From contig JANZZC010000019.1 of NCBI GenBank assembly GCA_026419575.1, forward strand, positions 1 to 51,065: 51,065 nt of DNA. The letters are read 5' to 3'. Both the position numbers and the translations under genes were made by a program. A model generated the notes under the pieces. That model made no database searches. It had not been told where the DNA came from and saw only the letters and a list, made by a program, of their open reading frames with translations. The DNA is from Thermomicrobium sp. (GTDB lineage: Bacteria > Chloroflexota > Chloroflexia > Thermomicrobiales > Thermomicrobiaceae). Below are positions 1 through 51,065 of the stretch, in pieces (positions within the stretch are counted from its first letter, which is position 1; the number at the start of each line of letters is the position of its first letter).

Positions 1-310
1 CGCGGGCGCCGTGCGCGGCAGCCCGACACCGCGCGAACCCCCTCGGGGCGCGATTGACCACGCCCGTCCTCGCCGTCCCTCGCGGAGCCCCCGCAGGGGC
101 CTTAGGGCTTCAGCCCGGGACTTCCAGCCCCGGGTATCGCCGCCTCGCAGCGCCGAGCACCATGCACGGCCCCCGACACGAGGAACCCGGTCTCTCCCAT
201 CACCGCGGGCACGCTCCGGTGCGCCCCGCCGGTACCCGTCGCGCTCCTGTCGCGCGCGCATGGAAAATCCGGCTCCGCCGCACGCTCCGACCGTGGCGCA
301 GACCAGGGGC
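1..310. other. gene-free left edge
   Basis: No reading frame here looks like a conserved protein. The frames that stay open are rich in Arg, Pro and Ser, which is what random GC-rich sequence gives. I see no RNA motif. The segment ends at the promoter of the T-box leader. Confidence 0.5.
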
Positions 311-339
311 TGGACAGCGGCGCATTGCTGGTGTAGGCT
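311..339 (+). promoter_or_regulatory. sigma-70-type promoter of the T-box leader
   Basis: A -35 box TGGACA (311-316) and a -10 box TAGGCT (334-339) are separated by exactly 17 bases. Transcription would start near 346, just where the T-box leader fold begins. The match to TTGACA/TATAAT is good for such GC-rich DNA, and the position supports it. The call rests on sequence only. Confidence 0.6.
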
Positions 340-345
340 GAACAC

Positions 346-630
346 GGGACAACGGAGCGCCGCAAAGGCGGCGAAGAGGAGAGTACCCAGCGGAAGCGGT
401 CCAGCGAGCCGCGGTCGGTGGAAAGGCGGCCCGTCACCGCTGGCGAAGAAGGCCTCGGAGCTGCGTCCCGATCCGCGTTCGGCGCGGGGTAGGCGACGAC
501 GGTTGCCCCCGTTACCGGGCAGCGCTCGGTCGACGACCGAGCGGACGAGGCCGCGACCCGCGAGGGCGCGGCGAAGCGGGGTGGTACCGCGAGACGGCAC
601 CGCTCGCCCCCGCCGGGGTGAGCGGTTTTT
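346..630 (+). promoter_or_regulatory. T-box leader RNA, lysine (AAG) specifier
   Basis: This is a tRNA-sensing T-box riboswitch. The hallmark T-box sequence is at 571-591 and contains GGGTGGTACCGCG, whose TGGT bulge pairs with the tRNA acceptor end. Upstream lie the stem I elements: the AG-rich GAAGAGGAGAGTACC stretch at about 370-390, an AGCGAGCCGCGG motif and, near 447-465, the string GAAGAAGGCCTCGGAGC. In the usual GAA-N-XYZ-N-CC register the specifier triplet is AAG, a lysine codon. A terminator follows directly. The next gene is lysX, so the leader most likely reads uncharged tRNA-Lys and turns on lysine synthesis. The specifier assignment is by analogy with known T-boxes; I did not fold the RNA. 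Confidence 0.88.
599..630 (+). terminator. T-box intrinsic terminator
   Basis: ACCGCTC (599-605) pairs with GAGCGGT (620-626), extended inside by a C-run against a G-run. Five T residues follow (626-630). It competes with the antiterminator formed by the T-box sequence immediately upstream, the standard attenuator arrangement. Confidence 0.85.
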
Positions 631-933
631 CTGTTGCGGAGCGCGCGATGGCGGACACGACGACGAGACAGCGTCGCAGAGCCACGACCGGGACGACCGT
701 GCACAGCGGTCGGCTCGTCGTTGCCGGCTGCACCAGCCATCTCGTTGGCTCGACCAGCCGTCTCTCGGGCCTGCTCGGCGTTCTCCCTCACCGCAGCAGC
801 GCGCGGGAACCTCTCCTCCGGACGACCCACGGTGCCCAGCCGCACAAACGCGGAGCGAAACGCCCGGCGTGAGACCGGGTCGTGTCGTCCGTCGCGGTGT
901 GGTCGGATCGGGTGTCGTTCACCGGAGGATGAC
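631..933. other. long gap between T-box terminator and lysX
   Basis: About 300 bases separate the attenuator from the lysX start, longer than usual for a T-box gene. I looked for a lysW-like small protein with paired CxxC motifs and found none in any plus frame. The open frames have Arg/Ser-rich translations without family resemblance. Confidence 0.5.
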
Positions 934-1818
934 GTGGAACGCGTACGCATCGGACTCGTCTACGGCCTGCTTCGAACAGAAGAACGGCTGCTCATCGCAG
1001 CGCTCGAACAGCGCGGAGCAGTGGTGGAGCGGGTGCTCGACCGCCAGCTCCGGTTGGATGCCACAGCACCCCCGCCCCGCTACGACGTCGTCGTCGAGCG
1101 GTCGGTGAGTCAGCTGCGTGGTCTCCACGTGGCGACGCTCTTCGAGGCATGGGGCGTGCCGGTCGTCAACCCCACCCGCGTGCTCGAAGTCTGCAACGAC
1201 AAGCTGCGCACCACGGCCCTGCTCGCAGCGGCCGGCATCCCGCAGCCCCGCGTCATGGTCGCCTTCAGCGTCGAGGAGGCGCTCGCTGCCGCCGATGAAC
1301 TCGGGTATCCCGTCGTCATCAAGCCACCGCTCGGCTCGTGGGGACGGCTCCTCGCCCGTGTCCACAGCCGGCGAGCCGCTGCGGAAGTCCTGCGCCACAA
1401 GCGAGCCCTCGGCGGTTTCCACCACGGGACGATCTACGTGCAGGAGTGGGTCCCCAAGCCCGGTCGAGACATCCGCGCCTTCGTCGTCGGCGAGGAGACG
1501 ATCTGCGCCATCTACCGCACCGCCGAGCACTGGGTGACGAATACCGCGCGCGGCGGGCGCGCGTCCGCGTGTCCCGTGACGCCGGAACTGGCCGAACTCT
1601 GTGGTCGCGTGGCGCAGGCGCTCGGCGGTGGCGTGCTCGCGGTCGACATCTTGGAACACCCGGAGCGCGGACTCTTGGTCAACGAGGTCAACGCCACCAT
1701 GGAGTTCCGCAACTCGATCGCCCCGACCGGCGTCGATATTCCAGGCCGGGTGGCCGACTACGTGCTGAGCGTGGCGCGACAGGGTCAGGTCGCGACGCTC
1801 GCGACCGTGCGGAGCTGA
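934..1818 (+). CDS. lysX: LysX-type ATP-grasp ligase (LysW-alpha-aminoadipate ligase)
   Basis: This 294-residue ATP-grasp enzyme of the RimK/LysX family should join alpha-aminoadipate to the C-terminal glutamate of the carrier protein LysW in the aminoadipate route to lysine. The protein opens VERVRIGLVYG; ATP-grasp signatures include NDKLRTTALLAAAGIP, a VIKPPLGSWG lysine loop, and a metal-binding NEVNATMEFRNS near the end, followed by TGVDIPG, typical of LysX/ArgX. I chose the GTG at 934 because GGAGG sits 5 bases upstream and homology begins there; a longer open frame upstream is not protein-like. It follows a Lys T-box, which supports the lysine role. No lysW or other lys gene is adjacent. 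ArgX activity on glutamate is the main alternative. Confidence 0.85.
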   Translation: MERVRIGLVYGLLRTEERLLIAALEQRGAVVERVLDRQLRLDATAPPPRYDVVVERSVSQLRGLHVATLFEAWGVPVVNPTRVLEVCNDKLRTTALLAAAGIPQPRVMVAFSVEEALAAADELGYPVVIKPPLGSWGRLLARVHSRRAAAEVLRHKRALGGFHHGTIYVQEWVPKPGRDIRAFVVGEETICAIYRTAEHWVTNTARGGRASACPVTPELAELCGRVAQALGGGVLAVDILEHPERGLLVNEVNATMEFRNSIAPTGVDIPGRVADYVLSVARQGQVATLATVRS

Positions 1819-2126
1819 GCGGCGCGTCGACTGTCCGATCGCGTCCTGACCGGTGGCGGACTCGTCGTCGCTGTGCGCGTCAGTGCGTCCGCACCATCCC
1901 GATCGTGGCCACGGGAAGCGTTCGAGCGTCGAGGAACACGCTCCCACTGCCCCCGATCCGCGGCCGGTCTCATCCCCCATCGACACCCAGCGCGGCGGAA
2001 CCGCATCCGTCGTATCGCGCGCCGCGCTGCGGCGCAGCCACGCTCCCCGCACCAGGTTGACCGACGCACGGGTTTCTGGCAGGATTGATCTGCCTTTCGA
2101 ACAGCAGTCTGCGAGGTGAAGCGACG
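1819..2126. other. intergenic region, no gene seen
   Basis: About 308 bases with no protein-like frame, riboswitch motif or clear terminator with a T run. It must carry the promoter of the small membrane protein that follows. Confidence 0.4.
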
Positions 2127-2660
2127 ATGCGACGGGACGACAGCGAGACCGAGCAGCCGACAGCCGGTGATCGTGGCGGGTCATTCTCCCCGGGGGGTGA
2201 CGTCGCGGATCGGGACCGGGCCGCTCAGGCAGCTGATCTCCGAGCCCCAGTGTCGCTCCAGCGAGACGTCGACGTGGAGACGGCCGGCTGGATCGCGCTG
2301 GCCTTGGAAGTGGTCTTCGGGTGGTTCGGGATCCTCGGACTCGGACATGCCTATGCCGGCAACCTCGTCCTCGGGGTAGGGCTGTTCCTGGGCTGGCTGG
2401 TCGCCCTCGGGCTCCTCACGCTCCTGACTGCCGTGTCATTGGGACTCGCGGTCTGTGTGACGGTGCCCGTCTGGATCGCCGTGCCGGTCGTGTCGGGGCT
2501 CCTGGCACGTCGGACGATGCTCGCGAGCGGGACGAGCGGGAGCTGGGGACGTGCAGCCGCCTTCGGTGCAGCTGGCTGCGGGGCGCTGCTCCTGCTCGCG
2601 TGCCTGGTCGTGGCTGGGCTGACCTCTCTGGGGATCGGACTCAGTGGCCTCACGCAATGA
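2127..2660 (+). CDS. small multi-pass membrane protein, TM2-like
   Basis: A 177-residue protein with a charged, probably disordered N-terminus of about 50 residues followed by three to four hydrophobic segments. The first pair, around ALEVVFGWFGILGLGHAYAG, resembles the TM2 domain, in which two short helices flank a GxGHxYxG-like turn. Function is unknown. The ATG at 2127 is preferred over an in-frame one at 2085 because a purine-rich GAGGTGAAG lies just upstream. It is transcribed alone and converges on the alcohol dehydrogenase gene. Confidence 0.7.
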   Translation: MRRDDSETEQPTAGDRGGSFSPGGDVADRDRAAQAADLRAPVSLQRDVDVETAGWIALALEVVFGWFGILGLGHAYAGNLVLGVGLFLGWLVALGLLTLLTAVSLGLAVCVTVPVWIAVPVVSGLLARRTMLASGTSGSWGRAAAFGAAGCGALLLLACLVVAGLTSLGIGLSGLTQ

Positions 2661-2891
2661 GTCCGTCCGACACGAGCGATCGCCAGTCCCGGCTGTCACC
2701 TCGGCCTCGCGTCCATGCTCCTGCCCCGAGGCGCGCGATCGGCACGCACGCGTCGAGAGCCCCGTCGTACGGTGTCCGCGGTCCCGCCTCCGCAGGGCCC
2801 TCCCGTAACACCGCACCCACACGCCGACGCGCGCGGCTGCCAGGTACCGAGCGGCACACTGGCTGGCCTCTCCTCTCTCCGAGGACACCGT

Positions 2892-2924
2892 CCTCCTGGC
2901 CAGTGGTTGCTCCTGGCCAGGAGG
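2892..2924. terminator. perfect 12-bp inverted repeat between convergent genes
   Basis: CCTCCTGGCCAG (2892-2903) and CTGGCCAGGAGG (2913-2924) are exact reverse complements around a 9-base loop. The repeat lies between two convergent genes, so it could end transcription from both sides. Neither side carries a T run, so the hairpin alone would have to do the work, or it acts as an mRNA-end stabiliser. Confidence 0.5.
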
Positions 2925-2957
2925 CGAACGTTGCGTTCGGTGCACGGCGCGTCGCGC

Positions 2958-4058
2958 TCAGTCGAAGCGCAGCACCGGCTTGACCGTGCGGCCTGCCTCC
3001 GAATCGTCGGCCGCCTGCTGGATGGCCGTGAACGGATAGAAGGTGATCAACCGATCGAACGGGAACAGGCCTCGCCGGTAGAGGTCGACCATCTCGGGGA
3101 TGAAGAGGTCCGGCACGCTGTCCCCCTCGATGATCCCGCGCACCATCCGGCCGAAGAGCATCGTCCCCATGTCCAACGCGACCTCGGTGCCCAGCGGTGC
3201 CGCCCCGATGAGCCCACAGACGCCGAGCTGGTCCAGGCAGTCGACCGCTTGCCGGAAGACCTTCGGGTTGGCCGTGGTCTCCACGCTGTAGGCCACACCG
3301 TATCCCGTGATCCGCTTGATCTCTTCGACCGGGTCGGTCGTCCGGGCGTCGATCACGTGTGTCGCCCCGAGTTCCCGCGCCAATTCCAGACGTGCCGGGT
3401 TGATGTCCACACCGATGATCGTGGTGCAGCCGACTGCTCGCGCCGCCAGGAGCGCGCTGAGTCCCACCGAGCCCGTGCCGAAGATGGCGATGGAGCTCCC
3501 GGCCGGAGGCCGCAGCGAGTTGAATACTGCCCCCGCACCCGTCTGCACCCCACAGCCCAGCGGGCCGAGCAGCTCCAGCGGCACGTCCTTGGGTACCTTC
3601 ACCACGTTCCGTTCCGTGGCCAAGGCGTACGTCGCGAACGACGACTGGGCGAAGAACATACCGGTGATCGGCTGTCCCCGCCAGTGGATCGGGCTCGACC
3701 CGTCGGGGCGGCGGCCACCGAAGTTGAGCGGGAAGAGCTGCACGCAGTAGGCCGGCTTGCCACGCAGGCAGTGGTGACATCGGCCACACGACTGGTACGT
3801 CAACACCATGTGGTCGCCCGGCGCCACCTTGGTGACCCGGGCCCCGACCCGCTCCACCACGCCGGCTCCCTCGTGACCCAGCACCGCCGGCAGCGGCACC
3901 GGATACCACTGATCACGGATGATGAGGTCGGTATGGCAGATCCCGGCGCTGACGACCCGCACCAGCACTTCGTCCTCGCGCGGCTCGTCCAGCTCGATCT
4001 CCTCCACCAGGAACGGTCCGTGCGGTCGCTCCACCACTGCTGCCTGTGCGACGACCAT
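2958..4058 (-). CDS. zinc-dependent NAD(P) alcohol dehydrogenase (aryl-alcohol type)
   Basis: A 366-residue medium-chain dehydrogenase/reductase oxidising an alcohol to an aldehyde or the reverse. The catalytic zinc site is GICHTD with GHEGAG, and the structural zinc lobe shows CGRCHHCLRGKPAYC. The Rossmann fold carries FGTGSVGLSA followed by an acidic residue at the end of the second strand (GVDINP), which favours NAD. The order and spacing match aryl/benzyl-alcohol dehydrogenases and related class III-like enzymes; the actual substrate cannot be read from sequence. The gene stands alone and is divergent from the GH114 gene. A possible -10 (TAGACT, minus strand, 4103-4098) lies about 40 bases upstream of the start. 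Confidence 0.88.
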   Translation of the reverse strand: MVVAQAAVVERPHGPFLVEEIELDEPREDEVLVRVVSAGICHTDLIIRDQWYPVPLPAVLGHEGAGVVERVGARVTKVAPGDHMVLTYQSCGRCHHCLRGKPAYCVQLFPLNFGGRRPDGSSPIHWRGQPITGMFFAQSSFATYALATERNVVKVPKDVPLELLGPLGCGVQTGAGAVFNSLRPPAGSSIAIFGTGSVGLSALLAARAVGCTTIIGVDINPARLELARELGATHVIDARTTDPVEEIKRITGYGVAYSVETTANPKVFRQAVDCLDQLGVCGLIGAAPLGTEVALDMGTMLFGRMVRGIIEGDSVPDLFIPEMVDLYRRGLFPFDRLITFYPFTAIQQAADDSEAGRTVKPVLRFD

Positions 4059-4272
4059 GCGCTGCCGTCCTTTCCGTGACCTCCAGGCGACACTCCCAGT
4101 CTAGCAGCCAGCCGGCAGGATGGGCTGCCGAGCGCATGCGCAAGCTCCGTCCTCGTCCGGTGGCCGGGAGTATCGCTGGTCATAGCCATGATCGGCCATT
4201 GACGAGCGCCTCGCCACGACGATTCCTGGTAGGAGAGGGATCGGACTGTTCGCCGGAGGGTGGAGGGGCACC

Positions 4273-5067
4273 GTGCGTCGCCTGCTGCTGTGGATCGCCG
4301 TGCTCGCGCTGACCGCGTCCGTGCTCCCAGCCTCAGCGGCAGGAGCCAGCCGCTGGTGGCAGCCACGCGGTCAACTCCGCTGGCATATCCAGTTCACCGG
4401 TGAACTCGCCGTTCCCAGGGACGCCCACGTCGTCTTCCTCGACCTCTTCGACACCGACGCCGCGACCGTCACCCGGCTGAAGCGACAAGGGAAACGGGTC
4501 GTCTGCTACCTCAATGCAGGCGCCTGGGAGGACTGGCGACCGGACGCCGCTGCCTACCCTGCCGAACTCCTCGGCAATGACTACGAAGGATGGCCCGGCG
4601 AGCGCTGGGTCGATATTCGCCGGCTCGATCTCTTGGCACCGCTCCTCCGCGCACGCCTCGACCTCTGTCGCGCCAAGGGCTTCGATGGCGTCGACCCCGA
4701 CAACCTGAACGGCTATCAGAACGAGACCGGCTTCCCGCTCACCGCGGCCGATCAACTCCGCTTCAACCGCTGGCTCGCTGCCGAGGCACATGCCCGCGGC
4801 CTCGCGATCGGCCTCAAGAACGACGCGGAGCAGGCTCGCGACCTGGTCCACCATTTCGATTGGATCCTCGTCGAGCGCTGCGTCGCACAGGGCTGGTGCG
4901 ACCTGACCGCCCCGTTCCGGCGTGCCGGCAAACCGGTCTTCGCCATCGAATACGTCGAGAACGGCATGACCACCTCGTACGTCTGCCGGGTCGCTCGACA
5001 GCACGGCCTCAGCGCGCAGCTCAAACGCCTCGCCCTCGACGCCTGGTCGCAACCGTGTTGGCGGTGA
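4273..5067 (+). CDS. secreted GH114-family glycosidase (endo-alpha-1,4-polygalactosaminidase type)
   Basis: A 264-residue protein with a clear signal peptide (RRLLLWIAVLALTASVLPASAAGA, about residues 2-24), then a TIM-barrel-like domain of the GH114/DUF297 family. Characteristic strings are WHIQFTGEL, VVFLDLFD, VCYLNAGAWEDWR, GFDGVDPDNLNGY and GLKNDAEQ; the Asp in DPDN and the Glu in ILVERC are likely catalytic. Family members cut galactosaminogalactan-type polymers, so it may act on an extracellular aminosugar polysaccharide; that substrate is an inference. Translation starts at GTG 4273 behind GGAGG. It is monocistronic and convergent with the thiamine-diphosphate enzyme. Confidence 0.85.
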   Translation: MRRLLLWIAVLALTASVLPASAAGASRWWQPRGQLRWHIQFTGELAVPRDAHVVFLDLFDTDAATVTRLKRQGKRVVCYLNAGAWEDWRPDAAAYPAELLGNDYEGWPGERWVDIRRLDLLAPLLRARLDLCRAKGFDGVDPDNLNGYQNETGFPLTAADQLRFNRWLAAEAHARGLAIGLKNDAEQARDLVHHFDWILVERCVAQGWCDLTAPFRRAGKPVFAIEYVENGMTTSYVCRVARQHGLSAQLKRLALDAWSQPCWR

Positions 5068-5280
5068 CGAGGCTCGGACACGGAATCGCGGATCCGCCGT
5101 TACCCAATCTTCCAGCGCGCACGAGCGAGGCCCCCGCACCTCCTCCATCGGACACGCGACCGAGACGCGACGGGTACCCAGTGCTCCACTCCCCCGGGGC
5201 GAGACGCTGCGCTCGAGGCCGACGGTCCGCAGGCAGTACCGGTGACCGCTCCGTCCCCCGGCTGAGCACCGACGCCCCCG

Positions 5281-6897
5281 TCACACGATCGGCCGGTAGG
5301 CTTCCGGATCCAGCGGCACCTCGATGACGAACGGCAGGCCCGAGCGCGTCGCCGCCAGCGCCTGCTCCGCTGCTGCCGCGAGTTCCTCGGCGGTCCGCGC
5401 GACCGTCCCAGCGCAGCCGCAGGCTTGGGCCACCAGCACGCTGTCGATCGGTTCGAAGTCCACGCCGTACCGCGGTAAGCCGCGGTTCTCCTGCCCGATC
5501 CGGATCAGCGAGTAGGAACGGTCGGCGATGACGAGCACGATGATCGGGGCACCGACCCGCCGCGCCGTCTCCAGCTCCTGACAGACCATCGAGAAGCCCC
5601 CGTCCCCGAGCGCCGCCAGCACCGGTGCCTCCGGCCGGGCCAGCTTCGCACCGATCGCTGCCGCCAGCCCGTACCCCATCCCCGACAGCCCGTTCGACAT
5701 CCAGAACGTCTCCGGCTGCCGGCTCGGCCAGAACTGACCGAAGAGGTACTTGTGCGAGCCGACGTCGGTCGTCACGATCGTCTCGGCAGGCAGCACGCGA
5801 GCCAGCGCCTCGACGATCCGCACCGGCGCGAGTCCCTCCGCCGGTGCGCGGCTACGGCCTGCGGCGATCGCCGCCCGCTCGGCCTGGAACTCCCCGAACG
5901 GACGCTCCCACCGCCGCGGCGGGGCGAGCTCGTCCAACGCTGCCAACAGCGCACCGTGGTCAGCCAAGAGGACGTCTCGACGCGGGAGGACCCCCGCGGC
6001 CTGCGCCGACTCTAGCACCCAGACGATCGGTAGCTGCGCGTGCCACGTCTTGTCCACCTCGACCGGATCGAACCCGAAGCCGACGAGGAGATCGGCGCGG
6101 CGCAGCGCCTCGACCATCAGGTCGTCGATCGCCATCCCCCCGACTACGCCGACGAAGTCGGTCGCCTCGTCCTGCTCGTCCACCAGCCCTTTCGCCTTCG
6201 GCGTCACTGCGACCGGTAACCGCCACGCCTGGAGCCAGCGTCGGAGCAGCGGCGCTCGCTCCGGTCGGACGCCGAGCCCGACGAGAACCAGCGGCCGCTC
6301 GGCGGTCGCCAGACGCTCAGCGAGTTCCCGCGCCGCCGCTCGGGCGTCGTCGTCCGGACGCAGCTCTCGGTTGGCCGGTTCCTCCCTCGTCACGAGACGC
6401 GCCGGCTGCCCCGCGTCCTCGGCCGAGAGCGTGAGGTAGGCCGGCCCGTGCGGCTCGCTCGTGCAGGCCTGGAGCGCCTGCCGCACGGGACGGTGCGGAT
6501 CGAGCGGGGTGACCGCTGCGCCGTACTTGACGATGGGTCGGTAGACGTCGTGCAACGGGAGCCGTTGGTGGGTATGGGTCAGCGGCCAGGTCGCGGGAAG
6601 ATCGGCCGTGATGGCGAGCAGCGGCTCGCGGTCCAGCCAGGCGTTGGCGAGCGGGAGCATCAGGTTGGCCGCGCCCGGTCCGAGCGTCGCCACTGCCACG
6701 CCAGCGGTGCGCCGCAGCTTGCCGTACACGGCTGCTGCGGTACCCGCAACCGCCTCGTGCCGGCAGAGCGTGAACGCGATCCCGGCTCGCCGCAGAGCAT
6801 CGAGCAGGACGAGGACCTCCCCACCCGGCAGCCCGAACGCACGGTCCACTTCCGCCGCTCGGAGTTCCTGCGCCACCATCTCCGCCACGCTCGCCAT
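5281..6897 (-). CDS. thiamine-diphosphate-dependent enzyme, acetolactate synthase large-subunit-like
   Basis: A 538-residue member of the ThDP family with the three expected domains: N-terminal pyrimidine-binding domain containing the essential Glu in CRHEAVAG, a central domain (VLVGLGVRPE...), and a C-terminal diphosphate-binding domain with the Mg/ThDP motif starting GDGGFSM. It resembles acetolactate synthase, benzoylformate decarboxylase and related decarboxylases. No ilvN regulatory subunit, ilvC or ilvD gene is nearby, and the usual Asn in the ThDP motif seems replaced in the IADRSYS stretch, so a catabolic or unassigned 2-oxoacid decarboxylase is at least as likely as true acetolactate synthase. 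The ATG at 6897 has GGAGGTG just upstream. Confidence 0.8.
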   Translation of the reverse strand: MASVAEMVAQELRAAEVDRAFGLPGGEVLVLLDALRRAGIAFTLCRHEAVAGTAAAVYGKLRRTAGVAVATLGPGAANLMLPLANAWLDREPLLAITADLPATWPLTHTHQRLPLHDVYRPIVKYGAAVTPLDPHRPVRQALQACTSEPHGPAYLTLSAEDAGQPARLVTREEPANRELRPDDDARAAARELAERLATAERPLVLVGLGVRPERAPLLRRWLQAWRLPVAVTPKAKGLVDEQDEATDFVGVVGGMAIDDLMVEALRRADLLVGFGFDPVEVDKTWHAQLPIVWVLESAQAAGVLPRRDVLLADHGALLAALDELAPPRRWERPFGEFQAERAAIAAGRSRAPAEGLAPVRIVEALARVLPAETIVTTDVGSHKYLFGQFWPSRQPETFWMSNGLSGMGYGLAAAIGAKLARPEAPVLAALGDGGFSMVCQELETARRVGAPIIVLVIADRSYSLIRIGQENRGLPRYGVDFEPIDSVLVAQACGCAGTVARTAEELAAAAEQALAATRSGLPFVIEVPLDPEAYRPIV

Positions 6898-7206
6898 ACC
6901 ACACCTCCCTCAAGCGTTCGACCGGGACGACCGACGATCCTATCAGGACGCTGTGCAGACAGGGTCACACGCGGAGTATCGCATGGCGGTGAGTGCTCCG
7001 CGGTCTCTCGACGCGATATGCCCAGCCGCACATGGATCAGACGAGGTAACGAGGGACGAATGGACATTCTCCATCACGACTCATGCTTCCTGCGCGACCA
7101 GCTCCGGATATCGCATCGATTTCCGGTCGGCCGCCCACCGGAAGGAGACCGACCGGCACTGGTCGGATGATCGCGCGGAACGTCCGCTCCAAGCGAGGAA
7201 GAGGCG
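6898..7206. other. divergent promoter region
   Basis: About 309 bases between two divergent genes. On the minus strand TAGGAT (6941-6936) could be a -10 for the ThDP enzyme. I see no gene-like frame or structured RNA motif in the remainder. Confidence 0.35.
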
Positions 7207-10200
7207 ATGCGTGCAACCGCAGGAGCTCAGACGAACCGCGATCCGCGGCAATGGCTGGAAGAACGCGCCAAGCGCTTGCTCGATCTGACCGGGCGCAACC
7301 CCTTGCTGCACAGCCAACCCCGACTCGAACCGCGTGCCCCTTCGCCAGCGGCCATCTGGCAAGAACTCGTCAAAGGAGAAGAGCGATTGCTCATCCTCGC
7401 AGCTCCACCGGCGCAGAACACGCAGCCTGCGCCGGCGGCTGCGGTCGGACCCGAGACGCCGCTGACCGAGAACGAGCTCCCGGCGCTGCGTGCGACCGGC
7501 GGCCCCAGCCGCGAGCCAGCGCTCACCGTTCCGCTCGACCAGGTGGAACTCGAACGCCGTTTGACCCAACTGCGTCGAAAGGCTCGCTCAGCGTACGACG
7601 ATGCCGGCTTCTGGACACTCTTCATGGCCTTCGGCGCACTGGAATGGACACCGAGCACGGAAGCCGGCAAACGCTTTCTGTCACCTCTCGTGCTGGTCCC
7701 CGTCTCCATCGAACGCCAGCGCCCCGGACAACCGTTCTCTCTCCGATGGCGCGACGATGAAGAGATGCAAGCCAACCAGGCACTGCGTGTCTACCTGGAA
7801 GAGGTCGAGAAACTGCGCTTGGACGGCTTCGAGCCGTCGGACGAGAGCGACCTGGAAGACCTCCTCGACACCGTGGAGGACCTCGTCCGCGAGCGGGGAT
7901 GGGTCGTCCACCGCCGGTGCTGGGTCGGACAGTTCGCGTTCCAGAAACTGGCGATCTACCGCGATCTCCGCGACAACGCGGAACGGATCCTCGCCCACCC
8001 GATCGTGCGCGCGGCTGCAGGGTACGAGCCTCCATCCTTCGTCGACCGACAACGCGATCCGCGGACCTTCGATACCGAGCCGGTCCAAGAGGTCGCCACC
8101 GTCCTTCCCTGTGACAGCAGTCAGCTGCAAGCGGTCCTGAAGGCGCGCGCCGGGCAGACCTTCGTGATCCAAGGACCGCCCGGCACCGGCAAGAGTCAGA
8201 CGATCGTGAACATCATCGCCGACCAACTAGCTCGTGGGAAAACCGTGCTGTTCGTGAGCGAAAAGCGCGCTGCCCTGGAGGTCGTCGAACGCCGACTGCA
8301 GCACGTCGGGCTCGGACCCTATTGCCTGAACTTGCATAGCCATGAGGCACACCGCGGCGAGGTACTGCAAAGCATCGTCAACGAACTGTCCCCGAGCCAG
8401 CAGACACAGGGACGAGGCTCTTCCGAGCTGGTTCGTCAGCTCGAACGGCACCGCGACAGGCTCCGCGACTATACCGGCACCCTCCATGCGCCGCGCCCAC
8501 CGCTGGGACGAACCCCCTTCAGCGTCATCGGCCGCGTGCTCCGTCTACCCGACGTGGGCATCTCGGCACGCATCGACCTGGATCCGCGTACCCTGACCGA
8601 GCAGCTCCTCGACCGACTACGCACGCAGGCCCAACGTCTGGCCGCCGACATCGACCTCCTGCGCGAAGGAGAGAGGTTCCCATGGGCGTCGGCACGGCGC
8701 GAGCTGACGGAGCGAGAACTCGCCGCGCGAGCCCGAGAGGCACGCGCAGCCTTCGAGGCCTGGGTCGAGGAGCTCGGACAGGCAAGTCAGGCCCTGGGAC
8801 TCCGTCCCCCGATCGACCTGCGGAGCGCGGCTGACTGCATGCAACTCCTTCGGCGTTTTGCGACAGCGGAGGCGTTCGACCCGGCGTTGACGAGCCAGAA
8901 GGACGTCTCACGGTGGCTCGCCTGGGTCCAGGAAGCGGCCAGTGCGCTGGACTCGCCCGAGCGCTTTCCCCGCGACGAGCTTCCGGAGTTCGGCCCTCGC
9001 TTCTTTCTGCCGGAACCGCCTGATCTCCCGTCCACCGTCGCGGCAGCGCTCGCTGACCGTGCGCAGATGCTCGTTCAGGTGCTCGCCCCCCGTTCGCCCA
9101 CGATCGGCCGCGAGGAACTCTTCGCACTGGCCAGTGACACGGCCGACCTCCGAGGAGCCTGGCACGACCTCGTCGAAGCCGCTCACCGGTTGTCCCGTGC
9201 ACTGGGCATGCAGCCTCCCGCCACGTACCGGGAACTCCGTGGGGTGATTCTGGCCGCGCGCTGTCTCGAAGCAGGCGTCGCGGTACCGCACGAGTGGCGA
9301 CGGCCGGCGCAGCGCGAGGGGCTCGAGCGCCTGGGGTCGTTGGTCGAGGCGCTTCGGCAGGAACAGGCACTCCGCCGGCGCATCGTCAAACAGTGGGACG
9401 AGCGACTCCTCGAGCACCCCATCGGCGACCTCGCCCGTCCGTGGCTCCGCTGGCAGCCGCAGCGCTTTCTGCGGTGGCTGATCCCCTCCTACCGGCGTGC
9501 CCGGGCGCTGTTCCGCCGTCACTACCGTGGTCCGGCGTCGTTCGAGGAACGAGCGACCGTCCTGGCTGAGCAGCTGCTCGAACTGCACGGTCTGCGTCAG
9601 AGGATCGACCGCTTGCGCGAGGATCCGGTGCTCGAACCGCTCCTCGCTCTGCTTCCGGCCGACGTCGCCGCGAACCCCGAAACCGTGGACACGCTCGCCC
9701 AGGCCGCGATCGCGATGCAGGACCGGGCGGTCGATCCCCAGTGGCAGCGTGTCCTCGTCGGCATGCAACCCCTCTCGGCAGAGATCCGAGCGGTGGCCAG
9801 CTCCCTCGTCTCGGCATGGCGCGAACTCTGCCTGGCGGAAGAACAGCGGAACATCGCGCTACTCGCCCCGTGCCCAGACCATGCACCGGTCCATCCGGAG
9901 ACGCTGCCCGAGTCAGTGCTTCTGCTGCAGGACTTCGCCCGGTGGTGGCAGACCGAGGCCGACCAGCTGCCGGAGCGACTGCCGATCGAACGCGTGCCGG
10001 TACTCATCGGCAAGGCCACAGACCTCTACGCAGTCCGGGAACGATACGCACGCGCCGCTCGAACGGCGTCCGACCACTGGCAGGCGATCCCTCCGGCGAG
10101 CGCCGCGGCGTGGCGCACGCTGGCGGAGAACCTCTCGCTCTGGCAAGCCTTCGGCGCCTGGTACGACACGGCGGACGTACCGCAGCCGCTGCGAGACGCC

Positions 10201-12195
10201 GCGATCGATCCGCATCGTCGTCCTGACCCCGCGCCGCTGGAGCAGCGATGGCACCGATTCCACCAGGCCATCACCCAGCTCGCCGCCGTCTTCGCGGACT
10301 CCGCTCTTCCCTTCGCGAACCGGAAGTTCCCGAGCGCGTTCGCACGACCGAGCGAGTGGTCCTTACCGAGCGTGCTCCCAGCGCTCCCCTTGGCCGATCT
10401 TCGCGCGTTGCTCGACTCCTTGGTCGAGCGAGCCCAAGACATCAGGCGATTTCGCCTCGCTGCGGACGCCGCACGCGACCTCACCGAGCATCTTTCGGAG
10501 AGCGTCGTTTCCAACCTCGTCGAACGCCGCGAACTCGCGCCCGAATCCATCCCCGACGTCGTCGAGCGCCTCGTGCTGACCCGGTGGCTCGAATGGGTCG
10601 CCGACGGCCACGAGCTGCTCGCGCACTTCGAGCACTCGCTGCACGAAGCACAGCGACAGCACTTCGTCGCGCTCGACGAGCGACTCGAGGTCTGGCAAGC
10701 GCAGCACGTGATCGATTCCTTGAACCGACGCCGCGCGCGACTCGACGGCGGTGATCGTGCGGTCGCACTGCTCAAGCGCGAAGCCACCAAACGGCGTCGC
10801 CACAAGTCTCTGCGGACGATCTTCCGAGACTGCTTCGACGTCATCCTGGCCGTCAAGCCGTGTTGGTTGATGAGTCCGCTCTCGGTCAGCCATTTCTTAC
10901 AACCGCACCACCAGTTCGATCTGGTGATCATGGACGAAGCCTCACAGATCCTCCCGGAAGACGCGATCCCTGCCCTCTACCGAGCGCGACAGGCGATCGT
11001 CTGCGGAGACTCCAAACAGCTGCCGCCGACCCGCTTCTTCGAGTCCACGATCCTGGACCTCGACGAGCCGGACGAGGAGGAAGTCTCGGACAGCGATCCT
11101 GGGGAGAGCATCCTGGAAACGCTCGAGGTTCGGTACCCGAGCGTGTGGCTTCTCTGGCACTACCGGAGCAAGGACGAACGGCTCATCGCCTTCTCCAATG
11201 CAGCCTTCTATGACACCCGTCTCATCACGATCCCGACCCCGGTCGACCCTGCTTTGCCCACCGGCATCGCGTTCCGGTTCGTGGGGGGCATCTACGACCG
11301 CAGTGGTCGGCGAACGAATGCGGCCGAGGTCGAGGAGGTCTGTCGTCTCATCAGCGAGCACCTCGAACGCTGGGGGACCGGACGATCCCTCGGTGTCGTG
11401 ACGATGAACGAGCCCCAAATGCACGCCATCCTGGACGAGCTCGAGCGTCGTTCCGTGCTCGAACAGCAGTTCCAGATGCTTTGGGACGCCTCGCGCTGGC
11501 CGAACGGGGAAGAGTTCTTCGTCAAGAACCTGGAAGCGGTGCAAGGGGACGAGCGTGACGTGATCATCGTCTCGACGGTCTATGGACGAGACGCACGCGG
11601 ATCCTTCTCGCTCCAGATCGGGCCGCTCACCCGAGCGGGTGGAGAGCGGCGACTCAACGTCCTAGTTACTCGCGCTCGCGAGCAGCTGGTCCTCGTCACT
11701 TCTCTGCAACCGGAGGACTTCCGACTCACCGACGAGGAGCGGCAGGTCGGGCTTCGCGTTTTCCGCGATTACCTCCGCTACGCGCGCGACGGGGTCCTTC
11801 CCGCAGCGCCGCAGTCGTCCGTTGGCGGCCCATTCGAATCGGATTTCGAAGCGAGCGTCGCCGACGTCATCCGCTCATGGGGCTACGACGTGCGACCCCA
11901 GTTCGGCGTCGGTCGGTACCGGATCGACCTGGCGATCCCCGATCCGCGCGATCCCACTCGTATCCGCGTCGCAGTCGAGTGCGACGGCGCGACCTATCAC
12001 CGTCTCCCCACGGTGCGGGAACGCGATCGGCTCCGTCAGCAGTGGTTGGAACGGAACGGCTGGACCGTCATCCGCGTCTGGTCGACCGACTGGTGGTACC
12101 GGAGACGAGCTGCTGAAGAAAGGCTGCGGCAGGCGCTGGAGCACGCTTTCGGGGCGACCGTCGCCTCCTATTCGGAGAGCGAGGCCGCTTCCTGA
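7207..12195 (+). CDS. giant SF1 helicase with DUF4011 N-terminus and Vsr/MTES_1575-type nuclease C-terminus
   Basis: A 1662-residue protein. Residues about 15-60 match DUF4011 (WLEERAKRLLDLTGRNPLL). The helicase core is split: Walker A GPPGTGKSQT at about 322-331, Walker B MDEASQILPEDA at about 1241, then GDSKQLPPTRFF, a HYRSKDE motif, AVQGDERDVIIVS and VTRAREQLV near 1488. These are AAA_11/AAA_12 (Upf1-like) features. Between Walker A and B lies an approximately 900-residue helical insert. The last ~110 residues hold a PD-(D/E)XK-like nuclease, with RIDLAI, VECDGATYH and a GWTVIRVWSTDWW tail, as in the MTES_1575/Vsr group. Proteins of this build are common in defence islands and may unwind and cut invading DNA or RNA; that role is inferred. 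GAGGAAGAGG precedes the ATG. It is monocistronic. Confidence 0.88.
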   Translation: MRATAGAQTNRDPRQWLEERAKRLLDLTGRNPLLHSQPRLEPRAPSPAAIWQELVKGEERLLILAAPPAQNTQPAPAAAVGPETPLTENELPALRATGGPSREPALTVPLDQVELERRLTQLRRKARSAYDDAGFWTLFMAFGALEWTPSTEAGKRFLSPLVLVPVSIERQRPGQPFSLRWRDDEEMQANQALRVYLEEVEKLRLDGFEPSDESDLEDLLDTVEDLVRERGWVVHRRCWVGQFAFQKLAIYRDLRDNAERILAHPIVRAAAGYEPPSFVDRQRDPRTFDTEPVQEVATVLPCDSSQLQAVLKARAGQTFVIQGPPGTGKSQTIVNIIADQLARGKTVLFVSEKRAALEVVERRLQHVGLGPYCLNLHSHEAHRGEVLQSIVNELSPSQQTQGRGSSELVRQLERHRDRLRDYTGTLHAPRPPLGRTPFSVIGRVLRLPDVGISARIDLDPRTLTEQLLDRLRTQAQRLAADIDLLREGERFPWASARRELTERELAARAREARAAFEAWVEELGQASQALGLRPPIDLRSAADCMQLLRRFATAEAFDPALTSQKDVSRWLAWVQEAASALDSPERFPRDELPEFGPRFFLPEPPDLPSTVAAALADRAQMLVQVLAPRSPTIGREELFALASDTADLRGAWHDLVEAAHRLSRALGMQPPATYRELRGVILAARCLEAGVAVPHEWRRPAQREGLERLGSLVEALRQEQALRRRIVKQWDERLLEHPIGDLARPWLRWQPQRFLRWLIPSYRRARALFRRHYRGPASFEERATVLAEQLLELHGLRQRIDRLREDPVLEPLLALLPADVAANPETVDTLAQAAIAMQDRAVDPQWQRVLVGMQPLSAEIRAVASSLVSAWRELCLAEEQRNIALLAPCPDHAPVHPETLPESVLLLQDFARWWQTEADQLPERLPIERVPVLIGKATDLYAVRERYARAARTASDHWQAIPPASAAAWRTLAENLSLWQAFGAWYDTADVPQPLRDAAIDPHRRPDPAPLEQRWHRFHQAITQLAAVFADSALPFANRKFPSAFARPSEWSLPSVLPALPLADLRALLDSLVERAQDIRRFRLAADAARDLTEHLSESVVSNLVERRELAPESIPDVVERLVLTRWLEWVADGHELLAHFEHSLHEAQRQHFVALDERLEVWQAQHVIDSLNRRRARLDGGDRAVALLKREATKRRRHKSLRTIFRDCFDVILAVKPCWLMSPLSVSHFLQPHHQFDLVIMDEASQILPEDAIPALYRARQAIVCGDSKQLPPTRFFESTILDLDEPDEEEVSDSDPGESILETLEVRYPSVWLLWHYRSKDERLIAFSNAAFYDTRLITIPTPVDPALPTGIAFRFVGGIYDRSGRRTNAAEVEEVCRLISEHLERWGTGRSLGVVTMNEPQMHAILDELERRSVLEQQFQMLWDASRWPNGEEFFVKNLEAVQGDERDVIIVSTVYGRDARGSFSLQIGPLTRAGGERRLNVLVTRAREQLVLVTSLQPEDFRLTDEERQVGLRVFRDYLRYARDGVLPAAPQSSVGGPFESDFEASVADVIRSWGYDVRPQFGVGRYRIDLAIPDPRDPTRIRVAVECDGATYHRLPTVRERDRLRQQWLERNGWTVIRVWSTDWWYRRRAAEERLRQALEHAFGATVASYSESEAAS

Positions 12196-12710
12196 CGAGG
12201 CGCTGCGCGCCGACGAAGCCAGCCGAGCTCGGTCGGGCCTCTCCCCGCTCGAGACTCGTCCCGAGCCGCAGCGGCGGGGAACGTCTCGAAATCCCGAGTT
12301 GCTTGTCCTCGCGCCTGGGAAGACGAGTCGCGCTGGTGTCGGAGCGTCGGTAGTCGGCACGGGAACCACCTCCCACCCCCCGCACCGGCTGGCACGCGGC
12401 GGATGAGCGCGGCTCGAGCCTGCCGCGCAGCGTCGGGACAGCAGCTGCACGGACTTCGCGGCACTCGAGCCTCTCGCCTCACCGTTCGCCCGCGGCACCG
12501 GCGACGAGCCGAACGTCAGCCGAAACGCGACGCGTCCGCGAGCGTGCCCGTCCAGCCTCGCCGGGGAGGCATGGACGAGCAGACCGTGCCGACCGGATAG
12601 CGCGCCGCACGATCGCCTCGTGCGGACGGCGTCCTTCCGCACCGCGCCGATCGACGGAGGCTCCTCGTCACCGGCACTGCGCGTGCATCGCACCGCTCCG
12701 CACCGGTCGC
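12196..12710. other. gene-free stretch
   Basis: About 515 bases downstream of the helicase-nuclease with no frame I would call a gene. A 7-bp stem near 12622-12644 (GTGCGGA/TCCGCAC) could help end transcription between the convergent genes, but lacks a T run. Nothing else is supported. Confidence 0.4.
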
Positions 12711-13145
12711 TCAGCGGTACTGGAACGTCACCGTCTGACCGGTCTGAATCCCGCGCTCGCCACCGTCGGCGAACCGCCCGCTCCGCACGACGATCGTCCA
12801 GTGGTTCGGCGCGTGCACCCCATCGAACCCCACCACCTCGCCCACGACCTCGTCTCCGATCCGACATTCCATTCCAGTCGCGATGACGCCGCCCCGTGCG
12901 AAGCGGATGAACCCGAGGTACGCCGCACGGGCGACGACCTTCCCCGGCGTCGCATCCGGCTCGTCCGTTACGCAGCACTCGGCGATCGACCCGTCCGGGA
13001 AGGCACGTGCCCGCACCGTTTCCAACTCGAGGTTCCGGTCGGTGAAGCGCACCCCCAGCACCGCGACGAAGTGCCCCTCCATCGCTGCGACAGCGACGAA
13101 GGGTCGTTCCGGCACGATCCCGCGTGCGTACGGCTCCTTGCTCAT
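12711..13145 (-). CDS. small conserved hypothetical protein (possibly DUF6917-like)
   Basis: A 144-residue soluble protein, mostly beta strand by appearance (FVAVAAMEGHFVAVLGVRF, FQYR end), with no membrane segment or signal. I recognise no catalytic motif; two Cys in AECCVTDE and one in MECRIGD could bind metal but have no standard spacing. I recall similar proteins as DUF6917, but that is a memory, not a search. The start at 13145 follows AAAGGAG on the minus strand with good spacing; the longer frame to 13244 adds only Arg-rich sequence. It appears to be transcribed alone. Confidence 0.65.
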   Translation of the reverse strand: MSKEPYARGIVPERPFVAVAAMEGHFVAVLGVRFTDRNLELETVRARAFPDGSIAECCVTDEPDATPGKVVARAAYLGFIRFARGGVIATGMECRIGDEVVGEVVGFDGVHAPNHWTIVVRSGRFADGGERGIQTGQTVTFQYR

Positions 13146-13891
13146 ACGAACACTCCTTTCCTCCCGAGACCGAACGCTCGCTCCGAGTCTCGTCCTGCTG
13201 GTGCGACCCGTGCCCCTCGCTCGAGCGGTCATCGTGCTCACCACTTGCGATCTTCGCAGAGGGCGCAGGCACTGTGAACGCCGACCGACCGCTCAGGCGC
13301 GGCCGATCGAGCCGGGCGACGCCCCGCGAAACCGGTGCCGAGAACGGCGTCTGCGCCCAGATGCGTTTGACCAGACCTCGTTGTCTGCCAGGATTGCGGC
13401 GGTTCTCACCACCCGGTTCTGCTGTCGGCGAACGCTGCCGATCACCCTGCACGTCCACACACCGCCGGGGCCTCTCGCTCGAGCAGTCTCCGCTCTTCCT
13501 CTGACCCGCGGAGCGATCCCGCCTCGCCCGGACGGCGTGCCGTCGCTGGGCGCTGCGAGCGTCCCGTGCCGTCGCGGTCGGAGGCCAGCGACCGAACACG
13601 GCACACCGCGTAGAATCAGGCAGCGGCGCCCGCCGGATCGGCTACGACCGGGGTCCGTGCTGGTGGCGAGCGTCTCGACCACTGCCCTGCACCGACCGAT
13701 GGAGTCTCGCCCGCCGGCGCGAGGACACGATGCGCCCGACCGTGCGGCATGCTTCGTCTCGTCGCAGCCGAGCACGGCGTGACCAGTACGCGTCCGTGCG
13801 TTCGACGCCGCAGCCGACGCCGGTCGCCTCGACGATGCGGCGAGAACGCGCGCAGGACTCCGCAGCGAGGTCGAAAGGAGCAGTGCTCGCC
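13146..13891. other. 746-base intergenic region
   Basis: No protein-like frame on either strand; the long minus-strand frames are Arg/Gly-rich shadows. A TAGAAT box at 13612-13617 could be a -10 for the downstream proline-racemase-family gene, which would give it a leader of about 270 bases. I see no recognised riboswitch class in that leader, although its length leaves room for one. Confidence 0.4.
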
Positions 13892-14935
13892 ATGTTCGGC
13901 AATGCCCGTCACGTCCTGCACGTCTGGGACTACCACCACGGTCAGGTCACCCGCATCGTCGTCTCCGGTTGTCCACCGCTGCATGGTCGCACCGTGCGCG
14001 AGAAGCAAACCGATCTCGCGACCCGCTACGATCACCTCCGCGCTCTCGTCTGTCGCGAGCCGCGCGGCCATCGCAACCTGCTGGGGGCGTTCCTCACCGA
14101 GCCCGAGCGTCCCACCAGTCACGCGGGCGTCATCTTCGTCCATCCGGGTGGATACTTCGACGCCTGTGGCGATTCGACCTTCAGCGTCGCTGTCGCTCTG
14201 CTCGAAAGCGGTCTCGTCCCCCGCGCGACCGACGACGGTGAGCAGGAACTGGTCCTGGACACGGTGCTGGGGCCGGTCCCCGTGCGGGTGCGTCTCCGCC
14301 AGGGACGGGTCGTCGCCGTCACCATGTCCAGCGGCCCCTCCTATGCCTTGGGCGAAGCAGTGCTGGAGACCAGCGAACTCGGTCGCGTCCCCGTGACCCT
14401 CGCCTGGGGCGGCCTCCTCTACGCCTTCGCCGACGCGACTGCCCTGGGCCTCGAACTCGGACCGGACCTCCCACCCTCGGCACGCGAGCACGTGCTGGAG
14501 GTCGGGACCGCGCTCTGGCAAGCAGCGCGCGAGCGACTCCGCGCCGACGTTCCCGGGATCGCCACCGACCGTCCCGTCGACCTCGTGACGCTCGTGCAAG
14601 AACTCGCGACCGACGGCACGCCGCTCCCCCCAGGAGCGGACGCTCGTCCAGCCGGAGCGCGCGTGGCCAATTTCTACGCACCCCGGACGATGGGTCGCAC
14701 CCCCTCGGGAACCGGGACCGCTGCGCGCGTCGCTGCCCTCGTCGCGGCCGGTCGGCTCGCGCTGGGCACGTCGTACTTCCACGAGAGTCCGGTCGGCCTG
14801 CGTTTCACCGCTCGTCCCGTGCGACGCGAGGGATCGGCGGTCCACAGCGAGATCAGCACGATGTCCTACTGCATGGGGATCGCCACGCTGGTCCTGCGCG
14901 ACGACGACCCGTTTCCGACCGGCTTCTCGTTGTAG
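13892..14935 (+). CDS. proline racemase family protein with altered catalytic sites
   Basis: A 347-residue member of the proline racemase/hydroxyproline epimerase/trans-3-hydroxyproline dehydratase family. The fold signatures are present (WDYHHGQVTRIVVSG at the start, GPSYALGEAVLE, TGTAARVAALVA, EISTMSYCMG at the end). The first catalytic motif, normally MCGHG, is ACGDS here (Cys92 kept, His lost). The second, normally DRSPCGTG, is GRTPSGTG, so the second catalytic Cys is Ser272 and the Asp is lost. This rules out ordinary two-Cys racemisation and points towards a dehydratase-like or new activity. ATG 13892 is chosen; a GTG at 13883 is closer to the AAAGGAG at 13874-13880. It is alone in its transcription unit. 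Confidence 0.82.
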   Translation: MFGNARHVLHVWDYHHGQVTRIVVSGCPPLHGRTVREKQTDLATRYDHLRALVCREPRGHRNLLGAFLTEPERPTSHAGVIFVHPGGYFDACGDSTFSVAVALLESGLVPRATDDGEQELVLDTVLGPVPVRVRLRQGRVVAVTMSSGPSYALGEAVLETSELGRVPVTLAWGGLLYAFADATALGLELGPDLPPSAREHVLEVGTALWQAARERLRADVPGIATDRPVDLVTLVQELATDGTPLPPGADARPAGARVANFYAPRTMGRTPSGTGTAARVAALVAAGRLALGTSYFHESPVGLRFTARPVRREGSAVHSEISTMSYCMGIATLVLRDDDPFPTGFSL

Positions 14936-15277
14936 CCGTCGTCGCGGCCGGACGCTCGCTCGTCCATGGTGCACGGGGCTCGTTCCGCTGCGCGCCACCT
15001 CCACGCCGGTCCGGAGCGGACCCCGTGCGCGATCCCTGCTCCGCACGGGGATCGCTGCGTGGAGACGCGCTCGGCATCGGACGCTCGACGCGTGGTGGTG
15101 CCCGGACCTGGACTGCGTCAGAGTGGTCGCTCTACCGGCCGCACCGCTCCACGGACAACGCAACACGGCGCATCCCGAGGCCCGAAGGAAGAACGGGGCC
15201 GGGTCGCCGGCCCATCGCAGCTCTCCCCACTGCTCCGCAGTGCGGCATACTGGTGACGGGACACGCCGGGGGAAGGG
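14936..15277. other. intergenic region with overlapping hairpins
   Basis: About 342 bases without a gene. At 15021-15055 two perfect hairpins share sequence and exclude each other: CCCCGTGCG (15021-15029) with CGCACGGGG (15042-15050), and GCGATCCC (15029-15036) with GGGATCGC (15048-15055). A CATACT box near 15244 might be the -10 of the alanine racemase gene. Confidence 0.45.
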
Positions 15278-16549
15278 ATGGGGATGCCGCTCGAACCCGC
15301 TCGCAGGGTACTGGGTGATCGAGGTCCGTGCTGGGACGACCGGCTGCGCGCAGCTCAGGCGGCGCTCCACGCTCTGATCGACCTCGACCAGCTCGCGACC
15401 AACGCGCGAATCCTCCTCCGGACCCTTCCAGGCGACACGGAACTCCTCGCGATCCTCAAAGCCAACGCCTACGGCCACGGCCTCGTCCCGGTCGCCCGCG
15501 CCGCACTCGCGGGTGGTGCCCGCTGGCTCGGGGTCGCCCGCATCGAGGAGGGCGCCATCCTCCGTCGCGCCGGCATCGCTGCCCCGGTGGTCGTCCTCGG
15601 CCCTCCCAACCACGACCGCCTGCGCGAGGCGATCGTCCACGGACTCAGCCTGGCGGTCGGCTCGCTCGCCGATGTCGTCGCCGTGCGGGCCGCGGCCACC
15701 GCGCTCGGTCGTCGGGCACGCGTCCACTTGGAGATCGATACCGGGATGCATCGCTTCGGGGCCACTCCGGAGGAAGCGGTCGCCCTGGCTCGTCTGCTCG
15801 CCGGCGATCCTGCGGTCGAGTTCGAGGGGATCTACACCCACTTCGCGACGGCGGATGCCCCCGATTGCCGCGGGCTCCGCCTCCAGCAGGCGCGCTTCCG
15901 CGCGGTACGCGAGCGCCTGCTCGCCGAGGGACTGCATCCGCCGGTCGTCCACCAGGCCAACAGCGCGGCGACGCTGCGCGGCGCGATCGGCGATCCGGAT
16001 CTTCCCGGCCGGCGCGTCGTCCGCGTCGGCATCGCCTTCTACGGGCTCGCCCCCGACCCGGCGATGGCGCTCCCCGCCGGGATCCGCCCGGCTCTGGAGC
16101 TCCGCGCCCGCCTCGCCCGCTGCTTCACCGTCGCGGCCGGAGAAGGAATCTCCTACGGGCATACCTACGTGACCGAGCAGCCGACGCGCTGCGGGCTCGT
16201 GCCGGTCGGCTATGCCGACGGCTTGCCGCGAGCGCTCTCCAACCGAGGATGGTTCGCCGTGCGGGGTGTCCCCTGCCCCATCCGCGGCCGGGTCTGCATG
16301 GACCAGACGATCGTCTCCCTCGAGGACGTCCCGGAGGCAGGCCCCGGCGACCCCGTCGTCGTGCTCGGTGACCCGGAGTCGGGGGCGATGTCCGCTTGGG
16401 ACGCCGCCCGGCTCAGCGACACGATCGCCTACGAGATCCTCACCAGCCTGGCAGCACGGATCCCCCGCATCTACCTCCGCGGGGGAGCACCGGTCGCGCT
16501 CGCCGATCTCTTCGGCCTGATCGAACGGGACGAGTTCCCCGCTGGGTAG
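15278..16549 (+). CDS. alr: alanine racemase
   Basis: A 423-residue PLP enzyme converting L-alanine to D-alanine for peptidoglycan. The PLP lysine is in AILKANAYGHG, the catalytic tyrosine in ISYGHTYVT, and other family blocks include HLEIDTGMHRFG, GIYTHFATAD, HQANSAATL, RVGIAFYG and CMDQT. The N-terminus is about 25-30 residues longer than typical, so translation may start later than the ATG at 15278; a second ATG lies at 15284. GGGGGAAGGG precedes both. It is followed 89 bases later by the receiver/membrane fusion gene on the same strand, with no obvious functional link. Confidence 0.92.
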   Translation: MGMPLEPARRVLGDRGPCWDDRLRAAQAALHALIDLDQLATNARILLRTLPGDTELLAILKANAYGHGLVPVARAALAGGARWLGVARIEEGAILRRAGIAAPVVVLGPPNHDRLREAIVHGLSLAVGSLADVVAVRAAATALGRRARVHLEIDTGMHRFGATPEEAVALARLLAGDPAVEFEGIYTHFATADAPDCRGLRLQQARFRAVRERLLAEGLHPPVVHQANSAATLRGAIGDPDLPGRRVVRVGIAFYGLAPDPAMALPAGIRPALELRARLARCFTVAAGEGISYGHTYVTEQPTRCGLVPVGYADGLPRALSNRGWFAVRGVPCPIRGRVCMDQTIVSLEDVPEAGPGDPVVVLGDPESGAMSAWDAARLSDTIAYEILTSLAARIPRIYLRGGAPVALADLFGLIERDEFPAG

Positions 16550-16638
16550 CAGCGTACCGTCCCGGCATGGGAAGATTGCCCTGACGACAGGCTGCCGCAG
16601 TCACGACGACCTACCGGTAGCCGGTGGGACGGCAGGCG

Positions 16639-18930
16639 ATGGCTGAACGACCGATCCGCATCCTCCTCGTCGACGATCACGCGCTCTTCCGGCAAGGCCT
16701 CCGCCAGCTCCTGGCGACGACCGACGATCTCCTCGTCGTCGGTGAAGCGGCGTCCGGCCAGGAGGCGGTGGAACTCGCCGGGAGGCTCGCCCCCGACGTC
16801 GTCCTCATGGACATCGCCATGCCCGACCTCGACGGCATCGCCGCGACCGCGACCCTGCGGGCACGCTTCCCGCACGTCCGCATCGTCATGCTGACGATGT
16901 ACGACGCGACCACGCACGGCGAGGCGGCGCGTGCCGCCGGCGCGATCGCCTACGTCGTCAAGAGCAGCCACCCCGACGAGCTCTTCCAGGCGATCCGGTC
17001 CGCGGTCAACGGCTCGGCACCACCGGTCGAACCGCCTCCGCCGCGACCGAGCGCCCCCGAGCCGCCGGACCAGGCGGCGCGCCTGGAGCACCTCGAGCGG
17101 CGGCTGCGCTGGCTCGAGGCCCAGTTCGCCGCGCTGGCAGCCGGTGCGGCCAGCGCACCGCTCCAGCCGAACGGCAGCGGGACGACCACGCCGGTCGCGC
17201 CACCGGCCCCGGCCGCCCCGCCGGAGACGCGAGCTCCGGCGGCACCGCCAGCTCCACCGGACAGCGAGCCGGTCGCGCCGGCGCCGCGGTCCGTCGCACC
17301 ACGACGGGCCGTGCCGTCCCTCCCCGGCCACGTCCGGCTCTGGGTCTGGCTCGCCGGTGTTCTGGCGGTGGCCGCACTCGCCGGCGCGGCTGCCCTCCGT
17401 CCGGCGGTCTTCGGCGCGCTCGCCCCCGTGCTCTCGCTCGGCGCGGGACTCGCGGCGAGCGCGCTGCTCCTGCTGTTCGCGGCGGTGGGACCAGTGCGAC
17501 CGGCTCGTGCCCACCTCGCGCTCCTCTCCGCCACCGCCGCCGCCTTCGGCTGGAGCACGGTGTCGGCCGGACCGGGCCCGCGCGGAGCAGCGGCGGTGGC
17601 CGGGCTCCTGGCGATCGCGCTCCCGGCTGTCGCGCTGGCCTGGCGCCGTGACCTCCTGCTGGCGGCCGCTCTCGCGCTCGCGGTCGCGACGCTCGCCCCC
17701 GCCCGCTCCGGGGTCTTCCCGGTCACGGCCGGGATCTGGTGGGGCACCGGCGCCGTGCTCCTCGCCGCAGCGCTCGGCTGGGCAGCGCTGCGCCAGGAAC
17801 GCCGGCAGGGCGCCTGGGAGTGGCTGCCGCTGGCGCCGCTCGTCGCCTGCCTCCCGTCGCTGCTCGCGGCCGGGCAGGCGCTCGCTGGTCCCGATCCGGT
17901 GCTCGTCTCCCTCCCCTGGCTCGCCACCGTGCCGGTGCTCGAGCGAACGGTACGGACCGGCCGGAGGAGCGCGCCCTGGCTCGTTGCGGTCGAGGGGGCG
18001 CTCGCCGCCGGTACCTTCGCTTGGCTCCTGCGGGCAGCGCCACCGGCCCACCAGGCCAGCGGGCTCGCGGCCTTCGCGACCGGCACGGCGGTGCTCGCTG
18101 CGCTCCTCTGGCAGGCGAGCCGACGGACAGGCCGGAACTCGGCTGCGGCCGAACTCGCCGCCGCGCTGGCAGCCGGCACCCTGGCACTGGCTGCCTTCCG
18201 GCACCCCGAAGCCGCGCTGGCGCCCCTCACCTGGTCGGCGCTCGCCGTGGCGCTCGCGGCGGCCGGTCGCGCGCGCGCCCCGTGGCGATGGGCCGCCGCA
18301 GCGAGCTTCCTCGCGGCGGCTGGCGCGACCGTGGCGCTGGCGCTCGGGCCGCTGGATCCGGCGCGGCTCGGCGTCCTCCTCGCAGCGCTCGCCGGAGCGA
18401 CCGCGGGCGGCGCGCTGCTCGTCCTGCGCCCCTGGTGGTTCCCGCTCGGCTGGGTCGGAACGGGCACGGCCGCGCTCGTCGTCGCGGCGCTCGCGCGGCT
18501 CGCCGGCATCGCCGAACTCGCCCTGCTCAGCGCGGTCGCGCTCGGCGCGGCGAGCCTCGCCCGACTCCTCGCCGCGTCGAGTCCCCCGGCGGCCCGGCGC
18601 TGGTTCTGGTTCCCCGCCGCCGGGGCCGGAGCCCTGACGCTCGCGCGTGCCGTCAGCGGTCCCCTCTCCCCGGCTCGGCTCGGGCTCGCGCTCGAGCCGT
18701 CGGTCTCGGCGACGAGCGAACCGGTCGTCGCGGCGAGCATCCTGGTCGCCGCCGCGCTCCTCGCCGGCCGCTTGCTCGGGCGCCGCTGGCGCTGGACCGC
18801 CATCGCGGTGGCGCTCCTCGTCGTCGCCTACGCGCTGCCCGCGGTCGTGCCCGATGCCGCGCTCGTCGTGAGCTGGCTCGCCCTGGCGACCGCCCTCGCC
18901 CAGGCCGTCGGTGGACGCCCCTGGCGCTGA
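16639..18930 (+). CDS. receiver domain fused to a DUF2339-like polytopic membrane domain
   Basis: A 763-residue fusion. Residues 1-125 are a complete NarL-type receiver domain: acidic pair Asp12/Asp13, phosphoacceptor Asp58 in VVLMDIAMPD, Thr86 and Lys108 are all present. A Pro/Ala linker carries a short coiled coil (LEHLERRLRWLEAQFAAL), and from about residue 240 to the end come many closely packed hydrophobic segments, perhaps 16-18. The coiled coil plus Pro-rich linker plus membrane bundle is the usual plan of DUF2339 proteins, so the receiver replaces or precedes their N-terminus. There is no DNA-binding HTH. No histidine kinase is nearby. ATG 16639 is chosen over GTG 16624. The role is unknown; phosphorylation may gate the membrane part. 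Confidence 0.85.
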   Translation: MAERPIRILLVDDHALFRQGLRQLLATTDDLLVVGEAASGQEAVELAGRLAPDVVLMDIAMPDLDGIAATATLRARFPHVRIVMLTMYDATTHGEAARAAGAIAYVVKSSHPDELFQAIRSAVNGSAPPVEPPPPRPSAPEPPDQAARLEHLERRLRWLEAQFAALAAGAASAPLQPNGSGTTTPVAPPAPAAPPETRAPAAPPAPPDSEPVAPAPRSVAPRRAVPSLPGHVRLWVWLAGVLAVAALAGAAALRPAVFGALAPVLSLGAGLAASALLLLFAAVGPVRPARAHLALLSATAAAFGWSTVSAGPGPRGAAAVAGLLAIALPAVALAWRRDLLLAAALALAVATLAPARSGVFPVTAGIWWGTGAVLLAAALGWAALRQERRQGAWEWLPLAPLVACLPSLLAAGQALAGPDPVLVSLPWLATVPVLERTVRTGRRSAPWLVAVEGALAAGTFAWLLRAAPPAHQASGLAAFATGTAVLAALLWQASRRTGRNSAAAELAAALAAGTLALAAFRHPEAALAPLTWSALAVALAAAGRARAPWRWAAAASFLAAAGATVALALGPLDPARLGVLLAALAGATAGGALLVLRPWWFPLGWVGTGTAALVVAALARLAGIAELALLSAVALGAASLARLLAASSPPAARRWFWFPAAGAGALTLARAVSGPLSPARLGLALEPSVSATSEPVVAASILVAAALLAGRLLGRRWRWTAIAVALLVVAYALPAVVPDAALVVSWLALATALAQAVGGRPWR

Positions 18931-19039
18931 GGCCCCGCTCGTTCACGAATCCTTCACGTCCGGCCGGCCCGACTGTCCCGCTGCACAGATCGCGTCAGGA
19001 GATCCCCGGCACACTGCACGGCACGTTCTTGGCAAACTG

Positions 19040-19092
19040 TTCGCTGTGGCTGAACGCGGCATTCGCGTTCGCCACAGCGAACGCGATACACT
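19040..19092 (+). promoter_or_regulatory. palindromic operator and promoter of the FadR/GntR gene
   Basis: TTCGCTGTGGC (19040-19050) and GCCACAGCGAA (19071-19081) are a perfect 11-bp inverted repeat. Nested inside is GAACGCG (19052-19058) against CGCGTTC (19064-19070). A third GAACGCG follows at 19079-19085, making a second overlapping dyad. A -10-like TACACT lies at 19087-19092, so a bound regulator would cover the promoter. The site is about 50 bases upstream of the regulator start, which fits autoregulation. Confidence 0.7.
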
Positions 19093-19143
19093 TTAGGAGC
19101 GAAACGAATCTCCTGCCGCGGGCAGGACGAGAGGAGTGTTCGG

Positions 19144-19920
19144 ATGCGAGCGCCACAGATCACCGGAAAGCCGATCACCCAAGCACGTCTGCACCAGCGC
19201 GTGGTCGAGGAACTGCTCAAGCAGATCGTCGGCGGTGCGTTGCCACCGGGCACGACGTTGCCCTCGGAGCCCGAGCTGGCCCGCCAGTTCGGGGTGAGCC
19301 GGATCGTCATCCGTGAGGCGATCCGCATCCTCGTCGAGAAGGGGTTGGTCGCCGTCCGCCACGGGAGCGGGATGTGGGTCCAGCCGCCCGAGCAGTGGGA
19401 CCAGCTCGACCCGATGATCCTGCTGGAGCAGATCCGTTCGCAGCGGGATCCGCGCCGGCTCGAGGAGCTGCTCGAGCTGCGCAGCATCTTGGAAGTCGCC
19501 GCCGCCGAGCTCGCCACGCTGCGCCGGACACCGGAGCAGGTGGCGCGGCTGCAAGACCTCCTCGAGCGGATGCGGGCGGCCGTCGCCGATCCTGCCGCCT
19601 ACGGTAACCTGGACCAGGCTTTCCACCAGGCGATCGCCGAGGCGGCCGGGAACCGTCTCCTCGGCGAGGCTCGCCAGCCGCTCGGCGAGGTGCTGGCGAC
19701 CGCCTGGCTCCTGACCGGCCGCGCGCCGGAGCGGCTCGCCCGCGCCCAGCAGGAGCACGAGGAACTCTACGCGGCGATCGCTGCCGGTGACCCGTTCGCC
19801 GCCCGGCAGGCGATGCAGCGCCACCTCGAACAGGAGGCGGAGGCTATCCGCAGCGAGCTCGCCCTCCCGGCGCGCGACCTGGCGACGATCGCGAGCGACG
19901 GGCGCGAGGCTGCGGACTGA
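19144..19920 (+). CDS. FadR-subfamily GntR transcriptional regulator
   Basis: A 258-residue regulator: an N-terminal winged helix (residues about 12-80, with LPSEPELARQFGVSRIVIREAIRIL as recognition region and VRHGSGMWV wing) and a C-terminal all-helical FCD ligand-binding domain (LEELLELRSILEVAAAELA, NLDQAFHQAIAEAAGN, QQEHEELYAAIAAGD). The FCD metal ligands appear present (Asp in NLDQAFH, His residues in FHQAI and QRHLE). Such proteins usually repress genes for uptake or breakdown of organic acids or sugar acids. No such gene is adjacent, so the effector is unknown. The upstream palindrome suggests self-control. Confidence 0.88.
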   Translation: MRAPQITGKPITQARLHQRVVEELLKQIVGGALPPGTTLPSEPELARQFGVSRIVIREAIRILVEKGLVAVRHGSGMWVQPPEQWDQLDPMILLEQIRSQRDPRRLEELLELRSILEVAAAELATLRRTPEQVARLQDLLERMRAAVADPAAYGNLDQAFHQAIAEAAGNRLLGEARQPLGEVLATAWLLTGRAPERLARAQQEHEELYAAIAAGDPFAARQAMQRHLEQEAEAIRSELALPARDLATIASDGREAAD

Positions 19921-19925
19921 CCGAA

Positions 19926-19957
19926 GCGGGGCGCGGATCGGGCGATCCGCGCCCCGC
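19926..19957. terminator. perfect 14-bp stem, GGGC tetraloop
   Basis: GCGGGGCGCGGATC (19926-19939) and GATCCGCGCCCCGC (19944-19957) are exact reverse complements around a 4-base loop. It starts 6 bases after the FadR stop and ends 8 bases before the stop of the minus-strand small membrane peptide. This is a textbook place for a bidirectional terminator, though without T runs. Confidence 0.65.
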
Positions 19958-19965
19958 CGCGCGCC

Positions 19966-20064
19966 TCACAGCATGCCCGCCTTGAGCAAGGCGAGCGCGA
20001 AGAGACCGGCCACGATCCCCAGCGCCAGCACGACTCCGAGCAGTCGCAGCAGCCAGGGTGCCAT
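19966..20064 (-). CDS. 32-residue single-pass membrane peptide
   Basis: Reading the minus strand from ATG at 20064 gives MAPWLLRLLG followed by a continuous hydrophobic helix and the ending LLKAGML. GGAGG sits 5 bases before the ATG, an excellent ribosome binding site. The gene begins 13 bases after the DinB stop, so it is the last member of the ctaA-rsgA-DinB run. One transmembrane helix is predicted by eye; function unknown. The good Shine-Dalgarno, hydrophobic content and terminator position argue it is real. Confidence 0.65.
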   Translation of the reverse strand: MAPWLLRLLGVVLALGIVAGLFALALLKAGML

Positions 20065-20077
20065 CGTTGCCTCCGGC

Positions 20078-20557
20078 TCAGCCGATTCCCCGCTGCTGGG
20101 CGAGTTGCCGGGTCAAGAGCGCCTGACCGAGATGTTCCCGGTTGTGCTGGATCGCGTGGAGCAGCCACCGCATGCCGGTGAAGCACCGTCCCAGCCGGTC
20201 GTTCGGGGGCGAGAACTCGCGCACCAGCGCCTCGGCCGTCAAGCGCGCCAGGCGCTCGCTTGTCTCCGCCTCCGTCCGGTCGATCAGCTCCAGCAAGGCC
20301 GCCGCGCTCGGCGCCTCGTAGCGGAACCAGCGCTCGCGCTCCCGCTCGACGACGTCGCCGAGGGCCGCCGCCACGAGATACCGCTCGGCGTCGAGGAGAT
20401 GCCCGACCAGGACGGCGATCGAGTTCATGTCCGGCCCCGGTACCCAGTTGAGCACCGCGGGCGGGAGATCCCGCACGAGGTCCCGCAACACCGCGTGCTG
20501 TTCCCGCAGCGTCGCCTCGACCGCCGCTCGCACCGCGCCGACCAGCTCGTCGCTCAC
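20078..20557 (-). CDS. DinB/YfiT-like family protein
   Basis: A 159-residue four-helix-bundle protein of the DinB superfamily, a group of metal-binding, often thiol-transferase-like proteins. The family pattern is visible: a first helix (VGAVRAAVEATLREQHAVLRDL), SIAVLVGHLLDAERYLV with the first His, and the ending HAIQHNREHLGQALLTRQL with the C-terminal His pair. The GTG start at 20557 overlaps the rsgA stop by 4 bases, showing translational coupling. Substrate unknown. Confidence 0.8.
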   Translation of the reverse strand: MSDELVGAVRAAVEATLREQHAVLRDLVRDLPPAVLNWVPGPDMNSIAVLVGHLLDAERYLVAAALGDVVERERERWFRYEAPSAAALLELIDRTEAETSERLARLTAEALVREFSPPNDRLGRCFTGMRWLLHAIQHNREHLGQALLTRQLAQQRGIG

Positions 20558-21543
20558 CGCGTCCCCCTTCCGCGCCGCAACCGCTCGACTTCCCAGCGGC
20601 CCTGTCGCTCGACCTCTTCCTCGAGCTCACGGTAGATGGCGAGGTACCGTTCGTACCGTCCAGCGTCGATCTCACCCGCGTCGACCGCGGCGCGGACCGC
20701 GCAGCCAGGCTCGTCGACGTGCCGGCAATCGCGGTAGGCACAGGCGGCGAGATACGGCCGGAACTCGCGGAAGCAGGCACCGAGCTCCTCGGGCAGGATC
20801 CCCCAGACGTGCAAGACGCCGATGCCCGGCGTATCGACGAGGAACGTCCGCTCGTCGAGTCGGATGAGCTCGCTCGCCGTCGTCGTGTGCCGCCCGCGAC
20901 CGGTCGCCTCGCTCACCGCACCGATGCGGAGTTGCAGCTCCGGGCGGAACGCCTTGACCAGGCTCGTTTTGCCGACCCCCGACGGCCCAGCGAGCGCCGA
21001 GAGCTTCCCTTCCAGCGTCCGCCAGAGGTCGGCCAACCCCTCGCCGGTCACCACGCTCGTCTCCACCACCGGATAGCCGTTCGTCCGGTAGGGTGCGAGC
21101 GCCGCTCGCGCCCGTCCCGCCGGATCCAGGTCGACCTTGTTCAGGCAGATCACCGTCGGGAGCTCCTGCGACTCGGCGACCACCAGGAAACGGTCGAGCA
21201 TGCCCAGGCTGAGCTCCGGCTGCGCCGCCGCCATCACCACCACGAGCTGGTCGAGGTTGGCGACGATCACCTGGGCCGCCTCGCGATCGCGCGCCCGGCG
21301 GACGAGCGCCCGCCGCCGCGGCGCGACCTCTTCGATCACTCCCTCGCCGGGCGCGACGATCCGCACCGCGACGCGGTCACCGACGACGACGAGATCTTCC
21401 CGTCGCCGCTCCTTCTTCAACGCGCCGCGGACGACGCAGCGGACGACACCCTGCGGGGTCAGGACGTCGTAGAACGGTCCACGCACCCGGATCACGATGT
21501 TCGCCGGCCAGGATTCCGCCGTGTGGTCCGCCTCGTCCGTCAC
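20554..21543 (-). CDS. rsgA: ribosome small-subunit-dependent GTPase A
   Basis: A 329-residue circularly permuted GTPase that helps late maturation of the 30S subunit. It has an N-terminal OB-fold (residues about 15-85), then the G motifs in permuted order: NKVDL (G4), GPSGVGKTSLV (G1), and DTPGIGVL (G3). The C-terminal zinc finger CAYRDCRHVDEPGC has the family C-x4-C-x-H-x5-C pattern. It starts with GTG at 21543 behind GGAGG, 23 bases after the ctaA stop, and overlaps the DinB gene by 4 bases. Confidence 0.93.
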   Translation of the reverse strand: MTDEADHTAESWPANIVIRVRGPFYDVLTPQGVVRCVVRGALKKERRREDLVVVGDRVAVRIVAPGEGVIEEVAPRRRALVRRARDREAAQVIVANLDQLVVVMAAAQPELSLGMLDRFLVVAESQELPTVICLNKVDLDPAGRARAALAPYRTNGYPVVETSVVTGEGLADLWRTLEGKLSALAGPSGVGKTSLVKAFRPELQLRIGAVSEATGRGRHTTTASELIRLDERTFLVDTPGIGVLHVWGILPEELGACFREFRPYLAACAYRDCRHVDEPGCAVRAAVDAGEIDAGRYERYLAIYRELEEEVERQGRWEVERLRRGRGTR

Positions 21544-21566
21544 CGAACCCTCCCCGACTCACTCCG

Positions 21567-22544
21567 TCACCGCGACAACTGCACCGGCTCGACGGCGGCC
21601 CGCCGCCCCTGCCGAGCGCGGATCGGCACCGGTAAGGACTGGTAGGCCAGCACCGCGAGGACCCCGAAGAGGAGCGTCACCACCGCCGCGTGGGCGAGGA
21701 CGCTCAGCAAGCTCATCCGACTGAAGACGACCCAGGCACCGGTCGCCGACTGGAGGAGCAGGAGACCGAGCGCCAGCACCCCGCTCCCCGCCAGGTCCGG
21801 CCGCTCGCGCCGGAGGGCGGGGTCACACCGGAGCCGCGTGACGAGCGCCAGCAGCGCGAGGGTGAGGAGCAGCGCGCTCAGCCGATGCAGGAAGACGATG
21901 CCTGCCGGTCCGCTGAGTTCCGGCACGAGCCGCCCCTGGCAGAGCGGCCAGTCCAGGCAGGCCAGGCTCGCGTTCGAGTGCCGGACGTACGCGCCGAGAT
22001 AGACGACCGCGTAGGTGCCGACCAAGAGCCCCCAGCTCGCCCACGCGATCGACGGCGGCGTCCCGGCGCGCCGCCGCGCGGCCAGCGTCTCGCCGCGCGT
22101 CAGCACCAACGCCAGCAGCAGGGCGCTCGCGAACACCGTGAGCGAGACGCCGAAGTGCACCGCCATGACCGGCGGGTAGCGGGGCGCGAGCACCGCCCAG
22201 GCACCGAGCGCCGACTGCAGGAGCAGCGTGCCCACGAGGAGCCCCGCGACGATGCGCGTCTCCCAGCGGGCGAACACCTGACGCCGCTCCAGCGCGACCA
22301 GGAGGAGGAGCGTCACCAGCACGAGCCCGGACACGAGGGTGGCCAACCGGTGGCTGTACTCGATGATCCCCTCCGCGGTCAGCGGCGGCAAGAGCCGACC
22401 GTGACAGAGCGGCCACGACTCGCCGCACCCGAAACCCGAGCCGGTCGCCGTGACCGTGGCACCGAGCAGGAGCACCAGCCCCATCGCTGCCGCGTTCGTC
22501 CAGGCCAACCAGCCGATCCAGCGCGCCCGCCGGTTCCTCTGCAT
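21567..22544 (-). CDS. ctaA: heme A synthase (CtaA/COX15)
   Basis: A 325-residue membrane protein with eight hydrophobic segments in two similar halves, as expected for the enzyme that oxidises heme O to heme A for cytochrome oxidase. The conserved Glu/His elements EYSHRLATLVSG and VFLHRLSALLLT mark the heme-binding helices. Each half has a Cys pair in an extracytoplasmic loop (GCGESWPLCHG and ACLDWPLCQG), as in Bacillus-type CtaA. The ATG at 22544 is chosen because GGGAGG precedes it; an upstream in-frame start at 22577 is less likely. It heads the run with rsgA, DinB and the small peptide. Confidence 0.9.
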   Translation of the reverse strand: MQRNRRARWIGWLAWTNAAAMGLVLLLGATVTATGSGFGCGESWPLCHGRLLPPLTAEGIIEYSHRLATLVSGLVLVTLLLLVALERRQVFARWETRIVAGLLVGTLLLQSALGAWAVLAPRYPPVMAVHFGVSLTVFASALLLALVLTRGETLAARRRAGTPPSIAWASWGLLVGTYAVVYLGAYVRHSNASLACLDWPLCQGRLVPELSGPAGIVFLHRLSALLLTLALLALVTRLRCDPALRRERPDLAGSGVLALGLLLLQSATGAWVVFSRMSLLSVLAHAAVVTLLFGVLAVLAYQSLPVPIRARQGRRAAVEPVQLSR

Positions 22545-22655
22545 CGTCGCACGCCTCCCACCGTGCCGACTCGACAACTCTCCCGAAGGATAACCGACGC
22601 TCGACTGCGCAGCACGCAGCGCACCCCTCCTCCACCGCGCGGATCCGCTAGACGC

Positions 22656-22687
22656 TTTCGTATACGAAGCTCCGTATGCGTTATACT
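22656..22687 (+). promoter_or_regulatory. merA promoter with MerR-like spacer dyad
   Basis: TATACT at 22682-22687 is a strong -10. Directly upstream, 22660-22679 is an imperfect 20-base palindrome (16 of 20 positions symmetric, core TACGAAGCTCCGTA), and it contains a perfect CGTATACG at 22659-22666. A dyad filling the long spacer between -35 and -10 is the signature of MerR-family promoters. The -35 match (TTTCGT or TTCGTA) is weak, as expected for an activator-dependent promoter. An ArsR-type repressor would be the alternative. Confidence 0.55.
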
Positions 22688-22786
22688 GACTCCGAAGCTG
22701 TCGCAGCGGCCGACTCGCTGCCGACGCAGCGGTAGCGGCGCACGCGTCGCCAGCGCAAGTTCCGCGGCCCGCGGAGGAGGTGCTCC

Positions 22787-24463
22787 ATGGTCGACCCCAC
22801 CCCCGTCCGCGTCACGATGGCCGGCGCGGGCATGACCTGTCCGGCCTGCGAACGACGGGTCGAGCAGGCGCTCCGGGACGCCGGTGCGCGCGACCCGGTG
22901 GCCGACTGGCGACGCGGTGTCGTCTCCTTCCTCGCCCTACCCGGGACGGAGCTCGAGCGTATCCGCGCAGCGATCCGGGCAGCCGGCGCCCCCTCCCATC
23001 GCTACCGCCCCGGCGAGGCGACCATCGACCAACCGGCCGGCCAGCCGGCGATCGACGCCCCGCCCGGCGGGTTCGATACCGACCTCCTCGTCATCGGCGG
23101 CGGCAGCGCCGGGTTCGCGGCGGCGATCGAGGCACGGCAGCTCGGGGCGCGCGTCCTCATGGTCGAGCAGGGCACGCTCGGCGGCACCTGCGTCAACGTC
23201 GGCTGCGTTCCGAGCAAGTTCTTCCTGCGCGTCGCCGAAGTCGCTCACCTCGCCGCCACTGCTCCCTACCAGGGGATCGCCACCCGGCTCGCGGGCGTCG
23301 ACCTCCCGAGCCTCCGCAGTCAGCAACGCGAACTCGTCGCCGAGTTCCGCCGAGACAAGTACGAGGCGCCCGTCGCCCACTACGGCTGGGAACTCCTCCA
23401 CGGTACCGCGCGCTTCCTCGACCCGGAGACCGTCGTCGTCGGGGAGCGGCGGATCCGGGCGCGCGCGGTGCTCATCGCCACCGGCGCTCGGCCGGCGGAG
23501 CCCGCGCTCCCGGGCCTCGCCGACGTCCCCTACCTCACCAGCACGACCGCGCTCGCGCTCGACCGGTTGCCGGCCTCGCTCCTCGTTCTCGGTGCCGGCT
23601 ACGTAGCGCTCGAGCTCGGCCAGGCGTTCCAGCGACTCGGCACCGGCGTCACCCTGGTCCAACGGCGACCGCGCCTGCTCCCCGACCTCGACGAGCGCCT
23701 GGCGAGCGACCTCCAGCGCGCTCTCGAGCGCGAGGGGATGCGCCTCCTGCTCGGCGTCACCGTCCGGCGCGTCGAGCGCGCTCCTTCCGGCGTCCGCCTC
23801 CGGACACTGCGCGCTGGACGCGAGGAAACACTGGAGGCCGAAGCGCTGCTCGTCGCCACCGGCCGGATGCCGAACACCGAATCGCTCGATCTCGCGGCCG
23901 CCGGTATCGCGACCGACGAGCGCGGTGCACTCCTGGTCGATCCCGCCCTGCGGACGACCAACCCGCGCGTCTTCGCGGCCGGCGACGTGACTGCCCTGCC
24001 CCGGTTCGTCTCCGTCGCGGCAGCGGCCGGGCGGCTGGCCGCCCGCAACGCGCTCCTCGGCGAGCATCGTCCGCTCGACCTCCGCGCCGTCCCCGCCGTC
24101 GTCTTCACCGATCCCCAGGTCGCCACGGTCGGCCGCTCGCCGGAGCAGGCGCAGGCCGCCGGCTACGCCGTCGCGACCGGCTTCGCGCCGGCCAGCGTGA
24201 TCGCCCGGGAGCGGGTGAACCGGCAGCCGTTCGGCGGCGTGCTGGTGGTCGCCGATGGGTCGAGCGGAGCACTCCTCGGCGTGCAAGCGGTCACCAGCGC
24301 CGCCGGCGAACTGATCGACGCCGCCACGCTGGCGGTCGCTTCCCGGCTGACGCTGGCCGAGCTCCGCGACCACCTCGCGCCCTATCTCACCAGCGCCGAG
24401 GGGTTGCGCCTGGCCGCGCTGGCCGTGACGCAGGAGGTCGCGCACCTCTCCTGCTGCGCGTGA
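22787..24463 (+). CDS. merA: mercuric reductase
   Basis: A 558-residue flavoenzyme reducing Hg(II) to volatile Hg(0) with NADPH. It has an N-terminal heavy-metal-associated domain with MTCPAC (Cys18, Cys21), the FAD-binding GGGSAGFAAAIEA motif, the redox-active pair in GTCVNVGC (Cys135, Cys140), an NAD(P) motif GAGYVALELGQAFQRLG, and the C-terminal vicinal cysteines HLSCCA (556-557) that hand Hg(II) to the active site. All diagnostic residues of MerA are present. The start at 22787 follows GGAGGAGG. No merR, merT or merP is in the window, so control must come from elsewhere. Confidence 0.93.
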   Translation: MVDPTPVRVTMAGAGMTCPACERRVEQALRDAGARDPVADWRRGVVSFLALPGTELERIRAAIRAAGAPSHRYRPGEATIDQPAGQPAIDAPPGGFDTDLLVIGGGSAGFAAAIEARQLGARVLMVEQGTLGGTCVNVGCVPSKFFLRVAEVAHLAATAPYQGIATRLAGVDLPSLRSQQRELVAEFRRDKYEAPVAHYGWELLHGTARFLDPETVVVGERRIRARAVLIATGARPAEPALPGLADVPYLTSTTALALDRLPASLLVLGAGYVALELGQAFQRLGTGVTLVQRRPRLLPDLDERLASDLQRALEREGMRLLLGVTVRRVERAPSGVRLRTLRAGREETLEAEALLVATGRMPNTESLDLAAAGIATDERGALLVDPALRTTNPRVFAAGDVTALPRFVSVAAAAGRLAARNALLGEHRPLDLRAVPAVVFTDPQVATVGRSPEQAQAAGYAVATGFAPASVIARERVNRQPFGGVLVVADGSSGALLGVQAVTSAAGELIDAATLAVASRLTLAELRDHLAPYLTSAEGLRLAALAVTQEVAHLSCCA

Positions 24464-24730
24464 ACGGGCACGCGCTCAGCGAAGCGAGATACCCCAGCAC
24501 ATTGCGCTGCCGCAAGAGGTCGTATCGATTCAATGCGTCGCGCAAGACCGCGCCGGCCCTCTCGACCCCTGTCTCGACCAGCCGGCGTACGGCGTGCGAG
24601 AGCGCAGCGCCCACCCCGTCCACACTGCGGTCCTCGACCCAGCCCGCCCGCCTATCTCGAGAGCACGCGCCGCGGCTTCATCCGCAGATCCGCACCGCGC
24701 GCTGAAGCGGCCGTGTTCAGGAGCCTGCTG

Positions 24731-24862
24731 ATGGTGTGGCTCGCAGTCGGCGTGGGGACGCTCGTCGCTGCAGCCGGAATCCTTCTCCAGTGGAGACAGA
24801 TCGGTCCGGCACGACCCCGCACCGCAACCGAGAAATCACAGGATTCGACACCGACGACCTGA
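24731..24862 (+). CDS. 43-residue membrane peptide
   Basis: ATG at 24731 is preceded by AGGAG at 24718-24722. The product is one hydrophobic helix (MVWLAVGVGTLVAAAGILLQW) followed by a hydrophilic tail rich in Thr, Pro and Ser. It lies about 270 bases downstream of merA on the same strand. No family recognised, and the tail is unremarkable; it could also be a chance frame. Mercury transporters of the MerE/MerT type have Cys pairs, which this lacks. Confidence 0.4.
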   Translation: MVWLAVGVGTLVAAAGILLQWRQIGPARPRTATEKSQDSTPTT

Positions 24863-25341
24863 CGATCTGCCGAGCGGAAGCGAGGAGCACGCCACAGCAC
24901 CCCTGCGGCGTGCTCCTCAGCTGCTCGCCGTTCACATCTCCTCGCCCGTCCTCACGCCGCACGATCGTGCGCAGTCTCCCGAAGCCCCGCGCGGACACCT
25001 ACGGTCACCATGCGGCGCAGTCGCGCGCTTCACCGGCGAGGAAGGATTCCGGGAACCTCGGGCGGCTCCGTCGCACCGCCTTCCGTCGAGGTCCCCAAGT
25101 CGGCCGGGTCGCTCACCCGCGAGACGCCTCCGGCACGTCCTCCCTGTCGCCGTCAGGACAGGGAACGATCGAGGTCGCTGGAACGAGGCCGCCGGTGGAT
25201 CCACTCCCAGCGGCCCCGACCGATCGCCCCTGGTCGCCTGCCATCCGCAATGACCGCCTGCCCCGGCAGCAGCGACCGACTCTCCCGGGACAGGCATCCA
25301 GCCTCCTCCGAACGCTCAGGCGCGACGGTGAGCCGAACCCG
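24863..25341. other. gene-free stretch
   Basis: About 479 bases between the small membrane peptide and a convergent membrane protein gene. No gene-like frame, structured RNA motif or long repeat seen. Confidence 0.4.
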
Positions 25342-25845
25342 TTACCTCGTCACGCTGCGCGGCAATTGCCACACGAGGAGCACACCCAACACGCTACCGA
25401 AAGCGAAGGTATGCGCGACGAACTGCACGAGATCATCGGCCATCCCGAACCAGGGGAAGGCGACCAGCGCGATCACGAAGAAGTTCACGACCCAGAGCGC
25501 GAAGCCGTAGAGCGTCGCCGCGATCACCAACGGAAGCGGCTTCTTGAGGAGCGGCCACGCGGCGACCAGCAGGGCAAGAACCACCCCGTACACTGCCGAC
25601 AGGATCATATGGACGATCGCACCGGCAGCGATCGCGCTCGCCAGCGAGAAGGAGGCGTCCATCGTCTTCTCCCCGAGCACGATCGCGGCGATCATTCTGA
25701 GGGGCGGGACGAACCCCATTCCCTGCAGCGCAGCGACGATCATCTCGAACATCGCGAAGACGATACCGGCCACGACCCCGGACACGAGCCCGGCCACCGC
25801 GACCTTCCGACGACTACCGGCATGGAGGAACGCGTCGCTCGCCAT
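25342..25845 (-). CDS. four-helix membrane protein of unknown function
   Basis: A 167-residue protein with about four transmembrane helices (AVAGLVSGVVAGIVFAMFEMI, AIAAGAIVHMILSAVYGVVL, PLVIAATLYGFALWVVNFFV, FVAHTFAFGSVLGVLLVW). A His in the second helix and in the last one, with Glu in the first, could face a polar site. It resembles small uncharacterised membrane proteins often annotated near respiratory or redox genes; I cannot assign a named family. GAGGTGAGCC precedes the ATG. The DsrE gene lies about 290 bases upstream on the same strand. Confidence 0.7.
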   Translation of the reverse strand: MASDAFLHAGSRRKVAVAGLVSGVVAGIVFAMFEMIVAALQGMGFVPPLRMIAAIVLGEKTMDASFSLASAIAAGAIVHMILSAVYGVVLALLVAAWPLLKKPLPLVIAATLYGFALWVVNFFVIALVAFPWFGMADDLVQFVAHTFAFGSVLGVLLVWQLPRSVTR

Positions 25846-26138
25846 GGCTCACCTCCGATTCCCTTCGACCTCCTGGAGCAGCCGCTGCCGACACTTTCAC
25901 GCTACGCGGCGACAGACCATCGTTCTGTAATGGCGCATACCGACGGGACCGATCCCCTGTCCCGGTGGACTGGTGCGGACCAGCGCCCCGGCGCGCAACT
26001 CCGACCGCACGTCGGAAGCGGCATCCGCGATCGCCCGCGCGGGAGAACGAGCGCGAGAGTCCGGCAGTGCGCTCGCCCAGCGGACCGCAGGTTCCGACCG
26101 GCAGAACAATCCTGGGGAGATCGGAGCCTGCTCCTCGA

Positions 26139-26507
26139 TCAACATGTCACCATCCGATATCCCGCTCGTAGCCAGTGCCGCAAGCTGGGATGCTGGTGGA
26201 ACTCGGCGAGCAACGGGATGCCGCTCGCCTCCAGGAACTCCTGCACGCCGAGCGCACCAGCACAGAACGCACAGGCTCCAACCACCCGATCGCGGACGAT
26301 GGCGAAGAGCCGAGACATCGGCTGTTCGGGATCGAGCGCGGCCGCTGCTGCCACGGTCCCAGCCCCGTCGAAGACGAGCACGACGTCGTCACCGTTCTCA
26401 CGCAACTCGCGCGCGAGCCGCAGCCCGTTCACGACCCGCCCGAGTCCCTCGTGCGTCTCCGGACTGGCGAGGACAACGAGAGCGACGCGGAGCGAACCGT
26501 TCTCCAT
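26139..26507 (-). CDS. DsrE/DsrF-like family protein
   Basis: A 122-residue protein of the DsrE-like fold, a small alpha/beta domain used in sulfur relay and in many uncharacterised redox proteins. Typical features are the first strand LRVALVVLASPETHEGLGRV, the glycine-rich DDVVLVFDGAGT strand, and CAFCAGALG with a CxxC pair that could carry sulfur or bind metal. The start at 26507 is preceded by GGAGGTGTGTC; the longer frame to 26651 adds sequence without homology. It is divergent from the Crp/Fnr gene, which could regulate it. Confidence 0.75.
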   Translation of the reverse strand: MENGSLRVALVVLASPETHEGLGRVVNGLRLARELRENGDDVVLVFDGAGTVAAAAALDPEQPMSRLFAIVRDRVVGACAFCAGALGVQEFLEASGIPLLAEFHQHPSLRHWLRAGYRMVTC

Positions 26508-26751
26508 GACACACCTCCTGAACCAACTCCCTTGCCTGACGCATGCGTGGGATCCGGCACCGGTCTCCGTCGGTACCGTACCCCGTAGTGCAGGCACGGA
26601 TCCGTAGTCGCGCTTACAGAGCAGCGAGGAGGTCACCGCGAGGAGCCGCATCCGGCGGGACGAGCGTCGGCACGAGACGCAACCGTCGCGAGCCGGCGCG
26701 AGACAACCGTGGTCGGCAGATCACCCGCGCGGTACCATCGACTCCGACAGC

Positions 26752-27507
26752 ATGCCGGCGCTTCTGGCGGGGACACAGCGACCGATGAACAGGGTCCAAC
26801 TCGCACGCCGGAAGACCGCCGACTATCTCTCCTCGATGACGATCTTCCAGGATCTCTCGTCACGGGAGATCGCCGACCTCGAGCGGATGCTCGGCGCTGT
26901 CGTCTATCGCCGCGGGCAAGCCATCTACGATCCGGATGTACCAGCCGAACGGCTCTTTCTCTTGAAGGAGAGAGAAGTCGAGATCTTCCGGATGAACGCC
27001 GACGGTAAGAAGCTCGTCCTGGCACGCCTCGGGCCTGGCTCGATCTTCGGCGAAATGACAATCATCGGCCAGCGCCTCCACCGTAGTTTCGCGACAGCAC
27101 TGACCGATTGTCTCGTCTGCGTGATGACCCGTTCGGACGTCGAGCGGGCCCTCCTCAGCGATCCCCGCATCGCCCGACGTCTCGTCGAGTATCTCGGCAC
27201 CCGGCTCGCCGAGATTGAGGATCAGGTGGAGGAACGCGCGTTCAAGAACGTCCCTGCCCGGCTGGCCGGACTCCTCCTGCGCCTCGCCAACCGCCGCGAC
27301 TGGCGAGGTCGCCGCGTCGTCGAACGGCTGACGCACCAGCAGCTGGCGGAACTCCTCGGCACGTATCGGGAAACCGTCACCGCGACGCTCGACCAGTTCC
27401 GCGATCGCGGTCTCCTCGAGATCGGACGCAAGCGCATCGTCCTCCTCGACGCAGCCGGCCTCGCGCACCTGGCGAGTCAGGCGAACCTACCCGGCGCGGA
27501 GACCTGA
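26752..27507 (+). CDS. Crp/Fnr family transcriptional regulator
   Basis: A 251-residue regulator: a cyclic-nucleotide-binding-fold domain (FQDLSSREIADLERML ... GSIFGEMTIIGQRLH) and a C-terminal winged helix (LTHQQLAELLGTYRETVTATLDQFRDRGLLE) whose recognition helix carries the Thr-Tyr-Arg-Glu seen in many Crp-like proteins. The Arg/Ser cAMP pocket is not complete, and there is no N-terminal Fnr-type Cys cluster, so the signal is unknown. No good Shine-Dalgarno precedes ATG 26752 or ATG 26785; a TACCAT -10 at 26733-26738 would give a near-leaderless message. It is divergent from the DsrE gene and may control it. Confidence 0.85.
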   Translation: MPALLAGTQRPMNRVQLARRKTADYLSSMTIFQDLSSREIADLERMLGAVVYRRGQAIYDPDVPAERLFLLKEREVEIFRMNADGKKLVLARLGPGSIFGEMTIIGQRLHRSFATALTDCLVCVMTRSDVERALLSDPRIARRLVEYLGTRLAEIEDQVEERAFKNVPARLAGLLLRLANRRDWRGRRVVERLTHQQLAELLGTYRETVTATLDQFRDRGLLEIGRKRIVLLDAAGLAHLASQANLPGAET

Positions 27508-27582
27508 GCGACCCAACGTGCCGCCCGCGCTGCTCCCACCGGGCGGCGGCGGATTCCCAGCGCAGCGCACGCCGTCGGTCGC

Positions 27583-28368
27583 TCAGCAGCCGCCCGACGG
27601 CTCGGCCGGGAGGGCCCCCAGCATCCGGAAGAAGGCTTCGATCTTCTCGAGGTCCCACGCGGTGAGATCGACCGTCACCTGCACCCGCACCTCCATGCCG
27701 CCGACCGTCGCGGACGCTCCCGCCGCGCCCGGCACCACCGCCTCGACTGCAGGGACGCGCTCGGTGGCGACCGTCGACGCCGGCCCGCCCTCGACGCGCG
27801 CTTCCTCCGCTGCGCTCCGCAGCGGCTCCGGTTCGGCGAGGAGCGGTCGCAGCGCCCGCAGCTGCTCCTCGATGTCGGGAGAGAGGATGAGCCGCGACGG
27901 CTGCCCGCGCACCCCGCGGCGGAACACCCCCAAACCCGCTTCCTCGGCCAGCTTGAAGAAGAACGTCCGCGCCTCCTCCACCCGGTTGCGCGGTTGCCCC
28001 AGCCGCATCTCCACCTGCCACACCCGCTCCACCCACGGGCCGTCGATCACCGCCAGTCCCTCGCGCACCGCCCGTTCGATCGCTCCCCCATACGGCGGAT
28101 AGCTGAGCACGACGCGCGCCAGCTCGCGCCGCCGCTCGGCGGCGTCGGTCGCGTAGGCCAGGCGTCGCCCGGCTTCGGTCAAGCGGATCTCGGCATCGTC
28201 CCGCTCGATCAAGCCCAGCTGCGCGAGCGCGTTCAGCGTCTCGCGGAGCGGCTCGCCGCCGCCGAGCCGGGCTTCCAGCACGCTGCGATCGACTCCCCGC
28301 CCCTTCGCGTACTCCAGCACCTGGAAGAGCAAGCGCGGATCGGTTCGGTACGGCAGCAGGATCTCCAT
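27583..28368 (-). CDS. winged-helix hypothetical protein
   Basis: A 261-residue protein that I cannot name. The first ~70 residues look like a winged helix (LLFQVLEYAKGRGVDRSVLEARL, LRETLNALAQLGLIERDD, IRLTEAGRRLAYA), continuing with helical segments and a second helix-rich block about 120-165. The Ala-rich middle is probably a linker, and the last ~35 residues return to a strand-helix (VRVQVTVDLTAWDLEKIEAFFRML), perhaps for dimerisation or partner binding. The layout suggests a DNA-binding or adaptor protein. It is transcribed alone, towards the Crp/Fnr gene. Confidence 0.65.
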   Translation of the reverse strand: MEILLPYRTDPRLLFQVLEYAKGRGVDRSVLEARLGGGEPLRETLNALAQLGLIERDDAEIRLTEAGRRLAYATDAAERRRELARVVLSYPPYGGAIERAVREGLAVIDGPWVERVWQVEMRLGQPRNRVEEARTFFFKLAEEAGLGVFRRGVRGQPSRLILSPDIEEQLRALRPLLAEPEPLRSAAEEARVEGGPASTVATERVPAVEAVVPGAAGASATVGGMEVRVQVTVDLTAWDLEKIEAFFRMLGALPAEPSGGC

Positions 28369-29282
28369 GGCGATTCCTCCAGCATCACCTTCACGCGACC
28401 ATTCTAGTCGATGGGCACGCGTCCGTGCAAGCGCTCGCTACCGGAACGAGCACGCCATCCGGCACGGCGGAGTCAATCGTGCTGGAGAAAACCGCCACCT
28501 CGCCGCATCCGGCGTCGTTCGCGCCGTTGAGCGGACGCGCGTCGACACTGGCACCGGGGACCAGTTTCGCAACTCGGCACGCGACACGGGAGCGGCCGCC
28601 GTCGAGCCCGACGAGCGATCCGGAACGCGTGCCGGCAAGGGCGACAGCGGTGTCCGGTCGATCGGCATGGCAGCCGTCGCCCGCCGGCCCCGCGTGACGG
28701 ACGACGCGGCGTCCGGTGCGCGCCCGGGCACCCGAGCGGCGGGTTCGAGTTCCCGCGCACCGTTTTTCCACACCGAACTCGGCACGCGCTGACTCCTCCG
28801 CGGAGCGTGCCGGGTCGCGACGCGATTCGCCACGCGAGCGCGGCTTTCTTCCGTGGCCGCTTTCCCCCCTTGCGGGTGTGTTCTTGAGTAGAGGGGTCTC
28901 TCGCGCAGTGTCCGACCGGAGCCAGCGCGGCCCGCACCTCGCCTATCGAGCGGGCCGGGAGCTCCGCGACCGGCGGCACCGAGCGCTGGTCCGGCGCGGA
29001 AGTCCCGCGGGGGTCACGTTCCGAGGCCACGGCCGATCCTGCGCGCTGCACCCCCGCAGACGATCGCCGGCATCCACCGACAGTGCCGCTGCCGGCACCC
29101 CGCCCGGCCGCTGCGGCGCACCGCCGTCGGTGCTGCCCGGGGCAGCCCGTCCGCCCGACCGAGGCGTCGACCACCAGAGGCGACGCCGTCAGCCAGCACC
29201 GGCCCCGTCGATCCCGGCCGGTGCCCTCGCCAGGACGACCGATTCAACGGAAGTATCGCGGAAGCAATTGAGGAGTGATAGG
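28369..29282. other. 914-base region upstream of the initiator-like gene
   Basis: No protein-like frame, though one stays open into the next gene. It contains TTTTCCACA at 28764-28772, a full match to the DnaA-box consensus TTWTNCACA, which should be rare in such GC-rich DNA. A short AT-richer patch lies around 28850-28890. This could be an origin or control region for the adjacent replication-type gene, but only one box was found. Confidence 0.35.
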
Positions 29283-31019
29283 ATGCACTTGAATCACGCG
29301 ACACGTGCCGCTATGCTGACGATCGGGCGGAGCGGGGAAGGGGGTCGCACGATGGTCGACCCACCGACCGAACCGGTCGGGCAGCCGGAGCGGAGCGGCG
29401 AGGACAGCCGTCGTCGCGGCTGGTTCTGGCACTGGAACACGATCATCACCCAGTTCGCGCCCTTGATCGGCCTCAAGGGAGTGGGGTTGCTCAACTCGTA
29501 CACGGTCTGGACGGACCGGCGTGAGCATTCTCCCTACCGTGGCTACGCCTTCCCCTCGCAACAGGCGGAGGCCGCCTTCTACGGTGAGGATCGCGGCGAA
29601 CTCATCACCATCAACAAGATCCTGGTCGCTCTCGATCTCGTGGAGATCCGCAAGGAGATGGTGACCCGGACCGACGAGGCCGGTCGACGCTGGCGCGTCC
29701 CCCACAACTTCTATCGCGTCAAGGATCGACCGGAGGGGTTCGTCCTGACGCCGGAAGCCGTGCTCCGCGTCGTCGAGCTGGCTGCCCGCGACGACGCCGT
29801 GTACCGCTACATCCGCCACATCTTCTCGCCCCGCTTCGCCCCGATCGACCGGGACAACGTCTGGCACCGTATCCTGCCGGTCGTCCGTCAGCACCCGATC
29901 TGGCAGGCCCTGGCCGCCCGCGCCGCCGCCGAGGACGCCCGCTTCTCCGCCCGCACCCGCGCCGGACACGCCCGCCGCAAGGCCGCCGCCCTGAACCCGG
30001 CTTCGCCCGAGGAGACCTCGGTTGCTCCGTGCGACGGAGGTTCCCCGACCGTTGTCGCAGCGAGCAACAGTGGTTCACCCGCCGATGTTGCACCGAGCGA
30101 CACTGGTCGGGTGCCCGATGACCCAACCTTCGTTGGCCCGACCAACAGAGAGGAGGCGAGCAGTGTTGCTCCGACCGACAGGACGTATGACCAAGCTGCT
30201 GCGACGACTACGACAACGACTGCGCTCCTCCCGGAAGACGCGCCCCCGAGCGACGGAGCCGGTCCGCTGCTCGAACCGTCGCCGGAGGTCGTCGCGTGTT
30301 ACGAGGCAGCGAACGCCCGGCCAGCCTCGCCCCTGGAGCGCGACCTCCTGGCCGAGCTCGAGCGAGAGTTCGCGCCGCTGGCCGAGGCGCGCGGCGAGCG
30401 ACCAGCCGAGCTCGTCGTCGCCGCGATCCGCGAGGCGGTCGCCAGCGGCTCGCGCTACGTCGCCCCGAAACGAGTCCGCGAGATCCTCGCTCGCTGGTCG
30501 CGCCACGCCGTTCGGTCGAGCCCTCCGCGCGGGCGGGGCCTGAGCGAGCACCGCGTCGTGTCCCTCGAGACCACGGCGGTGCCCGACTCGACAGCCGAGC
30601 TCCCGCCGGCCGCGCTCGATCGGCTCGTCTCGCTCCTCGAAGCGGCGCTCCTCTCGCGTCTCGCGCAGGGGAGCGCTCCGGCAGCGGCTGCGCCGCCGGC
30701 CGACGAACCCGCCGTCGCTCCTCCGGAAGCGGACGAGCCGCCGTCCTCGCTCGCCCCGCTCTGGTCGCTCGCCCAGGAACATCTCGGCGAACGTCTGCCC
30801 TCGGCAGCCTTCGCCGAGTGCATTCGGCCGGCCCGGGTGCTCGCGGTACCGGCGCCCGACGAGGTCGTCCTCGGCGTGCCCAACGGCTCGGTGCGCCAGA
30901 AGCTCGTCCGGCGCTGGCTGCCGGAGGTGCGCGAGGTACTGGCGACGCTGCTCGGTCGACCCGTCGAGGTGCGGGTGGTCACGTTCGCCGAATGGAGGCG
31001 GTCCGATGCCGCTCCGTGA
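29283..31019 (+). CDS. replication-initiator-like protein with C-terminal DnaA domain-I-like module
   Basis: A 578-residue protein. Residues about 45-190 form a helix-rich winged-helix-like region (HWNTIITQFAPLIGLKGVG, FPSQQAEAAFYGEDRG, ITINKILVALDLVEIRKEM) resembling the N-termini of plasmid or phage replication initiators. A low-complexity Ala/Pro/Ser linker with repeated VAPSD-type units follows, then a basic helical part. The last ~75 residues, from LWSLAQEHLGERLP to LLGRPVEVRVVTF, match DnaA domain I, the module that recruits DnaB helicase and DnaA partners. No AAA+ domain is present. GAGGAG precedes ATG 29283; ATG 29352 behind GGGGAAGGGGG is an alternative. It may start replication of a mobile element or plasmid, or regulate DnaA; this is inference. 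Confidence 0.8.
   Translation: MHLNHATRAAMLTIGRSGEGGRTMVDPPTEPVGQPERSGEDSRRRGWFWHWNTIITQFAPLIGLKGVGLLNSYTVWTDRREHSPYRGYAFPSQQAEAAFYGEDRGELITINKILVALDLVEIRKEMVTRTDEAGRRWRVPHNFYRVKDRPEGFVLTPEAVLRVVELAARDDAVYRYIRHIFSPRFAPIDRDNVWHRILPVVRQHPIWQALAARAAAEDARFSARTRAGHARRKAAALNPASPEETSVAPCDGGSPTVVAASNSGSPADVAPSDTGRVPDDPTFVGPTNREEASSVAPTDRTYDQAAATTTTTTALLPEDAPPSDGAGPLLEPSPEVVACYEAANARPASPLERDLLAELEREFAPLAEARGERPAELVVAAIREAVASGSRYVAPKRVREILARWSRHAVRSSPPRGRGLSEHRVVSLETTAVPDSTAELPPAALDRLVSLLEAALLSRLAQGSAPAAAAPPADEPAVAPPEADEPPSSLAPLWSLAQEHLGERLPSAAFAECIRPARVLAVPAPDEVVLGVPNGSVRQKLVRRWLPEVREVLATLLGRPVEVRVVTFAEWRRSDAAP
30021..30182 (+). repeat. degenerate iteron-like repeats inside the initiator-like gene
   Basis: Five related units begin at 30021, 30051, 30087, 30132 and 30165. 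A rough consensus is GTTGCWCCGAGCGACASTGG. Start spacings are 30, 36, 45 and 33 bases, all multiples of three, so they also encode a repeated protein motif (V-A-P-S-D/N-x-G-x-P). The stretch is visibly less GC-rich than its surroundings. It may be just a protein linker repeat, or an origin with iterons inside the initiator gene, as in lambda O. Confidence 0.55.
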
Positions 31020-31137
31020 GCCGCCGACCCTCCCGGTCGGGTGCGCCGACCGCCGCGAGGCGATCGGCGCCGGGTTCCTGTTGCGGCGGCGAGCGCGGTG
31101 GTGTCCGTGCGGGGATGCGCGGCGCGCGGCTGCTCCG

Positions 31138-32076
31138 TCATCGGAGGAAAAGCGTCGGCATACCGGGTCTGGCGCCACCGGCCGCGGGCGACCCGCGCCG
31201 GGGATCGAGCAGACGCGCACCGACCTCCCGCACCGCCGGATGCGGACTGGCCAGCGCCGCGTGTGCCGGTAGCGGATGGCGGTGCTCGCTCCAGAGGAGC
31301 TCCGCCGCCGTCTCGGCGAGCTCCCGCTCGGGATGCTGGACGAGCAGGGCGAGGATCGGGGCGAGTTCGGCGGTCGGCGTGCTCCGCGCGAGTGCCCGGA
31401 GAGCGTCGCAGCGCACCGCGACCGGCTGCGCCTCGTCGGCGAGGAGTGCGAGCGCGACGTCCCTGGCCTCGGGGTCGTGTCGCAGTGCCCGCTGCCAGAC
31501 GGCTCGGCGCGCTCGCTGGCTCGGCGCACGTACCCACCATCGCCAGTCGGCCAGGACGAGGTCGGGCGCTCGTTGGGCTGCGACCTCGGCCGCCAGCCCG
31601 CGCACGACCTCGTCCGGGTCGGCGAGCGCGACCCGGAGGAGCGCACGCTCGGCCCCGGGAGGAAGCCGGAGCTCGCGCGTCGGATCGGCCAGCAGCAGGG
31701 TCACGGCGACTTCTCGCGCCAGCGGAGTACCGCGGCGCAGGACCCTGAGCGCGGCGCTGACCAGGAACGGGATCCCCTCGGTCGCCGCCCGCTCCCAGAC
31801 CGCGAGCGCCGCGTTGCTGCCGGCCAGCCAGTCGACGTTGGCTGCGAGCGTGTCGCGGTCCAACCGGTCGACGACGACCCACGTCGAGGGGTCCCGTCGC
31901 ATGGGCGAGAAGTCGTCCCGGTAGGCCAGCAGCGCGGCTGCGAGGAAGGCGGCCTCCCGACCGGCGAGGCGCGGCAGCACCGTCCGGCGGAGCCAGCGGC
32001 GCCCGGCCGGAGCGGCAAGCGCATCCAGAAGTTCCGGGAGCGGTAAATCCGGGGTCTTTCGGTAGCACGTCTCCAT
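31138..32076 (-). CDS. HEAT-repeat protein
   Basis: A 312-residue all-helical protein. Repeats of about 30-40 residues with the HEAT pattern run from roughly residue 85 on (for example LLRVALADPDEVVRGLAAEVAAQ, DVALALLADEAQPVAVRCDALRALA, LALLVQHPERELAETAAELL, HAALASPHPAVREVGARLL). The first ~80 residues contain Cys/Arg-rich sequence without a known domain. Such scaffolds bind proteins or DNA; there is no lyase active site visible. The ATG at 32076 is chosen because homology-like sequence starts there, although its ribosome site is weak. It is convergent with the initiator-like gene and divergent from the DsbA gene. Confidence 0.75.
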   Translation of the reverse strand: METCYRKTPDLPLPELLDALAAPAGRRWLRRTVLPRLAGREAAFLAAALLAYRDDFSPMRRDPSTWVVVDRLDRDTLAANVDWLAGSNAALAVWERAATEGIPFLVSAALRVLRRGTPLAREVAVTLLLADPTRELRLPPGAERALLRVALADPDEVVRGLAAEVAAQRAPDLVLADWRWWVRAPSQRARRAVWQRALRHDPEARDVALALLADEAQPVAVRCDALRALARSTPTAELAPILALLVQHPERELAETAAELLWSEHRHPLPAHAALASPHPAVREVGARLLDPRRGSPAAGGARPGMPTLFLR

Positions 32077-32248
32077 CGGGGCGTCCCCAGCCGTCGCTCC
32101 CGAGTGTACGCCGGAGCGCGTCCCCGAGCGCCGGAGAAACGACCCGGCTCCGCCGTCGGCCAGGTCCGTCGCCCTTCCACGCGGGCGCGGTGCCTCTGGT
32201 ACCATTCCGGCCGATAGCGGAGCGGAAGATCGACGAAAGGGCTTGTCC

Positions 32249-33010
32249 ATGTCGACGTCGGGTCGTACGCCACCCAAGGCCGAGAACCGAGCCGAGCAGG
32301 AGCGCTTGTCGCGGCGCGCGCAGCGCAAGCTCGAAGCCGAGCGACGCGCCCGCCAGCGTCGGATGCTCTTCGTCGCGGTACCGGTCGTCATCGCCGTCAT
32401 CGCTGCGGGGATCGGCATCTGGCTCAACCAGCGCAGTGCCCAGCACGTCGCTGCCGTCCAGATGCCGGACGTCTCCAAGTACACCAGCGTGCCGCGCGAC
32501 GGCCGTATCCTCGGTGATCCCAACGCGCCCGTCCACGTCATCGAGTGGGGCGATTACCAGTGCCCGGCCTGCCGGAGCTTCGAGCAGCGGTTCTTCCCGA
32601 CCATCCTCGAGCAGTACATCGCCACCGGCAAGGTACGGTGGGAGTTCCGTGACTTCGCCTTCATCGGTTCGGAGTCGACGCGCGCTGCCGAGGCAGCCTA
32701 CTGTGCGCTGGACCAGGGGAAGTTCTGGGAGTTCCATGCGGCGCTCTACGCGAACCAGACCGGGGAGAACGTCGGCTCCTTCAGCGATCGCCGTCTGGAG
32801 GAGATCGCGCGCGTCGTCGGGCTCGACGTCGACGCCTTCCGCAGCTGCCTGCGCGACGAGAAGCACGCCGATGCCGTCCAGCAGATGGTGCGCGAGGCCC
32901 AATCGCTCGGCGTGCGGGCGACTCCGTCCTTCAGCGTGAACGGTAGTGCCCCGTTCACCATCTCGAGCCTCGCTGACCTCACCAGTCGCATCGAGGAGGC
33001 GCTGCCGTGA
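32249..33010 (+). CDS. DsbA-like membrane-anchored thiol oxidoreductase
   Basis: A 253-residue protein with a charged cytoplasmic N-terminus (about 40 residues, many Arg/Glu), one membrane anchor (LFVAVPVVIAVIAAGIGIWL) and an extracytoplasmic thioredoxin-fold domain of DsbA/BdbD type with active site CPAC in YQCPACRSFEQRF, then the helical insert (AAEAAYCALDQGKFWEFHAALY) and the cis-Pro loop VRATPSFSVNG. It should form or isomerise disulfides in exported proteins. GAAAGG precedes ATG 32249. It overlaps the VKOR gene by 4 bases, so the two form an oxidant pair. Confidence 0.9.
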   Translation: MSTSGRTPPKAENRAEQERLSRRAQRKLEAERRARQRRMLFVAVPVVIAVIAAGIGIWLNQRSAQHVAAVQMPDVSKYTSVPRDGRILGDPNAPVHVIEWGDYQCPACRSFEQRFFPTILEQYIATGKVRWEFRDFAFIGSESTRAAEAAYCALDQGKFWEFHAALYANQTGENVGSFSDRRLEEIARVVGLDVDAFRSCLRDEKHADAVQQMVREAQSLGVRATPSFSVNGSAPFTISSLADLTSRIEEALP

Positions 33011-33498
33011 GTCGGCGCCCGCGCTGGCCGCTCCTCTCGCTCCTCCTCGCCCTGGCCGGCGTCGCTGTCGCTGGCTATCTCACGGTCGTCGCCTACGACG
33101 ACGCGCTCCTGGTCTGCGGGCTCGGCGACTGTTCGACGGTGCAGAACAGCCCGTACGCCAAGGTCGGCGGCGTACCGATCGCGCTCCTCGGCCTCGGCAT
33201 GTACCTCGCGCTGCTCGGAGGAGGACTGGCCCGCTGGCGCTGGCCGCGTCGGGCCGACCTCTTGACGAGCGCCAACGCCGGTATCGCCCTCGCCGGGACG
33301 CTCTACTCGGCCTATCTCACCTATCTCGAGCTCTTCGTCATCCACGCCATTTGCCAGTGGTGCGTCACGAGCGCCGTCCTGGTGACGGCGCTCCTCCTCG
33401 TCGAGGGTTGGGGGCTCCGGCGACTCCTGCGCGGGGAGCTCCTGCTCGAGGCCGATCCGCTGCCGCGCGCTTCGCGCCGTCAGCAACCGGCCCCGTAA
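33007..33498 (+). CDS. vitamin K epoxide reductase (VKOR) family protein
   Basis: A 163-residue, four-helix membrane protein that reoxidises DsbA-type partners using quinone, functionally replacing DsbB. The loop cysteines CGLGDC near residue 40 and the redox CQWC motif near residue 118 match VKOR. It starts with GTG at 33007, overlapping the DsbA gene by 4 bases (GTGA), so expression is coupled. It ends 19 bases inside the convergent YkoP-like gene. Confidence 0.9.
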   Translation: MSRRPRWPLLSLLLALAGVAVAGYLTVVAYDDALLVCGLGDCSTVQNSPYAKVGGVPIALLGLGMYLALLGGGLARWRWPRRADLLTSANAGIALAGTLYSAYLTYLELFVIHAICQWCVTSAVLVTALLLVEGWGLRRLLRGELLLEADPLPRASRRQQPAP

Positions 33499-34079
33499 CG
33501 GGCGAGGAGCGTCGCTCGGCTCATCCAGGCACGACCCGGCCAGGCGCGCTCGCGGTACCGTTCGGCCATGCGCCAGCCGAGCGGATGGTAGACCGCGATC
33601 AGCCCGACGAAGAAGTACCGTTGCAGACGGTGGTACCAGGTCGGCGGGAGCGGGTGGACTTCGAAGCCGAGCCGCCGTCCTGCCCGGGCGAAGAGGGTGA
33701 TCCCCACCAGCGCCCGCACGTCGCCGAACTCGCCCCGGCCGATCCGGCAGGCGAGTTCGACCAGGTCCTCGCGCGCCAGCCGCAAGAGGTCCCACGGGAG
33801 CTGCGCACCTGCCAGCGAGAGCGCGAGCAGCCGGCGGTTGTCGAAGTGAAGCTCCACCACCGGGTCCCCCGGCTCGATCCGCGTGCCGTCGGCGAGCGTC
33901 GTCGCCGGGCCGCGGTACCGCACGATCCGGTAGCGGAAGAACCCGCCGGGCCGCACGTGCCGCGGCCGCCAGACGAGCTCGGTCAGCCGCTCCCAGCCGA
34001 GCCACACCGCGAGCAAGCCGACGGCTCGACCGCTCCCGGCACGACCGAGCCGGATGAGCCACCAGGGGAAGTCCTTCAG
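33480..34079 (-). CDS. YkoP-like domain protein
   Basis: A roughly 199-residue protein. It contains the pattern RVGGFFRYRIVRYRGPATTLADGTRIEPGDPVVELH in variant form (here FRYRIVRYRGP, LADGTRIEPGDPVVELHFDN), followed by a helical part, as in YkoP-like domains found near polysaccharide deacetylases and GT2 enzymes. The likely role is in handling cell-surface polysaccharide. The start is uncertain: an in-frame start at 34211 would lie far inside the upstream gene, while a CTG at 34079 overlaps its TGA (CTGA). I prefer the short form. It is last in the four-gene minus-strand operon. Confidence 0.7.
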   Translation of the reverse strand: MKDFPWWLIRLGRAGSGRAVGLLAVWLGWERLTELVWRPRHVRPGGFFRYRIVRYRGPATTLADGTRIEPGDPVVELHFDNRRLLALSLAGAQLPWDLLRLAREDLVELACRIGRGEFGDVRALVGITLFARAGRRLGFEVHPLPPTWYHRLQRYFFVGLIAVYHPLGWRMAERYRERAWPGRAWMSRATLLARYGAGC

Positions 34080-34780
34080 TAGCGCCAGCGCCGACCGACG
34101 CCGAGTTCGGCGAGGAGCCAGCGGAGAAAGGTGGTCAGAAGGCCCAGGCGGAGCGGCAGGCGGCGCAGTCGACGTGGCGATGTCGCGATCCAGCTCGTCG
34201 TCAGGTGGCAAACCGGCACGCCCCTTCCCTGCAGCCGTTGCAGGAACTCCCGGTCTTCCGCGATCTCCAGTCTCTCGTCGAATCCCCCGCAGTCCTCGAA
34301 GACGGCGCGGCTACAGTACAACATCTGGGCCCGGATGCCAAAGTACGTTTTCCCGATCTCCATGAGGTCGAAGAACCAGCGGTCGAGGAAATCGGTCGTC
34401 TCGGCGATGACGCGCACGCTCCCGGCCGGATAGCCGTAGTGGCGGTGGGCGACGAGTTCGGCGGCGAGCGTCGGTGCCATGGCCGAGTCGGCGTCGAGGA
34501 AGAGGAGGAGATCGCCCCGGGCAGCGGCGGCACCTCGGTTCTTCGCCCGACCGCGTCCCGGGCGCGGCTCCCGCAGCAGCACCACCCGGAGCGGTGCCAG
34601 ACGCGGGGCGAGCGTCGCGACGACCGCTGCCGTGGCGTCGGTCGAGCCGTTGTCGACGACGATCGCTTCGAGCCGCTCCAGCGGCCAGGCCTGCGCAGCG
34701 ACCGAGCGCAGCGCCCGGCCCATGTACGTCTCCTCGTTCCGGGCTGGGATCACTACCGAGACGTCGACCCGGTCGTCCAC
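34076..34780 (-). CDS. family 2 glycosyltransferase
   Basis: A 234-residue GT-A enzyme. VSVVIPARNEETYMGRAL binds the nucleotide sugar, LDADSAM is the D-x-D motif, and CGGFDERLEIAEDREFLQRL holds the ED/acceptor motif. The C-terminal hydrophobic stretch (LRLGLLTTFLRWLLAELGVG) may anchor it to the membrane. It is a close relative of the next gene upstream, probably a tandem duplication. The start at 34780 lies 15 bases after that gene's stop. Confidence 0.88.
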   Translation of the reverse strand: MDDRVDVSVVIPARNEETYMGRALRSVAAQAWPLERLEAIVVDNGSTDATAAVVATLAPRLAPLRVVLLREPRPGRGRAKNRGAAAARGDLLLFLDADSAMAPTLAAELVAHRHYGYPAGSVRVIAETTDFLDRWFFDLMEIGKTYFGIRAQMLYCSRAVFEDCGGFDERLEIAEDREFLQRLQGRGVPVCHLTTSWIATSPRRLRRLPLRLGLLTTFLRWLLAELGVGRRWRY

Positions 34781-34795
34781 CGCGCGCTCCCGAGC

Positions 34796-35509
34796 TCAGT
34801 AGGGCCAGTCGCGACCGATCCCGGCCAGCGCGAGCAGCCAATGCACCGCGGTCACCAGGAGACCGAGCCGCAGCGGCCACCGGTGCAACCGTCGCGTCGA
34901 CGTGAGGACGGCGCTCTCGGTGACGAAGCCGACGCGGTAGCCGGCTGCCCGGATCCGGCGGAGCAGGTCGTAGTCCTCGGCGACACGCAGTCGCTCGTCG
35001 AAACCGCCGACCGCCCGGAACGCATCGTGGCGCACCGCGCACAACTGCGTCGGCACGCGCACGCGCTCCTTCGCCCAGGTCGCCAGGAAGAAGAAGGCAC
35101 GGTCGAGCGGATCGTTGGAGTCAGCGACGACGCGCAGGCTCACCGCCGCTTCCCCACGGTGCAAGTGGGCCACGACCGCCGGGACGAGCGTCGGCGCGAG
35201 CCGCGAGTCAGCGTCGAGGAAGAGCAGTGCCCTGCCTCGGGCGACCCGTGCGCCGCGGTTGCGTGCCCAGCTCACCCCGGGACGCGCCTCCCGCACCAGG
35301 CGGATCCGCAGTTCCGGGTGGGCTGCAGCGAAGCGCCGCACGACGGTGGCCGTGCCGTCGGTCGACCCGTTGTCGACGACCACGACCTCCAGGCGCTCGA
35401 GCGGCCAGGCCTGCTCCAGCACCGAGCCGAGCGCCCGCTCGATCGTCGCAGCCTCGTTCCGTGCCGGAACGACGATGCTCACGTCAGGGCGACGCGATCG
35501 CTGTCGCAT
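34796..35509 (-). CDS. family 2 glycosyltransferase (paralogue)
   Basis: A 237-residue GT-A enzyme with VSIVVPARNEAATIERALGS, VVDNGSTDGTA, LFLDADSRLAP and GGFDERLRVAEDYDLLRRI motifs, and a hydrophobic C-terminus. Its sequence mirrors the neighbour downstream throughout, including QAWPLERLE and PGxxxARNRGA. I start it at ATG 35509, which overlaps the deacetylase by 26 bases, because the longer open frame upstream only shadows the deacetylase. The two enzymes probably add related sugars to one surface glycan. Confidence 0.88.
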   Translation of the reverse strand: MRQRSRRPDVSIVVPARNEAATIERALGSVLEQAWPLERLEVVVVDNGSTDGTATVVRRFAAAHPELRIRLVREARPGVSWARNRGARVARGRALLFLDADSRLAPTLVPAVVAHLHRGEAAVSLRVVADSNDPLDRAFFFLATWAKERVRVPTQLCAVRHDAFRAVGGFDERLRVAEDYDLLRRIRAAGYRVGFVTESAVLTSTRRLHRWPLRLGLLVTAVHWLLALAGIGRDWPY

Positions 35510-36224
35510 ACGTGGCCGGTTCCCCTCCCCGTTCCAGTTCGGCCGCGAGTTCCCGGAGGACGCGACGGCAGACGGCCGAGGACGGCGCGCCTTGCGGGTG
35601 GAAGAAGACCGAAATGCGCGGCGCGACGGCACGCACCGGCGCGAGCAGCCGCGCTCCCAGTTGCGCGAGCGCCTCGTGGACCCATGGCGTCCCCATGTAT
35701 CCTGTCCAGGGTGTCGCCAGGCGACGACCGTCCCGGACGTCGACGAGGAACAGCATCTCGACGAGGTAGGCGAAGCCGAGTTCGGCCAAAAGACCGGGGA
35801 GTTCGGCGGTGTGCAGCCAGCCCGGCGGGCAGAACCCGGTGGTTCGGAACCCGAGTTGGGCCAGGAGTTCGCGGCCGGCCAGGAGACGTGCCCGCTGCTC
35901 CGGCCACGCCAGGCTCGCGAACTCGGCGACCCCCCGGGCGAAGAGCGCTGCCCGAGCGACCGTGAGCGGGTCGCCGCGCCAGCGCCCCGCCCGGGCATGC
36001 GTGTAGCCGTGCAGGACGAGCTCCGAGCCGTTCGCGACCTCTTCCGCGAGGAGTTCGACCAGTGCCGGGAAACGCCGCAGGTCGTCGCGCCCGTCGTGGT
36101 ACGGGATGACGAGCAGGCTGCGCGGCCGTGCGCCGACCGCGTCGAGCTCGCGCAGGAGCCAGCGGATTTCCGCCGTCCAGGCCGGTGCGACATCGTGCAC
36201 CGAAACGAGCACCTGCCGTCGCAT
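35484..36224 (-). CDS. DUF2334-type polysaccharide deacetylase
   Basis: A 246-residue NodB-like enzyme removing N-acetyl groups from a surface polymer. MRRQVLVSVHDVAP carries the first metal/catalytic Asp (HD), HGYTHARAG supplies the metal-binding His pair, and GFCPPGWLHT resembles the active-site Arg/Pro motif. It is the first gene of the operon that continues with two GT2 enzymes and a YkoP-like protein, together a likely pathway for making or modifying an aminosugar-rich glycan. A TAAGAT box (minus strand, 36253-36248) could be its -10. Confidence 0.85.
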   Translation of the reverse strand: MRRQVLVSVHDVAPAWTAEIRWLLRELDAVGARPRSLLVIPYHDGRDDLRRFPALVELLAEEVANGSELVLHGYTHARAGRWRGDPLTVARAALFARGVAEFASLAWPEQRARLLAGRELLAQLGFRTTGFCPPGWLHTAELPGLLAELGFAYLVEMLFLVDVRDGRRLATPWTGYMGTPWVHEALAQLGARLLAPVRAVAPRISVFFHPQGAPSSAVCRRVLRELAAELERGGEPATYATAIASP

Positions 36225-37380
36225 GCGCTCCCCTTCCTCCCGCCGCTATCTTAGTCGCCGCGAGCCCGGAGCGGCGCGGGTTCCGGGAAGTCCGCTGCGC
36301 GCGAGCGAGGTCCCGGCACGACTGGTAGCCGTCCGATGTTCCGGTCTGCCCGGCGGGGATCGCGGATGAGCTGCGGGGCGTCGCGACGGAGCGTCCGCGC
36401 TCGATCGGTGCTCTCCCGGTGGGCCGAGCGGGCGACCGCTGCCCTGCGGTGGACGGATGGCGTTCCGGTCGAGGAACCACCGGCCCGCGCACCGGGTGAG
36501 CCGGCGCGTCGCGCCGCAGGATCCGGCATGCCCGACCCTGCGGCAACCGACCATCGCGCGTGCGGTCGGTCGCCGAAGCGCACGGGCCTCTGACCATCCG
36601 ACGGACCGTCCGGACCCCGTGGGGGTGACGCACCGCCCGCAGGCGAGAACCGCGGTGTCGCCGTCCGTCGAATCTCCGCTCGCGACCGGGGAATCTTCCC
36701 TCGCCCTCGCGTCGCTGTCGCCCCGCACGCCCACCGACCGCGTCGAAGCAGCGGGCGCGTGCCGTCGTGCCTTCGGCGTCCACCGCGGTCGCGGGCGCGG
36801 CCGTCCTCGCCGGAACGCCGCCCCGGCGGGCTTGCCGGAGCGTGCAGGGGTGCCTCCTCCGGGAACCGCCGGTGGACGATACCGGACCCACGGCGGGGCG
36901 CGGTCGACCGTTGCGGCCCGAGCCGGATGATCGGTCTTCCCGGAGCGAGGTCCGCCTCGCTCGTCCGGCGCCGACGGCCGCGTGCCGATGCGGTCCGCGG
37001 CTTCCTGCCCGAATGGATCGCCCACGCCAGCAGTCTCCCGGCACCGGAGCGTCCGCGACGGCGCTCGCTCGCCGACCGGAAGATCCGCTCCATCTCCGGC
37101 GCGGGTGCGACGCACGAGCTGGTCTCCGCCGGCGCTGCTGGGGTTCGCCGGTCCGCCGGGGACGTCTCGCTCTGCCTCTCCCAGCGCTCGCGGCCGCCGC
37201 GCGAGCGAGCATCTCGGGCGTGCGCGCGGGCTGGACGCAGTCGCTCGAGGAGGCGGTGATGGGGCCGTGCGTCCGCGGCGCTGACCGGCTTGCGTCCGGT
37301 TCTCCCTGTCGCTACGATCGCCGCGAGACCCGCGTGGTCGGTCGAACGAGCGTCCGTCGGTGCGGGAGCGAGGCCCTTCC
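36225..37380. other. 1.16-kb gene-free region
   Basis: This is the longest stretch with no convincing gene. Many frames stay open, but their products are Arg/Pro/Ala-rich without family resemblance. I checked for tRNA, RNase P, tmRNA and riboswitch cores by eye and found none. It contains many GC-rich stems, as expected for the composition. It could be gene remnant, a long noncoding RNA or control DNA. Confidence 0.4.
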
Positions 37381-37791
37381 ATGTTCGTCCCAGGACAGGA
37401 GTATCGGCGCGAGGACATCCACCGCCTCTTCGGTGGTCAACGGCAAGCCGGTATCGTGACGCCGCGGGATCATCCCGTCGTGCTCCTGTTCGTGTCGCCC
37501 ACTGGGGAAGTGTACGGCTATCGCGATGGCTGGAGCGACGATGGCCGCTGGTACTTTTACACCGGCGAAGGGCAGAAGGGCGACATGACGTTCGCTCACG
37601 GGAACCGAGCGATCCTGCGGCACCGCGAGCAGGGGCGCGAACTCCACCTCTTCGAGCGGACGCGTCCCGGCGTGTACCGCTACGTCGGCCGGATGGAATG
37701 CGACGGCTACGAGTTCCGCCCCGGTGTGCCCGATCGCACGGGGCGACCCCGCACGGTGATCGTCTTCCGCCTGCGGCCGGTCGGCTCCTGA
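37381..37791 (+). CDS. stand-alone ScoMcrA-type N-terminal head domain
   Basis: A 136-residue protein. It matches from memory the N-terminal head domain of ScoMcrA/SprMcrA-like modification-dependent restriction enzymes, with YRREDIHRLFGGQRQAGI, YGYRDGWSDDG, YTGEGQKGDM and GNRAILRHREQGRELHLFE. In those enzymes the domain precedes SRA and HNH domains; here it is the whole protein, ending RTVIVFRLRPV. It may recognise modified DNA or act with a separate nuclease. ATG 37381 follows GGGAGCGAGG. No frame nearby encodes an HNH domain, so there is no sign it is a broken longer gene. Confidence 0.75.
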   Translation: MFVPGQEYRREDIHRLFGGQRQAGIVTPRDHPVVLLFVSPTGEVYGYRDGWSDDGRWYFYTGEGQKGDMTFAHGNRAILRHREQGRELHLFERTRPGVYRYVGRMECDGYEFRPGVPDRTGRPRTVIVFRLRPVGS

Positions 37792-37954
37792 CCCCTGCGT
37801 CGTGCCGGCCGGTCGCCTCGCCGGCCGCGCGACTGCGCCGGCTCAACCGGCCGTTCACAACGCGAGCGCTTTTTGGACGTCGCCGGTCGCTGCGCGCCCG
37901 CGGCCGCACCGGCCGCCGCGCTAGGGCGGAGTGCCGAGCAGCGCCGCGCGGTCG

Positions 37955-38845
37955 TCACGCCGCGCGTACCCAGCGTTCGATCGCTTCCTCCCACCCCACG
38001 ATCGTCCCGTCATGCACGACGACGACCCGTTCCCCCTCCGTGAGCACCCGTGCCGGATCGGTCAACTGGTCGCCGGCCACGACCGGGATCACGTGCGGGA
38101 CGACGCGACGCAGGAGCTCCGCCCGCGCCAGTGCCCGCTCGACATCGTTCTGGTCGACGGTCGTCGAGACCTCGATCACCAGCCAGACCGTCGGCCTCGC
38201 CGGATGGTCGTCCAGCACGCCGATCGCGATGATGTCGGCGTCGAGCAGCCGCTGCAGCTGACCGCGGGTGAGAGCGTCGCGCACCAGCTTCCGGACTTCC
38301 ATCGGTGGCACGACTCGTGTCTCGTCCATCCAAATACCGAAGATCGCTGGAGCGCGGTCGCGCATCCGTACCTCCAGGTACCAGCCGCGCAGCTGTCCGA
38401 GGTCGTCGGTATGTCGCCGGACTGCCGCAGCGAGTTCGGCGATCTGCTGCTCGACGCGCTCCATGCGGTCGGTGAGGAGACGGATCTGCTCGGTCGTCTC
38501 GGCCTGCTGGCGCTCGACGCGCTCCATGCGGTCGGTGAGTTCGGCAACGCGCTGGGTGAGCGCCTGGATCTGCGCGCTCGTCTCCCGCTGGTGCCCGGCC
38601 AACTCGGCCACGATGCGGCGCAGCTCGGTCAACTGGGCATCGACGAGGGCGAAGCGCTCCCCGATGATGCGGAACCCATCCTGCACCGTCTCGGCCAGTC
38701 GTCCGAGCAGCATCGTCAGCTGGTTCATCTGGTCGGCGAACTGCACGAGTTCGGGACCGAAGATGAGCTGCGCGAGCTGCCGGCGCAGCTCGGGATCCTG
38801 CCGGATCCGCTCGAGCAGCTGTTCCACCAGGTTGTCGATCGCCAT
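37955..38845 (-). CDS. coiled-coil protein with PD-(D/E)XK-like C-terminus (DUF3782-like)
   Basis: A 296-residue protein. After a short N-terminal helix it has a long heptad coiled coil (residues about 50-150) with near-repeated units (ELTDRMERVERQ, LLTDRMERVEQQ). The last ~130 residues form an alpha/beta domain with IIAIGVLDDHPA and VWLVIEVSTTVDQNDVERAL, like the nuclease fold of DUF3782 proteins, but the usual E-x-K is E-x-S here, so cleavage activity is doubtful. Proteins of this type are multi-copy in many thermophiles and of unknown role. GGGAGG precedes the ATG. Confidence 0.8.
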   Translation of the reverse strand: MAIDNLVEQLLERIRQDPELRRQLAQLIFGPELVQFADQMNQLTMLLGRLAETVQDGFRIIGERFALVDAQLTELRRIVAELAGHQRETSAQIQALTQRVAELTDRMERVERQQAETTEQIRLLTDRMERVEQQIAELAAAVRRHTDDLGQLRGWYLEVRMRDRAPAIFGIWMDETRVVPPMEVRKLVRDALTRGQLQRLLDADIIAIGVLDDHPARPTVWLVIEVSTTVDQNDVERALARAELLRRVVPHVIPVVAGDQLTDPARVLTEGERVVVVHDGTIVGWEEAIERWVRAA

Positions 38846-39058
38846 CTACGCGTCGCCTCCCTCGTTTCGAGCATACACCGACGGGCGACCGATGACGGCA
38901 AGTCTACCGGATCGCCGCTCGATCGGCCGGACGCGTGCCGCGCGCTCTGGCCTGGGGTGGCTGGTCAGCCGAGGAGCGCTACGGGACAGCGCTGCGCTGA
39001 CGGCTCGGGCGCCCGATGGGCCGATACCGAACGCCGGTGCTCGCGCGTCGCCCCTTGC

Positions 39059-40465
39059 CTACTGAGCCGCCCCCGCTCGGGTCATCGTCTCGGCGAGACG
39101 CGGCAAGAGCCGCACGTAGGCCCGCGCCATCCTCCGGAAGTCCTCGATCCGGTACGACTCGTTCGGCGCGTGCACTCGGTTATCGGGCATTCCCCAGGCG
39201 AAGAACAGCATGTCGGCACCGAGTTCGCGCTGGAACGTCTCGGCGACCGGGATCGTGCCACCGACGCGGGTCATCAGCGGTTCCTTGCCGTAGAGCTCGC
39301 GCAGCACCTGGCGCGCGGCGGCCAGCGCCGGATGGTCGCGCCGGATGGCGAACGGTCGCGCCGAGCCGGGGAAGCGGGTCACCCGTACCTCGGCCCACGG
39401 CGGGCAGTGCTGCTGCACGTGGCGCTCGATGAGGTCGAGGATCTCCTCCGGGTCCTGGTCGGGCACCAGCCGGCAGGTGATCTTGAGGTGCGCCTCGCAG
39501 GGGGTGACCGTCTTGATCCCCTCGCCCTGGAAGCCGCCCCAGAACCCGTTGAGGTCGAGCGTCGGTCGTGCCCAGGCCCGCTCGAGCGGCGTGTGGCCGG
39601 GCTCGCCCCAGAACATCCTGGCCCCCACGTTGGCCAGGAACTCCTCGGGATCGAAGGGGACCGCGGCGATCTCGGCCCGCTCCTCCGGCGAGAGTTCCCG
39701 CACCTTGTCGTAGAACCCAGCGATCGCCACCCGCCCGTCCGGCGTGTGGAACGTCGCGGCCAGCTGCACCAGCGTCTGGACCGCGTTGGCGATCACCGCG
39801 CCGTACTGGCCGGAGTGCATGTCGGTCGCCGCCGTGCGCAGATCCACCTGGCAGGCGCAGATCCCCTTGGAAGAGAGCGTCAGCGACGGCTGGTCGTGCC
39901 CGTACATCCCACCGTCGGCCGAGATCACCACGTCGCACGCCAGGAGCTCGCGGTACTGCCGGATCGCAGCGGCCATGCTCGGTGAGCCGATCTCTTCCTC
40001 TCCCTCGAAGAAGAACTTGAGGTTAAGCGGCGGCTTGCCGATAATACGGACGAGCGCCTCGATTCCGCAGAGCGCAGCGAACAGGTTGCCCTTGTCGTCC
40101 GAAGCGCCGCGGGCGTAGAGGCGGCCGTCGCGCAGCGTCGGTTCGAAGGGCGGCGTCTCCCAGAGTTCCAGCGGGTCGGGGGGTTGGACGTCGTAGTGTC
40201 CGTAGACGAGGGCGGTCGGGAGCGCCGGATCCACCGGCCAGTGTCCGTAGACGATCGGGTTGCGCTGCGTCGGGAGGAGGCGCACATCGGGAACGCCGAG
40301 CGCTCGCAGGCGTGCTGCTACCCACTCGGCAGCCCGTTCCACATCGGCCTGATGGGTCGGGAGAGCGCTGACGCTCGGGATCCGCAAGAACTCCTGCAGA
40401 GACGCCAAATGCTCCGCCTCGTGTTCGGTCAGGTAGGCGTCGCATCGCTCGCTCAGCTCGTCCAT
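39059..40465 (-). CDS. M20-family dipeptidase
   Basis: A 468-residue zinc peptidase of the M20A/ArgE-DapE-CNDP group. Zinc and catalytic motifs are YGHYDVQP, ARGASDDKGN, EGEEEIGS and the dimerisation-domain His in TDMHSGQYG; the final ligand is in DNRVHAPNES. The protein probably hydrolyses dipeptides. The start at 40465 is preceded by AAAGGAGG with good spacing, and the longer frame upstream is not homologous. It is divergent from the secreted-protein gene. Confidence 0.92.
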   Translation of the reverse strand: MDELSERCDAYLTEHEAEHLASLQEFLRIPSVSALPTHQADVERAAEWVAARLRALGVPDVRLLPTQRNPIVYGHWPVDPALPTALVYGHYDVQPPDPLELWETPPFEPTLRDGRLYARGASDDKGNLFAALCGIEALVRIIGKPPLNLKFFFEGEEEIGSPSMAAAIRQYRELLACDVVISADGGMYGHDQPSLTLSSKGICACQVDLRTAATDMHSGQYGAVIANAVQTLVQLAATFHTPDGRVAIAGFYDKVRELSPEERAEIAAVPFDPEEFLANVGARMFWGEPGHTPLERAWARPTLDLNGFWGGFQGEGIKTVTPCEAHLKITCRLVPDQDPEEILDLIERHVQQHCPPWAEVRVTRFPGSARPFAIRRDHPALAAARQVLRELYGKEPLMTRVGGTIPVAETFQRELGADMLFFAWGMPDNRVHAPNESYRIEDFRRMARAYVRLLPRLAETMTRAGAAQ

Positions 40466-40584
40466 GGCCGACCTCCTTTCCGGGCCGCAGTATCGCAGAA
40501 CCGGGGGAATCATGCAGCACGGGAAGACCTCTGTTCCCGTACCGCGACGATCCTCCGAGGTGATGCATGGGAGAGGGGGATTCG

Positions 40585-41928
40585 ATGGACCGCCGGTTCC
40601 AGGCGCTCGCATGTATCCTCGCCCTCGTCCTCGCGCTCGTTGCTGCAGTACCGCCTGTCGGAGCCGCCCAACAGCCGGGGCTCAGCGTCGCCTTCTGGCG
40701 CACCTGGGCGCGGGCCGACCGCCCGGTCGCCGAGGGGCGGGTCGCGCGCACCTGGATGTGGGGACTGGCGCCGATCTCGAACGTCCTCATCGAGGAGTAC
40801 GACGAGGCCACCGGTATCGAGGGTGAGCCGTACGGCGCTCGCTTCGTCCAGTACTTCGACAAGACGCGGATGGAGGTGACCGATCTGGCTGGAGATCCGG
40901 TCAACCCCTGGTACGTGACCAACGGGCTCCTGGCCAAGGAGCTCATCACCGGCCAGCTCCAGCTCGGCCACAACCGGTTCCAGCCCGCGGCGCCCGCCCA
41001 GGTACCGGTCGCCGGTGACCTGAACGATCCGAACGCGCCCACCTACGCGACCTTCGCTCCGCTGATGCGGTACCAGCCGCTCCCGGTCGGCATGACGGTC
41101 ATCCAGACGGTCGACCGCAACGGCACGGTCGGGGCCGATCCAGCGCTCGCCCGCTTCGGCGTGACCCCGGCGGTGCTGGTGCCGGAGACCAACCACACGG
41201 TCGCCAGCGTCTTCTGGGAGTTCATGAACGCGCGCGGCACGGTCTACGCGGACGGTGCCTTCCGCGAGGACCGGCTCTTCGAGAACCCGTTCTATGCGAC
41301 TGGCCTGCCCTTGACCGAGGCTTACTGGACGACCGTACTCGTGGGTGGCGTCCCCAAGCGGGTCTTGGTCCAAGTCTTCGAGCGGCGCGTCCTCACCTAC
41401 ACGCCGGACAACCCGCCCGGCTGGCGCGTCGAGGCCGGGAACGTCGGCTTGCACTACTACCAGTGGCGCTACGGGCAGCTCGGGCAGCAGCCGATCACCT
41501 GGCCGTTCGCTCGGCCGGAAGAGCTGCCGTATTACGACGCCATGTTCCTCACCCTCGTCGGGTTCGTCTGGAACTTCGACACGCTCTCGGCGTTGCTCCA
41601 GTATCCAGCTTTCGACAATCCCAGCTGGCGCGCGGACGTCGAGCGTCGTCTCGTCTTCCTGCAGGACTGCGCGCGGGCCATGCGCGAGGCGGCGCCGCCA
41701 CCGACGCTGTCCGGTTTCCATTCGCAGCTCATGGCCGGTTTGAGCCTGGTCGAGCAAGGCGCCGCGCGGGTCCGCCGCGGGCTCGACCAGCGCGATGCCC
41801 TGCTCGTCCTGCAGGGGCTCGACGATCTGCAGCGGGGTCTGGAGGCGATCGCCGCTGCGCTGGATACGCTCCCGCTCCGGCAACCGGATGCCTCCCTCTC
41901 GGTCGAGGAAGGAGGCTTCGCCGCATGA
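40585..41928 (+). CDS. secreted protein of a Chloroflexota-type unknown family
   Basis: A 447-residue exported protein. The signal peptide is FQALACILALVLALVAAVPPVGA, followed by a beta-rich domain with characteristic strings WMWGLAPISNVLIEEY, VQYFDKTRMEV, PWYVTNGLLAKELITGQLQ and RRVLTYTPDNPPGWRVEAGNVGLHYYQWR. I recall similar secreted proteins from Chloroflexota, but no function. The last ~120 residues are helical. It starts at ATG 40585 behind GGGAGAGGGG. Its stop overlaps the next start (ATGA), so it heads the run that leads into the Cmr genes. Confidence 0.8.
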   Translation: MDRRFQALACILALVLALVAAVPPVGAAQQPGLSVAFWRTWARADRPVAEGRVARTWMWGLAPISNVLIEEYDEATGIEGEPYGARFVQYFDKTRMEVTDLAGDPVNPWYVTNGLLAKELITGQLQLGHNRFQPAAPAQVPVAGDLNDPNAPTYATFAPLMRYQPLPVGMTVIQTVDRNGTVGADPALARFGVTPAVLVPETNHTVASVFWEFMNARGTVYADGAFREDRLFENPFYATGLPLTEAYWTTVLVGGVPKRVLVQVFERRVLTYTPDNPPGWRVEAGNVGLHYYQWRYGQLGQQPITWPFARPEELPYYDAMFLTLVGFVWNFDTLSALLQYPAFDNPSWRADVERRLVFLQDCARAMREAAPPPTLSGFHSQLMAGLSLVEQGAARVRRGLDQRDALLVLQGLDDLQRGLEAIAAALDTLPLRQPDASLSVEEGGFAA

Positions 41929-42818
41929 ACATCTGCGCGTCGTGCGGCCGAGAACTCTTCGCCGGAGCGCGGTTCTGCCCGGCTTGCGGTCAGCCGGTCG
42001 CGCCGGCCGGGCCGTCCCCGACGCCACCCCCGGGCGAGACGTCTCGCAGCGGGAACGATGGAGCCAGCGGTCCGGAGCCGCAGCGGTCCAGCGGGGCGAG
42101 CGCGACGATCCTGCTGCCACCGCCCGGGGACACGGTACGTGGCGATCCGGTGGTCGCCGGTTCGGCGCCGCGTGGGGAAGAGGCCGCGGGTGCCGCGGCC
42201 GAGAGCGGACGCACGGTCAGGCTCCTCGGCCTGCTGAGCGGGCTGCTCGCGTTCGCCCTCCTGGCGGGCGGCGCCCTGGCCTACGTGGAACTGGGCCGGC
42301 GGGCTGACCGGGAGTCGGCGCTCCGCGGGCAGGTCGCCAGCCTGACCCAGGCCAACCTGGACTTCCAGTCGCAGGTCCAGTCGCTCATCGGCGAACGCGA
42401 CCGCCTGGCCGGCGAGCGCGATGGACTGGCGGCCGAGCGGGATCGCCTGCTCGCCCGGGTCGACAAGCTGGAGAAGACGAAGACCGAGCAGGAGAAGCGG
42501 ATCCAAGAACTCACCGGTCAGGTCCAGGAGCAAGGTCGCCAGCTCAGCCAAGCGCGCGAAGAAGCGACGCGGCAGCAGCAGCGTGCCGAGACGGCAGAGA
42601 GCGTCGGAGCCGTTCTCGCCCAGATCGTGTTTCTCGACGATGAGATCCACGAGGAGTTCGGCAAGTTGTTCGATGCGATGGTCGACATGCAACGAGCCTA
42701 TGACGCTCGTGACTACTACGGTTTCGACGCCGCGTACCAGCGCGGACTGGCTGCTGCCCAGCGGCTCGACACGCTGTTCGCGCAACGCGACGCGCTCATG
42801 GCCCAGCTCGGCTACTAG
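41925..42818 (+). CDS. zinc-ribbon, single-pass membrane, coiled-coil protein
   Basis: A 297-residue protein. A zinc ribbon (Cys4, Cys7, Cys18, Cys21 in CASC and CPAC) opens the protein, a Pro/Gly/Ser-rich linker follows, one membrane helix lies near residues 92-115 (LLGLLSGLLAFALLAGGALAYV), and then a long coiled coil (about 120-215) and a C-terminal helical domain with Asp/Tyr-rich sequence. It would put the ribbon in the cytoplasm and the coiled coil outside, or the reverse. The ATG overlaps the previous stop by 4 bases. It may organise a membrane complex with the neighbouring protease. Confidence 0.8.
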   Translation: MNICASCGRELFAGARFCPACGQPVAPAGPSPTPPPGETSRSGNDGASGPEPQRSSGASATILLPPPGDTVRGDPVVAGSAPRGEEAAGAAAESGRTVRLLGLLSGLLAFALLAGGALAYVELGRRADRESALRGQVASLTQANLDFQSQVQSLIGERDRLAGERDGLAAERDRLLARVDKLEKTKTEQEKRIQELTGQVQEQGRQLSQAREEATRQQQRAETAESVGAVLAQIVFLDDEIHEEFGKLFDAMVDMQRAYDARDYYGFDAAYQRGLAAAQRLDTLFAQRDALMAQLGY

Positions 42819-42828
42819 GAGGATGTGG

Positions 42829-43644
42829 ATGGGACGACCGAACTGGCTGCTGCTCGCTGCGGTCGTGCTCGCTGGGGCGCTCGCGCTGGCGCTCGGCGGT
42901 CTGGCGCTCGCGCGCTGGCGCGCACTGGATGCTCTCCCGACGCTCGAGCCGCGCGTCGTCCTCACCGTCACGCCGGTGCCGACGGTACCGCCGCTCACCG
43001 CGGTGCCGGCCACGCCGTCGTCCTCGCCCAGCGCTGCGGCGAGCGTTCCGACCGCGGTGCCGGTCCAGGACCTCTCCGCGACGGTCGCGCGCGCCTTGCG
43101 GGGCGTCGTCCAGGTGCGCGTGCCGGACGGGCTCAGCACCGGTTTCGTCTGGGCCCGCGAGAACGGGCGCACGCTGGTCGTCACCGCGGCGCACGTCGTG
43201 GGTCGCTGGTCGAGCGTGCAGGTCATCGCGCCCGACGGTACGGCGCACCCGGCGACCGTGCTGCGACGCGACGGGGCTCGGGACGTCGCGCTCCTCGAAG
43301 CGCCGGTGCTCGCCGGCGTCGATGCCCTGCCGCGCGGGAGTTCGCGCACCCTGCCCCTCGGTGCCTCGCTCACCGTGCTCGGCTATGCGCTCGGTGACCA
43401 GCTGCTCGGCGAGCCGACGGTGACCCGTGGGGTCCTCTCTGGACGGCGCACCTTCGAGGGCACGGAATACCTGCAGACCGATGCGGCGGCGAATCCGGGC
43501 GCGAGCGGTGGGCCGCTCCTCGACGAGCAGGGAGCGGTCGTCGGGATGATGGTGGGGACACTCGCCTGGGCAGGCCAGCTCCCGGCGCAGAACCTGAACT
43601 TCGCGGTCGCGATCGAGGAGATCGCGGAGGTGGTAACGGAGTGA
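42829..43644 (+). CDS. membrane-anchored trypsin-like serine protease
   Basis: A 271-residue protease of the HtrA/DegP (S1C) type without a PDZ domain. One N-terminal helix (LLLAAVVLAGALALALGGLAL) is a membrane anchor or signal, then a Pro/Thr-rich stalk and the protease domain with catalytic His122 (VTAAHVV), Asp152 (RDVALLE) and Ser226 (NPGASGGPLL). AGGAGG precedes ATG 42829 by 6 bases. It starts 10 bases after the upstream gene and ends 17 bases before cmr1, so all are probably on one message. The substrate is unknown. Confidence 0.88.
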   Translation: MGRPNWLLLAAVVLAGALALALGGLALARWRALDALPTLEPRVVLTVTPVPTVPPLTAVPATPSSSPSAAASVPTAVPVQDLSATVARALRGVVQVRVPDGLSTGFVWARENGRTLVVTAAHVVGRWSSVQVIAPDGTAHPATVLRRDGARDVALLEAPVLAGVDALPRGSSRTLPLGASLTVLGYALGDQLLGEPTVTRGVLSGRRTFEGTEYLQTDAAANPGASGGPLLDEQGAVVGMMVGTLAWAGQLPAQNLNFAVAIEEIAEVVTE

Positions 43645-43661
43645 GAGAAAGGGGCAGCGAG

Positions 43662-44840
43662 ATGAGTACGCCACAGGGCGTTCCCTCCCTTCCTCTCCCC
43701 CTCGTCACGCTCACGCCGCTCTTCCTGGGTGGCGCGGACCCGCGCGGCGATCCGGAGCTGCGTGCGAGTTCCGTCCGCGGCGCGCTCCGTTTCTGGCTGA
43801 GAGCGCTGCTCGGCGGCTGCTACGGAACCGACCAGGCTGCCCTGCGCGAGATCAGGCGGCTCGAAGCTGAGACGTTCGGCGAGGCCGGTGGAGAGGGAAA
43901 GCTCGGTGCGTCCAAGGTCATCGTGCGCGTCCGCGTCGAGGCGTCGCCCCGCTCGGGCCAAGGACCGGTGACGACAGTCATCCCCTGGCAGGCGAGCCGT
44001 GACAGCGGTCGCGGCTATCTCTTCTTCTCGATGGCCTCGACGCGGGTACGAGGCCAAGAGTTCCCGGCACGCTCCTATTACCCACCGCCTCTCCCGTTCG
44101 TCGTGGAGCTGTCGCCACGGCCGGGCGTGGACGAGAGGGCCGCGCGCGACGCGCTCTACCGAACGGTCCGCGCCGCCTGGTTGCTCCTCCATCTCGGTGG
44201 GATCGGCGCACGTAGCCGCCGCCTCGGGGGTGCACTAGCCCACCAACCGATGTCCCGCCGCACGCCGGACGGGCAGGTCGTCGCGACCGTTCCGTCCCAC
44301 CTCAACCTCCCCTTCGCCCTGCCCCCGGTTCCCGCAGAGGCCGCCAAACGACTAGGAGATGGGCTCACCGACCTTCGGGGACGACTCAGGGCTCGTCCCG
44401 ACGCCAACCCTGAGCGCCCAGCGTGGGAAGTACTGGACCCCCGTTGGTGCCGCATCTGGGTCTTCGGCGAACGCGACTGGACGAGCAGCGAGTCCGGCTG
44501 GCAAGCTGCCGCTGAGACCATCGGATCCTGGTTGCGGGAGACTCGGCGCGCCTTCTCCACCGAGCAGCGACTGGTCTTCGGCGCTCCGCTCGTGATTCCA
44601 CAGCGCCGAGAGAGCGTGACGCCACCGACACCCTACGAGCGCATCGACCGTCGTCCTTCGCCGCTCTGGCTGACCGTGACGCGGGCCGAGAACGGCCAAC
44701 TGCTCGGGGTGGCCACGCTGTTCGCAACGCACCTCTTCCCGCGCCATCAGGGGAGCGACGAACGACTCGAGCCGCTCTACGACCGGATCGCGCAGGAACT
44801 CGCGAAGCTACCGAATGTCGCGGAGGTGTCCTATGAATGA
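43662..44840 (+). CDS. cmr1: type III-B CRISPR RAMP protein Cmr1
   Basis: A 392-residue RAMP subunit that binds the 3' end of the crRNA/target duplex in the Cmr complex. It opens with VTLTPLFLGGADPRG, the usual RAMP strand, followed by ASSVRGALRFWLRALLGG with the G-rich loop typical of Cmr1, and RLGGALAHQP. The end FATHLFPRHQ is also in the family. I start it at ATG 43662, preceded by AAAGGGG; GTG 43641 would overlap the protease stop. The stop overlaps the cas10 start by 8 bases. Confidence 0.88.
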   Translation: MSTPQGVPSLPLPLVTLTPLFLGGADPRGDPELRASSVRGALRFWLRALLGGCYGTDQAALREIRRLEAETFGEAGGEGKLGASKVIVRVRVEASPRSGQGPVTTVIPWQASRDSGRGYLFFSMASTRVRGQEFPARSYYPPPLPFVVELSPRPGVDERAARDALYRTVRAAWLLLHLGGIGARSRRLGGALAHQPMSRRTPDGQVVATVPSHLNLPFALPPVPAEAAKRLGDGLTDLRGRLRARPDANPERPAWEVLDPRWCRIWVFGERDWTSSESGWQAAAETIGSWLRETRRAFSTEQRLVFGAPLVIPQRRESVTPPTPYERIDRRPSPLWLTVTRAENGQLLGVATLFATHLFPRHQGSDERLEPLYDRIAQELAKLPNVAEVSYE

Positions 44841-46620
44841 CGCTGTCCTCCGCTTCACGTTCGGACCCGTCCAGCCTTTCATCGCCGAGGCTCGCCGCAC
44901 CAGCGACCTCTTCGCCGGGAGTCGCATCCTGGCAGAACTGGCCCGCGCCGCCGTTCGGGCCCTACAGGAGGACGGCGCTCAGCTGGTCTATCCGGCCGAT
45001 CTGTCCAGCGATCCGCCCAACGTCATCGTCGCCCGCGTCCCGTGGAGCCAGGCCGAAGCTTCGGCCCAACGAGCCGCGCAGGCACTCCGAGACCGGTGGC
45101 TCCAGTTCGCCGACGAAGCGCTCCAGCAACTGGCACGACTGGTCCCGCTCGACGAGGCGTTCCGCGACCGCTGGCACCGCCAAACGGCCGACCCGTGGGA
45201 GATCTACTGGGCAGCGGCACCGATCGAACGCGACGACTACGCGACCGCGTTCCGCCGCGCCACCGCTGCCGTCGCGGCACTCAAGAAGACACGCACCTTC
45301 GATCAACAGGTCGAGGCCGGTCCCAAGGACGCCCTGAGCGGCACCCGGGCTGCGCTCGCCCGTGCCGGCGAGGACCCCCGCTCCTTCTGGCGCACGGTCC
45401 GCCGTCGGCCGGAGGGCGCCCGGTTGGTCGGTGAGCACGAGCGGCTGGACGCTGTCAGCGCGGTCAAACGGTTCTTCGACTTCGACGTGTCCTTCCCCTC
45501 CCTCCCGACGATCGCTGCCCGTCCGTTCGTCCAGGAGGCCGTGCGGCAGGCACCGCAGGCACTCGAGACCTACCGGGATGCGTTCGACCTTCTGGTCACC
45601 AGCCTCGGCGAAGAGCCCCGGCGCTACCGGCGCGTCGGGCTCGGCACCGACCGCTTTCCGTACGACGGCTCGTTCCTCTACGAGGCGACGCCCGAGTGGC
45701 CAGCGCTGCTCGAGGAACTCGGTCTGGAGCCGAGCGCCGTCGAGCCGCGCCGCGCGACCGCCGAGGAGTCGCTCCGACGTGCGCGCCGCGCCCTCACCGA
45801 GCTCGTGCGCGCGGTCGGGCGACGCCCCTCCCGGTACGTGGCCGTTCTCGTGCTCGACGGCGACTCCATGGGTCGGTGGCTCTCGGAGGCGGTCGGAACC
45901 GGCGGTGAGGCAGCCCACCGAGCGATCAGCCAGCGGCTCGCCGCGTTCGCTACCCAAGCGAAGGAGCTCGTGGAGAACCGGTTCGCGAACGCAGCAGCGG
46001 TCTATCTCGGTGGCGACGACGTCGTCGCACTCGTGCCGGCCGAAGAGGCGGTCCCGCTCGCGCTCGCCTTGGCGGAGGCTTTCCACCGAATCACCGAAGG
46101 TCGAACCGCGTCGGCCGGGATCGCGATCGCCCACTGGTTGGAACCGCTCGGCGATCTCCTGCGGGCGGCTCGCGCGGCGGAGCGCGCGGCCAAACGGCTG
46201 CCGCGCAAGCGAGCCGTCGCGGTGGAACTGCAACCGCGCGGTGGGGAGATCGTCCGCGCGGTCGCCGAGTACGAGTGGCTGAAGGGCCTCCAGATCGAGG
46301 ATCTCGTCGAACGGTTCCGACAGGACGGTCCCGGCAGCCTCTCCGGACGTTTGCCGACCGACCTGCGACTCGCTGCGCGGGCCTTGCCACACGCCGACGA
46401 AGCCTTCCGAGCTGTGCTCGCCCGTTCGGTCACCCGTCAGGGGCACTGGCCTGCCGGAACGGCGGCAGAGCGCGACCGACTCGTCGAGCGACTCCATGCC
46501 TTCGCCCGGGCGTACGACGCGCTCCGCGACGACTCGGCAGGTGCTGTGCCTGAAGGCCCAGCCCAACTCGCCGACTGGCTCGCACTGGCGCGATTTCTGG
46601 CGCGAGGAGGTGGAGAGTGA
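44833..46620 (+). CDS. cmr2: Cas10 (Cmr2), GGDD cyclase present, HD domain absent
   Basis: A 595-residue large subunit of the type III-B complex. FGPVQPFIAEARRTSDLFAGS at the start is typical of Cmr2. The first palm domain follows, and the second has VLVLDGDSMGRWL and the cyclase motif GGDD at 393-396 (YLGGDDVVALV), which makes cyclic oligoadenylate when target RNA is bound. No N-terminal HD nuclease domain is present (family proteins with it are usually 750-1000 residues), so DNA cleavage by Cas10 is not expected. GGAGGT precedes the ATG, which overlaps cmr1 by 8 bases. Confidence 0.9.
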   Translation: MNDAVLRFTFGPVQPFIAEARRTSDLFAGSRILAELARAAVRALQEDGAQLVYPADLSSDPPNVIVARVPWSQAEASAQRAAQALRDRWLQFADEALQQLARLVPLDEAFRDRWHRQTADPWEIYWAAAPIERDDYATAFRRATAAVAALKKTRTFDQQVEAGPKDALSGTRAALARAGEDPRSFWRTVRRRPEGARLVGEHERLDAVSAVKRFFDFDVSFPSLPTIAARPFVQEAVRQAPQALETYRDAFDLLVTSLGEEPRRYRRVGLGTDRFPYDGSFLYEATPEWPALLEELGLEPSAVEPRRATAEESLRRARRALTELVRAVGRRPSRYVAVLVLDGDSMGRWLSEAVGTGGEAAHRAISQRLAAFATQAKELVENRFANAAAVYLGGDDVVALVPAEEAVPLALALAEAFHRITEGRTASAGIAIAHWLEPLGDLLRAARAAERAAKRLPRKRAVAVELQPRGGEIVRAVAEYEWLKGLQIEDLVERFRQDGPGSLSGRLPTDLRLAARALPHADEAFRAVLARSVTRQGHWPAGTAAERDRLVERLHAFARAYDALRDDSAGAVPEGPAQLADWLALARFLARGGGE

Positions 46621-47687
46621 CGACCCTGTTCTTGGAACCGTTCGACGTCTGGCTCTTCCGCGACGGCCGACCCTTCACCGCCGGGCAGCAGTTCCGCGCC
46701 TCCAGTCGTTTCCCACCCAGTCCGCTCGTCGTCCAAGGCGCGCTCCGTGCCTACCATCTTCTGGCGCACACCCGAGTTCCACCGTGGGACGAGCGAGCCG
46801 TCACAGAGGCGGTCGGCGGGCCGGACGATTGGGGACGGCTGCGGCTCGCAGGTCCGCTCCTGGCGCGCTGGACGGGTACCGAGCAGGTCGAGGTGCTGCT
46901 CCCACCACCGGCTGACGCGGTCGTCCGCGGTGATCGCCTGCAGCGGCTTCCGACACCGCAGGAACCGCCCAGCTGGCTCGTGCTCCATTCGCCGACTCCC
47001 CGCCTCTTTCCGCTCTGGGAATCGGCCGAGCTGGAGTCGGAGAAGGCCAACCAGCGCCTGTGGCTGCGCCTCGCCGATTTTCCCGCCTACTGCCGGGGCG
47101 AGACCGTGCCGGGCGTGCCGCAGGAGGAACTCTGGAGCGAGGAGGTCCGCATCGGCATCGCCCAAGACACCTCCCGGCGGACGACGCGGGAAGGTCTCTA
47201 CTACGAGGCGCACTACGTGCGCCCTGCCCCCGGTGTCGGCCTCCTCGTCTCCTTCACCGGTCTGGACTGGCCCCACCAGGAGGGCATCCTCGCGCTCGGC
47301 GGCGAGCGACGGTCAGCGCGCTTCGTCGCACTACCGGAGTTCGCACTGTCGGCACCACCTGATCCGCTCCCGGAGCGGTTCGCCCTCTACTTCTTGACTC
47401 CGGCGGTCTTCGACCAGGGATGGTTGCCGGCCGACTGGAGCGCGTTCTTCGAGGGCCCCGTCCGCCTGGTCGCCGCGGCCCTGGAACGGGCGGAAACGGT
47501 CGGCGGATTCGACATGGCTCGCGGCACCGAGCGCCCAGCCCATCGGGCCGTACCGGCCGGCAGCGTCTACTACTTCCAGGCTGAGGGCACCGCGCGACTC
47601 CGTCACGAGCGCGAGCATCCCGCGGTCACGATCAGCGATTGGGGACGCGAAATCGGATTCGGAACCGTAGCGATCGGAGGCTGGTGA
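46617..47687 (+). CDS. cmr3: type III-B RAMP protein Cmr3
   Basis: A 356-residue subunit that holds the 5' tag of the crRNA next to Cas10. The N-terminus LEPFDVWLFRDGRPFTAGQQF is nearly diagnostic (family xxPLDxLxFRDGRPF). Later blocks include PPSPLVVQGALRAY and the end GFGTVAIGGW, matching Cmr3. It starts with GTG at 46617, overlapping cas10 by 4 bases. Confidence 0.92.
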   Translation: MTTLFLEPFDVWLFRDGRPFTAGQQFRASSRFPPSPLVVQGALRAYHLLAHTRVPPWDERAVTEAVGGPDDWGRLRLAGPLLARWTGTEQVEVLLPPPADAVVRGDRLQRLPTPQEPPSWLVLHSPTPRLFPLWESAELESEKANQRLWLRLADFPAYCRGETVPGVPQEELWSEEVRIGIAQDTSRRTTREGLYYEAHYVRPAPGVGLLVSFTGLDWPHQEGILALGGERRSARFVALPEFALSAPPDPLPERFALYFLTPAVFDQGWLPADWSAFFEGPVRLVAAALERAETVGGFDMARGTERPAHRAVPAGSVYYFQAEGTARLRHEREHPAVTISDWGREIGFGTVAIGGW

Positions 47688-47688
47688 G

Positions 47689-48615
47689 ATGGCTGAGGCG
47701 AGCGCGTTGCTCTTCGCGTACTGCGAGACCCCACTCCATGCCGGGACGGGACGAGCTGTCGGGACGGTCGACCTGCCGATCCAACGCGAGCGAATCACCG
47801 GGTTCCCTATCGTCCAGGCATCGAGCGTCAAGGGCGTGCTGCGTGCTGCGGCGCAGCCCAACGGTGGGGCCGAAGCCGAGCGGCACCGCGCGCTCTTCGG
47901 CCCGGACCGACCGGAAGAGGCATCTAGCCACGCGGGAGCGCTGCAGGTCACCGATCTCCAGGTGATTCTCTTCCCGGTCCGGTCCCTGGCGGGCGTCTTC
48001 GCCTGGACGACGAGCCCAGCCGTGTTGGCCCGACTCGGACGGCTCGCCAGACTCGTCGGGCTGGAGGGTCCGGTCGATGCGACCCGTTTCGCCGCGTTGC
48101 AACCAGGCTCCTGTGCGGTCGCCAACGGCAGTGCCCTGCTCGCCCAGGCCGGGCAACAGATCGGCGTCGTCCTCGAAGAGTACAGTTTCACGCTGGTCGG
48201 CGAACTCGCCGGTCTCGTTTCGGCTCTCGCCGAGTGGCTCGCCGCCCATGCGCTCCCGCAGGGAACCGAATACGCCTGGTGGCGCGAGAATCTGGCCAAG
48301 CACCTCTGTGTATTGGCCGACGATGACTTCCGCGACTTCGTCCTCTACGGCACCGAGATCGAAGCGCACGTCCGTCTAAAGGACGAGACGAAGACCGTCG
48401 AGTCCGGCGCACTCTGGACGACCGAGGCGTTGCCGGCTGAGACGCTGCTCGCCAGCTTGCTCGCCGCAACGCGGTCCCGCTACGACAAGGTCGACGAGGA
48501 CGGGCGCACGCTCCTGGGTTGGCTCGTCCAGCGGCTCGACGGCAAACGCGTCCGCATCGGGGGCGACGAGACGACCGGCCGCGGAGCGGTCGTCCTGCGC
48601 GTCACCCGCGTCTGA
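47689..48615 (+). CDS. cmr4: type III-B RAMP backbone ribonuclease Cmr4
   Basis: A 308-residue Cas7-like backbone subunit, normally in several copies per complex, that cuts target RNA at 6-nt intervals. The start AYCETPLHAGTGRAVGTVD shows the family His17, and Asp28 in VDLPIQRE corresponds to the catalytic Asp. GFPIVQASSVKGVLR is the classic Cas7 block, and GGDETTGRGAVVLRV at the end matches Cmr4. It begins 1 base after cmr3. Confidence 0.93.
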   Translation: MAEASALLFAYCETPLHAGTGRAVGTVDLPIQRERITGFPIVQASSVKGVLRAAAQPNGGAEAERHRALFGPDRPEEASSHAGALQVTDLQVILFPVRSLAGVFAWTTSPAVLARLGRLARLVGLEGPVDATRFAALQPGSCAVANGSALLAQAGQQIGVVLEEYSFTLVGELAGLVSALAEWLAAHALPQGTEYAWWRENLAKHLCVLADDDFRDFVLYGTEIEAHVRLKDETKTVESGALWTTEALPAETLLASLLAATRSRYDKVDEDGRTLLGWLVQRLDGKRVRIGGDETTGRGAVVLRVTRV

Positions 48616-48628
48616 GGGAGGTGGAACG

Positions 48629-49039
48629 ATGAGTCAGCCACACGTGCGCCCGGAGCGTCAGAGCGTGCAGCGTCTGCTCGAACAACAGCGCGCTGCTGCG
48701 GCCTGGGAGTGCGTCGCAGCCGTTCGGAACGCCAGCTACGCCGCCGAGTACGGCCAGCTCGCCCGCGAAGCCGCTTCGCTCGTGCAGATGCATGGCCTCG
48801 GCCAGACGCTGGCGTTCCTCAAAGCGAAGGCGAAGGACAAGGAGAACGAGCACCAGCGACTCTTCCGCGACCTCTCCCGCTGGGTGGGGAAGCAGGTCAC
48901 CGGCCAGGAGCAGGACGATCTCCGCGAGTGGATCGTCCGCACGGCGAGCGTCGCCGAGTACCGGCGTGCCACGCTGGAAGCGCTGGCGTTCCTCACCTGG
49001 CTGAAACGGTTCGCAGAAGCCGAACTGGTGAAGGAGTGA
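48629..49039 (+). CDS. cmr5: type III-B small subunit Cmr5 (Cas11)
   Basis: A 136-residue all-helical small subunit that lines the target RNA in the complex. Helices such as AAAWECVAAVRN and LVQMHGLGQTLAFLKAKAKD, and the C-terminal helix ALAFLTWLKRFAEAELV, match Cmr5, which has the L-G-Q-T-L-A-F pattern. GGGAGG precedes the ATG. It begins 13 bases after cmr4. Confidence 0.9.
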   Translation: MSQPHVRPERQSVQRLLEQQRAAAAWECVAAVRNASYAAEYGQLAREAASLVQMHGLGQTLAFLKAKAKDKENEHQRLFRDLSRWVGKQVTGQEQDDLREWIVRTASVAEYRRATLEALAFLTWLKRFAEAELVKE

Positions 49040-49043
49040 CCCG

Positions 49044-49991
49044 ATGCGCGAGCGACCACGACCCGACCAGCCGCGCGGGAACGGTCGCCCACCGCGTCGC
49101 GGCGGGACACGCCCCCCTTCGGGTGGCCGCTCCGGCCCACCGCGCGGACACGACCGATCGGCTGGCCGACCCAGCGGGGAACGCGGCCGGTCGCACCCGC
49201 TCCTCCCGTCCGCCACGCGGACGTTCTGGAACAGCGCGCGCGGTCAGGCAAAGAACCCGGGCCTCCTCTTCGACCGCTTCGCGCCGGAGGACGCGGTCTA
49301 CGGCGACCGCACCGATGCGACCCCGCGGCGCGACTTCCTGCGCACGGTCGTCGCTGCTGCCGAGCGGCTCTCCGAGGACGAGTTCGCGAGCGCGCTGCTC
49401 GCCCGCTGGGAAGCAACCGTCCGCGTCGCCGGAGCCGAGCCGTTCACCGTCGAGCTGGAGAGTCGCCTCGTCACCGGCCTCGGCGCGCACGGGCCGCTCG
49501 AGATCGGTTTCCGCTTCGACCGCTTCGGCTTTCCGGTGTTGCCCGGGAGCGGCCTCAAGGGAGTCGCCCGTGCCTACGCGCACCTGGTCGAGCAGCGCGA
49601 CGAGTCGGACCCCGACTTCCTGGCGATCTTCGGCCGCGTGCCGAAATCGGGCGAGGAGCACTCGGTCGGCCGGGCCGGCGCGCTCGTCTTCTTCGACGCC
49701 TACCCCGAACCGCGTTGGCGACTCGAGCTCGACGTGATGACGCCGCACTACCCGGATTACTACAGCGGGAAGGCCCCGCCGACCCCCTGGCAGAATCCCA
49801 ACCCGATCACCTTCCTCGTGGTGGCGCCGGGTACCCGGTACCGGATCGCGATCGGCCTCCGCCAGGGCGTCGCCGACCCGGACGGACGCCTGCGCGCACT
49901 GGCGACTCGCTGGCTGCGCGAAGGGCTCTCCCAGCTCGGCTTCGGAGCCAAGACGACGAGCGGCTACGGCGTCTTTCGTCGCGGAGGATAG
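49044..49991 (+). CDS. cmr6: type III-B RAMP protein Cmr6 with RG-rich N-terminal extension
   Basis: A 315-residue RAMP subunit at the 3' end of the crRNA. Family blocks are SRLVTGLGAHGPLEIG, GFPVLPGSGLKGVARAYA, GALVFFDAYPEP, DVMTPHYPDYYSG, NPITFLVV and GAKTTSGYGVF. The first ~50 residues are different: rich in Arg, Gly and Pro with little order (RPRPDQPRGNGRPPRRGGTR and similar), which resembles RNA-binding RGG tails. ATG 49044 lies 4 bases after the cmr5 stop. Confidence 0.92.
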   Translation: MRERPRPDQPRGNGRPPRRGGTRPPSGGRSGPPRGHDRSAGRPSGERGRSHPLLPSATRTFWNSARGQAKNPGLLFDRFAPEDAVYGDRTDATPRRDFLRTVVAAAERLSEDEFASALLARWEATVRVAGAEPFTVELESRLVTGLGAHGPLEIGFRFDRFGFPVLPGSGLKGVARAYAHLVEQRDESDPDFLAIFGRVPKSGEEHSVGRAGALVFFDAYPEPRWRLELDVMTPHYPDYYSGKAPPTPWQNPNPITFLVVAPGTRYRIAIGLRQGVADPDGRLRALATRWLREGLSQLGFGAKTTSGYGVFRRGG

Positions 49992-49994
49992 ACG

Positions 49995-51065
49995 ATGACC
50001 GGATCGGTACGCCGTATCCTCGTGCTCAACGTCGGGAAACCGACCGACGGAGACATCGCCCAGCGGCCGGAAGCGTTCGCGCTGCGCGAGGCGAAACCGG
50101 ACTTCGTGGTCTTCGTCTGCTCCCACCCGGCCGAGCTGCAGCCAGGCAGTCTGGAGTTCGTGCACCAGTACGCCGCGCTGGCTGGCCTCCCGCCCGATCG
50201 GTACGAGGTGCTGGCGCTCGCCGATCCCGACGATCTCGTCCGTTGTTACGAAGCGCTCGTCGTCCGGTTCGCCGAACTCCGCCAGCGCTTCCCCGGTGCC
50301 GAGTTGGTCGCCGACTACACCGCCGGGACGAAGTCGATGAGCGCTGCGCTCGTGCTGGCTGCTCTCGATGCGGAGGCAGAACCACTAGTCCAGCTCCGGT
50401 TGGTGCGCGGCGCCCGCGGTCGACAAGCGACGGTCATCCCGGGGACCGAGCATTTCGCCCCGGTCTCCGACATCCACGACGTGCGCGCCCGACGCTTCGT
50501 CGCGCTCGCCCGCGCGGCGCTCGACCGCTTCGATTACGCCGAAGCGGCCGAGGCGCTGGGCCAAGCGCTCCAGCAGGGAGTCTCGCCCGATCTGCGCCGG
50601 CGGCTGGAACGGACACAGCACCTCTGCCGCGCTTTCGACGCCTGGGACCGCTACGAATTGGAGAACGCCCGTCAGTTGCTGGACCTCTACCGACGCGAGT
50701 GGCACCGGGCGCTCACCGTGCTCCACGAACTCCATGGCGTGGTGCAGGCCTTCGCTCGGGACGCGAACCGGACAGACGAGCCAGCTCGGCTGACCGGACT
50801 CGACGAACTGCATGACCCCTACATCGCGGTCGAGGACGTGCTGCTCAACGCGGAGCGACGGGCTGAACAGCAGCGGTACGACGACGCCATGGCCCGCGTC
50901 TACCGCGCGCTGGAACTCTTGGTCCAGCTCCGGCTCTGGCTCGGCCATCACCTCGATACGGGAGCCATCGCGCTCGACCGCCTCCCCGAGCAACTCCGGA
51001 GCGAGTACGCGTCTCGCGCCGATCGGGATCGGCCGCTGACGCTGGCGCTAGTGCCAGCGTGGGAC
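49995..51065 (+). CDS. CARF-domain CRISPR ancillary protein (TIGR02710-like), cut by window end
   Basis: The frame is open for 357 codons to the last base, so the C-terminus is missing. The N-terminal ~170 residues are a CARF sensor: RRILVLNVGKPTD, VVFVCSHPAEL, and the ligand-binding DYTAGTKSMSAALVLAALD block. A helical part follows. Near the end, RALELLVQLRLWLGHH contains R-x4-H, which could be a HEPN ribonuclease motif. It begins 3 bases after cmr6, so it is probably the effector turned on by cyclic oligoadenylate from Cas10. The family name is from memory. Confidence 0.85.
   Translation, partial: MTGSVRRILVLNVGKPTDGDIAQRPEAFALREAKPDFVVFVCSHPAELQPGSLEFVHQYAALAGLPPDRYEVLALADPDDLVRCYEALVVRFAELRQRFPGAELVADYTAGTKSMSAALVLAALDAEAEPLVQLRLVRGARGRQATVIPGTEHFAPVSDIHDVRARRFVALARAALDRFDYAEAAEALGQALQQGVSPDLRRRLERTQHLCRAFDAWDRYELENARQLLDLYRREWHRALTVLHELHGVVQAFARDANRTDEPARLTGLDELHDPYIAVEDVLLNAERRAEQQRYDDAMARVYRALELLVQLRLWLGHHLDTGAIALDRLPEQLRSEYASRADRDRPLTLALVPAWD

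What the first reader, a model, noticed from the sequence alone, without database searches (positions are those of the whole stretch)
16639..18930. Receiver domain fused to a DUF2339-like multi-pass membrane protein
All receiver residues (Asp12/13, Asp58, Thr86, Lys108) are intact, and the output is not DNA binding but about 16-18 membrane helices with the DUF2339 coiled-coil/Pro-rich preamble. This implies two-component control of a membrane process, a design I do not recall as described.
Basis: partly seen in the sequence, partly recalled or inferred. Interest (0 to 1): 0.75.

Follow-up and report, generated by a model that had tools for sequence, protein, structure and literature searches.

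The report
Signal receiver fused to membrane protein
A heat-loving bacterium and its close relatives carry a protein in which a phosphorylation switch, normally used to turn genes on, is joined directly to a large membrane protein of a family linked elsewhere to survival of membrane damage, so the cell may switch a membrane process without going through gene expression.

Summary
Window 16639-18930 (+) is one intact 763-residue ORF: a receiver (PF00072, E 1.7e-27; Asp12/13, Asp58, Thr86, Lys108 identical in 9 of 9 fusion proteins), a coiled coil, a Pro-rich linker and about 20 (not 16-18) membrane helices, N-in/C-in by the positive-inside rule. It is no artefact: complete copies occur in 7 other genomes of the class plus T. 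roseum DSM 5159, where it is filed as a 'response regulator transcription factor'. In the class it is confined to three genera of one family (10 of 158 genomes, counting one copy cut by a contig end and one broken). Pfam does not recognise the window's membrane part, but orthologues match DUF2339, and a genus-only profile aligns to unfused DUF2339 at 98.9% (controls at most 33%). Two additions: the fused DUF2339 lacks its last quarter (about 204 of 852 positions, with 15 of 30 fully invariant columns), and all nine fusions form one clade. DUF2339 is Arc3A in Pseudomonas, a Gac-regulated protein that limits lysophospholipid damage; here such a process might be switched by phosphorylating the protein itself. 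That step is inference: the kinase is unknown, and T. roseum membranes are reported to contain diols, not glycerolipids.

The parts
16639..18930 (+). Complete receiver-DUF2339 fusion gene (763 aa plus stop)
   Evidence: orthologues end to end and T. roseum WP_012642735.1
16660..16998 (+). Receiver domain (residues 8-120); phospho-acceptor Asp58 codon at 16810-16812
   Evidence: PF00072; key residues identical in 9 of 9
17020..17337 (+). Linker, residues 128-233, 29 prolines of 106
   Evidence: least conserved part, 30-50% identity within the genus
17071..17148 (+). Probable coiled-coil helix, residues about 145-170
   Evidence: helix in the low-confidence model; heptad-like motif in 8 of 9 fusion proteins, absent in L023; a similar element, judged by eye, precedes many unfused DUF2339
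17338..18912 (+). About 20 transmembrane helices, residues 234-758, descended from DUF2339 but lacking its last quarter
15278..16549 (+). Neighbour: alanine racemase (alr), 89 bases upstream of the ATG, same strand
   Evidence: PF01168, PF00842; alr next to or one ORF from the fusion in 8 of 10 loci
19144..19920 (+). Neighbour: GntR/FadR-type regulator (FCD domain)
   Evidence: within about 2.2 kb of the fusion in 10 of 10 loci, the window included

Best explanation
It is a membrane-embedded response regulator. A histidine kinase (unidentified, cytoplasmic side) phosphorylates Asp58 of the receiver; phosphorylation changes pairing of receivers, and the change passes through the coiled coil and linker to switch the activity of a shortened DUF2339 membrane domain that handles lipids or other envelope stress. 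Shown by sequence: intact receiver, conserved fusion, DUF2339 descent, purifying selection. Predicted: cytoplasmic N-terminus (positive-inside rule). Inferred: phosphorylation, signal path through the coiled coil, lipid or envelope role (by analogy with Arc3A of Pseudomonas).
For: Receiver residues identical in 9 of 9; the receiver is the best-conserved part (78-82% identity within the genus against 47-51% for the membrane part); dN/dS 0.20-0.30 for the receiver and 0.21-0.37 for the membrane part in three pairs, so both halves are kept. Single origin of the membrane half: 9 fusions form one clade against 20 unfused DUF2339 proteins, support 100/100. Topology puts the receiver in the cytoplasm (at the cut-off that gives 20 helices). 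DUF2339 descent. Arc3A, a DUF2339 protein, prevents lysophospholipid accumulation during attack by the lipase Tle3 (PMC8926400, section 8 read) and is reported to be under GacS/GacA control and to protect against lipase effectors (PMC12663445, passages), so a two-component link to DUF2339 exists elsewhere at the level of expression. The g3/g4 fusion receivers fall in one clade (97/98) with ordinary-sized response regulators of the same family and order, a plausible donor.
Against: No HisKA_3 or HATPase_c match on the window's contig; each of the genome's four HisKA_3 matches sits beside another receiver gene. The fused DUF2339 lacks the last quarter of the family, which holds 15 of the 30 columns invariant in all eight unfused proteins aligned, so Arc3A function need not carry over. 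PMC8926400 predicts an N-terminal lipid anchor in the outer membrane for Arc3A, an orientation unlike the cytoplasmic N-terminus needed here. T. roseum is reported to have long-chain 1,2-diols in place of glycerolipids and no plsB (PMC2615216, passages), so the known lysophospholipid substrates may be absent. The coiled-coil motif is missing in 1 of 9 (L023). One congener (G004) has a copy broken by frame shifts, so the gene is dispensable there or misassembled. The direction of signalling is not fixed by any result.
Confidence: 0.5

Rival explanations
1. Membrane-tethered phosphate sink or decoy: the receiver, held at the membrane by the DUF2339 remnant, drains phosphate from or competes for the kinase of a related response-regulator system; the membrane part is only an anchor or localiser.
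For: g3/g4 fusion receivers cluster with ordinary-sized regulators and the window receiver is 57% identical to the regulator on contig C62 of its own genome, so a shared kinase is plausible; loss of the conserved last quarter of DUF2339 suggests loss of the old activity.
Against: An anchor would not need 20 helices kept end to end under purifying selection, dN/dS 0.21-0.37. The sensor beside the C62 regulator has only a HisKA_3 match below cut-off and no HATPase_c hit.
Confidence: 0.2
2. Reverse flow: the membrane half senses the state of the membrane and the receiver is the output, modulating a kinase or a partner protein by phosphorylation-dependent binding.
For: Receivers without an effector domain can act by binding partners (CheY, Spo0F; recalled, from no call). 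Nothing in the sequence fixes the direction of the signal.
Against: No sensory role of DUF2339 was met in the papers seen; no other cytoplasmic domain was found by Pfam or NCBIfam.
Confidence: 0.15
3. Vestigial: a fusion maintained in a small clade with no phospho-control, the receiver serving as a folded cap or dimerisation domain.
For: Confined to three genera of the class; one broken copy in G004.
Against: The phosphotransfer residues checked are unchanged in 9 of 9 over receivers down to 56% identity to the window's.
Confidence: 0.12
4. Assembly or frameshift artefact joining two genes.
For: None found.
Against: Full-length fusions in 7 other genomes of the class plus the T. roseum megaplasmid record.
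Confidence: 0.01

Closest known systems
DUF2339 / PF10101 family, including Arc3A of Pseudomonas aeruginosa
   Same: Multi-pass membrane domain aligned over 482 (genus profile), 517 (all nine) or 536 (g3/g4) columns; unfused members in the class and phylum often have a similar coiled-coil and Pro-rich start, judged by eye.
   Different: Receiver domain in front; last quarter (class-profile positions about 648-852) absent; window copy so diverged that Pfam misses it.
NarL/FixJ response regulators (PF00072 + GerE)
   Same: Receiver of that type: best NCBIfam receiver matches are MctR and NarL models, and solved structures matched include VraR and NarL.
   Different: No DNA-binding output; output is an integral membrane domain.
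GacS/GacA control of arc3A in Pseudomonas
   Same: A two-component system governs a DUF2339 protein (PMC12663445, passages).
   Different: There at the level of expression; here the receiver is part of the protein itself.

Membership tests
Response regulator receiver (PF00072) | Curated match and intact Asp-Asp / Asp / Thr / Lys | tested here: met
   (96.2 bits, cut-off 30.2)
NarL/FixJ response regulator | C-terminal GerE helix-turn-helix | tested here: not met
   GerE is not among the families matched by any of the 9 fusion proteins at E <= 1
DUF2339 (PF10101) | Direct match of the window protein above Pfam cut-off | tested here: not met
   also not significant with a profile of 8 unfused class members (E 9)
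DUF2339 (PF10101) | Match by orthologues or by profile-profile comparison | tested here: met
   4 of 9 fusion proteins at E <= 1, best 7.1e-18; those of G008, G013, G016 and the partial one of G018 above cut-off; genus-only profile 98.9%, E 2.7e-17 with controls
DUF2339 (PF10101) | Conserved C-terminal part | tested here: not met
   alignments stop at 643-648 of 852 in the 7 of 9 fusions that match at E <= 1; the other two do not reach significance but stop there too; 15 of 30 columns invariant in all 8 unfused rows lie beyond
Arc3A function (limits lysophospholipid accumulation) | Protection against phospholipase toxin; lysophospholipid levels | not testable with these tools
   needs an experiment
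Two-component pathway | Cognate histidine kinase and phosphotransfer | tested here: inconclusive
   no kinase domain on the window's contig; candidates elsewhere in the genome only

The most novel reading that the evidence does not exclude
A response regulator whose output domain is itself a 20-helix integral membrane protein: direct phosphorylation control of a DUF2339 lipid- or envelope-protection activity, re-tooled by loss of its conserved last quarter, in a lineage one of whose members (T. roseum) is reported to build its membrane from long-chain diols.
Probability: 0.35. Interest if true: 0.82.

Novelty: new variant of a known kind. Interest (0 to 1): 0.6.

Why it matters
DUF2339 is described as widespread and its mechanism as unknown (PMC8926400, section 8). 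A natural fusion to a receiver with unchanged phosphotransfer residues gives a handle: one can lock the switch on or off by the acceptor aspartate and ask what changes in the membrane. If the receiver works, it adds a polytopic membrane domain to the outputs of response regulators, and it argues for a cytoplasmic DUF2339 N-terminus in this lineage. Public annotation currently hides it: the T. roseum copy is named a transcription factor.

Tried and rejected
Artefact: rejected. Direct Pfam/NCBIfam assignment of the membrane half: no hit. DUF2339 resemblance as mere composition: rejected by reversed (32.9%, 8 columns), 20 block-shuffled (best 28.8%) and 10 column-shuffled (best 0.4%) controls and by reversed proteins against the class profile (all negative bit scores). 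Structure: single-sequence AlphaFold2 gave mean pLDDT 45, so no fold search was run. Solved structures: the 60 listed of 237 matches of the fusion profile all lie within profile positions 1-171, the receiver end. It also missed a known fusion: contig length and place of L037 (HRbin28) equal those of G006, which has one. Its negative therefore has no weight. Plasmid scan: 1 of 1,103 records above 60% identity, the T. roseum copy. Partner kinase: the sensor beside the C62 regulator is a weak candidate. PADLOC: no match for the fusion at E <= 0.001. DUF2339 self-comparison suggests internal repeats (97.2%, E 3e-11), but the fused form does not show them clearly (27.2%), so nothing is built on it.

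Full report
What is there. The window frame 16639-18930 (+) encodes 763 residues without interruption. Residues 8-120 are a receiver (PF00072, E 1.7e-27; best NCBIfam models MctR and NarL, matched over their receiver part only and far below their whole-protein cut-offs). Residues 128-233 are a Pro-rich linker (29 of 106 residues) with a probable coiled-coil helix at about 145-170. From 234 on the protein is hydrophobic. No DNA-binding domain was found in it or in its eight aligned orthologues.

It is a conserved protein. Among 61 genomes examined first, three congeners have the whole protein at 53-54% identity. A profile of nine fusion proteins (A1) was then run over all 158 genomes that the class search returned: 10 match at E <= 1e-80, all in one family and 3 of 78 genera. 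Eight are complete (G000, G001, G002, G006, G008, G009, G013, G016); G018 is cut by the end of its contig; G004 is broken, its three matching pieces lying in different frames. Two incomplete congeners (G003, 54%; G005, 62% complete) show none, and neither do the 9 genomes of the family's three other genera. One of these nine, G014, has an unfused DUF2339. In 400 genomes drawn from the phylum no listed match outside this family covers both halves; several unfused DUF2339 proteins match only from about position 150 on, behind the receiver. Limits: only the best 2 or 6 candidates per genome were scored, and the list was cut. T. roseum DSM 5159 has the fusion on its megaplasmid, 770 aa, annotated 'response regulator transcription factor'. 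No other phylum could be sampled.

Searches with PF10101 itself find DUF2339 in 18 of 158 genomes of the class and 26 of 400 of the phylum. Of 42 distinct frames from the loci fetched that match a class DUF2339 profile, 4 also match the receiver, all of them fusions named above.

Topology. Hydropathy averaged over orthologues gives 20 helices in the genus set, in the g3/g4 set and in all nine at a cut-off of 1.3, and in each case positive charges lie on the receiver side (19.2 vs 7.4; 20.0 vs 5.3; 19.1 vs 5.7). The count depends on the cut-off: at 1.45 it is 17 and 19, and the bias vanishes (14.0 vs 13.0) or reverses (10.3 vs 15.8). I prefer 20 because only then do charges alternate in both sets, and because the single-sequence model, useless as a fold, also draws 20 helices of 11 or more residues. 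The receiver is then cytoplasmic, as it must be to meet a kinase.

Is the membrane half DUF2339? The window protein alone does not say so: no PF10101 match at E <= 1, none in its genome, and E 9 with a profile of eight unfused class members. The orthologues do: PF10101 matches 4 of 9 fusion proteins, best E 7.1e-18, with G008, G013, G016 and partial G018 above the curated cut-off. With the receiver cut off, the class profile gives 1e-129 for L028, 1e-26 for L025, 8e-16 for L021 and 7e-7 for T. roseum, but 7.3 for L023 and 9 for the window. A profile of four genus members (window, L021, L022, T. roseum; PF10101 finds nothing in the genomes of the first three) aligns to unfused DUF2339 with probability 98.9%, E 2.7e-17, over 482 columns, against at most 32.9% over 8 columns for the reversed profile and 28.8% in 20 block shuffles. 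Run directly by HMMER, that genus profile finds the fusions of g3/g4 (1e-28 to 1e-10) but none of the unfused DUF2339 frames at E <= 1e-3, so the link to unfused members rests on the g3/g4 fusions, on the match of three genus proteins to the class profile, and on profile-profile comparison. The tree of membrane halves puts the nine fusions in one clade against 20 unfused proteins (100/100), with a long branch (1.83) to the genus of the window, which would explain why Pfam misses it. The 20 were picked by me from 38 listed frames without a receiver match, the rest being fragments, near-duplicates or weak; 10 of 29 rows have an unusual letter make-up, and the root is the midpoint.

What is missing. 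In the seven fusions that match at E <= 1 the class profile ends at 643-648 of 852; the other two end there too without significance. Pfam matches end at 344-348 of 659. The missing 204 positions are 24% of the class profile; they hold 15 of the 30 columns invariant in all eight unfused proteins and 20 of 59 counted with at least six rows. No separate gene for the missing part is detected in the genome, which is 90.9% complete.

Origin of the receiver. Receivers of the g3/g4 fusions group with ordinary-sized response regulators of the same family and order (97/98), while those of the genus form their own clade (98/98) whose place is not resolved (122 columns only). The closest relative in the own genome is the regulator on contig C62 (57%), which has a GerE domain. 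The sensor beside it has a GAF domain, a HisKA_3 match below cut-off and no HATPase_c hit; in 7 of 7 aligned members of its family the Asn that I recall as defining the N-box is not seen. So the obvious partner is doubtful. The other three HisKA_3 kinases have HATPase_c domains and receivers beside them.

Surroundings. alr lies next to the fusion or one ORF away in 8 of 10 loci (in L025 on the other side; not within the stretches fetched for L026 and L028), and a GntR/FCD regulator lies within about 2.2 kb in 10 of 10, the window included. Neither HisKA_3 nor HATPase_c matches anywhere on the window's contig.

How it may work. DUF2339 is Arc3A in P. aeruginosa: it lowers lysophosphatidylethanolamine and monolysocardiolipin during attack by the lipase Tle3, four proteins from other species restored defence, and the mechanism is unknown (PMC8926400, section 8 read; a figure legend there gives the polytopic protein the name Arc3B). 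The paper found no part for Arc3A in turning lysophosphatidylethanolamine back into phospholipid, and predicts a lipidated N-terminus at the outer membrane, unlike the cytoplasmic N-terminus here. A later study supports a role against lipase effectors and GacA dependence (PMC12663445, passages). In the present protein a two-component switch would act on the protein itself. Against a simple transfer stand the missing last quarter and the report that T. roseum membranes are made of long-chain 1,2-diols with no plsB gene (PMC2615216, passages). Section 16 of that paper (read) counts 16 response regulators and names DNA binding as the main output plus a few enzymes; it does not mention a membrane output.

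Literature. Ten papers in the library hold 'DUF2339', and four hold 'response regulator' too; I saw listings of these, and passages or sections of one (PMC8926400). Nothing seen concerns a fusion. Searches for membrane response regulators gave no description of this architecture in the listings seen (one search found no paper). The library is open-access only. One archaeal census (PMC5847659) was looked at by passages only.

Verdict. Real, conserved, mis-annotated and unusual: a receiver whose output is a polytopic membrane domain. New variant of a known kind. The function remains inferred.

Noticed in passing
L162:4628-6838 (-), own genome contig C62, and relatives in L200-L205: GAF-type sensor beside a GerE response regulator; HisKA_3 match below cut-off, no HATPase_c hit, and in 7 of 7 aligned members the usual N-box Asn (recalled motif) is not seen, though a His in the HisKA_3 region is kept: a possibly kinase-inactive or atypical sensor family.
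   Followed up: partly
window 7207-12195 (+): Large helicase (DUF4011, AAA_11/12, MTES_1575 nuclease domain); best PADLOC models PDC-S37 (E 0) and Hhe (3.2e-142): a candidate anti-phage defence protein.
   Followed up: partly
L024 (G004), about 6687-8981 (-): Copy of the fusion gene in pieces lying in different frames, in a congener rated 99% complete; pseudogene or sequencing error.
   Followed up: partly
L036:12001-14313 (T. roseum NC_011961.1 143988-146300): Public record names the 770-aa fusion 'response regulator transcription factor' although no DNA-binding domain was found in it.
   Followed up: yes
unfused DUF2339 proteins, alignment A3: Self-comparison shows off-diagonal matches (97.2%, E 3e-11), suggesting that DUF2339 is built from internal repeats.
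   Followed up: partly
L124, L173, L174, L175, L119: Some unfused DUF2339 proteins begin with zinc-ribbon-like Cys motifs (by eye), i.e. alternative N-terminal parts at the place where the receiver sits here.
   Followed up: no
window 13730-14935 and 15278-16549: Proline racemase-like and alanine racemase genes side by side near the fusion; both also lie near it in L021-L025 and L036.
   Followed up: no
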